DNA from: Bradyrhizobium sp. CCBAU 53421
Lineage (GTDB): Bacteria; Pseudomonadota; Alphaproteobacteria; Rhizobiales; Xanthobacteraceae
Length of the DNA stretch: 64,000 nucleotides
NCBI RefSeq assembly: GCF_015291625.1
Contig: NZ_CP030047.1
Span: 2,232,001-2,296,000, forward strand
Direction: 5' to 3'
Both the position numbers and the translations under genes were made by a program. This document shows, piece by piece, positions 1-64,000 of the stretch. The notes beneath the pieces are model-generated. The model did no database searches. It was not told the origin of the DNA and saw nothing but the letters and a program-made list of their open reading frames with translations. Each line of letters opens with the position of its first letter. Within the stretch, counting starts at the first letter, position 1.

Positions 1-2
1 GA

Positions 3-428
3 TTGCTGCGCGCGCGGTGGTACGACAAGCTCGACTATGCCGCGTTCTGCGACGCGCGGACGATGCAGCCACTGCTGTGCCGCTCGCCATGCCTTGATCC
101 GTGCCTGCCGTCGTCGGATTGGGCAGGAGGCGAAGAAGATTACTGGCTGATGTGGCAGGCACGGACCGGCGCGCACTCCGCAAAGAGGCGCGCGAGCGAG
201 TTCTGGCAAAATGCCGTCACCGCGATCTACGTCGAGATCCTCGCAAAGTCCCTCGTCGATGACGATCCGGATGGACGGCTCGACTATTGGGACTATGCGT
301 GCGCGCTGGTGGCCGAGACGCTGCAACGGACCGCGACGACCGACGTGTATCTCGCGCGCTGCCTCGGTGACGAGGACAGCGCGTTGCTGTCGCGCTGGCG
401 GCGTCTTGCCATCGACCTGCCGATCTGA
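3..428 (+). CDS. hypothetical protein, 5' end cut by the window
   Basis: The reading frame is open from the first bases, so the protein probably begins upstream of the window; the visible part is about 141 residues ending in DLPI. It is rich in Trp, Asp and Arg, has no obvious signal peptide or membrane segment, and I recognise no family. Codon use (GC-rich third positions) agrees with a real gene. It is followed by a hairpin repeat that may end its transcription. Confidence 0.5.
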   Translation: MLRARWYDKLDYAAFCDARTMQPLLCRSPCLDPCLPSSDWAGGEEDYWLMWQARTGAHSAKRRASEFWQNAVTAIYVEILAKSLVDDDPDGRLDYWDYACALVAETLQRTATTDVYLARCLGDEDSALLSRWRRLAIDLPI

Positions 429-430
429 GC

Positions 431-533
431 TAGAGCATGATCCGGAAAAGTTCGTAGCGGTTTCCGAAAAGATCATGCTCAAACAACAAGCTAAAGCGCG
501 ATGACGATTCAACCCAATCGCATCGCGCTTTAG
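431..533. repeat. intergenic palindromic repeat, probable terminator (family R1)
   Basis: Two inverted repeats lie in tandem: GAGCATGATC (433-442) with GATCATGCTC (471-480), and CTAAAGCGCGATG (491-503) with CATCGCGCTTTAG (521-533), the latter a perfect 13-bp stem. The first half recurs at 57320-57368. This is a dispersed family familiar from Bradyrhizobium genomes. It sits between converging genes and overlaps the stop codon of the Fis-like gene, so it may terminate both. Confidence 0.75.
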
Positions 534-790
534 GCCGCGGCGTGCTCGCTGTGCGGCACGTCGATGCCGTCGGCCGAATATTCGCGGATCTTGTTCCGCA
601 ACGTCCGGACCGACAGTCCGAGCACGCGCGCGGCGCGGGTGCGGTTGCCGTCGCAGCGCGCGAGCGTTTGCAGCACCAGTTCCCGCTCAACTTCATCGAC
701 GGTCGCGCCGATCAGCAATGGGACGATTTCATTTGGAGCCAGCGACGGCAGCAGTGCTTCCGGCGACGGTACGGTGGACGCGTAAGACAT
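530..790 (-). CDS. small Fis-type helix-turn-helix regulator
   Basis: An 86-residue protein whose C-terminal half (VERELVLQTLARCDGNRTRAARVLGLSVRTLRNKIREY) is the Fis-type HTH seen at the end of NtrC/FlbD regulators: a helix, the GNRTRAARVLG turn, and the RTLRNKI recognition helix. There is no receiver or AAA+ domain, so it is a stand-alone DNA-binding module. The frame is open further upstream, but the ATG at 790 has a strong ribosome site (GGAGGAG, 794-800). The resemblance to FlbD suggests a role in flagellar or sigma-54 control, but no flagellar genes are nearby and the target is unknown. Confidence 0.75.
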   Translation of the reverse strand: MSYASTVPSPEALLPSLAPNEIVPLLIGATVDEVERELVLQTLARCDGNRTRAARVLGLSVRTLRNKIREYSADGIDVPHSEHAAA

Positions 791-960
791 GAACTCCTCC
801 CGATCAACGCCCGCCTCCTCGATGAGGCGGAGACATCGAGAACCAACTACCCCGTAGAATCCACGGTGTGCCGGTTTGGTTAACAAGTCCTTAACGCGCC
901 GCTAACTCCCTGCTTTGTAAGCAAAATACCCCGAAATCGCCACGATTGCGGTTCCATCGG

Positions 961-1727
961 TCACAGTGTGCGGTAGCCGCCGTCGACCATCACGATCGAT
1001 CCCGAGACATAGGCCGACAGATCCGAGGCGAGGAAGATCGCGGGGCCGACGATGTCCTCTGGCTTGCCGGCCCGGCCGAGCGGGGTGTGATCCATGAAGA
1101 CCTTCACGAGGTCGGGATTGGTGGCGCGCACCTTCTCGTTCAGCGGCGTCTCGATGAAGCCGGGGCCGATCGCGTTGACGCGCACGCCGTCCTTGCCGAG
1201 CTCGGCGGCCAATGCCTTGGTGAAGCCGAGCACGCCGTGCTTGGAGCGGTGTAGGCCGGCGAGCTCGGCGTGCGCAGATGCACGAAGGACTGGATCGAAC
1301 CGATGTTGACGATGCGTCCCTTGTTCTTGCGTAGCGGCGCGAGGAAGGAATGCGTCACGTTGAAGACGCCGGTGAGATTGATCGAGATGATGTCTTCCCA
1401 ATCCTTGATCACGGCTTCGTCGGTTCCGAGCATGCCGTTGCGGCGCGCGATGCCGGCATTGTTGACCAGGATCGAGACAGCTCCGACCTTGTCGGCGATC
1501 TGTCTCGCCATTGCGACGCAGGCGTCGCGATCGGTCACGTCGAGCGCGAAGCTCTCTGCCTTGCCGCCGGCGTTCCTGATCTCCCTGGCCGCTTCCGCCG
1601 CCGCATCGCCGTTCATGTCGAGCAGCACCACGCGCGCGCCCTCGCGGCCATAGCCCAGTGCGATGGCACGACCGATGCCCGAGCCTGCGCCGGTGATGAC
1701 GGCGATGTGATTGTCGAGAAGGGCCAT
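961..1727 (-). pseudogene. SDR-family oxidoreductase, single-base frameshift
   Basis: A classical short-chain dehydrogenase of about 255 residues split over two frames. The N-terminal part has the Rossmann motif TGAGSGIG, NNAG, and SIQSF before the catalytic region; the C-terminal part carries SKHGVLGFTKALAAELG, NAIGPGFIETPL and the ending MVDGGY. Frames change at about 1246-1248, where TAC ACC GC TCC AAG CAC lacks one base of the expected Ala codon between the catalytic Tyr and Lys (YTASK). The ATG at 1727 has GAGGAA upstream. Either a recent pseudogene or a sequencing error; restoring one base gives a normal glucose-1-dehydrogenase/FabG-like enzyme. Confidence 0.85.
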
Positions 1728-1851
1728 GGCGTTTCCTCGTTCTGATTTGTGAGCGTTGCCGACAACACTATTCAAAACTGCGCCAAGCGAAACGCCAAGC
1801 GGCGTTTGCGCGTTGCTGTTATCCGGATTCGGATGACAGTACGGACCGATC

Positions 1852-2325
1852 ATGGACCCGCATATCAGACACTGGAAAGTTGCGATCGAGCGCTTCTGCG
1901 CGGCGCCTGATCCAGATTATCGGGAAATCGCCAAAATGATCGCCGAGATCGCTACCACCGACATCGACGAGACGCTGCGGCATGCGGCCGCACAGGTGCT
2001 GCCGATCCTGCGCCAGGCCGCGCTGAAATCGGCCGACCGCCGGACCAAGTCGATGGCGCAGCGCCGCCTCGGCATCGTCAGCGATGCGCTGCACATGCTG
2101 TCCGCGCCGCAGTTCGGCCGGCGTGGCTTGATGCCGAAGGCGCTGACGCAGGAAGAGCGTTACCGGCAATTGCTTGGCCTGCCGTTCGGCCGCCGCCTCG
2201 CAGCGACCGAGGTCCATCAGGCGTTCAAGCGCGCCGCCAAGACGGTGCATCCCGACGGCGGCGGCAACGGCGCGGCGTTCCTCGAACTTGCCGCCGCGCG
2301 CGACGCGCTGATCAAGCATCACTGA
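1852..2325 (+). CDS. J-domain-like protein
   Basis: 157 residues. The C-terminal 55 residues resemble a J domain: YRQLLGLPFGRRLAATEVHQAFKRAAKTVHPDGGG, with the HPD tripeptide that stimulates Hsp70 ATPase at about residue 133. The N-terminal 100 residues are helical with no known domain. There is no G/F-rich or zinc-finger region, so it is a type III (DnaJ-C) co-chaperone-like protein, probably recruiting DnaK to a specific client. It is divergent from the SDR upstream and stands alone. The Hsp70-partner role is inferred from the HPD motif. Confidence 0.7.
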   Translation: MDPHIRHWKVAIERFCAAPDPDYREIAKMIAEIATTDIDETLRHAAAQVLPILRQAALKSADRRTKSMAQRRLGIVSDALHMLSAPQFGRRGLMPKALTQEERYRQLLGLPFGRRLAATEVHQAFKRAAKTVHPDGGGNGAAFLELAAARDALIKHH

Positions 2326-2409
2326 CGCCAGATCGCGTCATGCCCGACAGCATGAGGGCGGACGCCGCGCTGTTGCCGCGGGTCCGCCCTGTGCGTGATC
2401 GGAGGGCGC

Positions 2410-2664
2410 TCAGAACGAGCAGGTGCCGTTGTTGAGCAGGCCGGTCTTGTAGGTGAACGCGGCGTCGAAGGTCGGCAGCTCCTCGCTGACGACGGCGAAA
2501 TTCGCCGGCCATGGCGTGGTCGGAATGCTCTGGTCCCAGATCTGGCAGAAGCCGGTGTCCTGCCAGCGGATCAGATGATAGGGCGTGGCGCTGGCCGGGC
2601 TCGCCGCGGCAAGCACGGACACGGTGGCGGCAATGGTGGCGCAGGCGATCGCAAGTCGACGCAT
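2410..2664 (-). CDS. small secreted protein, unknown function
   Basis: An 84-residue protein starting MRRLAIACATIAATVSVLAAASPASA, a textbook Sec signal peptide with an ASA cleavage site at about residue 26. The mature part is about 58 residues, rich in aromatics, with two Cys (GFCQIWDQ and the C-terminal GTCSF) that could form a disulfide in the periplasm. The ATG at 2664 has GGAGA upstream; the longer frame has no ribosome site. I do not recognise a characterised family. Confidence 0.65.
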   Translation of the reverse strand: MRRLAIACATIAATVSVLAAASPASATPYHLIRWQDTGFCQIWDQSIPTTPWPANFAVVSEELPTFDAAFTYKTGLLNNGTCSF

Positions 2665-2931
2665 GGGAAATCTCCGGTTTGAAAACGTCAATGCTCCGCG
2701 GGGCAATCCTGGAGCTCAGGGGCCGATCGCCCCGGACATGCAGTGAGTGTTGCAACCCGGGGAACAGGTTCAACACCGGTTGTGCTGAAATATCCGTCAG
2801 CAAATGGCCGGCACTGTGCCAAATTGCGCCTGGTTGCTTGCTACAGTCGCGCATTGCGATTCGCAGCCGTGTCGCGACGCAGGCAAATCGATGTGAGCAA
2901 ATCGACTGAGAAAGTCTTGGGGAGACTGCAC

Positions 2932-3372
2932 ATGAAACTTTCATCCACCCTTCGCGCCGCGCTGGTCGCGCTGCTGGCATTGACGGGACTTGCTGTCTCT
3001 TCCGCCGCTCGCGCCGACAGCGGCTTCGTGACGCTCACGATCTACAAGGCCGGGTGGATCATCGGCGGCTCCGGCGGGAGCGGTGTGCTGACGTTCCGCG
3101 GCCGCTCCTATCGGCTGTCCACCGGCGGTCTCGATTACGGCCTGGTCTTCGGCGGCTCCAAGACCGTGCTGCGCGGCCGCGTCAGCAACATCAATCGTCC
3201 GTCCGACGTCGCCGGCGTCTACGGCGCGGCGGGCGCCGGGCTTGCCGTTGGTCGCGGTGCACGCGCGATCGTGCTGACCAATCAGAAGGGCGCCGTGCTC
3301 GAACTGACCGGCCACCAGGTCGGCCTGATGGCCAATGCCGATCTGAGCGGGCTTGCGATCACGATGCAGTAG
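2932..3372 (+). CDS. exported Gly-rich beta protein, EipA/DUF1134-like
   Basis: 146 residues with a signal peptide (MKLSSTLRAALVALLALTGLAVSSAARA). The mature part is a run of short beta strands with many Gly: GGSGGSGVLTFRGRSYRLSTGGLDYG, VLRGRVSNINRPSDVAGVYGAAG. This pattern recalls the small beta-barrel of the periplasmic EipA/DUF1134 proteins of alphaproteobacteria (lipid-binding-like, envelope integrity), but the match is by pattern only. The ATG at 2932 follows a purine-rich stretch (GGGGAGACTGCAC). Confidence 0.6.
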   Translation: MKLSSTLRAALVALLALTGLAVSSAARADSGFVTLTIYKAGWIIGGSGGSGVLTFRGRSYRLSTGGLDYGLVFGGSKTVLRGRVSNINRPSDVAGVYGAAGAGLAVGRGARAIVLTNQKGAVLELTGHQVGLMANADLSGLAITMQ

Positions 3373-3433
3373 AGTTGACGGTGTGGAGCGGCGCTAGCGA
3401 CAGCTGATCGTCGAGCCGGATTCAGACCATCCC

Positions 3434-3538
3434 CGTCATCCTGAGGAGGCCGCAGCGCGGCCGTCTCGAAGGATGAATCGGCCACCAGCGGGGCCGTCGA
3501 TTCTTCGAGGCTCGCTCCGCTCACACCTCAGGATGACG
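3434..3538. repeat. dispersed palindromic repeat, probable terminator (family R2)
   Basis: Perfect 13-bp arms CGTCATCCTGAGG (3434-3446) and CCTCAGGATGACG (3526-3538) enclose smaller palindromes (TCGAAGGATGAATCG, TTCTTCGAGGCTCG). A related copy lies at 62614-62657. It follows a plus-strand gene and may end its transcript. Confidence 0.75.
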
Positions 3539-3581
3539 GAGCTAGAGCATTATGGCTCCAGGGGCCAGCGTGCGTCTGTGT

Positions 3582-3682
3582 GATTTCGGAATATTGGAAG
3601 CGTATCGGTGAGTTGCCCGACGTGTCAAGTCGAGCGCCGGTCACCGCCGGCTACTTTGCATGGGGTTGTTTTCGATATTTTG
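3582..3682. repeat. dispersed intergenic repeat (family R3), copy 1
   Basis: From GATTTCGGAATATTGGAA through GAGTTGCCCGACGTGTCAAG to GCATGGGGTTGTTTTCGATA, this stretch is repeated with small changes at 40406-40514, same strand. No reading frame is conserved between copies. The 3373-3732 gap holds only repeats R2 and R3; I see no gene in it. Confidence 0.8.
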
Positions 3683-3732
3683 TCTAGCTGATGGCGCGAG
3701 CCGCCTCGGTCCGGGCCGGGACGCGGCGGCAT

Positions 3733-4314
3733 TCACCTGAACAGATGCAGCGCGGCGTATTGCAGCAGCATGATGGTCTTGGCGTCGACGATGCGGCCAT
3801 CGCTGATCATGGCGAGCGCGTCGTCGATCGCAAGCTCCAGCACCTCGATGTCCTCGCCCTCGTCGGCGAGCCCGCCGCCGTCGCTGACACGCATCGCGGC
3901 GTCGTATTCGGCGATGAAGAAATGCAGCTTCTCGGTCACCGCGCCCGGCGTCATGAAGGCTTCGAATACCTTGCGCACATGCGTGAGCCGGTAGCCGATT
4001 TCTTCCTCCGCCTCGGCGCGAATGCGCATCTCCGGCGCGGCATCGTCGAGCATGCCGGCGGCGGCCTCGATCAGGAGATCGTCATAGCCGTTGGCGAAAG
4101 CCGGGTAGCGGAACTGGCGCACCAGCACGACGCTGCGGGTACTGAGATTGTAGGGCAACAGCACCGCGCCGTTGCCGCGGTCGTAGACCTCGCGCACCTG
4201 GGTCTGCCATTCGCCGTTGCTGCGGCGGTAGTCGAAGGTCGCGCTCTTCAGCTCGTAGCGGCGTTTGGAAAGCAGCTCGACGTCCTTGACGCGGACGCGG
4301 TCGGCGATGCTCAT
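3733..4314 (-). CDS. nudK: Nudix hydrolase, NudK (GDP-mannose pyrophosphatase)-like
   Basis: 193 residues. The Nudix box GMLDDAAPEMRIRAEAEEEIGY spans about 90-111, and its metal-binding EAEEEIGY core aligns position by position with the E. coli NudK box (GLLDNDEPEVCIRKEAIEETGY). VLVRQFRYPAF and the ADEGEDIEVLEL segment are also typical of the ADP-sugar/GDP-mannose branch, which cleaves nucleotide sugars to NMP and sugar-phosphate. It is last of a leftward run with ypeA and the FAD oxidase, 19 bp after ypeA. Exact substrate is inferred from the family. Confidence 0.85.
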   Translation of the reverse strand: MSIADRVRVKDVELLSKRRYELKSATFDYRRSNGEWQTQVREVYDRGNGAVLLPYNLSTRSVVLVRQFRYPAFANGYDDLLIEAAAGMLDDAAPEMRIRAEAEEEIGYRLTHVRKVFEAFMTPGAVTEKLHFFIAEYDAAMRVSDGGGLADEGEDIEVLELAIDDALAMISDGRIVDAKTIMLLQYAALHLFR

Positions 4315-4333
4315 GCTGATATCCTCAACGCTG

Positions 4334-4795
4334 TCACGGCGTGGCTTCGCGGCCGTCGAGCCATTTGGCCAGCATCACCGAGGTCGACTCCTCATAGCCG
4401 AGCGATTGGTAGAAAGCGCCGGCCTTGGCGTTCTCCCGCCGTACCAGCAATTGCAGCTTCGGCACGCCGGCATTGCGCAGCCAGTCTTCGGCCGCCGCCA
4501 TGATGGTGCGGCCAAGCCCCTTGCCCTGGCGGTTGGGATCGACCGCGACGTAATAGACCCAGCCGCGATGGCCGTCATGGCCGACCATCGCGGTTGCCAC
4601 GATCGCGCCGGCGTTGCGGCCGACCAGCACGGCCGAGCTCGGACCGCGCCGCGCCAGCGCGATGTCGGCCGAGGGATCGTTCCACGGCCGCGTCAGGCCG
4701 CAGGCCTGCCACAGCGCGACGACATCGGCGATATCGGCGTCGGTGATTGGTGCAATGGCGAGTGAAGGGGAGGGCGTTGTCGCCTGCACGGTCAC
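4334..4795 (-). CDS. ypeA: GNAT acetyltransferase, YpeA-like
   Basis: 153 residues, one GNAT fold. The acetyl-CoA loop is VDPNRQGKGLGRTIM (Q/R-x-x-G-x-G/A) and the C-terminal tyrosine segment is AFYQSLGYE. LWQACGLTRPWNDPSADI and VGHDGHRGWVYYVAV match the diagnostic YpeA blocks (LLRPWNDPEMDI, GYDGHRG). It starts with GTG whose last bases form the TGA of the upstream FAD oxidase (GTGA overlap), so the two are translationally coupled. The acetyl acceptor is unknown. Confidence 0.85.
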   Translation of the reverse strand: MTVQATTPSPSLAIAPITDADIADVVALWQACGLTRPWNDPSADIALARRGPSSAVLVGRNAGAIVATAMVGHDGHRGWVYYVAVDPNRQGKGLGRTIMAAAEDWLRNAGVPKLQLLVRRENAKAGAFYQSLGYEESTSVMLAKWLDGREATP

Positions 4796-6219
4796 AGCAC
4801 CTTGCCCGGATTCATGATGCCGAGCGGATCGAGCATCGCCTTGACCTGCCGCATCAGCTCGATCGCGACCTTGTCCTTGACGTCGGGCAGTTCGTCGCGC
4901 TTGAGCACGCCGATGCCGTGCTCGGCCGAGATCGAGCCGCCCATCCGCAGCACGATCTCGAACACGACGGCATTGACGTCGTGCCAGCGCGCCAGGAAGT
5001 CGGCTGCATTGGCGCCGACCGGCTGGCTGACATTGTAGTGGATGTTGCCGTCGCCGAGATGGCCGAACGGCACCGGCCGGGCGCCCGGGATCAGCTTCAC
5101 GACCGCCGCATTGGCCTCCGCGATGAAGGCAGGCACGGCCGCGACCGGTACCGAGATGTCGTGCTTGATCGAGCCGCCCTCCGGCTTTTGCGCGGCCGAC
5201 ATCTCGTCGCGCAGTTTCCAGAACGCCTGGCGCTGGCTCAGATTGGCGGCGATCACAGCATCGTCGACGATGCCGTCTTCCATGCCCTGGGCGAGGATCG
5301 CCTCCAGCGCGTCGCGGGCATCGTCGCGCGATGACGATAATTCCATCAGCACGTACCAGGGGTGCTTGCTCTCCAGCGGATCGCGGATATCGATGCCGTG
5401 GCGGATCGAGAAATCGACCGCGATGTCGGCGAGCAGCTCGAAGCTCGTCAGGCTGCCGGCTGCCTCGTTGCGCGAGATCGACAGCAGCTTCAATGCCGCC
5501 GCCGGCGACTTCAGGCCGACATAGGCGGTCTCGACCGCGCGCGGCTTCGGGAACAGTTTCAACGTTGCCGCGGTGATGATGCCGAGCGTGCCTTCGGCGC
5601 CGATGAAGAGGTTGCGCAGATCGTAGCCGGTGTTGTCCTTCTTCAGCTTGGACAGGGCGTTGAGCACGCGGCCGTCGGCCAGCACGACCTCGACGCCGAG
5701 GGCCATCTCGCGCGCCACGCCGTAGGCAAGCGCGCCGGTGCCGCCGGCATTGGTCGAGAGGTTGCCGCCGATGGTGCAGCTGCCTTCGGCGCCGAGCGAC
5801 AGCGGGAACAGCCGATCGACGTCGGCTGCTTTCTGCTGCGCGATTTGCAGCACCACGCCGGCCTCGCAGGTCATGGTGTTGGACTCGACGTCGATGTCGC
5901 GGATCTTGTCGAGCCGCCGCAGCGACACCACGACCTCGCCATTGTGCGGCGTCTGCCCGCCGACCAGGCCGGTGTTGCCGCCCTGCGGCACCAGCGCGAT
6001 CCTGTGCTCGCTCGCAAGCTTGCAGATCGCGGCGACTTCGGCGGTCGAGCCGGGGCGCAGCACCAGCGGCGAGCGGCCGTGAAACAGGTCGCGCTCCTCG
6101 GTGACGTAAGGCTTGATGTCGGCAGGATCGGTCACCGCGTATTTCGCCCCGACGATGGCGCGGAACTTTTCAAGCAATTCGGGCGGAAGCGGCGGCACCG
6201 CTGATTGGACGATGTTCAT
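4792..6219 (-). CDS. FAD-linked oxidase, D-2-hydroxyglutarate/D-lactate dehydrogenase type
   Basis: About 475 residues of the GlcD/D2HGDH family. The FAD-binding-4 domain carries PQGGNTGLVGGQTP, the NLSTNAGG loop and GAEGTLGIITAATLKLFPKP; the C-terminal FAD-oxidase domain carries GHLGDGNIHYNVSQP (metal/substrate-binding histidines) and SAEHGIGVLKRDEL. It likely oxidises a D-2-hydroxy acid such as D-2-hydroxyglutarate, passing electrons to a quinone or ETF. I chose ATG at 6219 (MNIVQSA); an in-frame GTG at 6237 would add six residues. It overlaps ypeA by 4 bp. Confidence 0.85.
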   Translation of the reverse strand: MNIVQSAVPPLPPELLEKFRAIVGAKYAVTDPADIKPYVTEERDLFHGRSPLVLRPGSTAEVAAICKLASEHRIALVPQGGNTGLVGGQTPHNGEVVVSLRRLDKIRDIDVESNTMTCEAGVVLQIAQQKAADVDRLFPLSLGAEGSCTIGGNLSTNAGGTGALAYGVAREMALGVEVVLADGRVLNALSKLKKDNTGYDLRNLFIGAEGTLGIITAATLKLFPKPRAVETAYVGLKSPAAALKLLSISRNEAAGSLTSFELLADIAVDFSIRHGIDIRDPLESKHPWYVLMELSSSRDDARDALEAILAQGMEDGIVDDAVIAANLSQRQAFWKLRDEMSAAQKPEGGSIKHDISVPVAAVPAFIAEANAAVVKLIPGARPVPFGHLGDGNIHYNVSQPVGANAADFLARWHDVNAVVFEIVLRMGGSISAEHGIGVLKRDELPDVKDKVAIELMRQVKAMLDPLGIMNPGKVL

Positions 6220-6331
6220 TTTTTCTTGGTCTTTCACTCAGTCGGGATCTTTATTGTGGCCATGACCTCCGCGCAAACGCGTCGCGTTCATCGCGGCGAA
6301 AACCGGCTCGCAGGTTTCCGGGTCATGCTTG

Positions 6332-7318
6332 CTACCGCCCAACGGCTGCGCGGCGCAGCCGGTCGTTGATGGCTTCGCCGAGTCCGTCCTCGGGAATAGG
6401 CATCACTGCGATAGCATCCGCGTTTCTCTTGTCGAGCGTGCGAAGGTAGCCGAACAGATTGGCGGCGGCCTCGGCGAGATCGCCGCGCTCCGACAAGTTC
6501 ATCTCCACGGAGGCGCATTCGCGCCGCGCGACCCTGACCGGCCCGAACGACAGCAAGGCTTCGCCGACATGGACATCGCTGGCATTGAGCCGGACCGGTG
6601 TCCGCGGCGCGTAATGCGAGGCCAGCATGCCCGGGGCGATCGGCTGGCTGTCACTCTCGGCTTCCTGCGGCGGCGATTGCAGGGGATGGCCGAGCACGCG
6701 CTCGATCTCGGCGCGCGTCAGCCCGCCAGGCCGCAGCAGCACGGGATCGGAGAAGCAGCCGACAATGGTGGATTCGACGCCGACCTCGACCGGGCCGCCG
6801 TCGACGATCATGTCGATCCGGCCCGCGAGGTCGCCGTTCACATGCTCGGCCGTGGTGGGCGAGACATGGCCGGAGAGATTGGCCGACGGTGCTACCACGG
6901 CACCGCCGAACGCCTTGATGATGTCGCGCGCCACCTTGTGGGCCGGGATGCGAACCGCGACCGTATCGAGCCCGGCGGTCGCGAGTTCCGCGACCGGGCA
7001 GGAGAGCGCCTTCGGCAGCACCAGAGTCAGGGGACCCGGCCAGAACGCCTCCGCCAGGCGCAAGGCCTGCCCGTCGAACAGGGCGATCCGGCGCGCGGCG
7101 CCGAGATCGGCGACATGGGCAATCAGCGGATTGAAGGCCGGACGGCCCTTGGCCTCGTAGAGCCGGGCGATGGCGGACGCGTTGCCGGCGTCGGCGCCGA
7201 GCCCGTAAACCGTCTCGGTCGGAAACGCCACCAGGCCGCCCTCGGCCAGAACCCCGGCGGCGGTCGCCGTGGCGGCGGCACCGGCGGGCAGAACGTGCGT
7301 TTTCAGGCCTGTATCCAC
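6332..7318 (-). CDS. tsaC: L-threonylcarbamoyladenylate synthase (Sua5 type)
   Basis: 328 residues: YrdC/TsaC domain plus C-terminal Sua5 domain. It makes threonylcarbamoyl-AMP from Thr, bicarbonate and ATP for the t6A37 modification of ANN-decoding tRNAs. Visible motifs are the active-site KGRPAFNPLIAHV, FWPGPLTLVL, APSANLSGHVSPTT and, at the linker to the Sua5 domain, IAPGMLASHYAP. The frame stays open far upstream across the tRNA-Pro gene, but the GTG at 7318 behind GAGGA is the credible start and avoids that overlap. It heads the leftward run with the FAD oxidase (gap about 110 bp). Confidence 0.9.
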   Translation of the reverse strand: MDTGLKTHVLPAGAAATATAAGVLAEGGLVAFPTETVYGLGADAGNASAIARLYEAKGRPAFNPLIAHVADLGAARRIALFDGQALRLAEAFWPGPLTLVLPKALSCPVAELATAGLDTVAVRIPAHKVARDIIKAFGGAVVAPSANLSGHVSPTTAEHVNGDLAGRIDMIVDGGPVEVGVESTIVGCFSDPVLLRPGGLTRAEIERVLGHPLQSPPQEAESDSQPIAPGMLASHYAPRTPVRLNASDVHVGEALLSFGPVRVARRECASVEMNLSERGDLAEAAANLFGYLRTLDKRNADAIAVMPIPEDGLGEAINDRLRRAAVGR

Positions 7319-7396
7319 TGTGACTAGATTCCTCAATTGGATGCCCTGTGGTCCCTTGCGGTCCCCGAAACCCGACGCTATAAGCCGGCCCTCAGT

Positions 7397-7473
7397 CGGA
7401 GTGTGGCTCAGCCCGGTAGAGCACTGCGTTCGGGACGCAGGGGTCGCAGGTTCGAATCCTGCCACTCCGACCA
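7397..7473 (+). tRNA. tRNA-Pro(CGG)
   Basis: A complete cloverleaf of 77 nt: acceptor CGGAGTG (7397-7403) pairs with CACTCCG (7463-7469), followed by discriminator A and encoded CCA. The anticodon stem CTGCG/CGCAG encloses loop TTCGGGA with anticodon CGG at 7431-7433. The T-arm carries GGTTCGAATCC. The integrase gene 300 bp downstream makes its 3' end the likely attB of the element that follows. Confidence 0.95.
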
Positions 7474-7771
7474 TTCTTTCAAGCACTTATAGGTTCTGTG
7501 TTTTTTGTGCGCAACGAAATGCGCAACGATTTGAGTCTCGGCAGCCATGTCTGTCGCCCTCGAGGCAACCGTCAAGGACGTCGAACAGCGGTCCGCGGCG
7601 GCCTTGTACTGTTCTAAATCGGAAAAAAGACGATCGGGAAGCGCGAGGGAACTAGCCCCTGTCGGGATGCTACATCGAACACCATCAAGCACCACAAGTC
7701 CTCCCTTCGGACCTACGAGCTGATTTGGCGGATATCAAAGCACGAATAGCTCGCGGAGAGTAGTGGTCAGC
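7474..7771. other. non-coding: element left end
   Basis: No credible gene. A GCGCAACGA motif is repeated at about 7511 and 7527 just past the tRNA and could be integrase arm-binding sites. The rest is without visible structure. Confidence 0.4.
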
Positions 7772-9028
7772 TCAGCGCCTTGCCCCAAAAGCTTTCGCCG
7801 CCTCTTCCTGAAAGTCCGGGTGGTGATGGCCATAGTTGGCCTCTAATTGCTCAACGGTCATGCCGAGCCAGCCAGCGGCTTCCCACATGTCGACGCCCGC
7901 CTGCATCAACCATGTCGCCGCTGTATGGCGCAGTGAATGCCGGACGACGTCGTCGCCCAGCCCGGCGTCCTCCAGAATACCATTCCAGGCTGACCTGATC
8001 TTGCCAGCAAGCGGCTGGCCGTCGTGCATGCGGTTCACGACGAACCGGATTTGTTCACCGTCTCTCATAACCCCTGAGGCGCGGAGTTCTGCAGATCGAG
8101 CTTGGTCGATCCTACGCCATCGAATCAGATGCGGACGCAGGCGGCTAGCGATCTTTGCCGGCGGCCGCCGTTTCTTGGTCGACTGCTCCAGCGCCCCTTT
8201 GCCCTGGTAGACCATCGCGTCAAGGTTCATCCATGGATGGGTCGTTGTTGGTAGCCACTGGGTGCGCCGGATGGTCTCTTCGCGACGAGCACTGTAAATA
8301 CCGATCAGGCAGAAGCGCGCCGCGGGATAGCGACGACGAATGATCCACCGCTCCCGTCGCGCGAGCTCGCCATCCTCGCTGCGCTTCCACGTTTCCTCCT
8401 CGGTGTCCCACACGTAGCCGATTGTTGCTCCGAGTAGGCGCGCTGCCTCGTTGCGCGTTAGCCATCGGTGTCGTCCTTCGGCTTTAGGAGGAAGAGTGAT
8501 CTTTGGAACGACGGTGAGCGTATGCTCGGCGTGGTAGGCGTTCACGGCAGCGCGTAGATCTTCGAGCCGGCGTCGTGCGGTTTGATCAGAGACTGCCCCG
8601 TTGCGTGGCTTGATGCCAGCCTTCCCATGATTGTCGTTCGCAGTACCGGTGGACCAATCGACAAAGTCGCGACAAAGCTGAGCTTTAAGCTGACTGACGG
8701 TTTTATCGCCAAAAAAATTGTTAAGATCGAGCAAGCGAATGAGCAGCAGGTCATGTTGTGCCCACGCGCGTTCATCGCCCGTGTCCTTGGGCCGCTTTGA
8801 AATTTCGTAGGCAGTGAGGACGTCGGCTATCGCGAGGACGTTCGGGTCAGTTGCCCCGATGGTGCTGGTATGTCGCTCGCCGATATAGGTCTCGAGCGCC
8901 TTCGCAGCTCCGTCAATGTCGTCGCGGCTGCAGCCTGTGCGGATTTGCCGGCCACGATCGAGGATGATCCAGGTTTCATCGTCCTCTCTAAACCAGAGTC
9001 GTGGCGGCTTGGCTTTGCGGCCCGGCAT
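7772..9028 (-). CDS. tyrosine-recombinase integrase
   Basis: 418 residues of the phage/ICE integrase family. The N-terminal arm-binding region has WFREDDETWIILDRG; the catalytic part has the box I arginine region (CLIGIYSARREETIRRTQW), the HSLRHTAATWLM motif (H-x-x-R) and a C-terminal LEANYGHHHPDF with the nucleophilic Tyr. It lies next to tRNA-Pro and reads toward it, the usual arrangement at attL. Its 5' end overlaps the excisionase-like gene by 202 bp in another frame. It looks intact, although the cargo to its right is decayed. Confidence 0.9.
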   Translation of the reverse strand: MPGRKAKPPRLWFREDDETWIILDRGRQIRTGCSRDDIDGAAKALETYIGERHTSTIGATDPNVLAIADVLTAYEISKRPKDTGDERAWAQHDLLLIRLLDLNNFFGDKTVSQLKAQLCRDFVDWSTGTANDNHGKAGIKPRNGAVSDQTARRRLEDLRAAVNAYHAEHTLTVVPKITLPPKAEGRHRWLTRNEAARLLGATIGYVWDTEEETWKRSEDGELARRERWIIRRRYPAARFCLIGIYSARREETIRRTQWLPTTTHPWMNLDAMVYQGKGALEQSTKKRRPPAKIASRLRPHLIRWRRIDQARSAELRASGVMRDGEQIRFVVNRMHDGQPLAGKIRSAWNGILEDAGLGDDVVRHSLRHTAATWLMQAGVDMWEAAGWLGMTVEQLEANYGHHHPDFQEEAAKAFGARR

Positions 9029-9186
9029 GACGGCTTGACCAATTTGCAGATCGCTCGAGGGGTTGTCAGATCCTTGCCCGCAACTTTGGCGATTTCAAGA
9101 GTCCCAGTGGCCGCGGCTCTGCGCAACGATGATATTGTCAACGGACCGAGTGGGAAGAACACTGCCGCGGCCTCGACAAGGGTCAT
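8827..9186 (-). CDS. excisionase-like small DNA-binding protein overlapping int
   Basis: 119 residues from the ATG at 9186 (GAGG nine bases upstream); a longer frame to 9264 lacks proper ribosome-site spacing. The N-terminal half (MTLVEAAAVFFPLGPLTISSLRRAAATGTLEIAKVAGKDL) looks like a winged-HTH excisionase: a short helix-turn-helix followed by a strand with VAGKD and a site for specifying DNA. The C-terminal part overlaps the first 202 bp of the integrase gene in a different frame, as in many int-xis pairs. Role in excision is inferred from position and fold. Confidence 0.55.
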   Translation of the reverse strand: MTLVEAAAVFFPLGPLTISSLRRAAATGTLEIAKVAGKDLTTPRAICKLVKPSCRAAKPSRHDSGLERTMKPGSSSIVAGKSAQAAAATTLTELRRRSRPISASDIPAPSGQLTRTSSR

Positions 9187-9540
9187 TACTTCATCCTCAC
9201 CCCATTGGGCAGGATCGGGCCGCGCTTTTGCGCGAGCGAGCTTGTCGATCTTGCGCTTCGGCATTCCTTGAACGCGTTGCTCGTGGGGGCGCGCTGCCTT
9301 TGGATCGGAGCGTTAGGCCCTAAGTGTAGACGAAATCCACTCTTCGAGCAGTCCTACTGATGCGTGGATGGGGTAATCGGCGGCTTACGACTGCGAATCG
9401 GACAATTGTGCTTGCAGAGCGCAGTGGAGTGGCGGCGGCCCTTTGCTCCGGGGACAGTGGTGAGCAGCTCAATAGGCGGGAGGATCTTATTCGAGCTTGA
9501 GGTGGCGCCGCCCTATCGCAGGTTCTGCAATCTCAACAAC
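9187..9540. other. no gene seen
   Basis: Lower coding quality than flanking DNA; short frames only, none with a ribosome site or recognisable product. Probably decayed element DNA. Confidence 0.4.
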
Positions 9541-9930
9541 CTGTGACAGCCGAAGCTATCCTGAGAACGAGTCTCGGCTGTCTGACATCACACTCGACTG
9601 GATGGTGGAATTCATCACCGAGAAGATTCCCGAAGCAGGGCGCGTGATCGTCGACAAGAACCTGTTACGGCTCTATCCGCCGGCCGATGGAATGATGCGC
9701 GACGAATGCATGGTCGGATGGGCGGAACCGCATTCCGTTGGTCGAAAGCGGTCCGCGACGTGCCAGAAACCGCGCAACTTCACGAGACGGTCTATCAAAG
9801 GCTTGCGATGAGCAAGGTCCGCAACTTTACGAGCTTTGGCCCGTACAGGCCAGTCGCTCTGCGAAATCATCTAAAGGCAAAGGCGTTCTTCGAACCAGCC
9901 TCGACGGAGAAGGATCTCGCCGCAAGATAA
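9541..9930 (+). pseudogene. remnant of a DUF2235 (Tle1-like phospholipase/hydrolase) gene
   Basis: The C-terminal part of a DUF2235 protein is recognisable over two frames: YPENESRLSDITLDWMVEF and a DGMMRDEC stretch in one, then LHETVYQRLAMSKVRNF..FGPYRP in the next. The order matches the end of T6SS Tle1-like alpha/beta hydrolases (GGYPE..SDI.LEWM, then H.SV..R, then Y.P). The frame change is near 9720-9750. The N-terminal catalytic GxSxG part is absent. It is cargo left over in the tRNA-Pro element. Identification rests on motif order only. Confidence 0.5.
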
Positions 9931-10691
9931 CATTCCAAATGAAAAACAAACGTGCCTCGCTTTATGAGGGAGACTCAGCGGCGAAGTAGACCCCTCGCTG
10001 CCCGATAACGCCGATCACTTCGTTTCTGAATAGAGGGGGGGCAATGTAATCTGTCCAATCCAACCTATCGATCGATCGCGGCCGCAACCTCCTATTGGAT
10101 AAACTAAGCCAGCGACTCCGCATCGCAAGGAGCTGCTTGGATTTGGCAAATGCTTCGCTCGCTGTCATTCCGATGGCAGGAAATTCAACTGCTGATGCAA
10201 TGGAGGTCCAGCGATACACTTGTTGGACGGCTCTCGATTTTGCTATCAGAGCCGCTTGCCATTATCTTCAGCAGGCGAGTCTTCGCAACCGAGTTTTCGC
10301 CCGCATGGCAACAATCGTCGCGTTTCGCGTCAACAAAAGAATACCGCTTTCCCGGACGCGCTGAAAAAGAGTTTGGCTTGGACTCGCTCGTCCCAATTTT
10401 CTCTGAGAGTATTGGTTGCTCGCCGATGATGCTAGCGAGGGGAACGTGGATGACTTTCAAGGGCCTCTTTGACCGATCTCGAACCTGCGTTGCGCAGCTG
10501 ATGTCCTATCGCGCACCGTGTTGTTGACGCACCGATTGCGCGCCGGCGCGGATCAGGGCTGCGCAAAGTTTCCCATCCCGATCTCAGTGACGGCTTGAAC
10601 GAGCTGTGTCGTAACCCGCGCCAGCCGCAGCGTGAATGCATCGTGCTGCCTGCGTCACACTTGCAAATCCAAACTTCAGAAGGACATTCCT
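9931..10691. other. no gene seen; decayed element DNA
   Basis: 760 bases with several short opposing frames (up to about 125 codons), none with a ribosome site, a family I know, or the GC-rich codon pattern of the neighbours. The right attachment site of the tRNA-Pro element should be here but I find no copy of the tRNA 3' end. Confidence 0.4.
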
Positions 10692-11792
10692 GTGACCGCG
10701 AACCATGATCAGATCAAATTCGCCTATTGGGTGCCGAACGTTTCCGGCGGCCTCGTGATCAGCAAGATCGAGCAGCGAACCGGGTGGGATATCGATTACA
10801 ATCGCCGGCTGGCGCAGATCGCGGAACAGGCGGGGTTCGACTATGCCCTGAGCCAGATCCGCTTTACGGCCGGCTATGGCGCCGAGTTCCAGCACGAGCC
10901 GGTCGCCTTTAGCCACGCGCTGCTCGCGGCGACCACGAAGCTGAAAGTGATCGCGGCGCTGCTGCCCGGGCCTTGGAATCCGGCGGTCGCCGCCAAGCAG
11001 ATTGCCACCATCAGCCAGCTCACCGAGGGCCGCGTTGCGGTCAATATCGTCTCTGGCTGGTTCCGTGGCGAGTTCACCGCGATCGGCGAACCCTGGCTCG
11101 ATCACGACGAACGCTACCGGCGCTCGGAAGAGTTCATCCGGTCGCTACGCGGGATTTGGACTCAAGACAGCTTTACCTTCCGCGGCGATTTCTATCGCTT
11201 CAGCGACTACACGCTGAAGCCGAAGCCGGCCCAGCCGCTGCCCGAGATCTTCCAGGGCGGCAGCTCACGCGCGGCGCGCGACATGGCCGCGCGGGTGTCG
11301 GACTGGTACTTCACCAACGGCAACTCGGTCGATGAGATCAAGAAGCAGGTCGACGACATCAGGGCCAAGGCAAGGGCCAACAGCCATTCGGTCAGGATCG
11401 GCGTCAATGCGTTTGCGATCGCGCGCGATAGCGAGGCCGAGGCGCGCAGCGTCCTCAACGAAATCATCGCCAAGGCCGATCCGGAGGCCGTCGATGCCTT
11501 TGGTCACGAGGTCAAGAACGCCGGCAAGGCCTCGCCGGAAGGTCAGGGCAATTGGGCCAAATCGAGCTTCGAGGATCTCGTCCAGTACAATGACGGCTTC
11601 AAGACCAACCTGACAGGCACGCCCGAGCAGATCGCCGAGCGCATCATCGCGCTCAAGGCGGTCGGGGTCGACTTGGTGCTGCTCGGCTTCCTCCATTTCC
11701 AGGAAGAGGTCGAGTATTTCGGCCGCCGCATCATTCCGCTGGTGCGTGCACTGGAAGCGGACGCGTCGCGGCACGTCCAGGCCGCCGAGTGA
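10692..11792 (+). CDS. sfnG: dimethylsulfone monooxygenase SfnG-like, FMNH2-dependent
   Basis: 366 residues of the bacterial-luciferase-like flavin monooxygenase family. KFAYWVPNVSGGLVISKIEQRT, SQIRFTAGYGAE, ATTKLKVIAALLPGPWNP and NIVSGWFRGEF match SfnG closely. SfnG uses FMNH2 from a separate reductase and O2 to oxidise dimethylsulfone to methanesulfinate, feeding sulfur assimilation. GTG at 10692 with AAGGA upstream is the start. It leads an apparent operon with a Liv-type transporter (gap 22 bp) whose substrate is probably a sulfone or other organosulfur compound. No flavin reductase gene is adjacent. Confidence 0.85.
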   Translation: MTANHDQIKFAYWVPNVSGGLVISKIEQRTGWDIDYNRRLAQIAEQAGFDYALSQIRFTAGYGAEFQHEPVAFSHALLAATTKLKVIAALLPGPWNPAVAAKQIATISQLTEGRVAVNIVSGWFRGEFTAIGEPWLDHDERYRRSEEFIRSLRGIWTQDSFTFRGDFYRFSDYTLKPKPAQPLPEIFQGGSSRAARDMAARVSDWYFTNGNSVDEIKKQVDDIRAKARANSHSVRIGVNAFAIARDSEAEARSVLNEIIAKADPEAVDAFGHEVKNAGKASPEGQGNWAKSSFEDLVQYNDGFKTNLTGTPEQIAERIIALKAVGVDLVLLGFLHFQEEVEYFGRRIIPLVRALEADASRHVQAAE

Positions 11793-11814
11793 TCCGGGAA
11801 ACATTGGCGTGACC

Positions 11815-12732
11815 ATGATCGCAGCAAGCGCGGGTGTGCTTCCGTTGGATGGCGCCCTTGTCGAGCCGGCGCTCTCTGCGCCCTTGTCCGCGCGCGCGGA
11901 CGTCGCGGACCGTGCGCTCGTGAAACGAGACAGTGGCGAGATCCAGCCGGTGCTCGCGCTTGCTGACATCTCGCTCTCGTTCGGCGGCGTCGCCGCACTG
12001 CGCGACATCGATCTCGAGGTCGCACAAGGCGAGATCCGCGCGGTGATCGGCCCCAACGGTGCCGGCAAGAGCTCGCTGCTCAATGTCATCAGCGGGCTCT
12101 ACCGGCCGGACCGGGGCCGGGTCTGGCTCGGCGAGCATTCCTTCGGCCATGTACCGACGGCGCGGCTGGCGCAGCATGGTGTGGCGCGGACGTTCCAGAA
12201 TCTCGCTGTGTTCAAGGGCCTCTCGGTGCGCGACAACGTTCTGATGGGACTGGCGCACCGGGTCCGCGCCGGCTTTCTGCGCCAGATCACCGGCTCGCCT
12301 CTGGCGCGGCGGATCGAAGCGGAGAACCGCGCCGCCGCAGAAGACGTCATCGGCTTCCTGCACCTTCGCGAGGTGCGCGACCGCGCCGCCGGAACCTTGC
12401 CCTATGGTTTGCAGAAGCGCGTCGAGTTGGCGCGCGCGCTGGTGGCGCGGCCGTCGCTTTTGCTGCTCGACGAGCCCTTTGCGGGCGTCACGCTCGGCGA
12501 GAAGCACGAATTGGCTGCGCATGTCCGCAACGCCCGCGACAGCTATGGCGCCACCATCGTCCTAATCGAGCATGACATCGGTGTGGTGATGCGGCTGTCC
12601 GATCGCATCGCGGTGCTCGACTATGGCCGCAAAATCGCCGACGGCACGCCGGACCAGGTGCGGTCCGACCAGGCGGTCGTCGATGCCTATCTCGGCGTCG
12701 CGCATGCGGACGAAACGGAGCTCGCACTTTGA
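11815..12732 (+). CDS. ABC transporter ATPase, LivG-like
   Basis: 305 residues. Walker A GPNGAGKS at 79-86, a Q-loop at QNLAVF, the LivG-type signature LPYGLQKRVELARAL and Walker B LLLLDEPFAGV, then the switch region IEHDIGVV. A 45-residue N-terminal extension precedes the ABC fold and is not usual for LivG. It energises the permease pair encoded next; its TGA overlaps the permease ATG (TGATG). Substrate inferred from the sfnG context to be an organosulfur compound rather than an amino acid. Confidence 0.85.
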   Translation: MIAASAGVLPLDGALVEPALSAPLSARADVADRALVKRDSGEIQPVLALADISLSFGGVAALRDIDLEVAQGEIRAVIGPNGAGKSSLLNVISGLYRPDRGRVWLGEHSFGHVPTARLAQHGVARTFQNLAVFKGLSVRDNVLMGLAHRVRAGFLRQITGSPLARRIEAENRAAAEDVIGFLHLREVRDRAAGTLPYGLQKRVELARALVARPSLLLLDEPFAGVTLGEKHELAAHVRNARDSYGATIVLIEHDIGVVMRLSDRIAVLDYGRKIADGTPDQVRSDQAVVDAYLGVAHADETELAL

Positions 12733-13622
12733 TGTTTGACTATCAATTCCTCATCGAAGTGCTGGTGGGCGGTCTGCTATCGGGCGTGATGTATTCGCTG
12801 GTCGCGATCGGCTTCGTGGTGATTTACAAGACTTCGGGCGTGCTCAACTTCGCGCAGGGCGCGATGCTGCTGTTCGCGGCGCTGACCTTCGTCAGTCTGG
12901 TCGAGCGCGGCGTCGCGCTTCCGCTCGCGCTGCTGGCGACACTCGCGATCATGGTCGCGCTCGGTGTCGCGGTCGAGCGCACGGTGTTGCGGCCGCTGGT
13001 CAACCAGCCGCCGATCACCTTGTTCATGGCGACGCTGGGGCTGTCCTATGTGATCGAAGGCGCGGCGCAGCTGTTGTGGGGCACCCAGGTCCACGGCCTC
13101 GACATCGGCATCAGCGACGTGCCGCTCGATATCGCCGGCGTCTTCATCAGCCGGTTCGACCTGTTCGCGGCGGCGGTGGCGGGCAGCCTGGTTGCGCTGT
13201 TCGCGCTGTTCTTCCGCACCACGCGGACAGGGCTGTCGTTCCGCGCCGTCGCCGACGATCCGTTTGCAGCACTTGCGGTCGGCCTTCGCCTGCCGCGGGT
13301 GTGGGCCATCGTGTGGACGGTCGCCGGCATCGTTGCGCTGGTCGCCGGATTGCTGTGGGGCGCGCGGCTCGGCGTGCAGTTCTCGCTGTCGCTGGTGGTG
13401 CTCAAGGCGCTGCCGGTGCTCGTGCTCGGCGGCTTCGATTCGATCGCCGGCGCCATCGTCGGGGGCCTCCTGATCGGCGCGATCGAGAAGCTCGCCGAGG
13501 TCTATGTCGGCCCGTTGGTCGGCGGCGGCATCGAGGCTTGGGCGGCCTATGTCGTCGCGCTGGCATTCCTATTGGTGCGGCCCTCGGGACTGTTCGGGCA
13601 GAAGCTGGTCGAGAGGGTCTAG
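12732..13622 (+). CDS. ABC transporter permease, LivH-like
   Basis: 296 residues with about eight hydrophobic segments; the family blocks GGLLSGVMYSLVAIGFVVIYKTSGVLNFAQGAM (start) and GGFDSIAGAIVGGLLIGAIE (EAA-like ATPase contact loop) are clear. It sits in the inner membrane with the LivM-like partner. ATG at 12732 is coupled to the ATPase stop. Confidence 0.9.
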   Translation: MFDYQFLIEVLVGGLLSGVMYSLVAIGFVVIYKTSGVLNFAQGAMLLFAALTFVSLVERGVALPLALLATLAIMVALGVAVERTVLRPLVNQPPITLFMATLGLSYVIEGAAQLLWGTQVHGLDIGISDVPLDIAGVFISRFDLFAAAVAGSLVALFALFFRTTRTGLSFRAVADDPFAALAVGLRLPRVWAIVWTVAGIVALVAGLLWGARLGVQFSLSLVVLKALPVLVLGGFDSIAGAIVGGLLIGAIEKLAEVYVGPLVGGGIEAWAAYVVALAFLLVRPSGLFGQKLVERV

Positions 13623-13625
13623 CAC

Positions 13626-14693
13626 ATGGACGCAACCTCGAACCCGCGCCAGACCCGCCCCATCGACCGCATCCTGATCGGCATCGGCGCAGTGATTGCG
13701 TTCGGCGTTATCCCGCTCGCCGGTTCGGATTATTTGATGGACGCGGTTCTGACGCCGTTCCTCGCGCTGGGGCTCGCCGCGGTCGGGCTCAACGTCCTCA
13801 CCGGCTATGCTGGGCAGGTGTCGCTCGGCTCGGCCGCGTTCCTCGCGGTCGGCGCCTATGCCGCCTACAATCTGCATCTCCGTGTGCCCGAGCTGCCGCT
13901 GCTGCTCGATCTGGTGTTGGCCGGCCTCGTCGCGGCCGCGATCGGCATCGTGTTCGGGCTGCCGAGCCTGCGGTTGCGCGGGTTCTATCTCGCGGTCTCG
14001 ACGCTCGCGGCGCAGTTCTTCGTACAATGGGCGCTGACCAAGTTCGGCTGGTTCTCCAACGACAATCCGTCCGGCGTGATCGACGCGCCGGCGCTGACCA
14101 TCGCCGGCTATTCCTTCACCAGCGCGGCGGGCCGCTACCTGTTCTCGCTGGCCGTCGTGACGGTGGCGACGATCCTGACCTTACTGCTGCTGCAATCGCA
14201 GACCGGCCGCAACTTCATCGCGGTCCGCGATCACGAGATCGCGGCAAAGGTGATCGGTGTGCCGCTGCTACGGACCAAGCTGCTGGCGTTCGGCGTCTCC
14301 TCGTTCCTGATCGGGGTCGCTGGGGTGCTGTGGGCCTTTGCCTACCTGCGCACGGTCGAGCCGGCCGGCTTCAATCTCGATCGCTCGTTCCAGATCCTCT
14401 TCATTATCATCATCGGTGGATTGGCATCGCTGCGCGGCGCGTTCCTCGGCGCGGCCTTCATCGTGGTGTTTCCGCTGATCCTGTCGCGGCTCGGCGCGGC
14501 GCTGCTCGGTGGCGTGTTCGACTCCGGCGTGCTGGAGATGAGCCAGCGCATCGTGGTCGGTGCGCTGATCATCGCCTTTTTGATCGCGGAGCCGCGCGGA
14601 TTGATCGCGCTGTGGGACCGGTTTCGCGCGGCGTCGGCCGCGTGGACCGGCTTCCGCAAGACGTTTCCTGCAACTGACACATCAAGGAGCTGA
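13626..14693 (+). CDS. ABC transporter permease, LivM-like
   Basis: 355 residues, some ten hydrophobic segments. LGLAAVGLNVLTGYAGQVSLGSAAFLAVGAYAAYNL is the LivM family hallmark; GGLASLRGAFLGAAFIVVFP is the loop docking to the ATPase. It forms the transmembrane channel with the LivH-like protein, three bases after its stop. Confidence 0.9.
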   Translation: MDATSNPRQTRPIDRILIGIGAVIAFGVIPLAGSDYLMDAVLTPFLALGLAAVGLNVLTGYAGQVSLGSAAFLAVGAYAAYNLHLRVPELPLLLDLVLAGLVAAAIGIVFGLPSLRLRGFYLAVSTLAAQFFVQWALTKFGWFSNDNPSGVIDAPALTIAGYSFTSAAGRYLFSLAVVTVATILTLLLLQSQTGRNFIAVRDHEIAAKVIGVPLLRTKLLAFGVSSFLIGVAGVLWAFAYLRTVEPAGFNLDRSFQILFIIIIGGLASLRGAFLGAAFIVVFPLILSRLGAALLGGVFDSGVLEMSQRIVVGALIIAFLIAEPRGLIALWDRFRAASAAWTGFRKTFPATDTSRS

Positions 14694-14695
14694 CG

Positions 14696-16024
14696 ATGAG
14701 GTTTCGACACTTGAAATTCGCGCTGGGGGTAGTGGGTGTCCTTGCATTTGCCGGAGCACCGGCGGTCCACGCCGACGAGCAGTTCTTTCCGCTGCAAAGC
14801 TATCGGGTTGGCCCCTATGCCGCCGGCGGCACCGGCTTCTTCGGCGGCTTCATCGACTATCTGAACCTAATCAATATCCGCGACGGCGGCGTCAACGGTG
14901 TAAAACTGACCTGGGACGAGGGCGAGACCCAGTACGAGGTCGAGCGCGGCGTCGAGGTCTATGAGCGGTTGAAGAACCGGCCCGGCGTCGCAGCCTGGAA
15001 TCCGCTGTCGGTCGGCATCGCCTACGCCATGATCGACCGCATCACCAAGGACAAGGTGCCGCTGATCACCGTCAACCATGGCCGCACCGATTCGACCGAC
15101 GGTCGCGTCTTTCCCTACGTCTTCCCGCTGCTGCTCAATCCTTACAGCGAGACCTCTGGTATCGTGAACTACATCGCGAGCCGCGAAGGCGGCGTCGATA
15201 GGCTCAAGGACAAGAAAATCGTCGTGCTCTATCACGGTTCGCCCTACGGCAAGGAGACGATCCCGATCTACAAGCTCCTCGCGGACAAGTATCATTTCAG
15301 CGTCGAGCAGATCGAGGTGCCGCATCCCGGCAACGAGCAGCAGTCGCAGTGGCTCTCGATCCGGCGCGCCAAGCCCGACTATGTGGTGCTGCGCGGCTGG
15401 GGCGTGATGAATCCGGTGGCGCTGAAGACCGCGCAGAAGGTCGGCTTCCCGGCCGACCACATCATCGGCAATGTCTGGTCCAATTCCGAGGAAGACGTGA
15501 TCCCAGCGGGCGACGCCGCCAAAGGCTATATCGCGATCACCACGCAAGCCTCCGGTGCCGAATATCCGGTGCTGCAAGAGGTGATCAAGACCGTCTATGG
15601 CGCAGGCAAGGGCAATCTCGACGACAAGAAGCGGATCGGCAGCGTCTACCACAACCTCGGCATCGTGAACGGCATCCTCAACGTCGAGGCGATCAGGATC
15701 GCGCAGGCGAAGTTCGGCGAGCGCACGCTGACCGGCGACGAGGTGCGCTGGGGCTTTGAGCATCTGCAGCTGAATCCGGCGCGGGTCGAGGCGCTCGGCG
15801 CCAAGGGGCTGTTCCATTCGATCAATGTCACTTGGGACAATCACGAGGGCGACGGCCGCGTCACCTTCCAGCAGTGGGATGGCGCGAAGTGGAAGGTGGT
15901 GTCGGACTGGATCGCGCCGGACTGGGCGTCCCTGCGGCCGATCATCGAGAAGTCCGCGGCCGCCTATGCCCAGGAGCACGGCATCAAGCCCCGCACTTCC
16001 GGCGACAATCCGGTCAGCCAGTAA
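14696..16024 (+). CDS. ABC transporter periplasmic substrate-binding protein
   Basis: 442 residues with a signal peptide ending AGAPAVHADE. Type-I periplasmic binding fold of the LivJ superfamily (FFGGFIDYLNLINIRDGGVNGVKL, VVLYHGSPYGKETIP). It is longer than LivJ by roughly 70 residues and belongs to a divergent branch often found with non-amino-acid transporters. AAGGAG precedes the ATG. It captures the substrate for the sfnG-linked permease; the ligand is probably an organosulfur compound (inferred from the neighbours). Confidence 0.85.
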   Translation: MRFRHLKFALGVVGVLAFAGAPAVHADEQFFPLQSYRVGPYAAGGTGFFGGFIDYLNLINIRDGGVNGVKLTWDEGETQYEVERGVEVYERLKNRPGVAAWNPLSVGIAYAMIDRITKDKVPLITVNHGRTDSTDGRVFPYVFPLLLNPYSETSGIVNYIASREGGVDRLKDKKIVVLYHGSPYGKETIPIYKLLADKYHFSVEQIEVPHPGNEQQSQWLSIRRAKPDYVVLRGWGVMNPVALKTAQKVGFPADHIIGNVWSNSEEDVIPAGDAAKGYIAITTQASGAEYPVLQEVIKTVYGAGKGNLDDKKRIGSVYHNLGIVNGILNVEAIRIAQAKFGERTLTGDEVRWGFEHLQLNPARVEALGAKGLFHSINVTWDNHEGDGRVTFQQWDGAKWKVVSDWIAPDWASLRPIIEKSAAAYAQEHGIKPRTSGDNPVSQ

Positions 16025-16085
16025 TTGATCGCGCCGCTGCGGGAGCCTTATGCCTCCCGCAGCCGGTAACTCGACGGATCGAACC

Positions 16086-16871
16086 ATGAGTGAAGTCCTG
16101 CTCTCAGTCGACGGCCTGGCCGCGACCTACAATCACGCCATCCGCGCCGTCAGCGACGTGTCGCTCGTGGTGCGGCCGGGCGTAATTGTCGCCGTGCTCG
16201 GCGCCAACGGCGCCGGCAAATCGTCCACCTTGCAGGCAGTGTCGGCGCTGCTGCCCGCCCGCCGCGGCCAGATCACTGCGGGCCGCATCCTGTTCGACGG
16301 CCACGATCTTGCCGGCATATCGGCCGCCGCGCTAGTGCGGGTCGGCATCGTGCCGGTGCTCGAAGGGCGGCACTGTTTTGCGTCGCTGACGGTCGAGGAG
16401 AACCTCTTCACCGGCGCGATCGGGCGCGATGCGACCCGCGCCGAGACCGCAGATGATCTCGACCGCGTCTACACGCTGTTTCCGCGGCTGAAGGAGCGGC
16501 GCCGTTCGCTGGCCGGGCTGACCTCCGGCGGCGAACAGCAGATGACAGCGATCGGCCGCGCCCTGATGTCGCGGCCGCGGCTGCTGGTGCTCGATGAGCC
16601 GTCGATGGGGCTGGCGCCGCTCGTCGTGGAGGGGATTTTTCGCGCGCTCAAACAGCTCAATGCCGAGCAGGGTCTGTCGATCCTGGTCGCGGAGCAGAAC
16701 TCGACGGTGGCGCTGCGCTTCGCCGACCACGCTGTCGTGCTCGAGAACGGCCGCAGCGTGCTCGCGGGTGCCGCCGCCGAGCTGCGGCGGCGCGGCGACA
16801 TCAAGACGCTCTATCTCGGCGGATCGTCACAAGCCGATCCGAGCCGGCAGCCGACCCACGCTGTCGCTTGA
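16086..16871 (+). CDS. ABC transporter ATPase, LivF-like
   Basis: 261 residues. Walker A GANGAGKSS, LivF signature LTSGGEQQMTAIGRALMSRPRLLVLDEPSMGLAPL with Walker B, and the VAEQNS switch. It completes the LivFGHM-type set. The ATG at 16086 fits the family start (MSEVLLSVDGLAATY); the frame is open slightly upstream without a better site. Confidence 0.9.
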   Translation: MSEVLLSVDGLAATYNHAIRAVSDVSLVVRPGVIVAVLGANGAGKSSTLQAVSALLPARRGQITAGRILFDGHDLAGISAAALVRVGIVPVLEGRHCFASLTVEENLFTGAIGRDATRAETADDLDRVYTLFPRLKERRRSLAGLTSGGEQQMTAIGRALMSRPRLLVLDEPSMGLAPLVVEGIFRALKQLNAEQGLSILVAEQNSTVALRFADHAVVLENGRSVLAGAAAELRRRGDIKTLYLGGSSQADPSRQPTHAVA

Positions 16872-16896
16872 CATCAACCCGGACAGGAGAATGACC

Positions 16897-18093
16897 ATGG
16901 CCCAAGAAAATCTCGCCCGAAAGATCGACGACGACGTCTATGCAAGACTCGACGCCGCGATCGACGCCACCGTAAAGGTGAACGCCGATCGCAACGACAA
17001 GGAGAGCCGGTTTCCGCGCGAGAATCTGCGTGCGCTGTCGGAGGCCGGATGGACCGGTGTGCTGAACGAGGTGCAGCATGGCGGGCTCGGCCTCGCTCAC
17101 GTCGACTTCGCCGAAGCCGCCTATCGCATCGGGCAAGCCGATGCCTCGACCGGCCTCGTCTATGTGATGCATGTCGGCGCGGCCCAAACTATCAATCTGT
17201 TCGGCAGCGCCGACCAGAAGGAGCGCTGGCTCAAATCCAACAATGGCGGCCTGCTCGGCACCTATTCGACCAGCGAGCGCGCCACCGGCGGGCACTGGTG
17301 GTTCAATCTCTCGGAAGCCTCGCGCGACGGCGAGGATTATCTGGTCAATGCCGAGAAGTCGTTCACGACCAGCTCGGGCCAAGCCGATTACTATGTGGTG
17401 CAGACGCGCACGCCCGGCGCAAAGGACCAGGCCGATATCGTGTTCTTCATCGTCGACGGCAAGGCCGAAGGGATCGAATCACGGCCTTGGGATGCGCTCG
17501 GCGTGCGGGCCAATCATTCAGGCCCGATCCGCTACAGCAATGTGCGGGTGCCACGACACGACCGGCTCGGCGGCGAGGGGCAGGGCAAGGAAATCATCTA
17601 TGACGGCGTGTCGCCGGTCTACCTGATCGGACTCGGCGCGGTCTGGGAAGGCGTGGCGCGCGGAGCGCTGAACGCGGCGGTGGCGCACACCACGAGCTTC
17701 GTGCACAAGGATCGGAATAAGAGCCTATCGGATTACCAGGCGATCCGGCAGGAGCTAGGCGCCGCTAAGGTGCTCGTCGAGACCTTGCGGCCGTGGCGCA
17801 ACGAGCTCGCGGCGCGACTCGACGTGCTGTGGCGCGCCGGCAGGCCGCAGAGCGAGATCCTGATTCCGCTGACCGAATTCAAGGTCCACGCCGCCGAGGT
17901 CGCCAACAAGGTCGCGGCCACCGCGCTGACGGTGACCGGCGGCTATGGCTACCATCGGGGTCCGATCGAGCGATCCTATCGAGACGCGCGCGCAGCGATC
18001 GCGATGGGCCCGTCGAATGTGATCGCACGGGACTGGATCGGCAAGGCGCTGGTCGGCCTACCATTGGAGCTGTTCTACGAAGGCGGTGAGTAA
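16897..18093 (+). CDS. acyl-CoA-dehydrogenase-like flavoprotein (possible sulfur-acquisition monooxygenase)
   Basis: 398 residues of the acyl-CoA dehydrogenase superfamily: an N-terminal helical domain (RFPRENLRALSEAGWTGV), the FAD-facing STSERATGG and AEKSFTTSSGQADYYVV blocks in the middle domain, and a C-terminal helical domain ending GGYGYHRGPIERSYRDARAAIAMGPSN. The usual catalytic Glu motif (YEGT) is replaced by GPSN, as in the SfnB/DszC-like branch that uses reduced flavin and oxygen. Its place at the end of the sfnG-ABC run fits oxidation of an imported organosulfur compound. AGGAGA is 7 bases before ATG 16897. Confidence 0.7.
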   Translation: MAQENLARKIDDDVYARLDAAIDATVKVNADRNDKESRFPRENLRALSEAGWTGVLNEVQHGGLGLAHVDFAEAAYRIGQADASTGLVYVMHVGAAQTINLFGSADQKERWLKSNNGGLLGTYSTSERATGGHWWFNLSEASRDGEDYLVNAEKSFTTSSGQADYYVVQTRTPGAKDQADIVFFIVDGKAEGIESRPWDALGVRANHSGPIRYSNVRVPRHDRLGGEGQGKEIIYDGVSPVYLIGLGAVWEGVARGALNAAVAHTTSFVHKDRNKSLSDYQAIRQELGAAKVLVETLRPWRNELAARLDVLWRAGRPQSEILIPLTEFKVHAAEVANKVAATALTVTGGYGYHRGPIERSYRDARAAIAMGPSNVIARDWIGKALVGLPLELFYEGGE

Positions 18094-18881
18094 GGCCTCA
18101 CGGCCTCTACTCCATAGGCCGCGGATGACCGTCCACTACGTCGGTAGTTGACCGCGAACCGCGAATTTGTACAAGCTTAGGGGCCCTTCAGAAGTCGTTG
18201 GCAGTCTTTGGCTCGCTCGATCAACTTTGCAGCAAGGTGCTGGATAACGGCGTTATCTAGCCCTTCCGCTTGCGCGGTAGGGAGTGGGGTAGCACCAACA
18301 GCATTGCTTGTTTTAAAGATCGGAAAGAGTGCTGGATATCTGCAATACAGGCCATCGGAGCCAAGCAGATTGGAAGGATGCGCAGCCTGTTCTGATGGCC
18401 GATAGCTGCTCAGCGGTTACTCCTCGACGAAGGACTGATCGGTAGGCCACTTATGAATCATTGAAAAATTGATTCGGGAATCCTGATAAGAAATCCAGCA
18501 ATCTGCCAAAGTAGTGCTAGTCACGTGAATCTAAAGTTCACCACATAAAGTCTGGTGAGCTTTGTGGCAGAAGCGTTTAACGGAAGCCAAAATCTGGTTG
18601 GCAGACTTTAGTCCATTTGAAGTGCTTCGGGTTTTTGTTGTGCAGCTTGCGTGGCGTCAAGACTGATGCGGAGTACGCCTCCGATGCCCTGTCCAGCATC
18701 AGATCTCCTGTCGTCCTGATCGGGTACAATCTCAGTTACAAAAAATTCAGCGTTGTCTTTCGTAGCCGAGTCTTTTCTGCCACTTCCTGACGCTCGCTAG
18801 GGCCCTCCCTACTGCTCCTTTGCTTCCATTGACGTTGAATGCGGGGCGCCTCAGGGTAGCTCCTTCGATTATGGAGGAGAC
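18094..18881. other. no gene seen; probable left part of second decayed element
   Basis: 788 bases clearly lower in GC than the sulfur operon. Only short frames without ribosome sites. I find no tRNA piece that could be the left attachment site. Confidence 0.4.
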
Positions 18882-19187
18882 GTGATCTTGATACGGCGTG
18901 GTCAGGACCTCGAAAGCAGTGTCCAAGTTGAACGTAGTGCAGCCGCAGATATGCCGGTGCCCAGCCATCTGCGTCGCCTCCCGTTTGCGCAGCGGGTGAC
19001 CTGCACTGTCGCGGAGGCCTGTGAAGCGACAGGTCTCGGGCGGACCAAGATCTATGAACTAATCGGAGATGGTCGAGTTGCCACGACGACGGTCGGTCGC
19101 CGTCGTCTAGTCATTGTGCAATCTCTGTTGGCTCTGGTTGGTGTCAATGCCAAACCAGCCGACCCTGGACAGGTTCGCGGCTCCTGA
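18882..19187 (+). CDS. excisionase-family helix-turn-helix protein
   Basis: 101 residues; the central block TVAEACEATGLGRTKIYELIGDGRVATTTVGRRRLVI is the MerR-like HTH of the excisionase/DNA-binding family (HTH_17), with GRTKIYELI as recognition helix and a basic wing. GTG at 18882 has an excellent GGAGGAGAC ribosome site. It faces the integrase gene and probably directs excision or regulates it. Confidence 0.7.
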   Translation: MILIRRGQDLESSVQVERSAAADMPVPSHLRRLPFAQRVTCTVAEACEATGLGRTKIYELIGDGRVATTTVGRRRLVIVQSLLALVGVNAKPADPGQVRGS

Positions 19188-19348
19188 GACAGCTGACGAT
19201 GGCACGGCTACCATATCGATCGTGAATTGGCTCTTACCTTGGTTGTCGCCTCAGCCCGGTAAAGCCCCGAGTCTGGAAGCCTGATACTATCAGTCGTGTG
19301 GTGGAAGCCACTATAGAGTGTGCTTTTGCAGTAAGCGCCTCTTATTGA

Positions 19349-20725
19349 TCATCCGAGCCCAACCGAATTTTCGCCGTGGCGCGGGACCAGGGAGACAACT
19401 GCCGCCCGAGCGAGATCTTCCAACGCCGTTGAGATATATTTAGCGTAATGCCGCTCAATCATTTTCACGGAAGTGTTGTGCAGCTTCGCAACGTGTTGAA
19501 TAGGCAGGCGGTTTCGCAATCCGCGAACGATGCTGGAATGTCGCAACGCATAAGGAATGGCTTCTGGTAGCGCGGCGCGATCTCGGATGGCGTGCCATGG
19601 ACGAGTAAGTTCTGCCGTCTTCCATGGACCGCGTTTTGACTTTCTCCAAACGATGCTGCCGGCCTCCTGCTCGTAGCTCCATCGCTCGAACAACGGCGCC
19701 TCTTTTGGGCGATCCAATATGGCTGGCAACAGGACTTGGATGACATCTTCGCCCACCGGAACTGGAACGGAGCCACCGTTGCCACCACGCCCCTTGTATG
19801 AACCTGGCACCATCAAGCGCTGCTCGTCCCATTGTGCATCACTGACGCGCATCCGTCTTGCCTGTGCAAATCGCGCACCCGTGGCTGCAAGGCACACGAC
19901 AATGCGATGTAGGTCGCCTTCGAATCTCTGCTCATCGTCGATCTCGCGCGCGGCCCGAAGTAGGGTGCAGATTTGCGCATCCGTAAGGACTTGGTTGTCT
20001 CGAGCGACTGATGACTCATCATCATCATCGATGCGCTCAGCTTTAAATCCGTCTTTCACAATCGAAGGGAACGTTGGGTTCAGCTTCTTTTGCTCCGCCG
20101 ACAGGCGGGGCCATGCTGCATTCAGCCCGGCCTTCAGATCATTTATGAGCCGCTGTTTTGTCGTGGCCTTCAATTCGACAGGAAGATCCTCGCGCCACGT
20201 CAAAAGATCATCTTCCCGTAGCGCGTGCAGATGCACTGCGGCGAGAGAGGCGGCCTCAACGGCTTCCTGGCTACCACGCTCCTCTTGACCAAGAACATAA
20301 CGCCGCAAGCGGTGACCAGCATCGGATCGAACCTCGCGACCGGCCCGTCGGCTATCACGGGCATTACGTTCCCTGATGTACGTCTCTACAGCCGTACGCA
20401 CGGTGGGTGCCGGTCCGGCCGCTTGGGCCGCCGCTTCTATTCTGAACCGGGTGACGTGTTCCCGCGCTTGGGCCGCCGCCAGCTCGAAAGTCAGCGTGCC
20501 TTCGGCAAGTTTGTCGTTGACGTCGTTGGCGATGCCGACCGGCGCCTGCTTGTAGTTGGCTCCGTCATGGTGATTGCGCCAGCGCACGAGCCAAACGCCG
20601 CTCCGCTTGCCCTTGCGGTAGCCAAGATGCGCCTCGGCATCGAGGCGGCGCCAATGCACGCCAAGCTCCAGTCTGGAGCGGGCCTTGGCAGTCGTGATCT
20701 GAGCCTCAGTGAGTGTCTTTGTCAT
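19349..20725 (-). CDS. tyrosine-recombinase integrase
   Basis: About 458 residues from ATG 20725 (MTKTLTEAQ). The N-terminal half is the arm- and core-binding region; the catalytic domain shows LAATGARFAQARRM (first Arg), YALRHSSIVRGL (H-x-x-R type box) and MIERHYAKYI with the nucleophilic Tyr. It lies 140 bp from a 3' fragment of tRNA-Glu(CTC), which should be its attachment site. It is a different lineage from the integrase at 7772. Confidence 0.88.
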   Translation of the reverse strand: MTKTLTEAQITTAKARSRLELGVHWRRLDAEAHLGYRKGKRSGVWLVRWRNHHDGANYKQAPVGIANDVNDKLAEGTLTFELAAAQAREHVTRFRIEAAAQAAGPAPTVRTAVETYIRERNARDSRRAGREVRSDAGHRLRRYVLGQEERGSQEAVEAASLAAVHLHALREDDLLTWREDLPVELKATTKQRLINDLKAGLNAAWPRLSAEQKKLNPTFPSIVKDGFKAERIDDDDESSVARDNQVLTDAQICTLLRAAREIDDEQRFEGDLHRIVVCLAATGARFAQARRMRVSDAQWDEQRLMVPGSYKGRGGNGGSVPVPVGEDVIQVLLPAILDRPKEAPLFERWSYEQEAGSIVWRKSKRGPWKTAELTRPWHAIRDRAALPEAIPYALRHSSIVRGLRNRLPIQHVAKLHNTSVKMIERHYAKYISTALEDLARAAVVSLVPRHGENSVGLG

Positions 20726-20865
20726 AGTATACGACCCCCGGAGTCGTCGAATATCCGTCGAATAAGCATCGGCGTACAAGGCCGAACAGCGAAGAACGGC
20801 TTTTAGCTAAGTTATTGACAAGGCTAGATTATGACGAACGAGTGCGGACGTGGCCGGGGAGAGTT

Positions 20866-20916
20866 TTCAGCCCTCTCAAGGCTGAAACAGGGGTTCGATT
20901 CCCCTAGGGAGCGCCA
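20866..20916 (+). other. attachment-site relic: 3' part of tRNA-Glu(CTC)
   Basis: Anticodon arm CAGCC-CTCTCAA-GGCTG (anticodon CTC), T-arm AGGGG-TTCGATT-CCCCT and acceptor strand AGGGAGC-GCCA are all present, but the 5' half (GCTCCCT acceptor strand, D-arm) is missing upstream. This is what an integrase leaves when it recombines in a tRNA anticodon arm and restores the gene at the other end. The restored tRNA is not in the window to the left. Confidence 0.8.
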
Positions 20917-21341
20917 AATCTCGGTCCGGAACGGTTCGATCCGGCATTTCTGGCTGAGCGGTTCGCCTGCCCATCGCGGCTCCCGGTGCCTTGGCCCCTC
21001 GATCTCTCCCAGCCAAATCAAAGTCCGCGATTGCGCCGTGCTGACGCGGCGAACGGCAAACTGCCGCGGCCTCGTCACGAGCCGCTCTGGTCTGAGTGAA
21101 GGTCGTGGATGCATGTGACGGGCGGTGCGGCTGGTCGCATCTCCGGATCTAGCGAATGACCACCACGCAGTTCGCTTCGGCATTCCGATCGCGTCACAGG
21201 CGTCTCATTCGCGCAGGTTGTGTTTATGTAAAATTCTCTTTTGGGTGGTTGTTTGCGGAATTTCGCGCTAAGCTCGTTTTCCATTCTCCGGCTGAAAATG
21301 TTCATCCGGAAACCAGTCAATTTTATCCGAGGAGAATTGCC
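20917..21341. other. no gene seen
   Basis: 425 bases between the att relic and the next gene with only short frames of poor coding quality. It may contain the promoter of the gene at 21342. Confidence 0.4.
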
Positions 21342-21716
21342 GTGGACGTGAAAGAGGCGCACGCGAATTTTGAAGCCTTGGGGCCGGGGACGCTGGTCGT
21401 CGACATGACGCTCGTCGATGGCAGCAAATGGAAGGGACGCTTCTTCGTCACACCGGCGGTTCGGGCCGGTCTATCCAGCCCGGTCTTCGCTGGCGCCGCT
21501 TTTGAGGCTGATCGCCTGAAAGGGAGCAGCCTTGTCGAAATCGTTTCGATCGTCGCGTTGGGGATTGGCCCGAACGGACCTGTGTCCTTTACTTTTTCCG
21601 ATGGCAGGGACCAACCTGGCCGGCCGGCCGCGCGCATCGGCGGCTTCGAGATCTTCAGCGACGGCGAGGGGGTTGTCGCCGCCGCGGGAGGTGGGACCTG
21701 GGAGCGCATCGCCTGA
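21342..21716 (+). CDS. hypothetical protein
   Basis: 124 residues starting at a GTG (VDVKEAHANFEALGPG) behind GAGGAG; the longer frame has no ribosome site. Mostly short beta strands with a Gly/Ala-rich C-terminus (VVAAAGGGTWERIA). No signal peptide or membrane segment. I do not recognise the family. Confidence 0.55.
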   Translation: MDVKEAHANFEALGPGTLVVDMTLVDGSKWKGRFFVTPAVRAGLSSPVFAGAAFEADRLKGSSLVEIVSIVALGIGPNGPVSFTFSDGRDQPGRPAARIGGFEIFSDGEGVVAAAGGGTWERIA

Positions 21717-21773
21717 TCGAGGCGGATGCTTTGGCATCCCGCTAAGCAGAAAGCGCGAGCGCGTCGCGCGTCC

Positions 21774-23069
21774 TCACGCCGCGGCGAGCACCGGTTGCGC
21801 CGGCCGTCTCGTGATCATCAGTGACAGCACGGCAGCCATGATGCCGGTCAGGCCTGCGATCATGAAGGCCTGCAGATAATCGCCCTGCGCCGAACGCAGG
21901 AAGCCAGCGAAGAACGCGGCGCAGGCGGCGCCGAGCTGATGGCCTGCCACCACCCAGCCGAACACCAGCGGTGCATTCTTGTCGCCGAACGCCTCGTTGG
22001 CGATGCGCACGGTCGGCGGCACGGTCGCGATCCAGTCGAGACCATAGAACACCGCGAACACCGACAGGCTCACCAGCGAGAAATCCGAGTAGGGCAGATA
22101 GATCAGCGACAGGCCGCGCAGCCCGTAATACAGGAACAGCAGCTTGCGCGGATCGAACCGATCGGTGAGCCAGCCCGACAGCGTGGTGCCGAACAGGTCG
22201 AAGAATCCCATCAGCGCCAGCAGGCTCGCCGCCTGCACCTCGACGATGCCATGGTCGCCGCAGAACGCGATCAGATGGGTGCCGACCAGGCCGTTGGTGG
22301 TGAAGCCGCAGATGAAGAAGGTGGCGAACAGGAACCAGAATGCCCGCGTCTTCGCCGCGCGCACGAGGTTGCTGATGGCGGCGACGAACGGATTGCCTTG
22401 CGCCGGCGGCGCGACATGATCGTCGTGGTGGCTGCCGTACGAGCGCAGGCCGACCGCGGCGGGCCGCTCGGGCACCAGGAAATACACGAGAGGGATCAGC
22501 GCCGCGCAGCATGCGGCCACCGTCAGCACCACCGGCTTCCAGCCGCCCCATGCGACCAGCGCCGCAAGGCCCGGCATGAAGATCAGGGTGCCGGTCGCGG
22601 TCGACGCCGTCAGCAGCCCCATGACGAGGCCGCGATTGGTGGTGAACCAGCGATTGACGATGGTGGCGCCGAGCACGTTGGCGACCGCGCCCGAGCCGAT
22701 GCCGGAGAGCAGTCCCCAGCTCATGAACAATTGCCACGGCGCGGTCATGAAATAGCTCGCGCCGGTCGATGCCGACATCAGCACCAGCGCGCCCAGCACC
22801 GTGCGGCGGATGCCGAAGCGCTGCATCACGGCCGCGGCGAACGGGCCGGCGAGGCCATAGAGGAAGATGCCGACTGCGGCGGATGACGAGATCACGCCGA
22901 CGTCCCAGCCGAACGCCTGCTGCAGCGGCAGCATCAGGACGCCCGGCGTCGCGCGCAGGCCGGCGGAGGCGAGCAGCGCGAGGAAGATCACGGCGACGAC
23001 GACGAAGGCGTAGTTCTGGCCGAACGGCCGTTTCGAGGTGGAGGCGGCTTGAATGGATGGGTCTGGCAT
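21774..23069 (-). CDS. MFS transporter
   Basis: 431 residues with 12 predicted membrane segments and a cytoplasmic N-terminus. The loop after TM2 (MQRFGIRRTVLG) and its repeat (TDRFDPRKLL) carry the MFS basic loop motif. The family resembles the monocarboxylate/oxalate-formate antiporter-like carriers with SGIGSGAVANVLGATIVNRWF. It diverges from a TetR-family gene with a strong palindrome between them, so it is probably induced by its own substrate. The substrate is unknown. Confidence 0.85.
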   Translation of the reverse strand: MPDPSIQAASTSKRPFGQNYAFVVVAVIFLALLASAGLRATPGVLMLPLQQAFGWDVGVISSSAAVGIFLYGLAGPFAAAVMQRFGIRRTVLGALVLMSASTGASYFMTAPWQLFMSWGLLSGIGSGAVANVLGATIVNRWFTTNRGLVMGLLTASTATGTLIFMPGLAALVAWGGWKPVVLTVAACCAALIPLVYFLVPERPAAVGLRSYGSHHDDHVAPPAQGNPFVAAISNLVRAAKTRAFWFLFATFFICGFTTNGLVGTHLIAFCGDHGIVEVQAASLLALMGFFDLFGTTLSGWLTDRFDPRKLLFLYYGLRGLSLIYLPYSDFSLVSLSVFAVFYGLDWIATVPPTVRIANEAFGDKNAPLVFGWVVAGHQLGAACAAFFAGFLRSAQGDYLQAFMIAGLTGIMAAVLSLMITRRPAQPVLAAA

Positions 23070-23070
23070 G

Positions 23071-23121
23071 TTACTTACCGGTACGTATTGCGATGCGTCG
23101 TGTATACGTACCGGTCAGTAA
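23071..23121. promoter_or_regulatory. TetR-type operator between MFS and regulator genes
   Basis: TTACTTACCGGTACGTAT (23071-23088) and ATACGTACCGGTCAGTAA (23104-23121) form an inverted repeat with 17 of 18 positions matching, spaced by 15 bp. Each arm contains ACCGGT. It touches the MFS start codon and lies 33 bp before the TetR start, so binding would repress both. Confidence 0.8.
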
Positions 23122-23153
23122 CATTGTCAAGCGGGCCGCGCGGGAGGATTCGA

Positions 23154-23756
23154 ATGGCTGCCATGAAGAAAACCGTCGAGCCGGCCGCGGAGCGTCCGGC
23201 CCGTGCCGCCGACCGGATCCGCGCCTCCGCGGCCGAGCTGTTCTATCGCGAGGGCATCCGCGCCGTCGGCGTCGACGAGGTGGTGGACCGGGCCGGCGTC
23301 ACCAAGCCGAGCCTCTATCGCAGCTTCGCCTCCAAGGACGATCTCGCCGCCGCCTATATGCGCGACTATGAGGCGAACTTCTGGGAGAGTTTCGAGAAGC
23401 CCGGCGGAAAATCATACAGCGATCCGCGCGAGCACGTGCTCGCCTATATCAGGGTGTTGTCGCCGCGCGCCGTGGCCGAAGGCTATCGCGGCTGCGGGCT
23501 GAGCAACGCCACCGTGGAATATCCGTCGCGCGACAATCCGGCGCGGCAGGTCGCCGAAGCGCACAAGAAGCGGTTCCGCAAGCGGCTGCGCGAGCTCGCA
23601 GCCGGCATGGGCGCGCGTCACCCCGCGGTGCTCGGCGATGCCCTGCTGCTCTTGATCGAAGGTATCTACGTCACCGGCCAGCAGTCGGAGGAGGGGCCGG
23701 CGCAGTCGGCGCTGACGGTGGCCAAGCTCCTGATCGATGCGAGCGTGGCGAAGTGA
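23154..23756 (+). CDS. TetR/AcrR-family regulator
   Basis: 200 residues from ATG 23154 (GGGAGG upstream). The N-terminal HTH is ADRIRASAAELFYREGIRAVGVDEVVDRAGVTKPSLYRSFASKDDLAAAYM, with GVTKPSLYRSF as recognition helix. The C-terminal ligand domain contains YRGCGLSNATVEYP, with a Cys often seen in the YcdC-like branch that senses electrophiles. It is divergent from the MFS gene and likely represses it through the palindrome at 23071-23121. Confidence 0.9.
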   Translation: MAAMKKTVEPAAERPARAADRIRASAAELFYREGIRAVGVDEVVDRAGVTKPSLYRSFASKDDLAAAYMRDYEANFWESFEKPGGKSYSDPREHVLAYIRVLSPRAVAEGYRGCGLSNATVEYPSRDNPARQVAEAHKKRFRKRLRELAAGMGARHPAVLGDALLLLIEGIYVTGQQSEEGPAQSALTVAKLLIDASVAK

Positions 23757-23892
23757 GGCATTTGCGCGTCCGATGACCAGCGGCCGGGCCCACAGAAGGC
23801 CCGCGCGCGCGGTCGGCGAACCCCGCTCCCATATATGTAGACTTGAGATTTTAAGTCTGGTACCCCACGCCAAACTGGTGTGGACCGAGCGT

Positions 23893-24321
23893 ATGTGGAA
23901 GCCGCTATTCGCCTGCCTGATGACGTTTTTCGTCTCTCTTCCAATGTCTGTCGCCACCGCTCAGACGACCAAAGCGCTCGACGTTGCGCGGAGCAATATC
24001 GTCGCCGCGCCGCGCGGCGAACGATTGCTGATGCTTCTGAACCTGCAGCCGGATCGCGACAAGCTGCGCGCGCTGTCCGCAGATGAAGTCAATTCGACCT
24101 TGGTCGAGACGGGCAAGCGCTATGCCACCGAGATGTTGAGCGACGAGCGCTATAAGAGCTACGCGACCGTCGAGGTGATCTTCGCGTTCGTGACCAGCAT
24201 GGATGAATACGCGCGGCCCAATTACGGGGGGATGGTCAAGATCGGAACGGTGTCCTTCAAGCGGGAAGGGGCCGAGATCAGCGTGACCGCGAACAACCTC
24301 GACCCGAAGACCATCCGCTAA
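23893..24321 (+). CDS. small exported protein, unknown function
   Basis: 142 residues from ATG 23893, with a signal peptide (MWKPLFACLMTFFVSLPMSVATAQ) cleaved near ATAQ. The mature part is helical and charged (LLMLLNLQPDRDKLRALSADEVNSTLVETGKRY) with a beta-rich end. No family recognised. It lies 24 bp before the SGNH gene, on the same strand, and may share its transcript. Confidence 0.55.
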   Translation: MWKPLFACLMTFFVSLPMSVATAQTTKALDVARSNIVAAPRGERLLMLLNLQPDRDKLRALSADEVNSTLVETGKRYATEMLSDERYKSYATVEVIFAFVTSMDEYARPNYGGMVKIGTVSFKREGAEISVTANNLDPKTIR

Positions 24322-24344
24322 TTCAATCTCAAAGGACCGGTTAA

Positions 24345-26585
24345 TTGGCGGAGCTCCCATCCAGAAGGTTGCGCTCACGGAAGGCGCTGACGGTCATCGT
24401 TCTGCTGGTCGCTGCGGCCGCTGCCGCCGCGGTCATCGGTCCGCGCGTCGCCCCGAAGCTGCGCTACTATGTAGGCATCCTGAAGGCGATGCCAGGGGAG
24501 CAGTTGCGGCAGTCTGCCGTCCTCGCCAACCTCCAGGCCGAGCATGCCAAGCAGAGCTCCGAACTGGCCGCCATTCAAGCAGCGCAGTCAGAACAAACCG
24601 CGGAGATCAGGGACGAGATCCTTGACCTTCAAGATCGTCTTTCAGATCTGAAGACGGATACCGCAGGCGCCGCATCGGCGAATTCCGTGCAGGGAAGCGC
24701 GGCTCAGCTCGGTGAATGGGCATTCCTGAACGACATCGATGTCTATCAGAAGGCCGGCCTCCTCGAGGTCTACGGCGGCACGCTGACGCAAAAGCGGACC
24801 GGGCCGATCGGCGTGACATCCGCGGTCCTGACCACGAACGCGCGCAAGTCGTGGCTGGCCTGGTCGCCGGACTACACCCCTGCGATCAACGCCAGGCAGA
24901 TCGAGCTCGAGCTTGACGGCGATACGATCCGGGCCGGAACCCTCACGGTCGGACTGATCCTCGATGATTACTCGTTCACCGGATGGTCGCTGCGCCTCGG
25001 TCCGGATATGCCGGTGGATCCCGCCCTCAAGCCGGCGGATGTTCCGTCCGATCTCGCCGAAGCCGTCGCGAAGGCCGGCACGCTCAAGCAACTCCGGGGC
25101 GCCGGCAGCCGCCGCTACGTCGCGACCTTGCCAAGATCGCTGAAGGCAGCGCTCGCCGGCGGTTCGGGACGCAGCGTCAAATCATGGGTCGTCATTCTGG
25201 ATGGCGCGGGGCCGGGCGAACTGGCAATTCGACGCCTCGCCTTGACCGCATCGGATGCCGCAGCATCCGGCGCCGCGGCCTCGACTATCTCCGGCAAGGT
25301 CGTCGGTGGATCGGCCACCGCGGGCAAGCGCATCGAACTCGTCCTTGAAGACAACCAGACGCGATCGACCGAGCTCGGGCTCGATGGAAGCTTTGCATTT
25401 TCGGATGTCCCGACGCGCCTTGCGGCATCGTTGCGGTATCGGTTCGAAGATCAGGACTATTATGCGTCGCTCGGGCGCTGGTTTCGCCCGCTGGCCGGTG
25501 CGATGGTCGTCGATGTTCCGGTCCGCCCGGAGTTCGACAATCCCGGCCGCAAGGAACCGAACGCCGCGGAGACGGACATCAAGTCCGAGTTCGACACTGA
25601 CGACCAGAAAAATCTGACCGTCTTCCGATACGCCAAGCACCGCCGTACGGTATGGCCGGGCGGCCCGGGATATCCCCGCGAGTTTGCCGGCCGGGCCTTC
25701 GCCAACAATTTCGGACACCTCGACCGCGATCGCGCAATCGACAACCGCGACCGCTGCCTGCGCATCGGCGCGGTCGGCGGCAGCACCTTCGTCGCATTGC
25801 AGGTCAAGGCCACCGAGAAGTTCAACGTGGTGCTGGAAAGCGAGCTCGGACGGCGCCTCGGTCGCTGCGTCGAGGTCATTTCCGCCGGGCGCGACAATGG
25901 CGATCTTGCGGCCAACTACCGGGCGATCCGCGACTACATCATGAAATTCAGCCCCGACGTCGTTCTGATCGAACAGATGAGCGGGCTTGCCACCCAGATG
26001 GACGCGAGGATCCTGAAGAGCACGCTCGGATGGAGCTACGAGCACAACGTGCTCGACGACTTCTATTTCGATGCCAAAGGCGCGTTGACGTTCCGGCCAT
26101 GGGATCCGAGCTGGGCGCTCGACGCCGTCGCTCCGACCAACGAGCCGCTGATCAAGGGCCTCGGCATCTTCGATAGCTTCAGCATTCCCTATGCGGATTT
26201 CGCGCCGGAGGCCAAGGCGTCGTTCGATCTGTTCGCGGCGGTCGCCAGGAAGCTGAAGAGCGATTATCCCAACACGCGGTTCGTCCTGGCGAGCGGTCAT
26301 GACCAGGCCGTCTGCCATGGCAGCAACAGCTGCGACGGCAAGTTCGCGATGCCGGATGGCCGCACCGTGCGCGTGGGAACCGCGCAATTGCTCGAGAACT
26401 TCGCCAGGCTGTGCGAGCAGGCGTCGATCGACTGCGTGCAGCCCCCGGTGCCGCCGGCGGAACAGCGCCTGACCTATCAGCACGATGCGCATTATTCGGT
26501 GCGCGGACATCAGTGGCTGGCGCGTCATTTCGCCGACCAGCTCGCCGCGATGCTGTCCAGGCCGGCTCTCGGAAGCGGCAAATGA
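24345..26585 (+). CDS. membrane-anchored SGNH-hydrolase-like protein (envelope/polysaccharide modification)
   Basis: 746 residues. One N-terminal membrane anchor (TVIVLLVAAAAAAAVIGP, about 16-33), a coiled coil (about 60-105), a beta region with a carboxypeptidase-regulatory-like fold (SGKVVGGSATAGKRIELVLEDNQ), and a C-terminal SGNH domain. The SGNH block I is GAVGGSTFVALQ with the Ser at about 480; the DxxH block is HDAHYSVRGHQ near 713, giving the catalytic Asp-His. This is the layout of periplasmic acyl-ester transferases/esterases acting on polysaccharide. TTG start at 24345 behind AAAGGA. Its ATGA overlap with the next gene couples the two. Confidence 0.7.
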   Translation: MAELPSRRLRSRKALTVIVLLVAAAAAAAVIGPRVAPKLRYYVGILKAMPGEQLRQSAVLANLQAEHAKQSSELAAIQAAQSEQTAEIRDEILDLQDRLSDLKTDTAGAASANSVQGSAAQLGEWAFLNDIDVYQKAGLLEVYGGTLTQKRTGPIGVTSAVLTTNARKSWLAWSPDYTPAINARQIELELDGDTIRAGTLTVGLILDDYSFTGWSLRLGPDMPVDPALKPADVPSDLAEAVAKAGTLKQLRGAGSRRYVATLPRSLKAALAGGSGRSVKSWVVILDGAGPGELAIRRLALTASDAAASGAAASTISGKVVGGSATAGKRIELVLEDNQTRSTELGLDGSFAFSDVPTRLAASLRYRFEDQDYYASLGRWFRPLAGAMVVDVPVRPEFDNPGRKEPNAAETDIKSEFDTDDQKNLTVFRYAKHRRTVWPGGPGYPREFAGRAFANNFGHLDRDRAIDNRDRCLRIGAVGGSTFVALQVKATEKFNVVLESELGRRLGRCVEVISAGRDNGDLAANYRAIRDYIMKFSPDVVLIEQMSGLATQMDARILKSTLGWSYEHNVLDDFYFDAKGALTFRPWDPSWALDAVAPTNEPLIKGLGIFDSFSIPYADFAPEAKASFDLFAAVARKLKSDYPNTRFVLASGHDQAVCHGSNSCDGKFAMPDGRTVRVGTAQLLENFARLCEQASIDCVQPPVPPAEQRLTYQHDAHYSVRGHQWLARHFADQLAAMLSRPALGSGK

Positions 26586-29266
26586 TACGCAGGACGCTGG
26601 CTATCTGCCTTGTCTTGATCGCGGCCGGCACGTCATCCTTTGCCGCGGACTCTCCTGCGGCGGATGTCCGCCCGCTGCCTTACCCGTTCGGCAGCATGAT
26701 CACGTTCACCAGCGACGTCGACTATCAGACGCCGTGGCAGGGACATTCGATCCACCGCTACCTCAACGAAGAGCTCGGGCTTCCGATCACGGACAGCTTC
26801 TGGATCAGCAGCTCCACCGGCGGCGACAATGTCAGCGCGCTGTTCAAATCCTACACCGGTCTCAGCACGCAGCCGTCGCGGGTCGGAGAGCATTCGGTGT
26901 TCGGCTTGCTGCTGCGGCAATGGCATCGCGGCAACATCGATACGATCCATTCCTGGGCCGACGACATGCTGCCGCAGTTCCGGCGCGTGTTGCCGGAACC
27001 GTTGCCGCTGTCGGCCGGCGGAATCGCGCTGGACCTGAAGGGGGCCGGCGAGTGGATGCACGCGTTCGAGGCGTTCGGCGGCAAGGGCGCGCGCGGCTAC
27101 CAGCAATTGCGGATGTTCTTCGACCGGGATCCGCCGGATGATCTGGTGGTCGAGGCGCAATTCGCCGACGGCGCGGCCTATCTGTTTCCCCGGGAAACCA
27201 CGGCACGCTTCCGGATGAGCGCAGGCAAGCCGCCTGCCGCCGCACCGACCTCGGTCACCATCATCCTGAATGAGCCGTGGCCGGTCGGCGTCATGCCGGG
27301 GCGGGACGGACCGTTTCCGGAGCTGACCGGGCTGCGCATCAAGTCGGGTTCGTGCGGCGCTTCATGCGCCGTCAACCTGGTCGCGATCGAGCGCGACAAT
27401 TTCAGCCGCTGGTCGGTGCTGGCCCAGAAGGACACACTCGATCTCCTCGACATCCGCCCCTCCTCGTTCACCTCGCATGGCGGCCTGAGCTATCACCCGT
27501 CATTCGAGGGACCGGGGCCGCACTACAAGCCGGACTACAAGCTTGGCGCGGACGTCCGGCAGGAGTCGATGGGGCTGGCGGGAGCGTCCGGTACGCACGG
27601 CTATTATGCCGATATCCTGAAGCAGATGGGATACCGCAGTGTCACGTCGATCTGGAACGGTGACGAGAGCGAGACGTGGTCATTCCACCGGGGCATCGCG
27701 CCGCTCGCTTCGGTCTTTCCGGGCTTCTACGCTCTTGCGAAGAGCCACGTCAATTTCGGCGAGGCCGATCAACCGATCGACGCTTCCAAGGCCGTGCTCG
27801 TGAAACTCGAACCCCGGCTCGCGGACTTCGATCTCAAGGCCTATGTCTGTACGGTCAGCATCTATTGTCGCTCGGCCTCACAGGGTGCCACCGCGGGCGG
27901 CCAGATCGCGCTCGGCCGGCATCTGATTGCAAAGGGCGCCTCGGTTCAGCACCATTGGTATACCCATTTCGGCACGGTCTACCTGGACCCGACCTTCACC
28001 GCGACACCCGAAGCGCCGTTCCCTGCGGTGACCATGCAGGAGTTTCGCAACCTCGCAGGCGACTACTACAATCCGAGCGGTGAACTGCCGGAAGCAAGAC
28101 GCGTGTGGGTGCCGCCAAGCGCCGTCTGGTCGAACTACCGGATCGTGCATTCTCAAATCGCGCAGCACGTGTCGGTGAATCCGGACACCTCCGCGGTCGA
28201 CATCGCGTCGTTCGTCGACCAGGTCCTGCAGGAGAAATTGCCGGACCCGAACGCCGGGACCCGCGATCTGCACGGCATCACGATCTACGTCCCGAGCTCC
28301 GATCGCGCGACGGTGTCGCTCGACGGCAAGCCGGTCACGTCCTTCACGCGAAACCCCGCCGACGCAACCGGGCGCGAGAGCATCACGATCGTCGACGACA
28401 ACACGCCGACGACATTCTTCAACAGGCTGCCGCTGGAAAGCTCGGGCGAAACGCGGGTCACGGGCGGAACGTACCAATGGCACACGGCGGCCGGCGAGGG
28501 CTCCGACGTGCCGCCCGGCTATGCCAGGCTCACCGCGACCTCGCGTGAAGCCGCGCTCACATTCGCACCAAACGACCTCAAGCTCTTCAACGTCACGCAT
28601 TTGTCCTGGTCCTACCGCATCCGCAGGGACGACGGCAGGACCGCGAAAGGAAAGCTCGCGATCGTCTGGCGCACCGAAGCGGGCGCGATGGTTTCGGTCG
28701 CCGAAGGCGCCGGCACCCGGCCGCCTGACGATGCCGACACCGGGCGCTGGACCAAACCGTTCGAGCGGGACGGCACATGGCACACCGTGACCGTCGCGCA
28801 GCACGATTTCCTCTGGAAGGCGGGCTTCGAGAAGTGGCGGGTGCTGCCGCTGGCGCTTGGAAAGATCAGCTCGGTCGAGATCAGGCTGGTCGACGCGGAG
28901 CCGGGCGACATCCTCGAGATCGGCGCCATGCAGGGGCTTCGGCCGACCGGAAACGCGGTTGCTCCGGATCGAAGCCTGCTGGTTGCGGGGCAGGTCGTTG
29001 CGCCGTCAGGCCGGCCGCAGCAGGGCGTCGCGATCACGCTGCGCAACGAGGATGGCTCGACCCGCACCACCGCGACCGATGCGGGCGGCTATTACATCCT
29101 CGGCAAGGTCAAGCGGGACTCGCTCGTTTCGGTGAGCGCCCGGACCGCATCCGGTCCGTGCTTTCCGAAACGCGGTGCCGAGCTGGAGCTCCGGCAGGAC
29201 GAGGCCGAGCTCGACTTCGACCTGTCCGCCTGCACGAAGAAGACGAGCCTTCTCACCTTGCAGTAG
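26582..29266 (+). CDS. exported polysaccharide-deacetylase-like protein
   Basis: 894 residues with a signal peptide (RTLAICLVLIAAGTSSFAAD). The N-terminal region has MITFTSDVDYQTPWQ, resembling the T-x-D-x-D metal motif of NodB/CE4 deacetylases, and later THGYYADILKQMGYRSVTSIW. The middle is beta-rich and could bind carbohydrate. The C-terminus (VAGQVVAPSGRPQQGVAITLRNEDGSTRTTATDAGGYYILGKV) is a carboxypeptidase-regulatory/prealbumin-like module, echoing the one in its partner. The His ligands of CE4 are not obvious, so activity is uncertain. It overlaps the SGNH gene by 4 bp. Confidence 0.6.
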   Translation: MIRRTLAICLVLIAAGTSSFAADSPAADVRPLPYPFGSMITFTSDVDYQTPWQGHSIHRYLNEELGLPITDSFWISSSTGGDNVSALFKSYTGLSTQPSRVGEHSVFGLLLRQWHRGNIDTIHSWADDMLPQFRRVLPEPLPLSAGGIALDLKGAGEWMHAFEAFGGKGARGYQQLRMFFDRDPPDDLVVEAQFADGAAYLFPRETTARFRMSAGKPPAAAPTSVTIILNEPWPVGVMPGRDGPFPELTGLRIKSGSCGASCAVNLVAIERDNFSRWSVLAQKDTLDLLDIRPSSFTSHGGLSYHPSFEGPGPHYKPDYKLGADVRQESMGLAGASGTHGYYADILKQMGYRSVTSIWNGDESETWSFHRGIAPLASVFPGFYALAKSHVNFGEADQPIDASKAVLVKLEPRLADFDLKAYVCTVSIYCRSASQGATAGGQIALGRHLIAKGASVQHHWYTHFGTVYLDPTFTATPEAPFPAVTMQEFRNLAGDYYNPSGELPEARRVWVPPSAVWSNYRIVHSQIAQHVSVNPDTSAVDIASFVDQVLQEKLPDPNAGTRDLHGITIYVPSSDRATVSLDGKPVTSFTRNPADATGRESITIVDDNTPTTFFNRLPLESSGETRVTGGTYQWHTAAGEGSDVPPGYARLTATSREAALTFAPNDLKLFNVTHLSWSYRIRRDDGRTAKGKLAIVWRTEAGAMVSVAEGAGTRPPDDADTGRWTKPFERDGTWHTVTVAQHDFLWKAGFEKWRVLPLALGKISSVEIRLVDAEPGDILEIGAMQGLRPTGNAVAPDRSLLVAGQVVAPSGRPQQGVAITLRNEDGSTRTTATDAGGYYILGKVKRDSLVSVSARTASGPCFPKRGAELELRQDEAELDFDLSACTKKTSLLTLQ

Positions 29267-29291
29267 CCGGGCCATTCCGGGAGGAAGCCTC

Positions 29292-29322
29292 GCGCGGCCC
29301 TCGTTTCCTTGCGAGGCCGCGC
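29292..29322. terminator. bidirectional terminator hairpin
   Basis: GCGCGGCC (29292-29299) pairs with GGCCGCGC (29315-29322) across a 15-nt loop, between the converging genes ending at 29266 and 29330. Confidence 0.55.
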
Positions 29323-29329
29323 AAGCGGA

Positions 29330-30592
29330 TCACGTCCAGCGCCGAAACACCAGGCTGGCGTTGACGCCGCCGAATCCAAAGCCGTTCGAGATCGCGTGTT
29401 CGATTTCCATCGGCCGCGCGACGTTGGCGACGAGGTCGATGCCCGCGGCGGCCGGATCGGCGTTCTCCAGGTTGAGCGTCGGCGGCGCCACCTGGTCGCG
29501 CAGCGCCAGGATCGTGAAGATCGCCTCGACGCCGCCGGCAGCGCCAAGCAGATGTCCGGTCGCCGACTTGGTCGCGCTGACCGCAACGCGTCCCTCGCGC
29601 CCGAACACGCGCTTGATGGCGGCGAGTTCGGAGAGGTCGCCGACCGGCGTCGAGGTCGAATGCGCGTTGAGATGCTGGATCTCGCCGGGAGGCAGCCCGG
29701 CTTGCTGCAATGCCGCCTCCATGGCGCGGGCGGCACCGTCGCCGTCCTCGGGACCTGCGGTGATGTGATAGGCATCCGCCGTCGTGCCATAGCCGGTGAT
29801 CTCGGCGATCGGCTGCGCGCCGCGCCGCAGCGCGTGCTCGAGCTCCTCGATCACGAGCACGCCCGCGCCTTCGCCCATCACGAAACCGTCGCGGTCGCGG
29901 TCGAACGGCCGCGACGCCCGCGCGGGCGTGTCGTTGAACGTCGTCGACAGCGCCCGCGCCGCCGCAAAGCCGCCGAGGGCTACCGGATCGATGCAGGCCT
30001 CCGCGCCGCCGCAGATCGCGACATCCGCTTCGCCCGACCTGATCAGGCGCGCGCCGTCGCCGATCGCCTGCACGCTCGCGGCGCACGCGGTCACCGGCGC
30101 GCCGATCGGCCCCTTGTAGCCGTAGCGGATGGAGATGTGCCCGGCCGCGAGATTGGCCAGGAAGGAGGGAATCGTGAACGGCGACAGCCGGCGCAGCCCG
30201 CTGGTCTCCGCGGTGCGCACGGCGTCCGCGATCGCGGGAAACCCGCCGATCCCGGATGCGATCACGGCCGCGGTGCGCGCCTGCGCATGCGCCTCGGCCG
30301 GCAGCCAGCCGGCCTGCGCCACGGCCTCGCTTGCTGCGAGCAGCGCGAGCAGGATGAACCGGTCCATCTTCTTCTGGTCCTTGCGCGGCGCCGCGAGATC
30401 CGGATCGAACCCGCCTTCGGCATCGGCGGCCTTGTCGGGCACCTGTCCCGCGACACGCCCCGGCAGCGCCGCCGCCCAATCCGGCAATGCAGCCAGCCCG
30501 GACTGCCCCGCCAGCAGCCTCGACCAGGCCAGTTCGGTGCCACAGCCCAGCGGGGACACCGTCCCCAGGCCCGTCACAACAATTCGCCGCAT
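29330..30592 (-). CDS. beta-ketoacyl-ACP synthase II (FabF-like)
   Basis: 420 residues. The C-H-H triad of KAS II is complete: Cys in VTACAASVQAIGDG, first His in LNAHSTSTPVGD, second His in KSATGHLLGAAGG. The N-terminus [16 protein letters not shown] and the end ISNGFGFGGVNASLVFRRW are standard. It condenses malonyl-ACP with acyl-ACP. It stands apart from the main fab operon, so it is probably a paralogue for a special lipid or secondary metabolite. Its 5' end and upstream DNA are repeated at 33691-33848. Confidence 0.88.
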   Translation of the reverse strand: MRRIVVTGLGTVSPLGCGTELAWSRLLAGQSGLAALPDWAAALPGRVAGQVPDKAADAEGGFDPDLAAPRKDQKKMDRFILLALLAASEAVAQAGWLPAEAHAQARTAAVIASGIGGFPAIADAVRTAETSGLRRLSPFTIPSFLANLAAGHISIRYGYKGPIGAPVTACAASVQAIGDGARLIRSGEADVAICGGAEACIDPVALGGFAAARALSTTFNDTPARASRPFDRDRDGFVMGEGAGVLVIEELEHALRRGAQPIAEITGYGTTADAYHITAGPEDGDGAARAMEAALQQAGLPPGEIQHLNAHSTSTPVGDLSELAAIKRVFGREGRVAVSATKSATGHLLGAAGGVEAIFTILALRDQVAPPTLNLENADPAAAGIDLVANVARPMEIEHAISNGFGFGGVNASLVFRRWT

Positions 30593-30653
30593 GGCTCTCC
30601 TGTCGCGCCCTTGGTGCGAACCGGCGTGGCCGGGACGCGACCGCCCGGGCGTC
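30497..30653. repeat. direct repeat, copy A (fabF 5' end and leader)
   Basis: Starts CCCGGACTGCCCCGCCAGCA and ends CCCGGGCGTC; about 157 bp repeated in the same orientation at 33691-33848 with roughly 20 differences by eye. Copy A contains the first 32 codons of the intact fabF-like gene. The pair brackets the UPF0182 gene. Confidence 0.85.
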
Positions 30654-30728
30654 GGGCCTGTTTTATATGATATCCGTCATCTATTGTCTCGACCGGGCGG
30701 ACGTCAAGGGATTGACTTCCCTCGCAGC

Positions 30729-30798
30729 GCTCCCTTCGTCCGGCGGTTGGGACGCGACCCTCGCGAGGCTGAAACGGGGGGCTCCCCAGGGAGCGCCA
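30729..30798 (+). pseudogene. degenerate tRNA-Glu
   Basis: GCTCCCT (30729-30735) and AGGGAGC-GCCA at the end form an intact acceptor stem, with GGTT-like D-arm and an anticodon arm GACC-CTCGCGA-GGCTG. The anticodon position reads CGC rather than CTC, one stem pair is broken, and the T-loop is short (GGGGG-GCT-CCCC), losing about five bases. At 70 nt it cannot fold as a normal tRNA. It is homologous to the tRNA-Glu(CTC) piece at 20866. Confidence 0.75.
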
Positions 30799-30880
30799 AT
30801 CGTTCGCTATTTCCACGACGTCGTCAGCCCGACCCACGAATCAAGCGGCGGGCGCTGCTGATTTCCGCTATGATCAAGCC

Positions 30881-33663
30881 ATGACGATCGGGATTACCGG
30901 ACCCGGCCGGAAGGTACCACGGCAGAGTGGCGTGGTCAGGCTGGTCGTTGCGGCCTTCGTCATCGCGATTTGCCTGATCCTGCTTTCGCTCGCGAGCGAC
31001 GTCCTGGTCGATTGGCTGTGGTTTTCCTCGATCGGCTACTTGCAGGTTTTTCTGACCGCGATCGGCGCCAAGGCGAGCGTCGTTTTCGCCGTCCTGGCAG
31101 CGACCGCCGTCGTCCTCGGGTTGAACGGCGTGCTGGCGGCGCGGTTTGCCATGCCGCAGCCGCGACAGAAGGCGGCCGCCCCGTGGCAGGTGGCCGGTGT
31201 TGCGCTGTCGCCCGATCCGTCCGCGATATTGCGCGAGCGACTGACCCGGCCGTGGTTCGTCGCGCTCGGTGCGGGTTTGCTCGCGGTGCCGGTCGCCGCG
31301 AGCGAAGCCGGCAACTGGAGCATCTTCCTGCAGTTTCTCTACCATGTGCCCTATGGCGCGGAGGATCCGCTCTACAACAAGGACATCGGCTTCTATCTTT
31401 TCGCGCTGCCCGCCTATCTCGCGATCAAGAACTGGATGCTGCTCGCCATCGTCCTCAGCGCGCTGTTTGCCGGCGCGATCTACTGGGCGCGCGGCGACAT
31501 CGAGTACGACCTTCACAGCCGATCGATCTCGCCGACCGCGATCGCGCATGGCTCGGCGCTGGTCGGCCTGCTGTTCGCGGTGAAGGCCTGGTCCTATGGG
31601 CTCGACCGCTATCTCCTGCTCTACGGCGACAATGGCGTCGTGGTCGGGGCGAGCTACACCGATGTTCATCTGGGGCTGCCGGCGCTGTGGCTGATGATCG
31701 GGCTCTCGATCGTCGCGGCGCTCGTCGCATGGGCCAACCTGCGGGTCCGCACCTGGCGGCTTCTTGCCGCTGCCTTCATCCTGGTCGGCACAGGTTCGGT
31801 CGTGCTGTCGAGCATCGTGCCTTCGCTGTTCCGGCACTTCGTCGTCAAGCCGACGGAGTTGCAGCTGGAGAAGCCCTACATCGAACGCAACATCGCGCTC
31901 ACGAGGCAGGCCTACAATCTCGACCGGATCGCAGCCAAGCCGTTTGCCGCCGAACAGCGGCTGACCTTCAAGACGCTGGAAGCGAACAAGGCGACCATCG
32001 ACAACATCCGGCTCTGGGACTGGCTGCCGCTGTCGAATACCTACGCGCAGCTGCAGGAGATCCGCACCTACTACAAATTCCACGATCTCGACGTCGATCG
32101 CTATTGGCTCGACGGCGCCTATCAGAGCGTGATGCTCTCGGCCCGCGAGCTGCGGGCCTCGCTGTTGCCCGCGAATGCCCAGACCTGGGTCAACCGCCAC
32201 GTGCTGTTCACGCACGGCAACGGCGCGGTGATGAGCCCGGTCACCCGCAAGAGCCCGGAAGGACTGCCGTTCTTCTATCTGCGCGATATTCCGCCGGTTG
32301 CCGACGGCGGTCCCAGGATCGACGAACCGCGCATCTATTTCGGCGAGGAGAGCGACGACTACGTCATCGTCAAGGCCAGCATCCCGGAGTTCGATTATCC
32401 GAAGGGGAAAGACAACGTCTATGCAGCCTATGACGGCAGCGGCGGCGTGCCGATCGGCGCATTGGGATGGCAAACGCTGTTCGCCTACTACTTCAACGAC
32501 GCGAACCTGGTGCTCTCGAGCTACATCACGGCCGACAGCCGGATCGTGATCCGGCGCAACATCACCGAACGGGTGCGCACGATCGCGCCGTTCCTCAGGC
32601 TCGATCATGATCCTTATCTCGTCATCAGCAACGGGCGAATGTTCTGGATGCAGGATGCCTACACCACGAGCTCCTATTTCCCCTCGGCGCAGCCGGTGCC
32701 GGAGCTCGATCTCAACTACATCAGGAATTCGGTGAAAGTCGTCGTCGATGCCTATAACGGGACGGTCGACTTTTATCTGATCGACCCGCGCGATCCCATT
32801 GCAGCGACCTACCAGCGTATCTTTCCGAGCCTGTTCAAGCCGTTCACGGCCATGCCGGCGGATTTGCAGAAGCACATCCGCTATCCGGAGGATCTGTTCC
32901 TGATTCAGGCGCGGCTGTATCAGACCTACCACATGGAGCAGGCCGAAACGTTCTACAACCGCAGGACTTCTGGCAGTTTCCGCGCCAGCCGGGCGGCGAC
33001 GGCACCTCGGTGATGACTCCCTATTACATCATCATGCGGCTGCCCGGCGAGCCGCAGGCCGAGTTCTTCCTGATGGTTCCGATGGTGCCGAGCCGTCGCG
33101 ACAACATGATCGCGTGGCTCGCGGCGCGTTGCGACGCGCCCGACTACGGCAAGCTGATCGTCTACGAATTCCCTAAGGACAAGCTGGTCTACGGGCCGTT
33201 TCAGATCGAGGCGAGGATCAACCAGAATACCGAGATCTCGCAGCAGCTCACGCTGTGGAATCAGATGGGCTCGCGGGTGATACGCGGCGCGAACCTCCTG
33301 GTGATCCCGATCGAGAACTCGATCCTTTATGTCTCGCCGCTCTATATGCGCGCCGAGCTTGGCCACCTGCCGGAGCTGAAGCGCGTGATCGCAGCCTACG
33401 GCGAGCATGTCGTGATGAAGGAGACGCTCGCCGACGCCCTGGCTGCGCTGTTCGCAGAGCCCGGTGCGATGCCGGCGGTTTCAAACCCAACGGAAACGGT
33501 GCCCCCTGCGGGCGGCGCGGCGAGCCCAGCGCAGCAGGCGCTCGATCGCTACAATCAGGCGGTGGAGCGATTGAAGGCCGGAGACTGGAAAGGGTTCGGC
33601 ACGCAGTTCGATGGCCTGCGCGAGCCGCTGGAGGAAATGAACCGACGCTCCGTCGGCCACTGA
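30881..33663 (+). pseudogene. UPF0182 membrane protein, single-base frameshift
   Basis: A UPF0182-family gene of about 925 codons. The N-terminal third has seven membrane segments (LVVAAFVIAICLILLSLASDVL onward); the rest is a large extracytoplasmic domain with ELDLNYIRNSVKVVVDAYNG, TVDFYLIDPRDPI and, after the break, YYIIMRLPGEPQAEFFLMVPMVPS. Frame changes at 32962-32964, where AACCGC-AG-GACTTCTGG lacks one base of the family's NRE/NRK-DFWQF. The downstream piece opens with a GTG at 33010. Function of the family is unknown. Either a fresh frameshift or a base-calling error. Confidence 0.85.
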
Positions 33664-33690
33664 AGGCGCGGGGGTGGGGGGCTAATGAGG

Positions 33691-33848
33691 CCCGGAATGC
33701 CCCGCCAGCAGCCTCGACCACACCAGTTCGGTGCCACAGCCCCGCGGGGACACCGTCCCCAGGCCCGTCACGACAATTCGACGCATGGTGCTCCTGTTGC
33801 GCCCTCGGGTGAGCCGGCTTTGCCGGGACGAGAGACTGCCCGGGCGTC
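33691..33848. repeat. direct repeat, copy B (truncated fabF 5' end)
   Basis: Matches 30497-30653. On the minus strand it encodes only the first 32 codons of a FabF ([20 protein letters not shown] onward from 33786), then reads into stop codons. It is therefore a gene fragment carried along with its leader. Confidence 0.85.
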
Positions 33849-34060
33849 TAGAGGATGAAACAAGGGGCGTTTCCTCTACAGAGCGCTAGCGGCTCCGGAA
33901 GTGCTAATTGTTCAAAAACAATCTCGCAAATAGTGCCATCGCTAGCACTCGGTGGTGGCGGATAGAGGTAGTATTGATCCGCTCTGCGTTGTTGGGCCTC
34001 GATGTTGAGATCAGAGCGTCCCTGCTGCTGGTAAGCCGATACGCGGATGTAGGTGATCAA
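33848..34060 (-). pseudogene. serine-recombinase (resolvase) N-terminal fragment
   Basis: The minus-strand frame begins ITYIRVSAYQQQGRSDLNIEAQQR, the start of a resolvase/invertase catalytic domain (Y-x-RVS with the nucleophilic Ser, QGRSxLxIEAQ), for about 26 residues (33983-34060). After that homology stops and the frame runs into the tRNA-like border. It is the wreck of a mobile-element recombinase at the island edge. Confidence 0.7.
33851..33888 (+). other. degenerate tRNA-Glu 3' end (att relic)
   Basis: GGATGAAACAAGGGGC, then TTTCCTCTACAGAGCGCTA, aligns with the tRNA-Glu(CTC) 3' end (GGCTGAAACAGGGG, TTCCCCTAGGGAGCGCCA) with gaps and about eight changes. It follows repeat B directly and marks the left border of the 34-39 kb island. 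Confidence 0.5.
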
Positions 34061-34431
34061 GGGGAGCGGCCGGGCGGTTGGGTTAAATAGAACGCCTCTC
34101 GGAATCCAGAGCTTCCGATTTGCATAACTAAGGTCGCACTTGTGCCCCTTGCGAGGGAGCTCTACATTCTACACCGTAGATTGCAGCGCTAGTCAGATTA
34201 TCTTTTTGGTTGGGGTAAGGGGTTGTCCGGTCTGCGTATTCCTTCCGGCTATGCGGTATTGGCGATAGTCGCTTTGGTTATCGGCACTCCGATGATTCTC
34301 CAGAATCGACAGCTTTTCCCTCAGCTGCTCAGTTTGCAGTTGCGGTGACGGTGCATTTAGCTCCTAGCGGGCAAATTATTGCACCGTCACCGTAATTCCC
34401 TGCAGCGATAGAGGATCCAAGGTGAGATCGG
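34061..34431. other. non-coding leader of the island
   Basis: 370 AT-richer bases without a gene. They hold the inverted repeat at 34343-34392 and the ribosome site AAGGTGAG before the gene at 34432. Confidence 0.5.
34343..34392. promoter_or_regulatory. 13-bp inverted repeat upstream of the kinase-PurZ-like gene
   Basis: CGGTGACGGTGCA (34343-34355) and TGCACCGTCACCG (34380-34392) are perfect inverted copies with 24 bases between, ending 39 bases before the start codon. No U-tract follows, so an operator or RNA leader structure is more likely than a terminator. Confidence 0.6.
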
Positions 34432-36063
34432 ATGAAGTACGTCATTGCAGTGTCGGGACCGGTCGCTGTTGGCAAGACCGCTCTAACCAAAGAAATCGAA
34501 CACCGTTTCGCGACACATCGTATCTCGACACGCCAGTTCCTGCTCGCGGAGGGCGCGAGCGACGACCGCGCCTCGTTGATCGAGAAGGGAAAGGAATTGG
34601 ACCAACTGACCGACGGCACTTGGGTGCGCGACAAGTGTGCTCCGATCGTCGCTCAGTATGGAGCGACCGTTGACGTCGTCCTAGTCGATGCCGTGCGAAC
34701 CGAGCGCCAAGTGCATCATCTGCGGCAGGCATACGGTCGCCGGTTCGTCCATATCCATCTCACAGCCAATCCTGACACGGTCAGGAAACGGTACGAGAGC
34801 CGGGCGGCGGTCAGCGATACGGTTGCTTACGACGTGGTGCGAGCCGACTCCACTGAGAGCGGGGTGTGGCAGCTTGACAAAATCGCTGATCGTGTCGTGG
34901 TCAACGAGCGTTGCGAGCCTCCGTCGCTGCTGGCGCTGGCTATCTCAGGGCTGAGCTTATTTCCGTTGAGTTCGATCCCGCTCGTCGACGTGATCATCAG
35001 CGCTCAGTACGGTAGCGAGGGAAAAGGCCAAATCTGCGCTTATCTTGCTGAAGACTATTCCTACTTGGTACGGGTCGGAGGCCCGAATGCCGGACATCAG
35101 GTTGCCGACCCGAGATACAACTACCGTCAACTGCCTTCGGGCACTGGCTCCAATCCAGCTGCCAAGATTCTGATCGCCGCCGGTTCTACCATCCAGCCCG
35201 ATCTAATCCTGAAGGAGATGAAGGATCTCGGCGTCGAGAAGCGCCGCATCATCATCGACGAACAGGCGTTAGTCATCGATCAATGGGACCGTGACTTCGA
35301 AGACAAGACGGGTGGTGTCGCAACTATCGGATCGACCAAGCAGGGCGCCGGTGCGGCTCTGGCGCGCAAGATCCTCAACCGGGGAAACACACCCGTCTTC
35401 GGCGGCCCTGTATGTCTCGCAAAGGATCATCCCGTTCTCCAACCCTATGTCGGTTCGGTTGCTCGCGAGCTTGAGGATGCTTACGCGGTTGGCGGCCGCG
35501 TGATGCTCGAAGGGACGCAAGGCACATGGCTAAGCCTGCACCATGGACAGTATCCCAACGTCACAGCGCGCGAAACGACGGCAGCGGGCTGTCTAGCCGA
35601 TGCCGGCATCGCGCCCGCCCGCGCAAGGCGTATCGTGATGGTGACCAGACGCTATCCGATCCGCGTGGGAGGTAAATCCGGCCCGATGGGCGTCGCCGAT
35701 CACACTGGCAAAGCCGAGGGCATCGAAATCGACTTCGAGACGGTCGCAGCACGCTCCGGATTGCCGATCGACGAAATCAAGCCAGCCGAACACGGCTCGG
35801 TCTCTCGAAACCTCCGTAGAATCGCGGAATTCGATTGGGAGCAAGTGCGTCGGTCGGCAGTTCTGAACGGCGCGACCGACGTCGCGCTGACTTTTTCTGA
35901 CTATATTGCAGCATCGAACAGGCAAGCGACGCGCTTCGAACAGTTGACGGATGAGACGCGAGCATTCATCGCCGAGCTTGAGCGCGTCACGAACGCTCCC
36001 GTTTCGTTGATTTCTACGCGCTTCGACCGCTTTGGGGTAATTGATCGCAGGAGCTGGCGTTGA
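34432..36063 (+). CDS. P-loop nucleotide kinase fused to PurZ-like adenylosuccinate synthetase
   Basis: 543 residues, two domains. Residues 1-170 are a P-loop kinase: Walker A GPVAVGKT (9-16), VVLVDAVRTERQ (Walker B-like, as in dNMP/dephospho-CoA kinases) and an Arg-rich lid (DTVRKRYESR). Residues about 185-543 are a PurA fold: QYGSEGKGQ (phosphate loop, 192-200), GGPNAGHQV, EGTQGTWLSLHHGQYPNVT and the ending STRFDRFG. PurA has GDEGKG with catalytic Asp; here it is Ser195, the change reported for phage PurZ, which uses dGMP to make the 2-aminoadenine precursor. The IMP-binding TTGRGIG block is altered (GSTKQGAGAA). ATG 34432 follows AAGGTGAG. It heads a pair with the DUF7002-like gene. A dGMP/GMP-dependent synthetase is inferred, not shown. 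Confidence 0.8.
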   Translation: MKYVIAVSGPVAVGKTALTKEIEHRFATHRISTRQFLLAEGASDDRASLIEKGKELDQLTDGTWVRDKCAPIVAQYGATVDVVLVDAVRTERQVHHLRQAYGRRFVHIHLTANPDTVRKRYESRAAVSDTVAYDVVRADSTESGVWQLDKIADRVVVNERCEPPSLLALAISGLSLFPLSSIPLVDVIISAQYGSEGKGQICAYLAEDYSYLVRVGGPNAGHQVADPRYNYRQLPSGTGSNPAAKILIAAGSTIQPDLILKEMKDLGVEKRRIIIDEQALVIDQWDRDFEDKTGGVATIGSTKQGAGAALARKILNRGNTPVFGGPVCLAKDHPVLQPYVGSVARELEDAYAVGGRVMLEGTQGTWLSLHHGQYPNVTARETTAAGCLADAGIAPARARRIVMVTRRYPIRVGGKSGPMGVADHTGKAEGIEIDFETVAARSGLPIDEIKPAEHGSVSRNLRRIAEFDWEQVRRSAVLNGATDVALTFSDYIAASNRQATRFEQLTDETRAFIAELERVTNAPVSLISTRFDRFGVIDRRSWR

Positions 36064-36749
36064 AAGAAGCGGACCTACTCGAGCAATTCCCGCGGCTCTG
36101 GCACATGGCGGAAGACGGCAGTTGGGACTCAATTAGGAAGCATGGCCTGTTGAGCACATCTAAATTGCTCGACCTGCACAAAGTAACTGGCGACGAACGC
36201 TTCGCCCTAGAATCCCAGAGACGACCGAAGTCGGTCAAGATCACCGCGAATGGCCGAGAAGTGGCCACAGTGCGCGACAACATACCGATGCGGGATTCGC
36301 AATTGGCCAAGTGCCTCGCGCCCAACATCACGCCCAAAGAATGGTTCGAACTCCTCAACAAGCGAGCGTTCTTCTGGCTTTCGCGCGATCGCTTGAGAAC
36401 GCTATTGAACGCCAAGGCCTATCGAGGCCGACCGCAAACGGTCCTCACGGTCGATACTGCAAAGCTGGTGAACGCCCACCGCGACCGAATCCAGTTGAGT
36501 CCGATCAACAGCGGAGCCACATTGTATAATCCTCAACCCCGCGGCCATGACACCTTCAAGAGCATCGCCGACTATCCATTCGACGAACGCAGAAAGACCC
36601 GCAAGATAATGGATAGCATCGCTGAACTCGTGGTGATCGACGGCGTCCCAGACGTCAAGAACCATCTTGTTGCGGTGCACGCCGTGGACAAGGGTGTTGC
36701 AACGGAGCTGTGGCGCTGTCCTGGAACGGCTGAGGATGATGGTCCTTAG
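36060..36749 (+). CDS. DUF7002-like protein, possible ADP-ribosyltransferase fold
   Basis: 229 residues starting with TTG inside the previous stop (TTGA overlap; GGAG upstream), so coupled to the kinase-PurZ gene. The opening LWHMAEDGSWDSIRKHGLLSTSKLLDL and later RAFFWLSRDRLRTLLNAKAY, VLTVDTAKLV and LSPINSGAT form the DUF7002 pattern. The H-x-A...I-x-x-x-GLLS start followed by a FFWLS strand recalls the first two strands of DarT/DUF4433-type ADP-ribosyltransferases, which modify DNA or nucleotides. That resemblance is by pattern only. No signal peptide. Confidence 0.6.
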   Translation: MKEADLLEQFPRLWHMAEDGSWDSIRKHGLLSTSKLLDLHKVTGDERFALESQRRPKSVKITANGREVATVRDNIPMRDSQLAKCLAPNITPKEWFELLNKRAFFWLSRDRLRTLLNAKAYRGRPQTVLTVDTAKLVNAHRDRIQLSPINSGATLYNPQPRGHDTFKSIADYPFDERRKTRKIMDSIAELVVIDGVPDVKNHLVAVHAVDKGVATELWRCPGTAEDDGP

Positions 36750-36751
36750 GG

Positions 36752-38128
36752 TCAGTTGGCGGAAGCCGGATCCGACGACGCGATGCGCGAAGGCCGGTTC
36801 ATCTTCCTCAACAAGTCGGCGAAGTGACTGGTGAGGCCGATCTCTCCTCGGATTCGAACTCCGACATCGTCCGGCAGCGAGTGAAGGAGCCGTCGCAGCT
36901 CTTCCAGACCTTTGGATACCTCGAACACTTCCCAACGGGATGCCTCGCCGGGAACTAGGGTCGCTGCCACGCTCGACGTGCCGCCGCGATGCAACTGCAC
37001 GATCCAAACCTTCGAACCATCATGAACCCACTCGAACCGTACGGGCCCGAGCTTGCGCATTGCGGAAAGGTACGTTTCGGCGACGTCCTCAAGGACAGAT
37101 TCCGGCATCCTCTCGGGGCTTTTCTTTCCGAGCATGAAGGCGTCGCCCTCGCCGGCAACGCCTTCAAGGATTGGCTTGCCCTCGCTGTCGGTGATCGCAG
37201 CGCCGGAGAATCTTGCGTGCACGGCCGCCTGCGATAGAACGGAGGAGATCGATGTGCCTTGAGGATCTTCGGCCGCGAGAAGGTCGAATGGGTCGAGCCA
37301 GCCTTTCGCGGTGGTGAACCGACCCGGCTCCTGCTCGCGAGGACACGTGCGTGTCCAAACCTCATGGGAGCCAGTGTCTTGGCCGAACGAGAAGGGTTTG
37401 ACCCGTCGAGAGATCACGGTGGTCCGCGGGACCCTGAGTCCCATCGCGTCCGCTATCATAAGGCCGAAGGCCTTGTCACCTATGTGTCGGCTGAACTTGT
37501 TCGGCCATGTCAATCTAGCCTGCGCCGGCGCGCGCGTCGATTTTTCATATTCCCACATCAACGTGTGGGTTCGTCGCCAGCCCCGGGGCTTCGGATGAAT
37601 ACTGAATTCGAGGCGTCCTCGGCCGGCATCGACTACTTCCGGCCGAAATCCGTAGACGGAGTTCAGAAGGGCGAGTCCCAAGTCGGTCGGCAGGGAAGCC
37701 GCGCCCTCCTTCTCGACGCAACGAGGTGTATCATCGGGCGCAAACTCGATCACGTCCCCTTGGATGACCCCGGAAACGCCCCCGTCGTTCACGTCAACGG
37801 TCTCGTTGGCTATGACGAACATCCCCTCCGAAAGAAGCCGCTCCAGCAGTGACGATGCCTCTTCGGACGATTTCAAGCCGTAGTGGAATTCGCGGCTCTG
37901 AGGGCTCTCGGGCGTGAAGCTTCGCAGGTTGATGCTGCGGTCCGAGCTCGAGGCGAGAAGCTCCACCAATGCGATGCGATTGTTGGCGAACCTATTGTTC
38001 GGATCGTAACCTGCTACGCGGCTGAACTGCTGCGCATTTTTGCCCGTATCAGGAGCGAAGCTCACGAACTGAGCGACGTTGCCGATGCGTGCGAGTTCGT
38101 CGAGCGATCGGTCCTTGCGAAAGGACAT
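36752..38128 (-). CDS. PEP/pyruvate-binding (PEP-synthase-like) protein, uncertain
   Basis: 458 residues, cytoplasmic. INLRSFTPESPQSREF, GMFVIANETVDVNDGGVSGVI and ending-region VRFEWVHDGSKVWIVQLHRGG resemble the ATP-grasp-like nucleotide-binding domain of PEP synthase/pyruvate phosphate dikinase, where VRSS, SGV and EWv.dg...lQ are the corresponding blocks. The phosphohistidine swivel domain is absent. It may activate or phosphorylate a small molecule or protein with ATP. It converges on the DUF7002 gene (2 bp between stops) and follows the HD gene (97 bp). GGGGGT precedes ATG 38128. Confidence 0.45.
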   Translation of the reverse strand: MSFRKDRSLDELARIGNVAQFVSFAPDTGKNAQQFSRVAGYDPNNRFANNRIALVELLASSSDRSINLRSFTPESPQSREFHYGLKSSEEASSLLERLLSEGMFVIANETVDVNDGGVSGVIQGDVIEFAPDDTPRCVEKEGAASLPTDLGLALLNSVYGFRPEVVDAGRGRLEFSIHPKPRGWRRTHTLMWEYEKSTRAPAQARLTWPNKFSRHIGDKAFGLMIADAMGLRVPRTTVISRRVKPFSFGQDTGSHEVWTRTCPREQEPGRFTTAKGWLDPFDLLAAEDPQGTSISSVLSQAAVHARFSGAAITDSEGKPILEGVAGEGDAFMLGKKSPERMPESVLEDVAETYLSAMRKLGPVRFEWVHDGSKVWIVQLHRGGTSSVAATLVPGEASRWEVFEVSKGLEELRRLLHSLPDDVGVRIRGEIGLTSHFADLLRKMNRPSRIASSDPASAN

Positions 38129-38225
38129 GTACTACCCCCGGAGATTGGAAATGCGCCATTTCCGCGTCCATGGCGTAGGCGAGGGATTCAGGAGAGTCCA
38201 GCAGATCGACCTCTTTTCCCCCTTT

Positions 38226-38843
38226 TCAACGCATTCCACTTCCGGGAGTAAAGGGGCTTGAAATCTCCGACGATTTGTCCCTTCGACGGTAGAGGGCGTC
38301 GAACCTCTGCAGGAATGCACGCTTGGCGTCGGTTGGAGAGAGGTTCCGGACGGTAATAGGAGCCGGATCGACGCGCTGTCCACGAATCCATCCGTCGGTG
38401 CCCTCCGGCATAATCTGCTTCTGCTCAGCGGCCAAGACCCTAAGGTCCGCTCTCTTCACTTCGGGCGGAAGCGGGTGGGTGATGCCAAAGCGATCGAAGA
38501 TCGCTCCTTCCACTTCCTTCTCGATCCTTTTAAATTCCGGCAACATCTGCTTGAGAGGACGCGTCACGTCACCAAGAAAAGCTTCCGCCGCATCGTGCAT
38601 CAGTGCCTCAAACTCGAAGCCCACCGCAGTCTCGCTGACGAGGAGGCTATGCTCCGCGACCGAGTAGAAGCTTCTGCACTGTCCGGCATACCGACATATG
38701 TGCGCCAAACCATGCGCGATGTCCTCGATGGTGAAGTCGCTTGCTTGAGGAGCGCAAAAGTCGAACCAAGCTCCACTTTGCAGCATGATGGTCGGTCCAA
38801 CCCCGACTTTCACCGCGACAACTCCGTTCTTCTTCCAAGCCAT
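38226..38843 (-). CDS. HD-domain phosphohydrolase, YfdR-like
   Basis: 205 residues from ATG 38843 (GGAGGG six bases upstream); a longer frame to 38927 is less likely. GAWFDFCAPQASDFTIEDIAHGLAHICRYAGQCRSFYSVAEHSLLVS and ALMHDAAEAFLGDVTRPLK give the H...HD...D metal site of HD nucleotidases; the order and spacing match prophage YfdR. The family removes phosphate from (deoxy)nucleotides; the phage DatZ dATPase that clears dATP in 2-aminoadenine phages is also an HD enzyme. Substrate here unproven. It is divergent from the XRE regulator. Confidence 0.75.
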   Translation of the reverse strand: MAWKKNGVVAVKVGVGPTIMLQSGAWFDFCAPQASDFTIEDIAHGLAHICRYAGQCRSFYSVAEHSLLVSETAVGFEFEALMHDAAEAFLGDVTRPLKQMLPEFKRIEKEVEGAIFDRFGITHPLPPEVKRADLRVLAAEQKQIMPEGTDGWIRGQRVDPAPITVRNLSPTDAKRAFLQRFDALYRRRDKSSEISSPFTPGSGMR

Positions 38844-38941
38844 TAGACCCTCCAATACTGGTTCCTTCGGTCCAAGTCCACTCAAGCGGTCGCGATCATC
38901 ATGCTTGAGGTTTTCGCTTGAAAACACGCGCTCATAGCATT

Positions 38942-38955
38942 ATGCAGATTTGCAT
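38942..38955. promoter_or_regulatory. palindrome ATGCAGATTTGCAT, copy 1 (candidate operator)
   Basis: ATGCA-GATT-TGCAT, at the start of the XRE gene and just upstream of the divergent HD gene start. The identical 14-mer recurs at 39119-39132. Confidence 0.55.
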
Positions 38956-39295
38956 GAAAATGACAAGCCAAGGGCAGAAATTATTCCGGAGGGACGTTGC
39001 CGCTCGGCTGTCCGCCAACGGTCTTACGATTTCTAGCATAGCGAGAAAATCAGGAGTTCATCAAAGTCAGGTTAGCCGCATTCTCGCTGGCAAGTTCACG
39101 ACCGTCAGTTCAAATGTTATGCAGATTTGCATGACTTTAGGATTGAAGGTTGACGACTATCTGATGCCTGTTGTCCCCTCGAACGCCGATCGCGAACGCA
39201 TACAGGAGGCGGCACTCTCGGCTTGGGACGGCTCTCCGGAAGATGCGCGCGCACTGAGTTCCCTTCTCCGAACTCTTTCCGGCTTTCGGAGGTAG
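38942..39295 (+). CDS. XRE-family HTH regulator
   Basis: About 117 residues with one HTH_3 domain: LFRRDVAARLSANGLTISSIARKSGVHQSQVSRILAGKFTTVSS, recognition helix VHQSQVSRIL. The C-terminal tail DYLMPVVPSN...LLRTLSGFRR is short. The start is uncertain: ATGs at 38942, 38954 and 38960 are in frame, and the first coincides with a palindrome that could be its operator. It is divergent from the HD gene, so it may control both halves of the island. Confidence 0.75.
   Translation: MQICMKMTSQGQKLFRRDVAARLSANGLTISSIARKSGVHQSQVSRILAGKFTTVSSNVMQICMTLGLKVDDYLMPVVPSNADRERIQEAALSAWDGSPEDARALSSLLRTLSGFRR
39119..39132. promoter_or_regulatory. palindrome ATGCAGATTTGCAT, copy 2 (inside XRE gene)
   Basis: Exact copy of 38942-38955, 177 bp away and in the same frame (both read MQICM). 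Two operator copies would allow looping autoregulation by the XRE protein. Confidence 0.5.
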
Positions 39296-39340
39296 TGTGT
39301 GGTGCCGTTACCGTGTTCATAGGCCGCCATGTCGCCGACA

Positions 39341-39607
39341 TCACTCCATCTCCCTCAGCAGCCTCCGCACGCCCCCCAACAACGCCCGTATCTCCCTCCG
39401 CTCCTCAATCGCTTCCCTGGTGAACAGGCCGTGCTTGCGCGCGTTCCGGTTTGCCTTCGGCGCGCCGGATCCCTGTGCGCCGCCGTGCATGCGGCAGCGC
39501 GTCTTGCCGTGCACCGCCGGCGCGCGGCAGGCGCCGCCGGGCCGGGTCTTGGCGCCGCAGCGCGGGCTCGCCCGCATCGCCCCGGTGGTTCTCACGTGAC
39601 CGCTCAT
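39341..39607 (-). CDS. HGGx-motif small protein (phage-associated type)
   Basis: 88 residues: CGAKTRPGGACRAPAVHGKTRCRMHGGAQGSGAPKANRNARKHGLFTREA. The four spaced Cys/His (C-x9-C, C-x3-H) and the HGGxxGSGAPxxNxNAxKHG run define a family frequent beside phage terminase genes and in rhizobial chromosomes. A zinc-binding or DNA-binding role is a guess. It overlaps the upstream gene by ATGA. Confidence 0.65.
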   Translation of the reverse strand: MSGHVRTTGAMRASPRCGAKTRPGGACRAPAVHGKTRCRMHGGAQGSGAPKANRNARKHGLFTREAIEERREIRALLGGVRRLLREME

Positions 39608-40263
39608 GCCTGAGCGTTTTGCCCGGCGTCGGCGGCATCGTGCCGTCGCCTGGCGTCCGCGGGCCTCAGTGCCCGCGCTGCGGCGGCCGGGGGCTGGTCG
39701 GAGACGATCACGCTCGCATGCTGGGTGACGTTGCCGACGATGGCGTTGCCGCCGTCCTCCACCTTCACGTTCTGCACAGTGATGGCGGGCTCGCGCTGGC
39801 TGCGGTAGCGGGTCAGCGCGTCGATCTGGGCGGGGAAGGTGCGGGTGAGCCGGCCGAGCGCCCGCGCGGCGCTGTCGTGCTGGGCGAGGTCGTCGGCATG
39901 CGCGAGGTGATGGGCGCAGCGCATCGCCATCACATGCACCGACACCATCTGCGCCACCAGCATGGCCTCGACGGAATCCCGCGGGCCAATGCTCTTCACC
40001 ATCGAGATCATGAAGGCGAGGTTGACCTCGCAGGGCTTGCCGCCGCTCACGCTGGCCTTGACCAGTTGCCGCAGGATGCCGTCCATCGCGTCGCGATCGG
40101 CGGCCCCCAGCGCGTTCGCCATCAGCGCTTCGCCGAGCTTCCGGTCGGGGTGGTCGATGGCGTATCCGCGCCGCGAGAGTTTTATCCGCGGCGTCGCGGT
40201 GGCCTGGCTCAGGCCGGGGGCGGCGGGCATCGTCGGCAAGGTGATGTCAGGTGCAGTCGTCAT
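39604..40263 (-). CDS. hypothetical protein, partner of the HGGx protein
   Basis: 219 residues from ATG 40263 (AAGGACC upstream; the frame is open further but without a site). The central block LGEALMANALGAADRDAMDGILRQLVKASVSGGKPCEVNLAFMISMVKSIGPRDSVEAMLVAQMV is helical; VQNVKVEDGGNAIVGNVTQ near the end is a beta motif. No domain I know. ATGA overlap with the HGGx gene shows co-translation. Confidence 0.6.
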   Translation of the reverse strand: MTTAPDITLPTMPAAPGLSQATATPRIKLSRRGYAIDHPDRKLGEALMANALGAADRDAMDGILRQLVKASVSGGKPCEVNLAFMISMVKSIGPRDSVEAMLVAQMVSVHVMAMRCAHHLAHADDLAQHDSAARALGRLTRTFPAQIDALTRYRSQREPAITVQNVKVEDGGNAIVGNVTQHASVIVSDQPPAAAARALRPADARRRHDAADAGQNAQA

Positions 40264-40405
40264 GTCGATGGTCCTTGGGGCGCGCGCGGCACGCGCGCAG
40301 GCGATCGCTCGCTGCGGGTGCCGGTACGATGTCGATGGTGGGGAGGGGTTTCGGGCGCAGGCGCAAACGTCGCACCCGTTGTTGCGGGCGAGGTGGCGCT
40401 TGCAC

Positions 40406-40514
40406 GATTTCGGAATATTGGAAAAATACCCCTGAGTTGCCCGACGTGTCAAGACGCGCTGTCGAGCGCCTGATACCGCCGGCTACTGTGCATGGGGTTG
40501 TTTTCGATATTTTG
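40406..40514. repeat. dispersed intergenic repeat (family R3), copy 2
   Basis: GATTTCGGAATATTGGAAAA to GGGGTTGTTTTCGATATTTTG, same orientation as 3582-3682. The central GAGTTGCCCGACGTGTCAAG is identical in both copies. Confidence 0.8.
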
Positions 40515-40683
40515 GTTGACGCGCCGCTGCGGCGGGGAGTTCCGCCACCGTCAGCCGCAGTCATGCCGGCAAGGCACGGGGCGATAACCGGCCGGCGGGT
40601 ATCGCGTGCGGACTGGATCATTATACTGGCCGGCACGTTGCGACCGAGGCGCGGCCTGACCGTCGGCCTGCGGAGGAGATGAG

Positions 40684-43005
40684 ATGAGCGAAACCATTGG
40701 CTACCCCGATCCCGGCCTCGATCTGTCCGATGGTTTCAAGCCGCATACCTCGCATTGGGGCGTGTTCTCGGCGCGGCTCGGCAAACAGGGTCTCGAAGTC
40801 CGGCCCTATGGCGGAGATCCCGATCCGAACGGCATCATCAACAACTTCCCCGGCGCGCTGCGCCACCAGGCACGCATCGCCCAGCCTGCGATCCGCCGTG
40901 GCTGGCTCGAGCGTGGGCCGGGTCCCGACGATCGCCGCGGCCGCGACGAGTTCGTCTCGGTGAGCTGGGAGCAGGCGCTTGATCTGCTCGGCGGCGAGCT
41001 CGCGCGCATCCGCGACACGATCGGCCCCGGCGCGGTGTTCGGCGGCTCCTATGGCTGGTCGAGCGCGGGCCGCTTCCACCACGCGCAGAGCCAGGTGCAC
41101 CGCTTCCTCAACATCGCGCTCGGCGGCTATGTCCGCTCGGTGAACACCTATTCCTCGGGCGCGTCCTCGGTGCTGCTGCCGCAGATCCTCGCCGGCTACG
41201 AGGACATCACCAAGCGCAACGTCACCTGGGAGCAGATCGCGGCTGAAACCGACATCGTGCTGGCGTTCGGCGGCATGGCGCTGAAGAACTCGATGGTCGC
41301 CGGCGGCTCGATCAGCAAGCATGTCGAGCGCGGCGCGATGGAAGCGGCGCAGCGGCGCGGCTGCCAATTCATCCTGGTCAGCCCGCTGCGCGACGATCTG
41401 CCGGTCGAGGCCGGCGCCGAATGGCTGACGGCCACCCCCGGCACCGACACCGCGCTGATGCTCGGCATCGTCCACACGCTGGTCAGCGAAGGCCTGCACG
41501 ATCAGGCCTTCCTCGATCGCTACACCGAGGGCTGGCCGGTGTTTTTGCGCTATCTGACCGGCGAGGCCGACGGCGTGCCGAAGAGCGCCGAATGGGCCGC
41601 GGCGATCTGCGGCATCGATGCCGGCACCATCACGACGCTGGCGCGGCGGCTCGCCGGGCGGCGTTCGCTGATCACCGTCTCGCATTCGTTGCAGCGCGCC
41701 GAGCATGGCGAGCAGCCGGTGTGGATGGGCATGGTGCTGGCGGCAGCGCTCGGCCAGATCGGGCTGCCCGGCGGCGGCTACGCCTATTCGCTCGGCGCGA
41801 TCGGCTACTACGGCCGCCGCGTCAACGCGGTGCCGGGGCCGACGCTGGGGCAGGGCCGCAACGGCGTCGCCGACTTCATTCCGGTGGCGCGCATCGCCGA
41901 CATGCTGCTCAATCCCGGCACGACCTATCGCTACAATGGCGAGACGCGGACCTATCCGGATATCCGCCTGGTCTATTGGGCCGGCGGCAATCCGTTCCAC
42001 CATCACCAGGACCTCAACCGCCTGCGCAAGGCGTTTGCGCGGCTCGACACGCTTGTGGTGCATGAGCTGGCCTGGACCGCGACCGCGCGCCACGCCGACA
42101 TCGTGCTGCCCTCGACCATGACGCTGGAGCGCGAGGACATCGGCTATTCCAGCAACGATCCCTTGATGGTCGCGATGCACCGGATCGCCGAGCCGTTCGG
42201 CCTCGCCCGTGACGACTACGAGATCTTCGCCGATCTCGCCGAGCGGCTGGGCGCCCGCGAGCCCTTCACCGAAGGGCGCACCTCGCGCGAGTGGCTGGAG
42301 CATCTCTATGAGCCGACCCGCAAGGCGCTCGCCGCGCGCGGGCTCGAGGCCCCTGACTTCGAGGAATTCTGGGCGCGCGGCAGCCTGGTCGTGCCGCAGC
42401 ATCTCGACGACGGCGGCTCGCTGCGCCGCTTCCGCGAGGATCCGGTCGCGCGGCCGCTGCCGACGCCGAGCGGCCGCATCGAGATCTTCTCGCAGAAGAT
42501 CGCTGGCCACGGCGATGCGGATTGTCCGGGCCATCCGGTCTGGCTCGAGAAATCAGACACGCCGAAACCTGGCTCGCCGTGCTTCCTCGTCGCCAACCAG
42601 CCGGTGACGCGCCTGCACAGCCAGCTCGATTTCGGCGGCCACTCGCTCGACGCCAAGCATCGCGGCCGCGAGGTCGCGCGCATGAACCCGCGCGATGCCA
42701 AGGCGCGTGGCATCACTGAGGGCGACATCATCCGCATCTTCAACGCGCGCGGTGCTTGTCTGGCCGCGGTGCATGTCACCGACGGCATCGCGCCCGGCGT
42801 GGTGCAGCTGCCGACCGGCGCCTGGTACGACCCGATGGATCCCGAGGAGGAAGCGCCGCTCTGCGTGCACGGCAATCCGAACGTGCTGACCCGCGACATC
42901 GGCACGTCATCTTTCGCGCAGGGCTGCACCGGCCAGCTCACGACCGTCGAGGTGGAGCGGTTCAACGGCAATCTGCCGCCGATCCGGGCGTTCGATCCGG
43001 CGTAA
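40684..43005 (+). CDS. bisC: molybdopterin oxidoreductase, BisC/DMSO-reductase family
   Basis: 773 residues, the length of biotin sulfoxide reductase. FGGSYGWSSAGRFHHAQSQVHRFLN and VNTYSSGASSVLLP match the DMSO/TMAO/BSO reductase branch, where the Ser in Y-S-[ST]-G-A ligates molybdenum; RLHSQLDFGG and GCLAAVHVTDGIAPGVVQLPTGAWYDP are the C-terminal molybdopterin-binding blocks. No Tat leader and no N-terminal 4Fe-4S motif, so it is likely cytoplasmic like BisC. It reduces S- or N-oxides such as methionine or biotin sulfoxide. GGAGGAG precedes ATG 40684. Confidence 0.85.
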   Translation: MSETIGYPDPGLDLSDGFKPHTSHWGVFSARLGKQGLEVRPYGGDPDPNGIINNFPGALRHQARIAQPAIRRGWLERGPGPDDRRGRDEFVSVSWEQALDLLGGELARIRDTIGPGAVFGGSYGWSSAGRFHHAQSQVHRFLNIALGGYVRSVNTYSSGASSVLLPQILAGYEDITKRNVTWEQIAAETDIVLAFGGMALKNSMVAGGSISKHVERGAMEAAQRRGCQFILVSPLRDDLPVEAGAEWLTATPGTDTALMLGIVHTLVSEGLHDQAFLDRYTEGWPVFLRYLTGEADGVPKSAEWAAAICGIDAGTITTLARRLAGRRSLITVSHSLQRAEHGEQPVWMGMVLAAALGQIGLPGGGYAYSLGAIGYYGRRVNAVPGPTLGQGRNGVADFIPVARIADMLLNPGTTYRYNGETRTYPDIRLVYWAGGNPFHHHQDLNRLRKAFARLDTLVVHELAWTATARHADIVLPSTMTLEREDIGYSSNDPLMVAMHRIAEPFGLARDDYEIFADLAERLGAREPFTEGRTSREWLEHLYEPTRKALAARGLEAPDFEEFWARGSLVVPQHLDDGGSLRRFREDPVARPLPTPSGRIEIFSQKIAGHGDADCPGHPVWLEKSDTPKPGSPCFLVANQPVTRLHSQLDFGGHSLDAKHRGREVARMNPRDAKARGITEGDIIRIFNARGACLAAVHVTDGIAPGVVQLPTGAWYDPMDPEEEAPLCVHGNPNVLTRDIGTSSFAQGCTGQLTTVEVERFNGNLPPIRAFDPA

Positions 43006-43108
43006 TTTCACCGGGGATCACGAATAAATCATCGCTGTAGCGCTGGATGGCGTCCGATCGTTCGGCTACGGCATCACCAAGTCGTCCTCGAGTTCTGGAT
43101 TTGCCAAG

Positions 43109-44149
43109 ATGCACCTGAAAGCCCTGTTTCTCGCCGTCGCTGCAACCGTCGCGCTCGGTTCGTCCAACGCATCGGCGCAATCGGCCGCCGAGCCGGCCTA
43201 CGGGCCGGAATTGCAGGGTTTCGACTATCCCTATCCGGTCGAGCACTACCGCTTCAGCTCGCAGGGGCAGGAGCTCGACATGGCCTATCTCGACGTCAGG
43301 CCGGCGACGCCGAACGGGCAGACCGCGGTGCTGCTGCACGGCAAGAATTTCTGTGCCGCGACCTGGGACGGCACCATCAAGGCGCTCAGCGGCGCCGGCT
43401 ATCGCGTCATCGCGCTGGATCAAATCGGGTTCTGCAAATCCAGCAAGCCGGAGCGCTATCAGTTCACCTTCCAGCAGCTCGCCGGCAACAGCCGCGCGCT
43501 GCTGGCTTCACTCGGGATCGAACATTCGATCATGGTCGGCCACTCCACCGGCGGGATGCTGGCGATGCGCTACGCGCTGATGTATCCGGAGGCCACCGAC
43601 CGCCTGGTGCTGGTCGATCCGATCGGGCTCGAGGACTGGAAGGCCAAGGGCGTGCCGTGGCTCAGCCTCGACGGCTGGATGCAGCGCGAGACCCGCGTCA
43701 CCGCCGACAGCATCCGCGCCTATGAGCGCGCGACTTACTATGCCGACACCTGGGATCCGTCCTACGAGACCTGGGTGCAGATGCTGGCCGGCATGTATCG
43801 CGGAGAGGGCCGCGCCGCCGTGGCGTCGAGCTCGGCGCGGCTCTACGACATGATCGCGACCCAGCCGGTGTTCTACGAATTCGAGCAGATCAAGCCGCCG
43901 ACCTCGCTGTTCGTCGGCGACAAGGACACCACCGCGATCGCCAAGGACACCGCGCCGCCGGAGATCCGCAAGACGCTCGGCAATTATCCGGTGCTGGGCA
44001 AGGAAGCCGCCAGGCGAATTCCGCATATCCAGCTGATCGAATTCCCCGATCTCGGCCATTCGCCGCAGATCCAGGCGCCGGCCCGCTTCCACGAGGCATT
44101 GCTCGGCTGGCTGCAGCATCCGGAAACCGGCGCGACGCTGATCAAATAG
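43109..44149 (+). CDS. exported alpha/beta hydrolase
   Basis: 346 residues with a signal peptide (MHLKALFLAVAATVALGSSNASAQ). VLLHGKNFCAATWDGTI (oxyanion region), ALDQIGFCKSSKP, nucleophile elbow GHSTGGMLA, and late LGHSPQIQAP with the catalytic His; an acid at FVGDKDTTA. It is a periplasmic ester or amide hydrolase; substrate unknown. The two Cys (NFCAATW, IGFCKS) are unusual in a periplasmic enzyme and may pair. It converges on the HxlR gene. Confidence 0.8.
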   Translation: MHLKALFLAVAATVALGSSNASAQSAAEPAYGPELQGFDYPYPVEHYRFSSQGQELDMAYLDVRPATPNGQTAVLLHGKNFCAATWDGTIKALSGAGYRVIALDQIGFCKSSKPERYQFTFQQLAGNSRALLASLGIEHSIMVGHSTGGMLAMRYALMYPEATDRLVLVDPIGLEDWKAKGVPWLSLDGWMQRETRVTADSIRAYERATYYADTWDPSYETWVQMLAGMYRGEGRAAVASSSARLYDMIATQPVFYEFEQIKPPTSLFVGDKDTTAIAKDTAPPEIRKTLGNYPVLGKEAARRIPHIQLIEFPDLGHSPQIQAPARFHEALLGWLQHPETGATLIK

Positions 44150-44159
44150 GTCCGGGTAT

Positions 44160-44672
44160 CTAGGTCGATTCAGCGGCGCGCTTGGCGCGCTCCCGCGCGC
44201 TGGCGTGCACCGGCGACGATTTCCGGGCGCCGGGGCCCGGATGCACATGGACGTGCTTCGCGCTCAGCGGCTCGCCGCATTCCGAGCAGACCATGACAGG
44301 GTCGAACATCTTCCCGCAGGTCTTGTGTTCGTGCAGCAACGGCCGGCCGCGCGCATCGACCATGTGGATGTTGCCCCAGTGCACGATCGACATGATGATC
44401 GGATAGAGGTCGAGACCCTTCTGCGTCAGGATGTATTCGTAGCGCTTCGGCGCCTCCTGATAGGGGATCTTGCGCAGCACGCCGAAGCGCACCAGCTTCT
44501 TCAGCCGATCGGCGAGCAGATGGCGGGTGATTCCAAGCGATGCCTGGAAATCATCGAACCTGCGGATGCGCAGGAAACATTCGCGCAGGATCAACAGGCT
44601 CCAGCGGTCGCCGATCACGGCCACTGTGCGTGCCAGCGAGCACGGCTCCTCCTCGAGGGCATCCCATTTCAT
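44160..44672 (-). CDS. HxlR-family transcriptional regulator
   Basis: 170 residues from ATG 44672 (CAGGAG upstream). The winged HTH is CSLARTVAVIGDRWSLLILRECFLRIRRFDDFQASLGITRHLLADRLKKLVRFGVLRK. The 70-residue extension (HKTCGKMFDPVMVCSECGEPL) has four Cys/His and may bind zinc, less usual for HxlR. It is divergent from the catabolic operon and probably represses it via the two TTCTAAAA-type palindromes. Confidence 0.85.
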   Translation of the reverse strand: MKWDALEEEPCSLARTVAVIGDRWSLLILRECFLRIRRFDDFQASLGITRHLLADRLKKLVRFGVLRKIPYQEAPKRYEYILTQKGLDLYPIIMSIVHWGNIHMVDARGRPLLHEHKTCGKMFDPVMVCSECGEPLSAKHVHVHPGPGARKSSPVHASARERAKRAAEST

Positions 44673-44709
44673 CAGCGTCTCCTGCGGTCTTCGACGGCAT
44701 CGCACTAAA

Positions 44710-44725
44710 ATTCTAAAACAGAACT
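44710..44725. promoter_or_regulatory. HxlR candidate operator 1
   Basis: ATTCTAAAACAGAACT, an imperfect version of the palindrome at 44796-44812, next to the HxlR gene start; suited to autoregulation. Confidence 0.6.
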
Positions 44726-44790
44726 GACGTTATTTCAATAGGATGCCTACGCATTGGCCGTCGTTCGGCCATTAGATGATAAATATCATA

Positions 44791-44818
44791 TTGACAGTTC
44801 TAAAATAGAACTTATGGT
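44791..44818 (+). promoter_or_regulatory. catabolic operon promoter with HxlR operator 2
   Basis: AGTTCTAAAATAGAACT (44796-44812) is a perfect palindrome with 7-bp arms. It fills the spacer between a -35 TTGACA (44791-44796) and a possible -10 TATGGT (44813-44818), 16 bp apart, so bound repressor would block RNA polymerase. Confidence 0.65.
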
Positions 44819-44878
44819 TCGTCGACGATGAACCGGCGGCGACAGGCGATTGCCGCCAATCGAAGGGAAGGGCATTCC

Positions 44879-45517
44879 ATGGCTGCTCCACTCAAGGTCG
44901 AATTCCACTTCGATTTCGGAAGTCCCAACGCCTATCTCGCCGAGCTCGCGCTGCCCGGGATCGAGAAGCGCACCGGAGTGAAGTTCGACTATGTCCCGGT
45001 GCTGCTCGGCGGCGTCTACAAGGCGACCGGCAACATGTCGCCCGGCGAGTCGCTGCGCGGGATCAAGAACAAGCCCGAATACAACGCGCTCGAGACCGAG
45101 CGCTTCCTGCGCCGCCACAACATCACGAAGTTCACCATGAACCCGTTCTTTCCGGTCAACACGCTGGCGCTGATGCGCGGCGCGGTGGCCGCACAGTTCG
45201 AAGGCGTGTTCGAGCCCTATTTCCGGGCGGCCTACAACCACATGTGGGTCGAGCCGAAGAAGATGGACGACCCGCAGGTGTTCCGCGAGGCGTTCCTGTC
45301 CTCGGGTCTCGACATCGACCGTCTGATCGCCCGCGCCCAGCAGGATGACGTCAAGAAGAAGCTGATCGACAACACCAGCGACGCGGTCGCGCGCGGCTCG
45401 TTCGGCTCGCCGACCTTCTATGTCGGCAACGAGATCTTCTTCGGCAAGGACAAGGTGCGCGAGGTCGAGGAAGAGATCGTCGCGCAGCTGGCTGCCGGGC
45501 AGCGCAAGACCGCCTGA
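44879..45517 (+). CDS. DsbA-like isomerase, 2-hydroxychromene-2-carboxylate isomerase family
   Basis: 212 residues, GST-kappa/DsbA fold. HFDFGSPNAYLAELALP is the GSH-binding start, with FGSP (Ser in place of a CxxC motif) typical of HCCA isomerases; GSFGSPTFYVGNEIFFGKD is the C-terminal counterpart. It would catalyse a glutathione-assisted isomerisation in ring or thioether breakdown. First gene of the operon. Confidence 0.85.
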   Translation: MAAPLKVEFHFDFGSPNAYLAELALPGIEKRTGVKFDYVPVLLGGVYKATGNMSPGESLRGIKNKPEYNALETERFLRRHNITKFTMNPFFPVNTLALMRGAVAAQFEGVFEPYFRAAYNHMWVEPKKMDDPQVFREAFLSSGLDIDRLIARAQQDDVKKKLIDNTSDAVARGSFGSPTFYVGNEIFFGKDKVREVEEEIVAQLAAGQRKTA

Positions 45518-45568
45518 GCGGAAGACCTCAACACAACAAGCCCGAAGGGTAGCGACAGGGAGGTTTCA

Positions 45569-47116
45569 GTGCAGGCGCCGATCCGAATTATCGAAGGAAG
45601 TGTGGAAGGCTTGCCGAACCGCATCCACGAGGTGATCGACCATCACGTCGTGGCGACGCCGGATCATCCGGCGCTGATCGACGACAACGGACAGCTGACC
45701 TATCGCGAGCTCGATCGAACGGTCGGCCGCGTCGCCGAGGCGTTGCAGGCGCTGGGCATCCGCGCCGGCGACCGCATGATGATCGTGAGCGAGAATTCGA
45801 TTCCGCTGGCCTGCCTGCTGCTGGCGGCGAGCCGGCTCGATGTCTGGTCGATCGTGGTCAATCCGCGGCTGTCGCCGCGGGAGCTGGATCAGATCAGGGA
45901 TCACAGCGGCGCCCGCCGCGTGTTGCTGACCGCTGACGTGTCGCAGGAAGCAGCCACCCATGCTGGGCGTTATGAGGCTGCCGTGCAGGATGTCGGGCCG
46001 CTCCGTGGCGTCGCCGTCACGGGCCTTAATCTGGCGACCGTGGCCGAGCCGGTCGCGGCCGATGGCGCCAACCAGGTGGCGGTCCTCATCTACACCTCCG
46101 GCACCACGGGCACGCCGAAGGGCGTGATGCTGACCCATCGCAATCTCCTGTTCAGCGCCCGGGGCACCGCGGGCTTCCGCAAGATGGCGGCCGACGACGT
46201 GCAGTATTGCGTGCTTCCGATCTCGCATATCGTCGGCATCTCGCTGCTGACGATGACCTTGATGGTCGGCGCCACCGTGCGCCTGGTCGCGAAGTACGAT
46301 CCGGCCGCGTTGATCAAGGCGATGGCCGAAGAGGGCATCACGATCCTGAACGGCGTGCCCGCCACCTATCAGCGGCTGCTCGAATACCGCCGCAACGCCG
46401 GCCTGCCGAAGCTCGATCGCGGCCGGTTGCGGGTGATCTCGGTGGCCGGTGCGCCGCTCGATCTCGAACTCAAATCCCGGGTCGAGCAGGAACTCGGCCT
46501 GCCGCTGCTCAACGGCTATGGCATCACCGAATGCTCGCCCGGCATCTCCGGCGTGCGGCCCGACAACCCGCGGGCCGACCACGCGGTCGGCAGCGTGATG
46601 CCGGGCCTCGAGGCAAAACTGGTCAGCCGCGACCTCAAGCCGGTTGCACCCGGCGAAGTCGGCGAGCTGCATGTGCGCGGCCCCAACGTGATGCGCGGCT
46701 ATTACCGCGCGCCCGATCTGACCGCCAAGGCGATCGACCCCGACGGCTGGTTCAACACCGGCGATCTGGCCCGCTTCGAGGATGACGTCCTCTACATCGT
46801 CGGGCGCACCAAGGAGATGATCATCCGCTCGGGATTCAACGTGTATCCGGCCGAGATCGAGGCGGTGCTGAGTACGCATGATGCAGTTGTGCAGTGCGCC
46901 GTGGTCGGTCGGCCGGTCGAAGGCAATGAGGAGGTCGTCGCCTTCGTGCAGCTGATCAAGGGTTCGACCGCCACCGTGCAGGACCTGATGGCTCATATTG
47001 CTCCGCAACTCACCTCGTACAAGCGCCCGTCCGAGATTATCCTGATGGACGCGCTGCCCGCGACATCGACGGGCAAGCTGCTGAAGCACAAGCTGGCGGA
47101 GTCGCTGCGCAGCTGA
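45569..47116 (+). CDS. acyl-CoA synthetase (AMP-forming)
   Basis: 515 residues of the ANL superfamily. P-loop YTSGTTGTPKGVML, GYGITECSPG adenylate motif, GWFNTGDLARFEDD and YIVGRTKEMIIRSGFNVYPAEIE hinge, catalytic Lys in TSTGKLLK. It activates the pathway's carboxylic acid to acyl-CoA. GTG start behind GGGAGG. It is the committed step for the CoA enzymes downstream. Confidence 0.9.
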   Translation: MQAPIRIIEGSVEGLPNRIHEVIDHHVVATPDHPALIDDNGQLTYRELDRTVGRVAEALQALGIRAGDRMMIVSENSIPLACLLLAASRLDVWSIVVNPRLSPRELDQIRDHSGARRVLLTADVSQEAATHAGRYEAAVQDVGPLRGVAVTGLNLATVAEPVAADGANQVAVLIYTSGTTGTPKGVMLTHRNLLFSARGTAGFRKMAADDVQYCVLPISHIVGISLLTMTLMVGATVRLVAKYDPAALIKAMAEEGITILNGVPATYQRLLEYRRNAGLPKLDRGRLRVISVAGAPLDLELKSRVEQELGLPLLNGYGITECSPGISGVRPDNPRADHAVGSVMPGLEAKLVSRDLKPVAPGEVGELHVRGPNVMRGYYRAPDLTAKAIDPDGWFNTGDLARFEDDVLYIVGRTKEMIIRSGFNVYPAEIEAVLSTHDAVVQCAVVGRPVEGNEEVVAFVQLIKGSTATVQDLMAHIAPQLTSYKRPSEIILMDALPATSTGKLLKHKLAESLRS

Positions 47117-47167
47117 GGCTGCGCCGTCACCGCAAGCCAGTTCACTCAAACACGACCGGAGTACACC

Positions 47168-47905
47168 ATGCAGAAGAGAAACAAGACGGTGGCCGTCATT
47201 GGTGCCGGTGATTTCATCGGCGGCGAGATCGCCAAGAAGTTCGCCTCCGAGGGCTTCACCGTCTTCGCCGGCCGGCGCAACGGCGACAAGCTCGCGCCGT
47301 TGGTCAAGGAGATCGAGGCGGCCGGCGGCGAAATCCACGCCCGTTCGCTCGACGCGCGCAAGGAGGAGGAGATCATCTCCTTCCTCAACGACGCCGACAA
47401 GCACGCGCCGCTCGAGGTCTGCATCTTCAACATCGGCGCCAACGTCAATTTCCCGATCCTGGAGACTACCGAGCGCGTGTTCCGCAAGGTCTGGGAGATG
47501 GCCTGCTACTCCGGCTTCCTCGCGGGGCGCGAGGCGGCGCGGCTGATGACGGCGCGCGGCGAGGGCAACATCTTCTTCACCGGCGCGACCGCATCGCTGC
47601 GCGGCGGCAGCGGCTATGCCGCCTTTGCCAGCGCCAAGTTCGGCCTCCGCGCCGTGGCGCAGGCGATGGCGCGTGAACTCGGTCCGAAGAACATCCATGT
47701 CGCGCATCTGATCATCGATTCCGGCGTCGATACCGAATGGGTGCGGCAGCGCCGCATCGAGGCGCTCGGTCCGAACGCGCTCGACAATCCCGACCTGCTG
47801 ATGCCGCCCGCTTCGGTCGCGACGTCCTACTGGCAGCTCTACCAGCAGCCGAAGAGCGCCTGGACCTTCGAGCTGGAAATCCGCCCCTTCGGCGAGAAGT
47901 GGTAG
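47168..47905 (+). CDS. SDR-family protein with Phe in place of catalytic Tyr
   Basis: 245 residues. The N-terminal GAGDFIGGEIA is a variant Rossmann motif, NIGAN the NNAG counterpart, and GATASLRGG the Ser strand. The active site reads AFASAKFGLRAVAQAMARELGPKNIHVAH: F-x-x-x-K instead of Y-x-x-x-K. The C-terminus EIRPFGEKW is shared with the second SDR of this operon at 55347. Substrate unknown; the Tyr loss suggests altered or absent dehydrogenase chemistry. Confidence 0.8.
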   Translation: MQKRNKTVAVIGAGDFIGGEIAKKFASEGFTVFAGRRNGDKLAPLVKEIEAAGGEIHARSLDARKEEEIISFLNDADKHAPLEVCIFNIGANVNFPILETTERVFRKVWEMACYSGFLAGREAARLMTARGEGNIFFTGATASLRGGSGYAAFASAKFGLRAVAQAMARELGPKNIHVAHLIIDSGVDTEWVRQRRIEALGPNALDNPDLLMPPASVATSYWQLYQQPKSAWTFELEIRPFGEKW

Positions 47906-47917
47906 GGAGCATCACAG

Positions 47918-49099
47918 ATGGAGCTCGCGCTATCCCCTGAAGACGCGGCGTTTCGCGACGAAGTCCGCGCCTTCATCAAGGACAACTATCCGGCGGAGAT
48001 GCGCGTCCCCAATCCGGAGACCGATCTCTCCAAGGAGCAGATGCTGCTGTGGCATCGGATCCTGCACAACAAGGGCTGGATCGCGCCACTCTGGCCCAAG
48101 GAATATGGCGGGCCCGGCTGGTCGATAACCCGCCGCTTCATCTTCGAGCAGGAGACGACGCGCGCCGGCACGATGCCGCCGCTGGCATTCAGCGTCACCA
48201 TGGTCGGTCCCGTCATCTACACGTTCGGCAACGATGCGCAGAAGAAGAAGTTCTTGCCGCGCATCCTGTCCGGCGAGGATTGGTGGTGCCAGGGTTATTC
48301 GGAGCCGGGCTCCGGCTCCGATCTCGCCACCGTCCGCACCAAGGCGGTGCGCGACGGCGACCACTACCTCGTCAACGGGCACAAGACCTGGACCACGCTG
48401 GCGCAGCACGCCGACTGGATCTTCTGCCTGGTCCGTACCGATCCCACGGCCAAGCCGCAATCCGGCATCTCGTTCCTGCTGATCGACATGAAGTCGCCGG
48501 GCGTGACGGTGCGCCCGATCATCACCATCGACGGCTCGCACGAGGTCAACGACGTCTTCCTGGAGAACGTCCGCGTGCCCGCCGAGAACTTGATCGGTGA
48601 GGAGAACAAGGGCTGGACCTACGCCAAATTCCTGCTCGGCAATGAGCGCACCAGCATGGCCGGCATCGGCCGCTCGACGCGCTACATCGAGCGGCTGAAG
48701 AAGATCGTCAGGGCCGAGATTCCCGAGGACGATCCGGCGCATCTGGAATTCATCAGGGATATCGCCCGCGTCGAGCTCGACGTGCTGGCGCTGGAGGCGA
48801 CCGAGCTGCGCGTCGTCGCCCAGATGGCGCGCGGCATCGACCCGGGGCCAGCGGCCTCGCTGTTCAAGATCCGCGGCACCGAGATCTTCCAGGATATCAC
48901 CGAGCTGACGCATCGGGCGATCGGCAATTACGGCCTTGCGATCCGCGAACATCCGGTCAGCGCCAATCACTTCATGCCGGGCCCGGACTACGGCCACACG
49001 GCGTCGGAGAAATATCTCAATTCGCGCAAGCTCTCGATCTACGGGGGATCGAACGAGATCCAGCGCAACATCATCGCCAAGGCGGTGCTTGGTCTCTAG
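47918..49099 (+). CDS. acyl-CoA dehydrogenase, large subunit of a PimC-type pair
   Basis: 393 residues. LSPEDAAFRDEVRAFIKDNYP, GWIAPLWPKEYGGPGWS, CQGYSEPGSGSDLATVRTKA (FAD site), NGHKTWTTLAQHADW and KLSIYGGSNEIQRNIIAKAVL match the large subunit of pimeloyl-CoA-type dehydrogenases. IYGGSNE lacks the Glu of IYEGT, so the base must lie elsewhere or in the partner. It is followed 20 bp later by the small-subunit-like gene; an alpha2beta2 enzyme is likely. Confidence 0.85.
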   Translation: MELALSPEDAAFRDEVRAFIKDNYPAEMRVPNPETDLSKEQMLLWHRILHNKGWIAPLWPKEYGGPGWSITRRFIFEQETTRAGTMPPLAFSVTMVGPVIYTFGNDAQKKKFLPRILSGEDWWCQGYSEPGSGSDLATVRTKAVRDGDHYLVNGHKTWTTLAQHADWIFCLVRTDPTAKPQSGISFLLIDMKSPGVTVRPIITIDGSHEVNDVFLENVRVPAENLIGEENKGWTYAKFLLGNERTSMAGIGRSTRYIERLKKIVRAEIPEDDPAHLEFIRDIARVELDVLALEATELRVVAQMARGIDPGPAASLFKIRGTEIFQDITELTHRAIGNYGLAIREHPVSANHFMPGPDYGHTASEKYLNSRKLSIYGGSNEIQRNIIAKAVLGL

Positions 49100-49119
49100 C
49101 CACAAGCAACGAGGATCGG

Positions 49120-50250
49120 ATGGATATCCAGTTCACGGAAGAGCAGGAATTGTTGCGGTCCAGCGTCCAGCGGCTGCTGCGCGACCAGTATGATTTTGAC
49201 GCCCGCCGCAAGATCGTCGCGAGCGAGGAGGGACCTAGCCGCAAGCATTGGGCTGAGTTCGCCGAGCTTGGCCTGCTCGCCGCGCCGTTCTCGGAGGCCG
49301 CCGGCGGGCTCGGCGGCGGTCCGCTGTCGACCATGATCATCATGCAGGAGTTCGGCCGCCATCTCGTGGTCGAGCCGTTCGTCGAGACTGTTGTCGTTGC
49401 CGGTGGCCTGATCGAGCAGGTGGGTTCCGGCGCGCAAAAGCAAGCCTTCATTGCCGACATCATCGCGGGATCGAAGCTGTGGGCGCTGGCCTGGACCGAG
49501 AAGGGCTCGCGGTTCGATCTTGCTACCGTTACCACCACGGCGCGCCGCGACGGTGACGGCTACGTCCTCACCGGCGAGAAGACGGCCGTGATGGCCGCGC
49601 CGTGGGCGGATTATCTGATCGTCTCCGCGCGCACCTCAGGCCATCGCCACGATCGCGGCGGCGTCAGCCTGTTCGTGGTCGATCGCCGCGCCGCCAATCT
49701 CGATCTGCAGAGCTTCAGGACCATCGACGGCCGCCGGGCGGCCGAGATTAGCCTACGCGGCGTGCGCGGAGAGCTGCTCGGCAGGGAAGGGGAGGGCGTC
49801 GCTGCGCTGGAGGCCTGCCGCAACCGGGCGATCGGCGCGCTCTGCGCCGAGGCGGTCGGCGCGATCGGCGAGTTGAACGACGCGACGCTCGACTACTCCA
49901 AGACGCGCAAGCAGTTCGGCGTCACGATCGGCAGCTTCCAGGTGCTGCAGCACCGGATGGTCGACATGTTCATCGCGCATCAGGAGGCGCTGTCCCTGAT
50001 GCAGCATCTCAGCCTCAGTCTCAGCGACGACGAGGCCGGCGTCTCCCGGCTGGCCTCGGGCGCCAAGTCCAAGATCGGCTATGCCGGCAAGTTCGTGGCC
50101 GACCAGGCGGTGCAGCTGCACGGCGGCATGGGCATGACCGACGAGCTCAATGTCGGCCACTACTTCAAGCGGATTTCCTCCATCAACATCCAGTTCGGCG
50201 ATCCCGCCTACCACGTGCTGCGCTACGCGCAGCTCGACGCGGCCGCCTAA
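49120..50250 (+). CDS. acyl-CoA dehydrogenase, small subunit of the pair
   Basis: 376 residues. [17 protein letters not shown] start, [17 protein letters not shown], and [20 protein letters not shown] (the G-x-x-x-E-x-x-V block). The segment at the catalytic position reads INIQFGDP, again without the usual Glu. Pairs of this kind, one subunit with and one without FAD contacts, occur in steroid and dicarboxylate catabolism. Confidence 0.85.
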
Positions 50251-50266
50251 GCCAGAGAGGCAAAGC

Positions 50267-51454
50267 ATGTCACAGGATGCAGTCATCGTTTCCACCGCGC
50301 GCACCGGCGTCGGCAAGGCCTATCGCGGCGCGCTCAACAACACCGACGGCCCGACCCTGGCCGGCCATGTGATGGCCGAAGCCGTCAAGCGCGCCGGCAT
50401 CGCGCCGGGCGAGGTCGAGGACGTGGTGATGGGCTGCGCCATGCAGCAGGGCACCATGGTGATGAACGTCGCGCGCAAGGGCGCGATCCGCGCCGGGCTT
50501 CCGGTCACGGTTGCCGGCACCACCATCGACCGGCAATGCGCCTCCGGCCTGCAGGCGATCGCGGTCGCCGCGCGCTCGGTGATATCAGATGGCGTCGAGA
50601 TCGCGATCGGCGGCGGCATCGAGTCGATCAGCCTGGTGCAGAACGAGCACATGAACAGATTTCATGCCGTCGACGACGAGCTGATGGCGATGAAGCCCGA
50701 GATGTACATGTCGATGCTGGAGACGGCGGAGGTCGTCGCCGAGCGCTACGGCATCGGCCGCGACAAGCAGGACGAGTACAGTCTAGAGTGCCAGCGCCGC
50801 GTCGGCGCCGCGTTGCAGGGCGGCCGCTTCAACGACGAGATCATTCCGATCACGACCAAGATGGCCGTGGTCAACAAGGACACCAAGGAAGTCAGCTTCC
50901 AGCAGGTGACGCTGGCCAAGGACGAAGGTCCACGTCCGGACACCACGGCGGACGGCCTCGCCAAGATCAAGCCGGTGTTCGAGGGCAAGACCATCAGCGC
51001 CGGCAATGCCAGCCAGCTCTCGGACGGCGCCTCGGCCTGCGTGATCATGAGCGATAAGATCGCCGCGCAGAAGGGCTTGAAGCCGCTCGGCATCTTCCGC
51101 GGCTTTGTCGCGGCCGGCGTCGAGCCGGACGAGATGGGCGTCGGCCCGGTCGCCGCGATCCCGCGGCTGCTGAAGCGGCATAACCTCAAGATCGACGACA
51201 TCGATCTCTGGGAGCTCAACGAGGCCTACGCGGTGCAGGTGATCTATTGCCGCGACAAGCTCGGCATCGATCCGGACAAGCTCAACGTCAACGGCGGCTC
51301 GATCGCGATCGGCCATCCCTATGGCATGACCGGCGCGCGGCTCACCGGCCACCTCCTGATCGAGGGCCGCCGGCGCAAGGCGAAATACGGCGTCGTGACC
51401 ATGTGCATCGGCGGCGGCATGGGCGCCGCCGGCCTATTCGAAATCGTCCACTGA
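50267..51454 (+). CDS. acetyl-CoA acyltransferase (thiolase)
   Basis: 395 residues. Nucleophilic Cys in [16 protein letters not shown], His in [16 protein letters not shown], second Cys in [10 protein letters not shown]. It performs the thiolytic cleavage that ends a beta-oxidation-like cycle. 16 bp after the dehydrogenase. Confidence 0.92.
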
Positions 51455-51475
51455 TCGGCAACGCGGGAGAGACTT

Positions 51476-52486
51476 GTGAAGACAGCAATCACCGAACTGT
51501 TCGGCATCCAGCATCCGATCATCCAGGGCGGCATGCACTATGTCGGCTTCGCCGAGATGGCGGCCGCGGTGTCCAACGCCGGCGGCCTCGGCATTATCAC
51601 CGGCCTGACCCAGCGGACGCCGGAGCTGCTGGCGAAGGAAATCGCCCGTTGCCGCGACATGACCGACAAGCCGATCGGCGTGAACCTCACCTTCCTGCCG
51701 AGCTTCACCGCGCCGCCCTATCCGGAATACATCGCTGCTATCCGCGAGGGCGGCGTCAAGGCGGTGGAGACCGCGGGCCGCAGCCCGGAGCAGTACATGC
51801 CGGCGCTGAAGGCGGCCGGCATCAAGGTGATCCACAAATGCACCTCGGTGCGGCATTCGCTGAAGGCCGAGAAGATCGGCTGCGATGCGGTCAGCGTCGA
51901 CGGCTTCGAGTGCGGCGGCCACCCCGGCGAGGATGATATCCCGAACATGATCCTGCTGCCGCGTGCGGCGGACGAATTGAAGATCCCGTTCGTCGCCTCG
52001 GGCGGCATGGCGGATGCGCGCAGCCTCGTCGCCGCGCTGTCGATGGGCGCGTCCGGCATGAACATGGGCACCCGCTTCATCGCGACCAAGGAAGCCCCGG
52101 TCCATGCCAATGTGAAGCAGGCGTTGCTCGATGCCGACGAGCTCGACACCCGCCTCGTGATGCGCGCGCTGCGCAACACCGAGCGGGTGCTGAAGAACAA
52201 GGGCGTCGACGAGCTGCTCGAGATCGAGCGCGAGAGGGGCGCCAGGCTGAAGATCGAGGACATCCACGAGCAGGTCGCCGGCGTCTACCCGAAGGTGATG
52301 ATCGAGGGCGAGATGGATGCCGGCGCCTGGAGCTGCGGCATGGTGGTCGGCCTGATCAACGACATTCCGACCGTCAAGGAGCTGATCGACCGCATCATGA
52401 CCGAAGCCGAAGCCATCATCCGGCAGCGGCTGACCGGCTTCCTCGACGGCAAGTTTGCAACCACGGCGGCCCGCGCGGTCGCCTGA
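51476..52486 (+). CDS. nitronate-monooxygenase-family flavoprotein
   Basis: 336 residues, TIM barrel with FMN. FGIQHPIIQGGMHYVGFAEMAAAVSNAGGLGII, KAVETAGRSPEQYMPALKAAGIKVIHKCTSV, GFECGGHPGE (His active-site region) and VASGGMADARSLVAALSMGASGMNMGTRFI are diagnostic. In beta-oxidation operons this family is more likely an enoyl reductase-like or CoA-ester-oxidising enzyme than a nitroalkane oxidase. GTG start with GGGAGAG. Confidence 0.85.
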   Translation: MKTAITELFGIQHPIIQGGMHYVGFAEMAAAVSNAGGLGIITGLTQRTPELLAKEIARCRDMTDKPIGVNLTFLPSFTAPPYPEYIAAIREGGVKAVETAGRSPEQYMPALKAAGIKVIHKCTSVRHSLKAEKIGCDAVSVDGFECGGHPGEDDIPNMILLPRAADELKIPFVASGGMADARSLVAALSMGASGMNMGTRFIATKEAPVHANVKQALLDADELDTRLVMRALRNTERVLKNKGVDELLEIERERGARLKIEDIHEQVAGVYPKVMIEGEMDAGAWSCGMVVGLINDIPTVKELIDRIMTEAEAIIRQRLTGFLDGKFATTAARAVA

Positions 52487-52498
52487 CGGGAGAGTGCC

Positions 52499-53272
52499 AT
52501 GACCGAGCATGTCAAGGTGGAAGTCGCCGCCGGCGTCATGACGCTGACGTTGCAACGGCCCGAGAAGAAGAACGCCCTGACCGCCGCGATGTATGACGCG
52601 ATGTCGAATGCTCTGAAGCAGGCCGAGGCGGATCCGTCCGTCCGCGTGATCCTGTTCCAGGGCGACGGCGACAGCTTCACCGCGGGCAACGACCTGGCCG
52701 ATTTCGCGAGCCAGGCGCGCGGCGAGAGCGCGGTCGATAGTCCCGCGCATCGCTTCATTGAGACCATCAGCAAGGTCGGCAAGCCGCTGGTCGCGGCCGT
52801 GCAGGGCAACGCGGTCGGCGTCGGAACCACCATGCTGCTGCATTGTGACCTGGTCTATCTCGCCGAGAACGCGCGGCTGATTACGCCGTTCGTCAATCTG
52901 GCGCTGGTGCCGGAAGCCGCATCGAGCTGGCTGCTGCCCCTGAGGATCGGGCATGCGCGCGCCTACGCGATGTTCGCGCTCGGCGAGCCGATGGACGCGC
53001 AGGGCGCGCTGGCATCGGGCCTCGCCAATGCCGTGGTGCCGCAGGCCGATCTGCGCAAGAAGGCGCACGACGCGGCGGTCGCATTGACCAAACGGCCGGC
53101 CGGCTCGCTCGGCATGACCAAGCAGCTGATGCGCGAGCAGCAGCGGATCGCGGCGCAGATCGCCGCGGAAGGCGTGCTGTTCAAGCAACGGCTGACGACG
53201 CCGGAAGCGCGCGAGGCCTTTGCCGCGTTCGCCGAACGGCGTCAGCCGGATTTCACCAAGCTGTCGGCCTGA
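52499..53272 (+). CDS. enoyl-CoA hydratase/isomerase
   Basis: 257 residues, crotonase fold. QRPEKKNALTAAMYDAM, oxyanion hole GDSFTAGNDLADF and GNAVGVGTTMLLHCDLVYL; the catalytic Glu region is LVPEAASSW. It hydrates or isomerises the pathway's enoyl-CoA. Confidence 0.9.
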   Translation: MTEHVKVEVAAGVMTLTLQRPEKKNALTAAMYDAMSNALKQAEADPSVRVILFQGDGDSFTAGNDLADFASQARGESAVDSPAHRFIETISKVGKPLVAAVQGNAVGVGTTMLLHCDLVYLAENARLITPFVNLALVPEAASSWLLPLRIGHARAYAMFALGEPMDAQGALASGLANAVVPQADLRKKAHDAAVALTKRPAGSLGMTKQLMREQQRIAAQIAAEGVLFKQRLTTPEAREAFAAFAERRQPDFTKLSA

Positions 53273-53313
53273 CCGGCGGCGTAATTCACGGACACATCGA
53301 GGGAGTGAAAAGC

Positions 53314-54474
53314 ATGGGCGTCGTCGGCAGCCATCATTATCCCAGCATGGAATCCGTGATCTACGGCAAGCCGGCAGCCGAGGCGCTGCGTGAGGAGGCC
53401 GAGCGGCTCGGCGCGAAGCGGGTCTATCTGATCGCCAGCCGGACGCTGAACACCACGACCGACGAGATCGAGAAGATCCGCAAGGCGCTCGGCGATCGCC
53501 ATGTCGCGACCTTCGACGGCGTGCCGCAGCACACGACGCGGGATATCGTGACGCAGATCGCGCGGCAGGCCAGCGAAGCCAAGGCGGACCTCGTCGTCGC
53601 CATCGGCGGCGGCTCGGTGGTCGATGCGGCGAAGATCGTGTTGATGTGCATGGAGCACGAGATCTTCGAGCCCGCCGGGCTCGACGGTTTCGAGACCACG
53701 CCGGACCGCCGCTTCGGACCCTTCCGCAACCCGAAGGTCCGGATGATCGCGATCCCCAGCACGCTGTCGGGCGGCGAGTACAATTCCGGCGCACTGGTCA
53801 CCGACACCAGCCGCAAGCTGAAGCAGATATTCAATCACCCGATGATGATGCCGCGCAGCATCATCCTCGATCCCGCGATCACGAAGTATACGCCGGAGAA
53901 GCTCTGGCTGGGGTCAGGGACGCGCGCGATGGATCACGGCATCGAGGCGATCTGCTCCAGCCGCCCCAACGTGCTGGTCGATGCGGTGTGCCAGCAGGGA
54001 CTGCGCTATCTGCATCACGGGCTGCTGCGCACCAAGGCCAATCCCGACGACGAGGCGGCGCGGCTGAGTTGCCAATTGGGCTCCTGGCTGTCGGCCTTCG
54101 GATTGCAGTCGCGGGTGCCGATGGGTGCCAGCCACGCCATCGGCCATGTGCTCGGCGGCACCTGCGACGTTCCGCACTACTTCTGCACGGCGGTGATGAT
54201 GCCGAGCGTGCTGCGCTACAACCGTCCCGCGACGGAAACCGCTCAGCAGGCGATCGCCGCCGCGCTCGGCGCGCCGGGCCGTGACGCCAGCGAGGCGTTC
54301 GCCGCCTTCATCGCGGAGCTCGGCCTGCCGCGGCGGCTTGCCGATGTCGGTGTCGCTGAGGACCGCTTCGAGCTGATCGGCAAGAACGCGATGCTGTCGA
54401 TCTTCACCCGCGCCAATCCGCAGCCGATCCGCGAGCCCGGCGACGTCGTCAAGATCCTGAAGCTGGCCGCCTGA
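53314..54474 (+). CDS. iron-containing alcohol dehydrogenase, maleylacetate-reductase-like
   Basis: 386 residues from ATG 53314. NAD site VAIGGGSVVDAAK, metal-binding SGTRAMDHGIEAICS (D and H), MGASHAIGHVLGG (H...H) and C-terminal IFTRANPQPIREPGDV. The sequence SLSGGEYNSGALVT belongs to the maleylacetate-reductase subfamily. It could reduce a ring-cleavage or keto product. Confidence 0.85.
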   Translation: MGVVGSHHYPSMESVIYGKPAAEALREEAERLGAKRVYLIASRTLNTTTDEIEKIRKALGDRHVATFDGVPQHTTRDIVTQIARQASEAKADLVVAIGGGSVVDAAKIVLMCMEHEIFEPAGLDGFETTPDRRFGPFRNPKVRMIAIPSTLSGGEYNSGALVTDTSRKLKQIFNHPMMMPRSIILDPAITKYTPEKLWLGSGTRAMDHGIEAICSSRPNVLVDAVCQQGLRYLHHGLLRTKANPDDEAARLSCQLGSWLSAFGLQSRVPMGASHAIGHVLGGTCDVPHYFCTAVMMPSVLRYNRPATETAQQAIAAALGAPGRDASEAFAAFIAELGLPRRLADVGVAEDRFELIGKNAMLSIFTRANPQPIREPGDVVKILKLAA

Positions 54475-54500
54475 GGCAACAGCACACGGAGCAGCCCATC

Positions 54501-55307
54501 ATGGCCGCCTTGCGCATCTTCTCCTATCTGCCGAACCCGCGGGTCTGGAAGGCAACCATCGCGGCGCGGTTCTGCGGCGTCGACGTCGAGGTCAGGGGCG
54601 CATCCGGCAAGGAATTGCGCGACTGGCTGTGGGACTACGATGCCCGTCCGCTCGCGGAGGACGAACGCGCCTCGCTGTCGTCGCTGGCGCGCACCGGCCG
54701 GGTCGGACTGACCGGCGCACAGCTGTTCAAGACCGACGGGTTCATGGCGGCGCAGCCGTTCGGCAATGTGCCGGCCGCGTTCGGCGCCGACGGCGAGGTC
54801 GGTATCTTCGAATCGAACAGCATCATGCGCGCAGCGGCGCGGCTCGGCGAGGCGGCGTTCCCGCTCTATGGACGTGATGCCTATGAGGCGTCCAGGATCG
54901 ACAGCTTCCTCGACGTCAGCCTGGTGTTTGCGCGGGACACGCAGATCTATCTGCTCGCGCTGTCGGGCGGTACGGTCGATGCGGCGATTCATGCCCGCGC
55001 CAAGGACGCGTTTGCGATCTATGCCTCCGGGATTGAGCAGGCGCTGGCACCACGACGAGAGGCGCTGGTCGGGAACGGCATCTCGATCGCGGACATCTGC
55101 CTGGCCGCCGAACTCGCGCTGTTCATGAACGAGCACGGGCGGGCCGAGCAACTGCGCAGGCAGGGGCTGGAGAGAATCCTGCACCCGGGGGTAAGGGACG
55201 AGTATCCGCTGATGTTTGCTCACTTCGCCAGGCTGGTCGAGCACGAGCATTTCAGGCCGGACCTCAAGCCTTACGTCGAGAAGCTGCTGGCGAAGGCGGC
55301 CGCCTGA
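54501..55307 (+). CDS. glutathione S-transferase family protein
   Basis: 268 residues. N-terminal thioredoxin-fold RIFSYLPNPRVWKATIAARFCGVDVEV, GSH-binding IFESNSIMRAAARLG (ES motif), all-helical C-terminal domain with ISIADICLAAEL (N-capping box). Longer than usual by an insertion around residues 45-70. With the HCCA-isomerase-type gene it suggests a glutathione-dependent step in the pathway. Confidence 0.85.
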   Translation: MAALRIFSYLPNPRVWKATIAARFCGVDVEVRGASGKELRDWLWDYDARPLAEDERASLSSLARTGRVGLTGAQLFKTDGFMAAQPFGNVPAAFGADGEVGIFESNSIMRAAARLGEAAFPLYGRDAYEASRIDSFLDVSLVFARDTQIYLLALSGGTVDAAIHARAKDAFAIYASGIEQALAPRREALVGNGISIADICLAAELALFMNEHGRAEQLRRQGLERILHPGVRDEYPLMFAHFARLVEHEHFRPDLKPYVEKLLAKAAA

Positions 55308-55346
55308 TCTCGAGAACTATTGGCTGCAATGCGGAGGATTGACTGC

Positions 55347-56048
55347 ATGACCGCACCCGTCTGTCTGATCTCCGGCGTTGGGCCCGGCACCGGTTCGGCG
55401 CTCGCCAGGAGGTTCGCTGAAGGCGGCTATCGGGTCGCGCTGCTCGCCAGGAACGAGGAGCGTCTCGCCGCGCTGGAGAAGCAGCTGCCGGGTGCCAAGG
55501 CCTACCGATGCGATGTGTCCGATCCCGCGCAGGTCGAGGCGGTGGCTTCGGCCGTGGAGCGCGATCTCGGCAGCCCCGGCGTTGTGATCCACAACGCGGT
55601 CGGCGGCGCGTTCGGCACCTTTCGCGAGGTCGATCCTCAGATTCTCAATCGCAACTTCCAGGTCAACACGATGGGCCTGTTGTACCTGGCGCGGCGGCTT
55701 GCCCCGGCGATGATCGCTGCCGGCAAGGGCGCCATCGTTGCGACCGGCAACACGTCGGCGTTGCGCGGCAAGGCCGGCTTCGCGGGGTTCGCGCCGACCA
55801 AGGCGGCGCAGCGTATCCTGGCCGAGGCGATGGCGCGCGACCTCGGGCCGCAAGGCGTCCACGTCGCCTATCTCGTGATCGATGCGGTGATCGATCTGGA
55901 ATGGACGCGCAAGCGCTGGCCGGAGCGGCCGGACGACTTCTTCATCAAGCCGAAGGCGATCGCCGACGAGGTCTGGCACGTCGCCCATCAGGACCGCAGC
56001 GCGTGGTCGTTCAATGTCGAGATCAGGCCGTTCGGCGAAGCCTGGTAG
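55347..56048 (+). CDS. second SDR-family protein with Phe in place of catalytic Tyr
   Basis: 233 residues from ATG 55347 (GGAGG upstream). SGVGPGTGSALARRFA Rossmann motif, HNAVGGAFG, TGNTSALRG, then GFAGFAPTKAAQRILAEAMARDLGP: F-x-x-x-K. It ends EIRPFGEAW like the SDR at 47168, so the two are paralogues inside one operon. Confidence 0.8.
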   Translation: MTAPVCLISGVGPGTGSALARRFAEGGYRVALLARNEERLAALEKQLPGAKAYRCDVSDPAQVEAVASAVERDLGSPGVVIHNAVGGAFGTFREVDPQILNRNFQVNTMGLLYLARRLAPAMIAAGKGAIVATGNTSALRGKAGFAGFAPTKAAQRILAEAMARDLGPQGVHVAYLVIDAVIDLEWTRKRWPERPDDFFIKPKAIADEVWHVAHQDRSAWSFNVEIRPFGEAW

Positions 56049-56093
56049 GCGGTCGCCGGAGCCGGTCAATTCATAAAAGCCAAGGGGAGTTGC

Positions 56094-57296
56094 ATGTCGT
56101 TGAAGATGTTTGCTGTGTCCATTGCTGTTCTCGCGGCCGTTTCAGCCGCGCCGGTCCGCGCCGAAACGCCGGGCGTCTCGGAATCGGAAATCAGGATCGG
56201 GGCGACATTCCCGTTCAGCGGCCCGGCGTCTCCGCTCAGCAATACCGGCAAGGGCCTCATCGCCTACGTCCATTCCATCAATGATCGCGGCGGTATCAAC
56301 GGCCGCAAGATCAACCTCATCACCTATGACGATGCCTATTCGCCGCCCAAGGCGGTCGAGCAGACCCGCAAGCTGATCGAGAGCGACGAAGTGGCGTTTC
56401 TGTTCAGCCCGCTCGGGACGCCCGGCATCGGCGCAACCATCAAATACGTGACCGCGAAGAAGGTGCCGCATTTGTTCGTTGTCAGCGGCGTGACCAAGTT
56501 CGCGAACTTCGCCGAGTTTCCGCTCACCACTACGGGACTGCCGAGCTACAACACCGAAGGAAAGATCTACGCCAAGTACATCACGCAGACGGCGCCCGAT
56601 GCGAAGATCGCGATCCTCTACCAGAACGACGATCTCGGCCGCGACTTCGTGGCCGCGTTCAAGGAGACCCTGAAGGGCGAGTTCGACAAGAAGGTGGTGA
56701 CATCTCCCTATGAGGTCACCGAGCCCACGATCGAATCCCGCGTGGTGACGCTGAAGGCGTCGGGTGCCCAGGCATTCCTGATCGCCGGCACGCCGAAATT
56801 TGCGGCACAGGCGATCAAGAAGGCGAGCGAGATCGGCTGGACGCCGCTCACCATCGTCAATTACGTGTCGAGCTCGGTCTCGGCGACGATCGTGCCGGCC
56901 GGCGCGGACAAGGCGGTGGGCGTCGTCGTGGCGACCATCACCAAGGATCCCAACGACAAGAAATGGGCCGACGATGCCGGCATGAAATGGTATCGCGCCC
57001 ACTTCGAGAAGTATCTTCCCGGCGCCGATATCGGCGACAACAACTATCTGTTCGGGACCCAGCAGGGCCAGATCCTGGAGCAGGTGCTGAAGCAGTGCGG
57101 CGACGACCTGTCGCGCGAGAACATCGTGAAGCAGGCGCGTAGCATCAAGGCGCTGGTGCTGCCGACCTTGATGCCCGGCATCACGATCAATACCGGCCCC
57201 GCCAACAGCATGGCCTACACGCAGCTTCAGTTGCAGCGCTGGACCGGAAGCTCCTGGGAGCAGTTCGGCGGCGTGCTGAGCGCGGAGCCGAACTGA
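56094..57296 (+). CDS. Liv-type ABC substrate-binding protein
   Basis: 400 residues with a signal peptide (MSLKMFAVSIAVLAAVSAAPVRAE). IRIGATFPFSGPASPLSNTGKGLIAYVHSINDRGGINGRKINLITYDDAYSPPKAVEQTRKL is the LivJ/AmiC fold. It ends the catabolic operon and probably binds the pathway's acid; its permease and ATPases are not in the window, so it may use a Liv system encoded elsewhere. Confidence 0.88.
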   Translation: MSLKMFAVSIAVLAAVSAAPVRAETPGVSESEIRIGATFPFSGPASPLSNTGKGLIAYVHSINDRGGINGRKINLITYDDAYSPPKAVEQTRKLIESDEVAFLFSPLGTPGIGATIKYVTAKKVPHLFVVSGVTKFANFAEFPLTTTGLPSYNTEGKIYAKYITQTAPDAKIAILYQNDDLGRDFVAAFKETLKGEFDKKVVTSPYEVTEPTIESRVVTLKASGAQAFLIAGTPKFAAQAIKKASEIGWTPLTIVNYVSSSVSATIVPAGADKAVGVVVATITKDPNDKKWADDAGMKWYRAHFEKYLPGADIGDNNYLFGTQQGQILEQVLKQCGDDLSRENIVKQARSIKALVLPTLMPGITINTGPANSMAYTQLQLQRWTGSSWEQFGGVLSAEPN

Positions 57297-57319
57297 GCTG
57301 CTACACCGCGCGAGCGCGC

Positions 57320-57368
57320 CAGAGCATGATCCGGAAAAGTGTGTAGCGGTTTTCCGAACAGATCATGC
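57320..57368. repeat. intergenic palindromic repeat (family R1), partial copy
   Basis: GAGCATGATC (57322-57331) with GATCATGC (57361-57368), about 40 bp apart, matching 433-480. It lies after the operon and may terminate it. Confidence 0.7.
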
Positions 57369-57413
57369 AAAGAGACAGAGCGGGGTGATGCTTCGAAGAA
57401 GCGTCATCCCGTG

Positions 57414-58970
57414 CTAGTGCGGCCGCCGCGCGATCGGCTTCGCCAGCGCGCTGTGCCAATCCCACTGCGACGACCGGTCGCTCGACCGAAGGCCGGCCAG
57501 CAAGGCCGTGGTCTTCGGCTGCACCCGGGAGCCGTCGATCACTTCGAGCTGGCCGCACCTGTTGAGCGTGTGCAGCTTGCGCCCGGTCCATAGCGGCCCC
57601 GGCTTGAGCAGATGTCGAACGGCCTGCCTGTACGTCGTCGGCGACAGTTCGAGCACTTCCGCAAGGCCGAGCGCGGCGCCGTATCCGTTGGTGCAGTCCT
57701 GCACCGGCCGCCACAGTCTGCCATCGACGGTCACGAAGTTGCCGGCCGGCCGCGTGGTCGCGCGATCCATCAGGATCGGATTGGCCGCATGCGGCCGCCA
57801 GGGGCCAAGCAATTGCCCGGCGTAATAGATCGCCAGCGTGTCGGAATAGCCGCCGCTGCCGTCGCGCCAGGCGCCGAACATGTAGTGGAGGCCGTTGTGC
57901 TGCGTGATCGTCACGTCGGCAAGCTCGAGGCCGGACAGCAGCGTTGAGTGCCGCTCCCATTTGTCCGGAAAGCGGATGCATTTGTAGATCGGAACGTCCC
58001 GCTGCGCGGTGCTTTCCGGGATCATCCAGAGCTCGCCGCCATTCTCGATCAGGAACGGGTAGGACAGATGCCAGGGCTCTTCCAGCACCGGCATCGCCGT
58101 GCCGATCGGCCCGTTGCCGTCGAATTCGATCGCGGAAATGACGCCCTTGCCGGTCCGGTGGTCGAGGTCCTCGAAGAACACGAAGGTCCGGCCCTGCCAT
58201 TTCACCGGGAAGGGATCGGCATAGAAATGGTTGCCGGGATCGCCGAGCACGTTCCAGGCCGGTCCCGACAGGTCACCGGTGCGCCAGATATCCGTAGTCC
58301 CGGCGAAGCGCCAACCGACATGCCAATGCGGCGCGTAGCAGCACAGGCGATAGATTTCCTTCGCGATCGAGGTCGCCACGCCACGCACGACAAAGGGCGC
58401 GGGATTTCGCGCTGCGCCGCCGTTCGCCGGAGCAGCCAGTTGTGGCACCAGCCGCGGCGCTCCCGACAAGATCGGCGGCAGCATCGCCAGCGTGCGTGCC
58501 ATCACGGTGTCGAGCCCTCCGCTCAGGCCGGCCGCGATTTCCGCGGAGGGATGGCCGCGGTCCATCACCGAGCCGTCGAGCTCGTTGACGATTTCGATCA
58601 CCGGCAGATCGCCGGCGAGGATGGCCGAAAGTACCGCGCTTTCTCCCACGTGCCCGTTGAACCGCGGACGGAGATAGAGCCTGGCGGAGCAGTTCGGATC
58701 CCGCGCGGCGCTGGTGAAGTCGACTACCACGTCGGGGTCGCCTGCGCGCGGACGCTCCGGGATCGTCTTCAAGTGGTCGGCGCCGCCAGCCTTGCCCTTG
58801 CGCAGGACGATGCGCTCGAGCTCGAACAGCATGTCGAGGCCGGCGGGTCGTGGCTCCGGCGTCGTGGTCCAGGCGATTTGAACGGGAATATCCTGATCGT
58901 TGATGCGCAGCGACTCACGGGACATCCAGAGCCGCGGCTGCGCGCGATCGCAGCGAAACTCGATAATCAT
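57414..58970 (-). CDS. GINT1-like beta-propeller protein of the polysaccharide cluster
   Basis: 518 residues. N-terminal half: small alpha/beta region resembling a formyltransferase-like fold (VVVDFTSAARDPN, VIEIVNELDGSVMDRGHPSAEI). C-terminal half: repeats WRTGDLSGPAWNVLGDPGNHFYADPFPVKWQGRTFVFFEDLDH, PWHLSYPFLIENGGELWMIPEST, HYMFGAWRD, the five-bladed propeller of the GINT1 N-terminal family near GH43. No signal peptide. It follows the GT4 gene by 15 bp; a sugar-modifying role is likely but unproven. Confidence 0.7.
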   Translation of the reverse strand: MIIEFRCDRAQPRLWMSRESLRINDQDIPVQIAWTTTPEPRPAGLDMLFELERIVLRKGKAGGADHLKTIPERPRAGDPDVVVDFTSAARDPNCSARLYLRPRFNGHVGESAVLSAILAGDLPVIEIVNELDGSVMDRGHPSAEIAAGLSGGLDTVMARTLAMLPPILSGAPRLVPQLAAPANGGAARNPAPFVVRGVATSIAKEIYRLCCYAPHWHVGWRFAGTTDIWRTGDLSGPAWNVLGDPGNHFYADPFPVKWQGRTFVFFEDLDHRTGKGVISAIEFDGNGPIGTAMPVLEEPWHLSYPFLIENGGELWMIPESTAQRDVPIYKCIRFPDKWERHSTLLSGLELADVTITQHNGLHYMFGAWRDGSGGYSDTLAIYYAGQLLGPWRPHAANPILMDRATTRPAGNFVTVDGRLWRPVQDCTNGYGAALGLAEVLELSPTTYRQAVRHLLKPGPLWTGRKLHTLNRCGQLEVIDGSRVQPKTTALLAGLRSSDRSSQWDWHSALAKPIARRPH

Positions 58971-58985
58971 GGCCAGCCCAACTTC

Positions 58986-60278
58986 CTAGTGCGCGTCCGC
59001 CCCCACGGCGTCGGCGAGAATGCGGACGTATTCCTCTATCATGGCATCCAACGAATAGCGCGACTTCAGGCCCACGGCGCTTTGCCGCAGCTGATCAATC
59101 AACACCCGATCTGTCAGGACCTGTGACACGGCGGCCGAGAATTCGGCCTCGTTCGCCGCGTCAATGAACACCGCGGCAGGCTGTCCCTGGTAGGACAGCA
59201 CCTCGCGCAGCACGGGCAGATCGTTGACGACGCAGGGAATGCCGGCGCTCGCCGCCTCGACCGCGGCAAGGCCGAAGGTTTCGGCCTGCGTCGGAAATAC
59301 GAAGACGTCGAGGCAGGCCAGAAAATCGGCCATCCGGCGCGGCGGGATCTCGCCGATGAAGTGCAGACGGTCCGAGACCTTGAGCTCGTCCGCGAGCGCT
59401 CTCAGCCGCCCTTCATCCGCGCCCTGGCCGGCGAGCGCAAGGTGCCAGGCTGGATCGGCAGTCAGCAGACGAATTGCCGCATCGAGCCGCTTGTGCGGGT
59501 GCAGCCTTGCCGCGCAGCCGAGCAGGGTGCGATCCGGCGGCAGCTTGAACTGCTGCCGTGCAACGTCCTTCGGCAGGCTGTGCGACTTGTCGTCGAAGCC
59601 ATGCGGTACGTGCTTCATGCGCGAACGATAAGGCGCGGGATAGCGGGCGTATTCCCGCTCCATGTCGCGCGAGTTCAGCGTGATGCACTGGAAGAAGCCG
59701 GTCGAGCCCATGACGATGTCGGCGGCGCGCACCGGCATGCTCATCGACAGCGCCGAGGATACCTGGTTGGCGATCACGGGCGCGCGGCTGACGAGGCGCG
59801 ACACGCCGCCGCCGATCACATTGCCGAAGTGCTGGAAGGTCAGGACGACATCGGGCTTGATGGTCCTGAGATAACCGGCGAGCGCCCACAGCATGCGCAG
59901 CAGCGCCACCGGATTTCCTGGGCGGGTCTCTGCGCAATAGAAGGTATTGGGCGGCTCGTCGAAGGAATCCGATTTGCGGAAGAAGAACAGGTTGGTGACG
60001 TCATAGCCACGCGCGGTGAGGCCGGCGCCGAGCAGCCGCGAAATCTCCTGCGCGCCGGCGTTCTCGGCCTGGGTCTGCACCAGGACGACACGCAGCTTTC
60101 GCCTGCTCTCGTTCGGTCGATGGCGCGATGCCTCGCGCAATTCTGTGCTTGGCGTGTATTGGAGCACGGATTCCTCACCCGTCGAAGGAGCGGATTCGTC
60201 TCCTTCATTTTTGCGCGCGTAACTATCACGCGAAGCGTGCTCGTGCACCGAGTAGCGCGTGTTGAGGTTACTGCTCAT
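58986..60278 (-). CDS. glycosyltransferase family 4
   Basis: 430 residues, GT-B fold. N-terminal domain with VVLVQTQAENAGAQEISRLL (acceptor side), C-terminal GCAARLHPHKRLDAAIRLL, FIGEIPPRRMADFLACLDVFVFPTQAETFGLAAVEAASAGIPCVV with the E-x7-E nucleotide-sugar motif. It retains anomeric configuration. The first 60 residues are a variable extension. It shares a 166-bp divergent promoter region with the Wzc-like gene. Confidence 0.9.
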   Translation of the reverse strand: MSSNLNTRYSVHEHASRDSYARKNEGDESAPSTGEESVLQYTPSTELREASRHRPNESRRKLRVVLVQTQAENAGAQEISRLLGAGLTARGYDVTNLFFFRKSDSFDEPPNTFYCAETRPGNPVALLRMLWALAGYLRTIKPDVVLTFQHFGNVIGGGVSRLVSRAPVIANQVSSALSMSMPVRAADIVMGSTGFFQCITLNSRDMEREYARYPAPYRSRMKHVPHGFDDKSHSLPKDVARQQFKLPPDRTLLGCAARLHPHKRLDAAIRLLTADPAWHLALAGQGADEGRLRALADELKVSDRLHFIGEIPPRRMADFLACLDVFVFPTQAETFGLAAVEAASAGIPCVVNDLPVLREVLSYQGQPAAVFIDAANEAEFSAAVSQVLTDRVLIDQLRQSAVGLKSRYSLDAMIEEYVRILADAVGADAH

Positions 60279-60443
60279 TTAGCAATCAGACATGTGTCGG
60301 AAATCGAGAGCTATTATCGCACAGTAGGGTACAGCCGGCTCGTTAACTAATTGGTTACGGCAGCGCGGAGAGGGGGTAACCGGCGATTAACCATAGATAT
60401 TTACGTTGGAGCAGTACTGTCAGTTGAATTCGAGTCAGAACCC

Positions 60444-62579
60444 ATGAAGTTCGGTAGCCGCTTAGGCCCGAGACGTTCCGAAGTCACGGAACCCGCAGCG
60501 TCGTGGGAAACAGCCGGCGTGCCGACCGGCCGATCCTCGGCGGAAACCACTAAGGGCGTGCTTAGCATTCCTGGCGTGTTGGCCTTTTTCCGCGAGAAAG
60601 GTCAACGCATCCTGATGCTCGCCGCAGTCATCTTCGCTGTCGGTGTCATCCTGTTGATGTTGATCCCGGCGCGCTATGCCGCGACGGCGCTCGTCGTCGT
60701 CGATCCGCGCGAGCAGCGCGTCACCACCGATCAGGACGTCCTGCCCGGGATCGGGCAAGATGCCGTAGCGCTGCAGAGCTATGTCGAGATCGCCAAATCC
60801 GATGGATTTCTCGGGCCGCTGGTCGATCAGCTCAAGGTCGCCGAGGACAGCGACGTGTCCGGTGGCACGACCGATCCTACGCGCCTGCTCGACCGGTTTC
60901 GCAAACGGCTCGACATTTCCCGGCGCGGATTAACCTATGTTATCGGCATCACGTTCACCTCAAACAATCCGCAGCGGGCAGCCTATTACGCCAATGCGGT
61001 GGCCGAGGCGTTCGTGGCCAGCCAGCGCGGAACGCGGACGGTGGCGACCGATGAAGCGGCCGACTGGCTGAAGAGCCGGCTCAAGACATTGAACGACCGG
61101 CTGCGGTCGTCGGAAGATGCCGTCGCCAAGTTCAAGCTCGAGCACCGGATCGTCAACGCCGGCAAGGAATCCACCACGCAACAATTGCGCGTCACCGACC
61201 TGACGCAGCAGGTTGCCGCGGCGCGCGCCCGCACCGAGGAGGCGAAGGCGCGCTATGAGCAGTTGCAGCGCGATCTGAAGGCCAATGTCGACGGACCGGT
61301 CAAGCAGGACCTGCTGAGCGCGCTGCGCGCCCAGCGCTCCGCGCTCAACGACCAGATTGCGCAGAAGCGCGGGGTGCTCGGGGATCGCCATCCCGACCTC
61401 GTGATGGCACTCAGCCAGTTGAGCGATCTCAACCGGCAGATCGACATCGAGCGCAAGAAGAACATCGACACCGCGAAGTCGGAATACGAGGCGCAGCGCG
61501 ACCAGCAGAAGGCGCTTGAAGACCAATTGAAGGCGGTCGAGTCGCAAATCCTGGTCGACGGACAGGCGCTCGTCAAGCTCCAGGAGTTGCAGCGCGACGC
61601 CGACGCCAACAAGAACATCTACGAGCAGTTCCTCTCGCGCTACAAGACCACCGACGAGCAGCGCCTGCTGCAGAGCTCGCAGACCAAGGTCGCATCTCCG
61701 GCGACGCCGCCGATCCGCTCGACGCTTCCGCCACTACCACTGCTGCTCGTCGTGCTCGCGATCGTCTCGCTGATGACGTCGACGGCGATCGTCGCCGTTC
61801 CCGGGCTGAATCTGACGCAGCTCCCGATCAAGAGCATTCCGCCGCTTCGCCGGGCCGAGGCGCCCACAGCGCCAGCGCCAGCGGCAGCCGCACCGGCCGC
61901 GGCCTCCGCCGCGCCGCAATCTGCAATACCGCCGGGATTGCCGGTGCTGGCCCGCATTCCCAACATGGTGTCGCCGGATGCGGTCAGGAGCGTCTGGCAG
62001 ACCCCGATTTCGGCGACGGCCGAGCCCGATCTCAGCCCGCATCTTCAGCTGCTGATCGAGAACATCGAGCAGCTTCCGGGCGAGCACGGCAAGGTGGCGC
62101 TGCTGCTGTCGGTCGAGGTCGGTGCGGGCGGCAGCACCGTCGCACGTTCGCTCAACCGGTCAGCCGTGAAGAACGGGATGCTCAGCGTCCTGATCGAGAT
62201 GGAATCGAAGCGCGCCGAAGTCGCGCCGCCGCAAGGCTCGGGGATCATCAAGGCCGATCTGCCGTCGGTCGTCGAACTGCTGGGCGCCAGCAGCAAGGCA
62301 CCGCCCTATCCGCCGGACGACATTCGCGCCGATTTCGGCCTGATCATCGTCGACGCATCGTCGCTTGCCACGCTGCCGGCCGCGCTCGCGCTGGCTGCCC
62401 ATGCCGACCTCGTGATCGTGGTGGTTCGCGATGGATCCGACAATGCGGCTGCGATCGGCAAGACGCGGACCGATCTGGCGAGGTTTGGTTCGGTCCCGAT
62501 TGCGCTCGTCGTCAATCGCATGGCGGTCGATACCACCGTTAGCGGGGCTCACGGCAAGGCTCTTGGATTGGCGAGCTGA
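60444..62579 (+). CDS. Wzc/ExoP-like polysaccharide co-polymerase with degenerate kinase domain
   Basis: 711 residues from ATG 60444. TM1 (ILMLAAVIFAVGVILLMLI, about 50-70), Wzz chain-length domain with a long coiled coil (residues about 210-430), GNVR-like QQSSQTKVASPATPP, TM2 (LLLVVLAIVSLMTSTAIVAV), a Pro/Ala linker, then a BY-kinase-like domain. There Walker A is GAGGST at about 560 (expected GEGKST, so Lys lost), Walker A' VLIEME (Asp lost), Walker B-like FGLIIVDAS retained, and no C-terminal Tyr cluster. It probably controls chain length without autophosphorylation. Confidence 0.85.
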   Translation: MKFGSRLGPRRSEVTEPAASWETAGVPTGRSSAETTKGVLSIPGVLAFFREKGQRILMLAAVIFAVGVILLMLIPARYAATALVVVDPREQRVTTDQDVLPGIGQDAVALQSYVEIAKSDGFLGPLVDQLKVAEDSDVSGGTTDPTRLLDRFRKRLDISRRGLTYVIGITFTSNNPQRAAYYANAVAEAFVASQRGTRTVATDEAADWLKSRLKTLNDRLRSSEDAVAKFKLEHRIVNAGKESTTQQLRVTDLTQQVAAARARTEEAKARYEQLQRDLKANVDGPVKQDLLSALRAQRSALNDQIAQKRGVLGDRHPDLVMALSQLSDLNRQIDIERKKNIDTAKSEYEAQRDQQKALEDQLKAVESQILVDGQALVKLQELQRDADANKNIYEQFLSRYKTTDEQRLLQSSQTKVASPATPPIRSTLPPLPLLLVVLAIVSLMTSTAIVAVPGLNLTQLPIKSIPPLRRAEAPTAPAPAAAAPAAASAAPQSAIPPGLPVLARIPNMVSPDAVRSVWQTPISATAEPDLSPHLQLLIENIEQLPGEHGKVALLLSVEVGAGGSTVARSLNRSAVKNGMLSVLIEMESKRAEVAPPQGSGIIKADLPSVVELLGASSKAPPYPPDDIRADFGLIIVDASSLATLPAALALAAHADLVIVVVRDGSDNAAAIGKTRTDLARFGSVPIALVVNRMAVDTTVSGAHGKALGLAS

Positions 62580-62613
62580 CGGCCTTTGAAGCCGTGCCGC
62601 AGCAGTGGGGCCG

Positions 62614-62657
62614 CGCATCCTTCGAGGCGCGCAAGTGCGCGCACCTCAGGATGACGG
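62614..62657. repeat. dispersed palindromic repeat (family R2), copy 2
   Basis: GCATCCTTCGAGGCGCGCAA with ACCTCAGGATGACGGG, the family of 3434-3538. It lies between converging genes and may serve as a terminator. Confidence 0.7.
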
Positions 62658-62724
62658 GATTGCCCAACGTAGGCTGCGTCAGCCGAAAGCGTAACACGCC
62701 CGGAAGTGGTGGGTTACGCTCGGT

Positions 62725-64000
62725 CTAGTCGTTGCCGTCAGCTACGCGCACCGCGTAGGCTCTGCCCTTCGACGACGCGAGATGCGACAGCACCAGAATT
62801 GACGGATCGACGCCGGTCCGCCTGCGGCACAGCACGTTGAGCGCGATAGTGGCGAGCACCAGGGAGACCGTCGCCGAGATCGCCGCCCCGAGCACGCCGA
62901 GCCAGGGGATCAGCACGACAAATCCGACCAGCCGCAACGCCACGTTGGCGGCGACCACGGGAACGTAATCGCGCTCATGCCCAGTCAACTGCAGGACAGC
63001 GGCCGACGGCCCGCCGGCGGCCTGGAAGGCCGTTCCGATCGCGAGCACGATCAATACCCACTGCTGCGCGGCGAAATGCGGTCCGAACAGGCCGAGCAAA
63101 TAGGGCGCTCCGACCCAGACGATGACGAGCCCGCTGAGCACGCAGAGCGCGGTGACCTCGGCCATCAGCTTCAGCGTATGTTCGAGCTCGCGGTGATTCT
63201 TGCTGAAATACAGCGACGGCAGCCGGCGCGCGCCGAACGTATAGAGCGCAGCGGAAAGCATGGCGAAGATGTTCGCCAGACGCGAGGCGGCGAAATAGAC
63301 GCCCGCGGTGGCCGGATCCAGCATCCAGTAGACCAGGATGACGTCGAAATACTGGTTTGCCGCTTCGAGAATCGATGCCAGCCAGAAGCGAAACGCGCTG
63401 CGATTCCAGCGCTTCGTCTCGAAGCGCGCCGTGACCGCACGCAGGTTCGGCAGCACGCGCACGATCGACACGATCTGCACGACCAGCCCCAGGGCCATCG
63501 CGGCCGACATTGCAGTGAACAGCTCGGCGGGCGTGAGCTGGCGGTGGCCGAACAGCATCGCGATCAGGAACAGGACGATGGCGACCCGCCAGAAGAATTC
63601 GCGGTTGCCTTCACCCATCAGGATGCTGACCAGGGATCGCGCGATCTGGCTGCCGAGCATCAGTCCGGCGTTGACGGCCGCAAAGGCCGAGACCGACAGG
63701 ATCATCAACCACCATTCGCCACGAACGACGGCTACCGCCGCGATCGCGGCGATCGAGATCAGCATCCCGATCGCGGAGTATTTCAGGCTCGACAGCAGCA
63801 CACCCTTGGTGAACTCGGCCTGGCCGCGCACCTCATACTCATTGAGGAAGCGAACCAACAGCAGCTCCTGGCCGACCAGGCCAACGACCGCGGCGATCTG
63901 GGCGACGGAAAGCCAGGTCGCGAAGTCGCCGAACGCGTCGGGCGTCATCGTCCGCGCCGCCAGCGAGAACAGGGCGAACGCGAGTCCGCCGCTGCCAACC
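62725..64000 (-). CDS. Wzx-like polysaccharide flippase, 5' end cut by the window
   Basis: At least 424 residues. The frame continues in phase past the ATG at 63948 to the window edge (VGSGGLAFALFSLAARTMTPDAFGDFATWLS), so the start lies beyond 64000. About 11 hydrophobic segments, with the MATE/Wzx pattern LSLAARTMTPDAFGDFATW (after TM1) and ASRLANIFAMLSAALYTFGARRLPSLY. It would flip lipid-linked repeat units for the exopolysaccharide made by the neighbouring genes. Confidence 0.85.
   Translation of the reverse strand, partial: VGSGGLAFALFSLAARTMTPDAFGDFATWLSVAQIAAVVGLVGQELLLVRFLNEYEVRGQAEFTKGVLLSSLKYSAIGMLISIAAIAAVAVVRGEWWLMILSVSAFAAVNAGLMLGSQIARSLVSILMGEGNREFFWRVAIVLFLIAMLFGHRQLTPAELFTAMSAAMALGLVVQIVSIVRVLPNLRAVTARFETKRWNRSAFRFWLASILEAANQYFDVILVYWMLDPATAGVYFAASRLANIFAMLSAALYTFGARRLPSLYFSKNHRELEHTLKLMAEVTALCVLSGLVIVWVGAPYLLGLFGPHFAAQQWVLIVLAIGTAFQAAGGPSAAVLQLTGHERDYVPVVAANVALRLVGFVVLIPWLGVLGAAISATVSLVLATIALNVLCRRRTGVDPSILVLSHLASSKGRAYAVRVADGND

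Follow-up and report, generated by a model that had tools for sequence, protein, structure and literature searches.

In this study, we found that four genes (A, B, C, and D) of Bradyrhizobium sp. CCBAU 53421 recur together in other genomes, and we consider that they probably, on a fairly even balance, represent a horizontally moving defence cassette that would alter the purine deoxynucleotide pool, for which we infer both the catalysis and the defence. The window, that is, the whole stretch of DNA analysed, comprised 64,000 nt (assembly GCF_015291625.1, contig NZ_CP030047.1, positions 2,232,001-2,296,000), and all positions given here are counted within it. The features of the locus were as follows:

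33690..33848, no strand assigned: left-border relic, duplicating the 5'-terminal part of a ketoacyl-synthase (fabF-like) gene together with the sequence upstream (BLASTN to L125 and L127; gene read in L127)
33848..34060, minus strand: 70-aa ORF, described in the initial annotation as a putative resolvase remnant (Pfam scan)
34432..36063, plus strand: gene A, 543 aa, fusion of a nucleotide-kinase-like domain with an adenylosuccinate-synthetase domain of PurZ type
34432..34974, plus strand: kinase-like domain of A, residues 1-181, with Walker Lys15 and D86xxR89
34984..36054, plus strand: PurZ-type domain of A, residues 185-541
35014..35016, plus strand: Ser195 codon of A, at the position of the PurA catalytic Asp13
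36060..36749, plus strand: gene B, 229 aa, DUF7002 protein with a predicted DarT1-like (ADP-ribosyltransferase) fold
36752..38128, minus strand: gene C, 458 aa, ATP-grasp protein whose nucleotide-binding domain is of the dikinase type (PPDK / rifampin phosphotransferase)
38226..38927, minus strand: gene D, 233 aa as called, dNMP-phosphatase-type HD phosphohydrolase
38918..39295, plus strand: gene E, XRE/HTH regulator, outside the conserved core
38942..38955, no strand assigned: operator-like ATGCAGATTTGCAT, copy 1, near the E start
39119..39132, no strand assigned: the same operator-like 14-mer, copy 2, within E, 177 bp further

The island extends over approximately 33,849-39,340 and occupies a variable site. 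In BLASTN comparisons with two same-genus genomes, close relatives of the host from which the cassette is missing, homology stopped at 33848 and 33797 on the left side and restarted at 39341 and 39340 on the right side, in good agreement with the extent of 33850..39300 proposed in the initial annotation. The stretch at 33690-33848 is a recombination relic, a second copy of sequence that relatives carry as the beginning of a ketoacyl-synthase (fabF-like) gene. The 70-aa ORF at 33848-34060 gave no Pfam match at E 0.01. A tRNA-like border had also been proposed, and this was not borne out: the single tRNA detected by ARAGORN in the whole window lies at 7397, and Rfam was empty across 33000-40500. 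The gene layout seen earlier was confirmed, in that the start of B overlaps the end of A through TTGA, B and C converge with 2 bp separating their ends, and the regulator E is divergent from D.

Domain searches of A returned a P-loop kinase and PF00709 (E 1.8e-46). The P-loop Lys and the DxxR motif of the kinase domain were conserved in the homologue alignment, and this N-terminal kinase-like domain gave weak matches to antiphage dCTP-deaminase-type models. The significance of the PurA Asp13 position is taken from the accessible part of PMC12884076. Among the best 120 of the 2074 matches to A, which were the sequences compared and included the window protein, Ser stood at this position in 120/120; the same was observed in 43/43 rows of the residue alignment, which omits L048 (A matched there in two pieces). 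The loop motif PIRV..G.SG resembles the PurZ loop, and the host's own separate PurA keeps Asp at position 13. In the tree, which was rooted at the midpoint only, the A family formed its own clade apart from PurA; the tree gave no firm order of this clade, PurZ, and PurZ0. Against the curated NCBIfam PurZ model, A scored 187.3 bits, below the cut-off of 300, and of archaeal PurA and phage PurZ, the former was the closer to it by sequence. Judged by its residues, the ligase domain of A is PurZ-type. The initial annotation had considered that this PurA-like domain might group with housekeeping PurA; we found a PurZ-type Ser and loop and no such grouping. Ser195, the tree, and the separate PurA in the genome spoke against an intact or degraded housekeeping PurA, and this reading was rejected.

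B belongs to DUF7002 (Pfam, E 1.9e-70; one further weak Pfam match was unrelated). Its predicted fold matches the DNA ADP-ribosyltransferase DarT1, which upheld the DarT likeness suggested earlier, and Pfam showed no detectable relation of B to DarT by sequence. A search of the PDB with the B profile returned no chain at E 1. Glu189 (E189) was invariant in 120/120 relatives, the best 120 of 561 matches compared, and may be catalytic. B is a predicted ADP-ribosyltransferase, which may ADP-ribosylate DNA. We found no paper naming DUF7002 in the open-access literature; with the present results the family gains a predicted fold and a testable function.

C gave no family match at E 1 in Pfam, NCBIfam, PADLOC, or PHROGs, and its sequence comparison with the PDB yielded nothing credible. 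The predicted fold contains a dikinase-type ATP-grasp domain, with fold matches centred on residues 208-386. The earlier description of C as PEP-synthase-like holds for the predicted fold only, with no match at the sequence level. Unlike PPDK, PEP synthase, and rifampin phosphotransferase, C has only 458 aa and lacks that sequence-level match, and the fold matches obtained here did not extend over the other dikinase domains, such as the phosphohistidine and PEP/pyruvate domains. In the C protein search, the best 120 of 2147 matches were used; elsewhere, C adjoins dGTPases, one of which is annotated as anti-phage.

D matched the PHROG dNMP-phosphatase family (E 4.8e-65), whereas its match to DatZ was weaker (E 4.2e-7) and its score against the Pfam YfbR-like family PF12917 (24.8 bits) fell under the cut-off of 25.9. 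The HD metal-binding residues H93, H111, and D161 were kept in 21/21 rows, and D112 in 20/21 (Glu in L026). Because the alignments of its relatives begin at about residues 13-37, mostly 26-37, the true start of D may be the ATG at 38843.

To describe the recurrence of the gene set, we counted 22 A-seeded loci. B adjoins A in 22/22, and C and D are both present in 15/22; six loci carry A and B with an upstream peptidase/macro-domain-type (c4-type) gene and without C or D, and one is interrupted by a contig end. These counts bore out the co-occurrence on which the initial annotation had made the system depend. Of its five-gene composition, A, B, C, and D recur together and the XRE gene is not conserved: only 3/15 of the A-seeded four-gene loci carry one, and the regulator was dropped as a system member. 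The association of the four genes is not due to chance, since their synteny extends to many other genomes, including many Alphaproteobacteria. L013 was counted although it ends at a contig edge; L014-L016, L027-L043, and L054-L060 were uncounted as short duplicates or own copies. The plasmid match H65, a C match from the species that also gave H64, and G077, in which B matched weakly, lie outside the counts, and the weak C match of G649 (E 5.9e-4) was excluded from the strong C set. All four genes were found on eight plasmids, and C was patchy, occurring in 4/385 and 8/397 genomes. Its distribution is thus patchy and in part plasmid-borne, and we take the cassette to be mobile. In the B-bearing other genomes, A was absent in 5/10.

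The four genes need not be one machine, because A and B lack C and D in places and C occurs without A, B, and D. They could instead be two separate two-part defence systems that travel together, A with B (purine ligase and ADP-ribosyltransferase) and C with D (ATP-grasp protein and HD hydrolase), which we consider unlikely. The six A-seeded loci with the c4-type gene agree with such a division, as do 4/9 strong C-seeded genomes and two plasmids in which C accompanies a dGTPase without A, B, and D. The location of D, which varies in side and strand (adjoining A in L006, L012, L021-L024, L044, and L045, and C elsewhere), can be read in the same direction, but it also speaks against a fixed C-D unit. 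Moreover, D was present without C only in L026; the other D-bearing loci have C too, and both stand with A and B (15/22 A-seeded loci and 4/9 strong C-seeded genomes).

We further scanned the cassette surroundings with PADLOC. Sampled neighbours included HerA, AbiEii, restriction enzymes, BilC, and KwaB, and neighbour ORFs matched defence models in a comparison of a random 110/193 neighbour ORFs with 110/227 control ORFs, in which families and not genes were counted. The 28 test entries include L026 (short PurZ-type gene only) and L054 (duplicate of L061, contributing 0 of the 110 ORFs). The control regions came from eight other genomes and the host's own, mostly from other positions on contigs that also carry a C or A locus, and the model mad3 was matched in both sets. 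These results gave qualitative support to the defence-island context supposed earlier. In qualitative terms, a recurring gene set amid defence neighbours makes the cassette an antiphage defence candidate.

In the favoured reading of a pool-altering defence cassette, the PurZ-type domain of A would couple aspartate to dGMP, yielding N6-succino-2-amino-dAMP (dSMP), which the host PurB would convert to the 2-aminoadenine (Z) deoxynucleotide. The kinase-like domain of A would phosphorylate this nucleotide or sense the pool, and D would dephosphorylate competing dNMPs. B would contribute an ADP-ribosyltransferase activity directed at nucleic acid or a nucleotide. C could be a control or accessory ATP-grasp phosphotransferase-like part, because it also adjoins dGTPases. 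Upon infection, phage DNA synthesis would be blocked through poisoning or draining of the nucleotide pool, perhaps with abortive infection. The individual catalytic steps, what triggers the system, what B and C do, and the defence itself are all inferred; the island may sense or alter purine nucleotides upon infection. According to the accessible part of PMC8342488, the phage Z-cluster was toxic in E. coli.

Several known systems were compared with the cassette. Antiphage dCTP deaminases (AvcD type) and dGTPases act on the nucleotide pool. The cassette resembles them in its nucleotide-pool enzymes and in the dGTPases beside C elsewhere, but it has four genes and a purine ligase, not a deaminase or triphosphohydrolase. 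The toxin-antitoxin system DarTG consists of the DarT toxin and a macro-domain partner. Similarly, B has a DarT1-like predicted fold, and a macro-domain gene adjoins A and B in the other arrangement; in contrast to DarTG, B shows no detectable relation to DarT by sequence, a macro-domain gene is absent from the cassette in the window, and a PurZ-type ligase is attached. To our knowledge, Clover has no PurZ-type ligase or ADP-ribosyltransferase. Like the cassette, Clover (PMC12265719) is reported to have a deoxynucleotide-pool effector within an antiphage locus, with different partner genes. The phage Z-clusters (PurZ, DatZ, and MazZ; PurZ0 with DutZ and DmtZ), as described in the accessible parts of PMC8342488 and PMC12884076, share the Ser for Asp13 and the loop motif of the PurZ-type ligase, an HD hydrolase of the DatZ-containing superfamily, and the dUTPase-like partners seen in related bacterial loci. 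In contrast to them, the cassette is bacterial, its ligase is fused to a kinase-like domain and accompanied by an ATP-grasp protein and a protein with an ADP-ribosyltransferase fold, neither MazZ nor a Z-selective polymerase was noticed among the cassette neighbours, and A forms its own clade and scores below the curated PurZ cut-off.

2-Aminoadenine-making enzymes are known from phages. A wider proposal, which we put forward tentatively and regard as rather doubtful, is that bacteria defend themselves with 2-aminoadenine chemistry. During infection, several PurZ-type cassettes would turn dGMP into Z nucleotides and remove the adenine nucleotides that compete with them; phage DNA would be made with Z or stalled on it, and the DarT1-like enzyme would then act on this DNA. 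The ATP-grasp protein would also serve a parallel guanine-aimed module of dGTPase, QueC, and deoxyribosyltransferase. The PurZ-type cassettes covered here are the kinase-PurZ fusion with the HD hydrolase and the ADP-ribosyltransferase-fold protein, an RNase H-DUF429-kinase with a short PurZ and a dCTP-deaminase/dUTPase-like protein, and a kinase with a kinase-PurZ. If true, bacteria would have turned Z chemistry on phages, purine conversion would join the known pool-attacking defences, and C would point to a part common to several nucleotide-pool modules. In a 2026 Z-phage tree with at most two prokaryotic sequences per phylum, the accessible part of PMC12884076 gives only four cellular sequences in the PurZ group, all archaeal. 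Our search of the open-access literature (PMC) found no description of the gene set; broad queries were partly covered and subscription papers and bioRxiv lay mostly outside, so a mention is possible. The terms 'adenylosuccinate', 'PurA', and 'PurZ' were absent from the DefensePredictor main text.

Three other explanations were weighed. It is quite improbable that the host marks itself by placing some 2-aminoadenine in its own DNA while B attacks DNA without it, following a restriction-modification logic: a PurZ-type ligase with an HD hydrolase does parallel the phage Z cluster, and B resembles a DNA-modifying enzyme in its predicted fold, but partial Z substitution is reportedly toxic in E. 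coli (PMC8342488, accessible part), and no Z-selective polymerase was noticed. Very unlikely, too, is a small-molecule pathway through which A, C, and D would produce an antibiotic or signal in the form of a modified purine nucleoside or nucleotide. C resembles ATP-grasp and phosphotransferase enzymes, and L025 carries a PurA-like enzyme within a deazapurine-type gene cluster; however, the L025 enzyme has retained the Asp of PurA and falls with PurA in the tree. Among the clusters found, the four-gene set also shares no additional gene for biosynthesis or export, and defence models were matched by its sampled neighbours. It is scarcely credible that the genes are left over from Z-phage metabolism and carried in prophages or plasmids without an immune role, for although PurZ-type and HD genes are typical of phages and a relative of A (L088) comes from an IMG/VR contig, none of 50,697 phage records covered 80% of A or matched C, the A family forms its own clade, and eight plasmids carry all four genes.

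Kinase and PurZ-type genes were also paired in further bacterial arrangements. The remoter kinase-PurZ loci G616 and G913 (kinase-PurZ genes) and G974 and G817 (split genes) had no detectable B, C, or D, which counts against the favoured reading. The gene upstream of the L083 kinase genes looked ADP-ribosyltransferase-like by eye, but we do not count it as such, as its profile comparison with B and its PDB search were empty. In L135 and L137, the kinase/PurZ-type genes were accompanied by dCTP-deaminase/dUTPase-like genes. These dUTPase-like partners recall the DutZ of PurZ0 phage genomes, which was found in 98/98 such genomes according to the accessible part of PMC12884076.

The simplest account of the island is a mobile defence cassette aimed at the purine deoxynucleotide pool, whose catalysis and protective effect we infer. 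Its five genes lay within window positions 33,849-39,340 and were as follows:

34432-36063, plus strand: gene A, kinase-like protein fused to a PurZ-type domain (gene call)
36060-36749, plus strand: gene B, DUF7002 protein with a DarT1-like predicted fold (TTGA overlap with A)
38128-36752, minus strand: gene C, ATP-grasp protein (2 bp separate its end from that of B)
38927-38226, minus strand: gene D, HD hydrolase of the dNMP-phosphatase type (gene call)
38918-39295, plus strand: gene E, XRE/HTH regulator (gene call)

The host genome is a single contig of 9.26 Mb. The GC content was about 58-61% at the island, compared with 62-70% in the immediate flanks (2-kb windows). In comparison with two genomes of the same genus, homology ended at 33848 and 33797 and restarted at 39341 and 39340, and none of A-E was found in these two genomes. 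The equivalent chromosomal interval of one of these two relatives (G918; L127:1823-7250) contained a different gene set, including an HNH protein, indicating a variable insertion site. Among the matches listed in protein and genome searches, the nearest named relatives of the island proteins were from Bradyrhizobium, which suggests a host of this kind. At 30881-33663, two ORFs of 710 and 217 aa on the same strand, possibly one split gene, overlapped by 4 bp at a place where relatives showed a single unbroken stretch of similarity.

In sequence, the C-terminal domain of A was nearest to archaeal PurA, PurA being the housekeeping adenylosuccinate synthetase (5k7x, 3.2e-48), followed by PurZ, the phage 2-aminoadenine (Z) ligase (S-2L 7odx, 3.3e-32). 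At the position of the essential Asp13 of PurA, Ser was observed in all 120 A sequences, including the window protein (best 120 of 2074), as well as in 43/43 aligned A rows and all 10 phage proteins of the same alignment, in which the PurA of the genome itself and the L025 enzyme (a plasmid locus) retained Asp. The consulted part of PMC12884076 reports that Asp13 is 99% conserved in PurA, that Ser occurs in all 147 phage PurZ, and that four archaeal sequences group with the Ser-bearing PurZ. Past the 'TRVG' position of PurA, the loop of A followed the phage-enzyme pattern (PIRVGGxSG) and not the TRVGxGPF of PurA. In the tree, the A family formed one clade (100/99) separate from PurA (100/99), but the tree did not fix how this clade branches with respect to phage PurZ and PurZ0. 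For this reason, and because A scored under the curated PurZ cut-off, we call it PurZ-type, not PurZ. The N-terminal domain was adenylate-kinase-like by profile comparison; Lys15, D86 and R89 were present wherever the region was covered (113 and 117 of 120; best 120 of 2074). Weak matches to antiphage dCTP-deaminase-type models also mapped to this domain.

Recurrence was searched with a single gene as the query each time. The A query yielded 22 loci: 13 genome loci, 8 plasmids (counted at a coverage of at least 80%) and one viral contig. B adjoined A in all 22, and C and D were present in 15 (L001-L006, L012, L017-L024). In six others (L007-L011, L088), an upstream c4-related gene replaced C and D; in the two members scanned, this gene contained peptidase-M78 and macro domains. 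The remaining locus, L013, ended at a contig edge. L088, which IMG/VR assigns to viruses, showed the c4-A-B arrangement and strongly resembled L011. In the phylum sample of 299 genomes, there were four strong A matches besides the window's own genome; G418 and G325 carried B, C and D, and none of these genes was found at G616 and G974, which counts against a strict four-gene unit. B matched 11/385 genomes including our own. The other ten comprised two with A, C and D, two with A and c4, one weak match not fetched, and five (L049-L053) in which A was not detectable. In L006, L012, L019, L020 and L021, the cassette had a neighbouring metallophosphoesterase gene whose product includes a PUA-like domain; in four of these loci, a second gene without known function accompanied it.

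C matched 4/385 genomes of the class and 8/397 of the order, our own counted in each. Among the nine strong matches besides our own, four carried A, B and D (G160, G325, G418, G741), four carried a dGTPase (G407, G619, G628, G682), and G028 had neither A, B and D nor a dGTPase. All 8 plasmids with full-length A also carried C, which occurred in 13 plasmids overall; the remaining five had a dGTPase (two; one annotated dgt, one anti-phage dGTPase), an AAA ATPase with a DUF4406 gene (one) or with a DUF4406-C fusion (one), or were not fetched (one). A single 656-aa open frame at L073:7377-9347 joined a DUF4406 domain (at cut-off score) to C, with an adjoining AAA ATPase; these parts were separate genes in L074. 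A dGTPase lay beside C in six loci (L063, L064, L065, L066, L075, L076), all of which except L066 had a nucleoside-deoxyribosyltransferase gene and a QueC-like gene nearby. PfkB accompanied the deoxyribosyltransferase in L063 and L075 (Pfam), and L076 additionally encoded an Mrr-type restriction enzyme. According to the part of PMC13329287 consulted, PfkB-deoxyribosyltransferase occurs in about 89% of the neighbourhoods of one QueC cluster; 'dGTPase' is absent from its main text.

Kinases also accompanied other bacterial PurZ-type genes, at four loci where B, C and D were not detectable:

L135, 6096-10853: RNase H-DUF429-kinase, short PurZ-type and dCTP-deaminase-like genes, deoxynucleoside kinase
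L136, 6991-9241: separate kinase gene, then kinase-PurZ fusion
L137, 3708-9719: RNase H-DUF429-kinase, short PurZ-type and dCTP-deaminase-like genes
L138, 4690-6683: arrangement as in L136; the copy looks broken

The dCTP-deaminase-like genes of this group could also be described as dUTPase-like. By annotation, L025, from a Rhizobium leguminosarum plasmid, was a cluster of FolE, PurA-like, PurB, QueE, IMP dehydrogenase, nitrile hydratase and QueC, which presumably resembles a toyocamycin-type deazapurine pathway. At locus L026, a D-related HD gene was found together with a short gene of PurZ type and one with weak likeness to dCTP deaminases. Z-phages use HD-type DatZ and Dut-like DutZ as clearing enzymes. 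The consulted part of PMC12884076 reports dutZ in 98/98 PurZ0 genomes.

The 28 A-bearing entries had 193 neighbouring ORFs, of which 110 were scanned with PADLOC (E 1e-10). The control set comprised 227 ORFs, drawn from 20 arbitrary regions in our own genome and eight of the others, of which 110 were likewise scanned. The neighbours matched 54 families and the controls 37, a contrast that is qualitative because families, not genes, were counted. Among 25 of the 54 were HerA, AbiEii, type I and type IIG restriction enzymes, BilC, KwaB, capP, PbeA, mad3 and two candidate-defence models; the 25 listed of the 37 consisted of mad3, mad6, mad8, PD-T4-6, MkoA and one kinase model. In the proposed mechanism, the PurZ-type ligase and the HD hydrolase would attack the purine deoxynucleotide pool, and the DarT-like protein may provide an additional arm. 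Such a toxin-like use fits the toxicity of the phage Z-cluster in E. coli that is described in the consulted part of PMC8342488. No description of such a system was found in the open PMC literature among the matches listed, beyond which a mention is possible.

Among the examined loci, E was confined to L002, L006 and L012. An 18-bp exact repeat that includes ATGCAGATTTGCAT occurred near the E start and again 177 bp further on, within E. In L002, whose E is 39% identical, the motif recurred at equal spacing, its second copy differing by one base; a search for the pattern found none in L006 or L012. Judged from the sequence, the repeat is a candidate autoregulatory operator of E.
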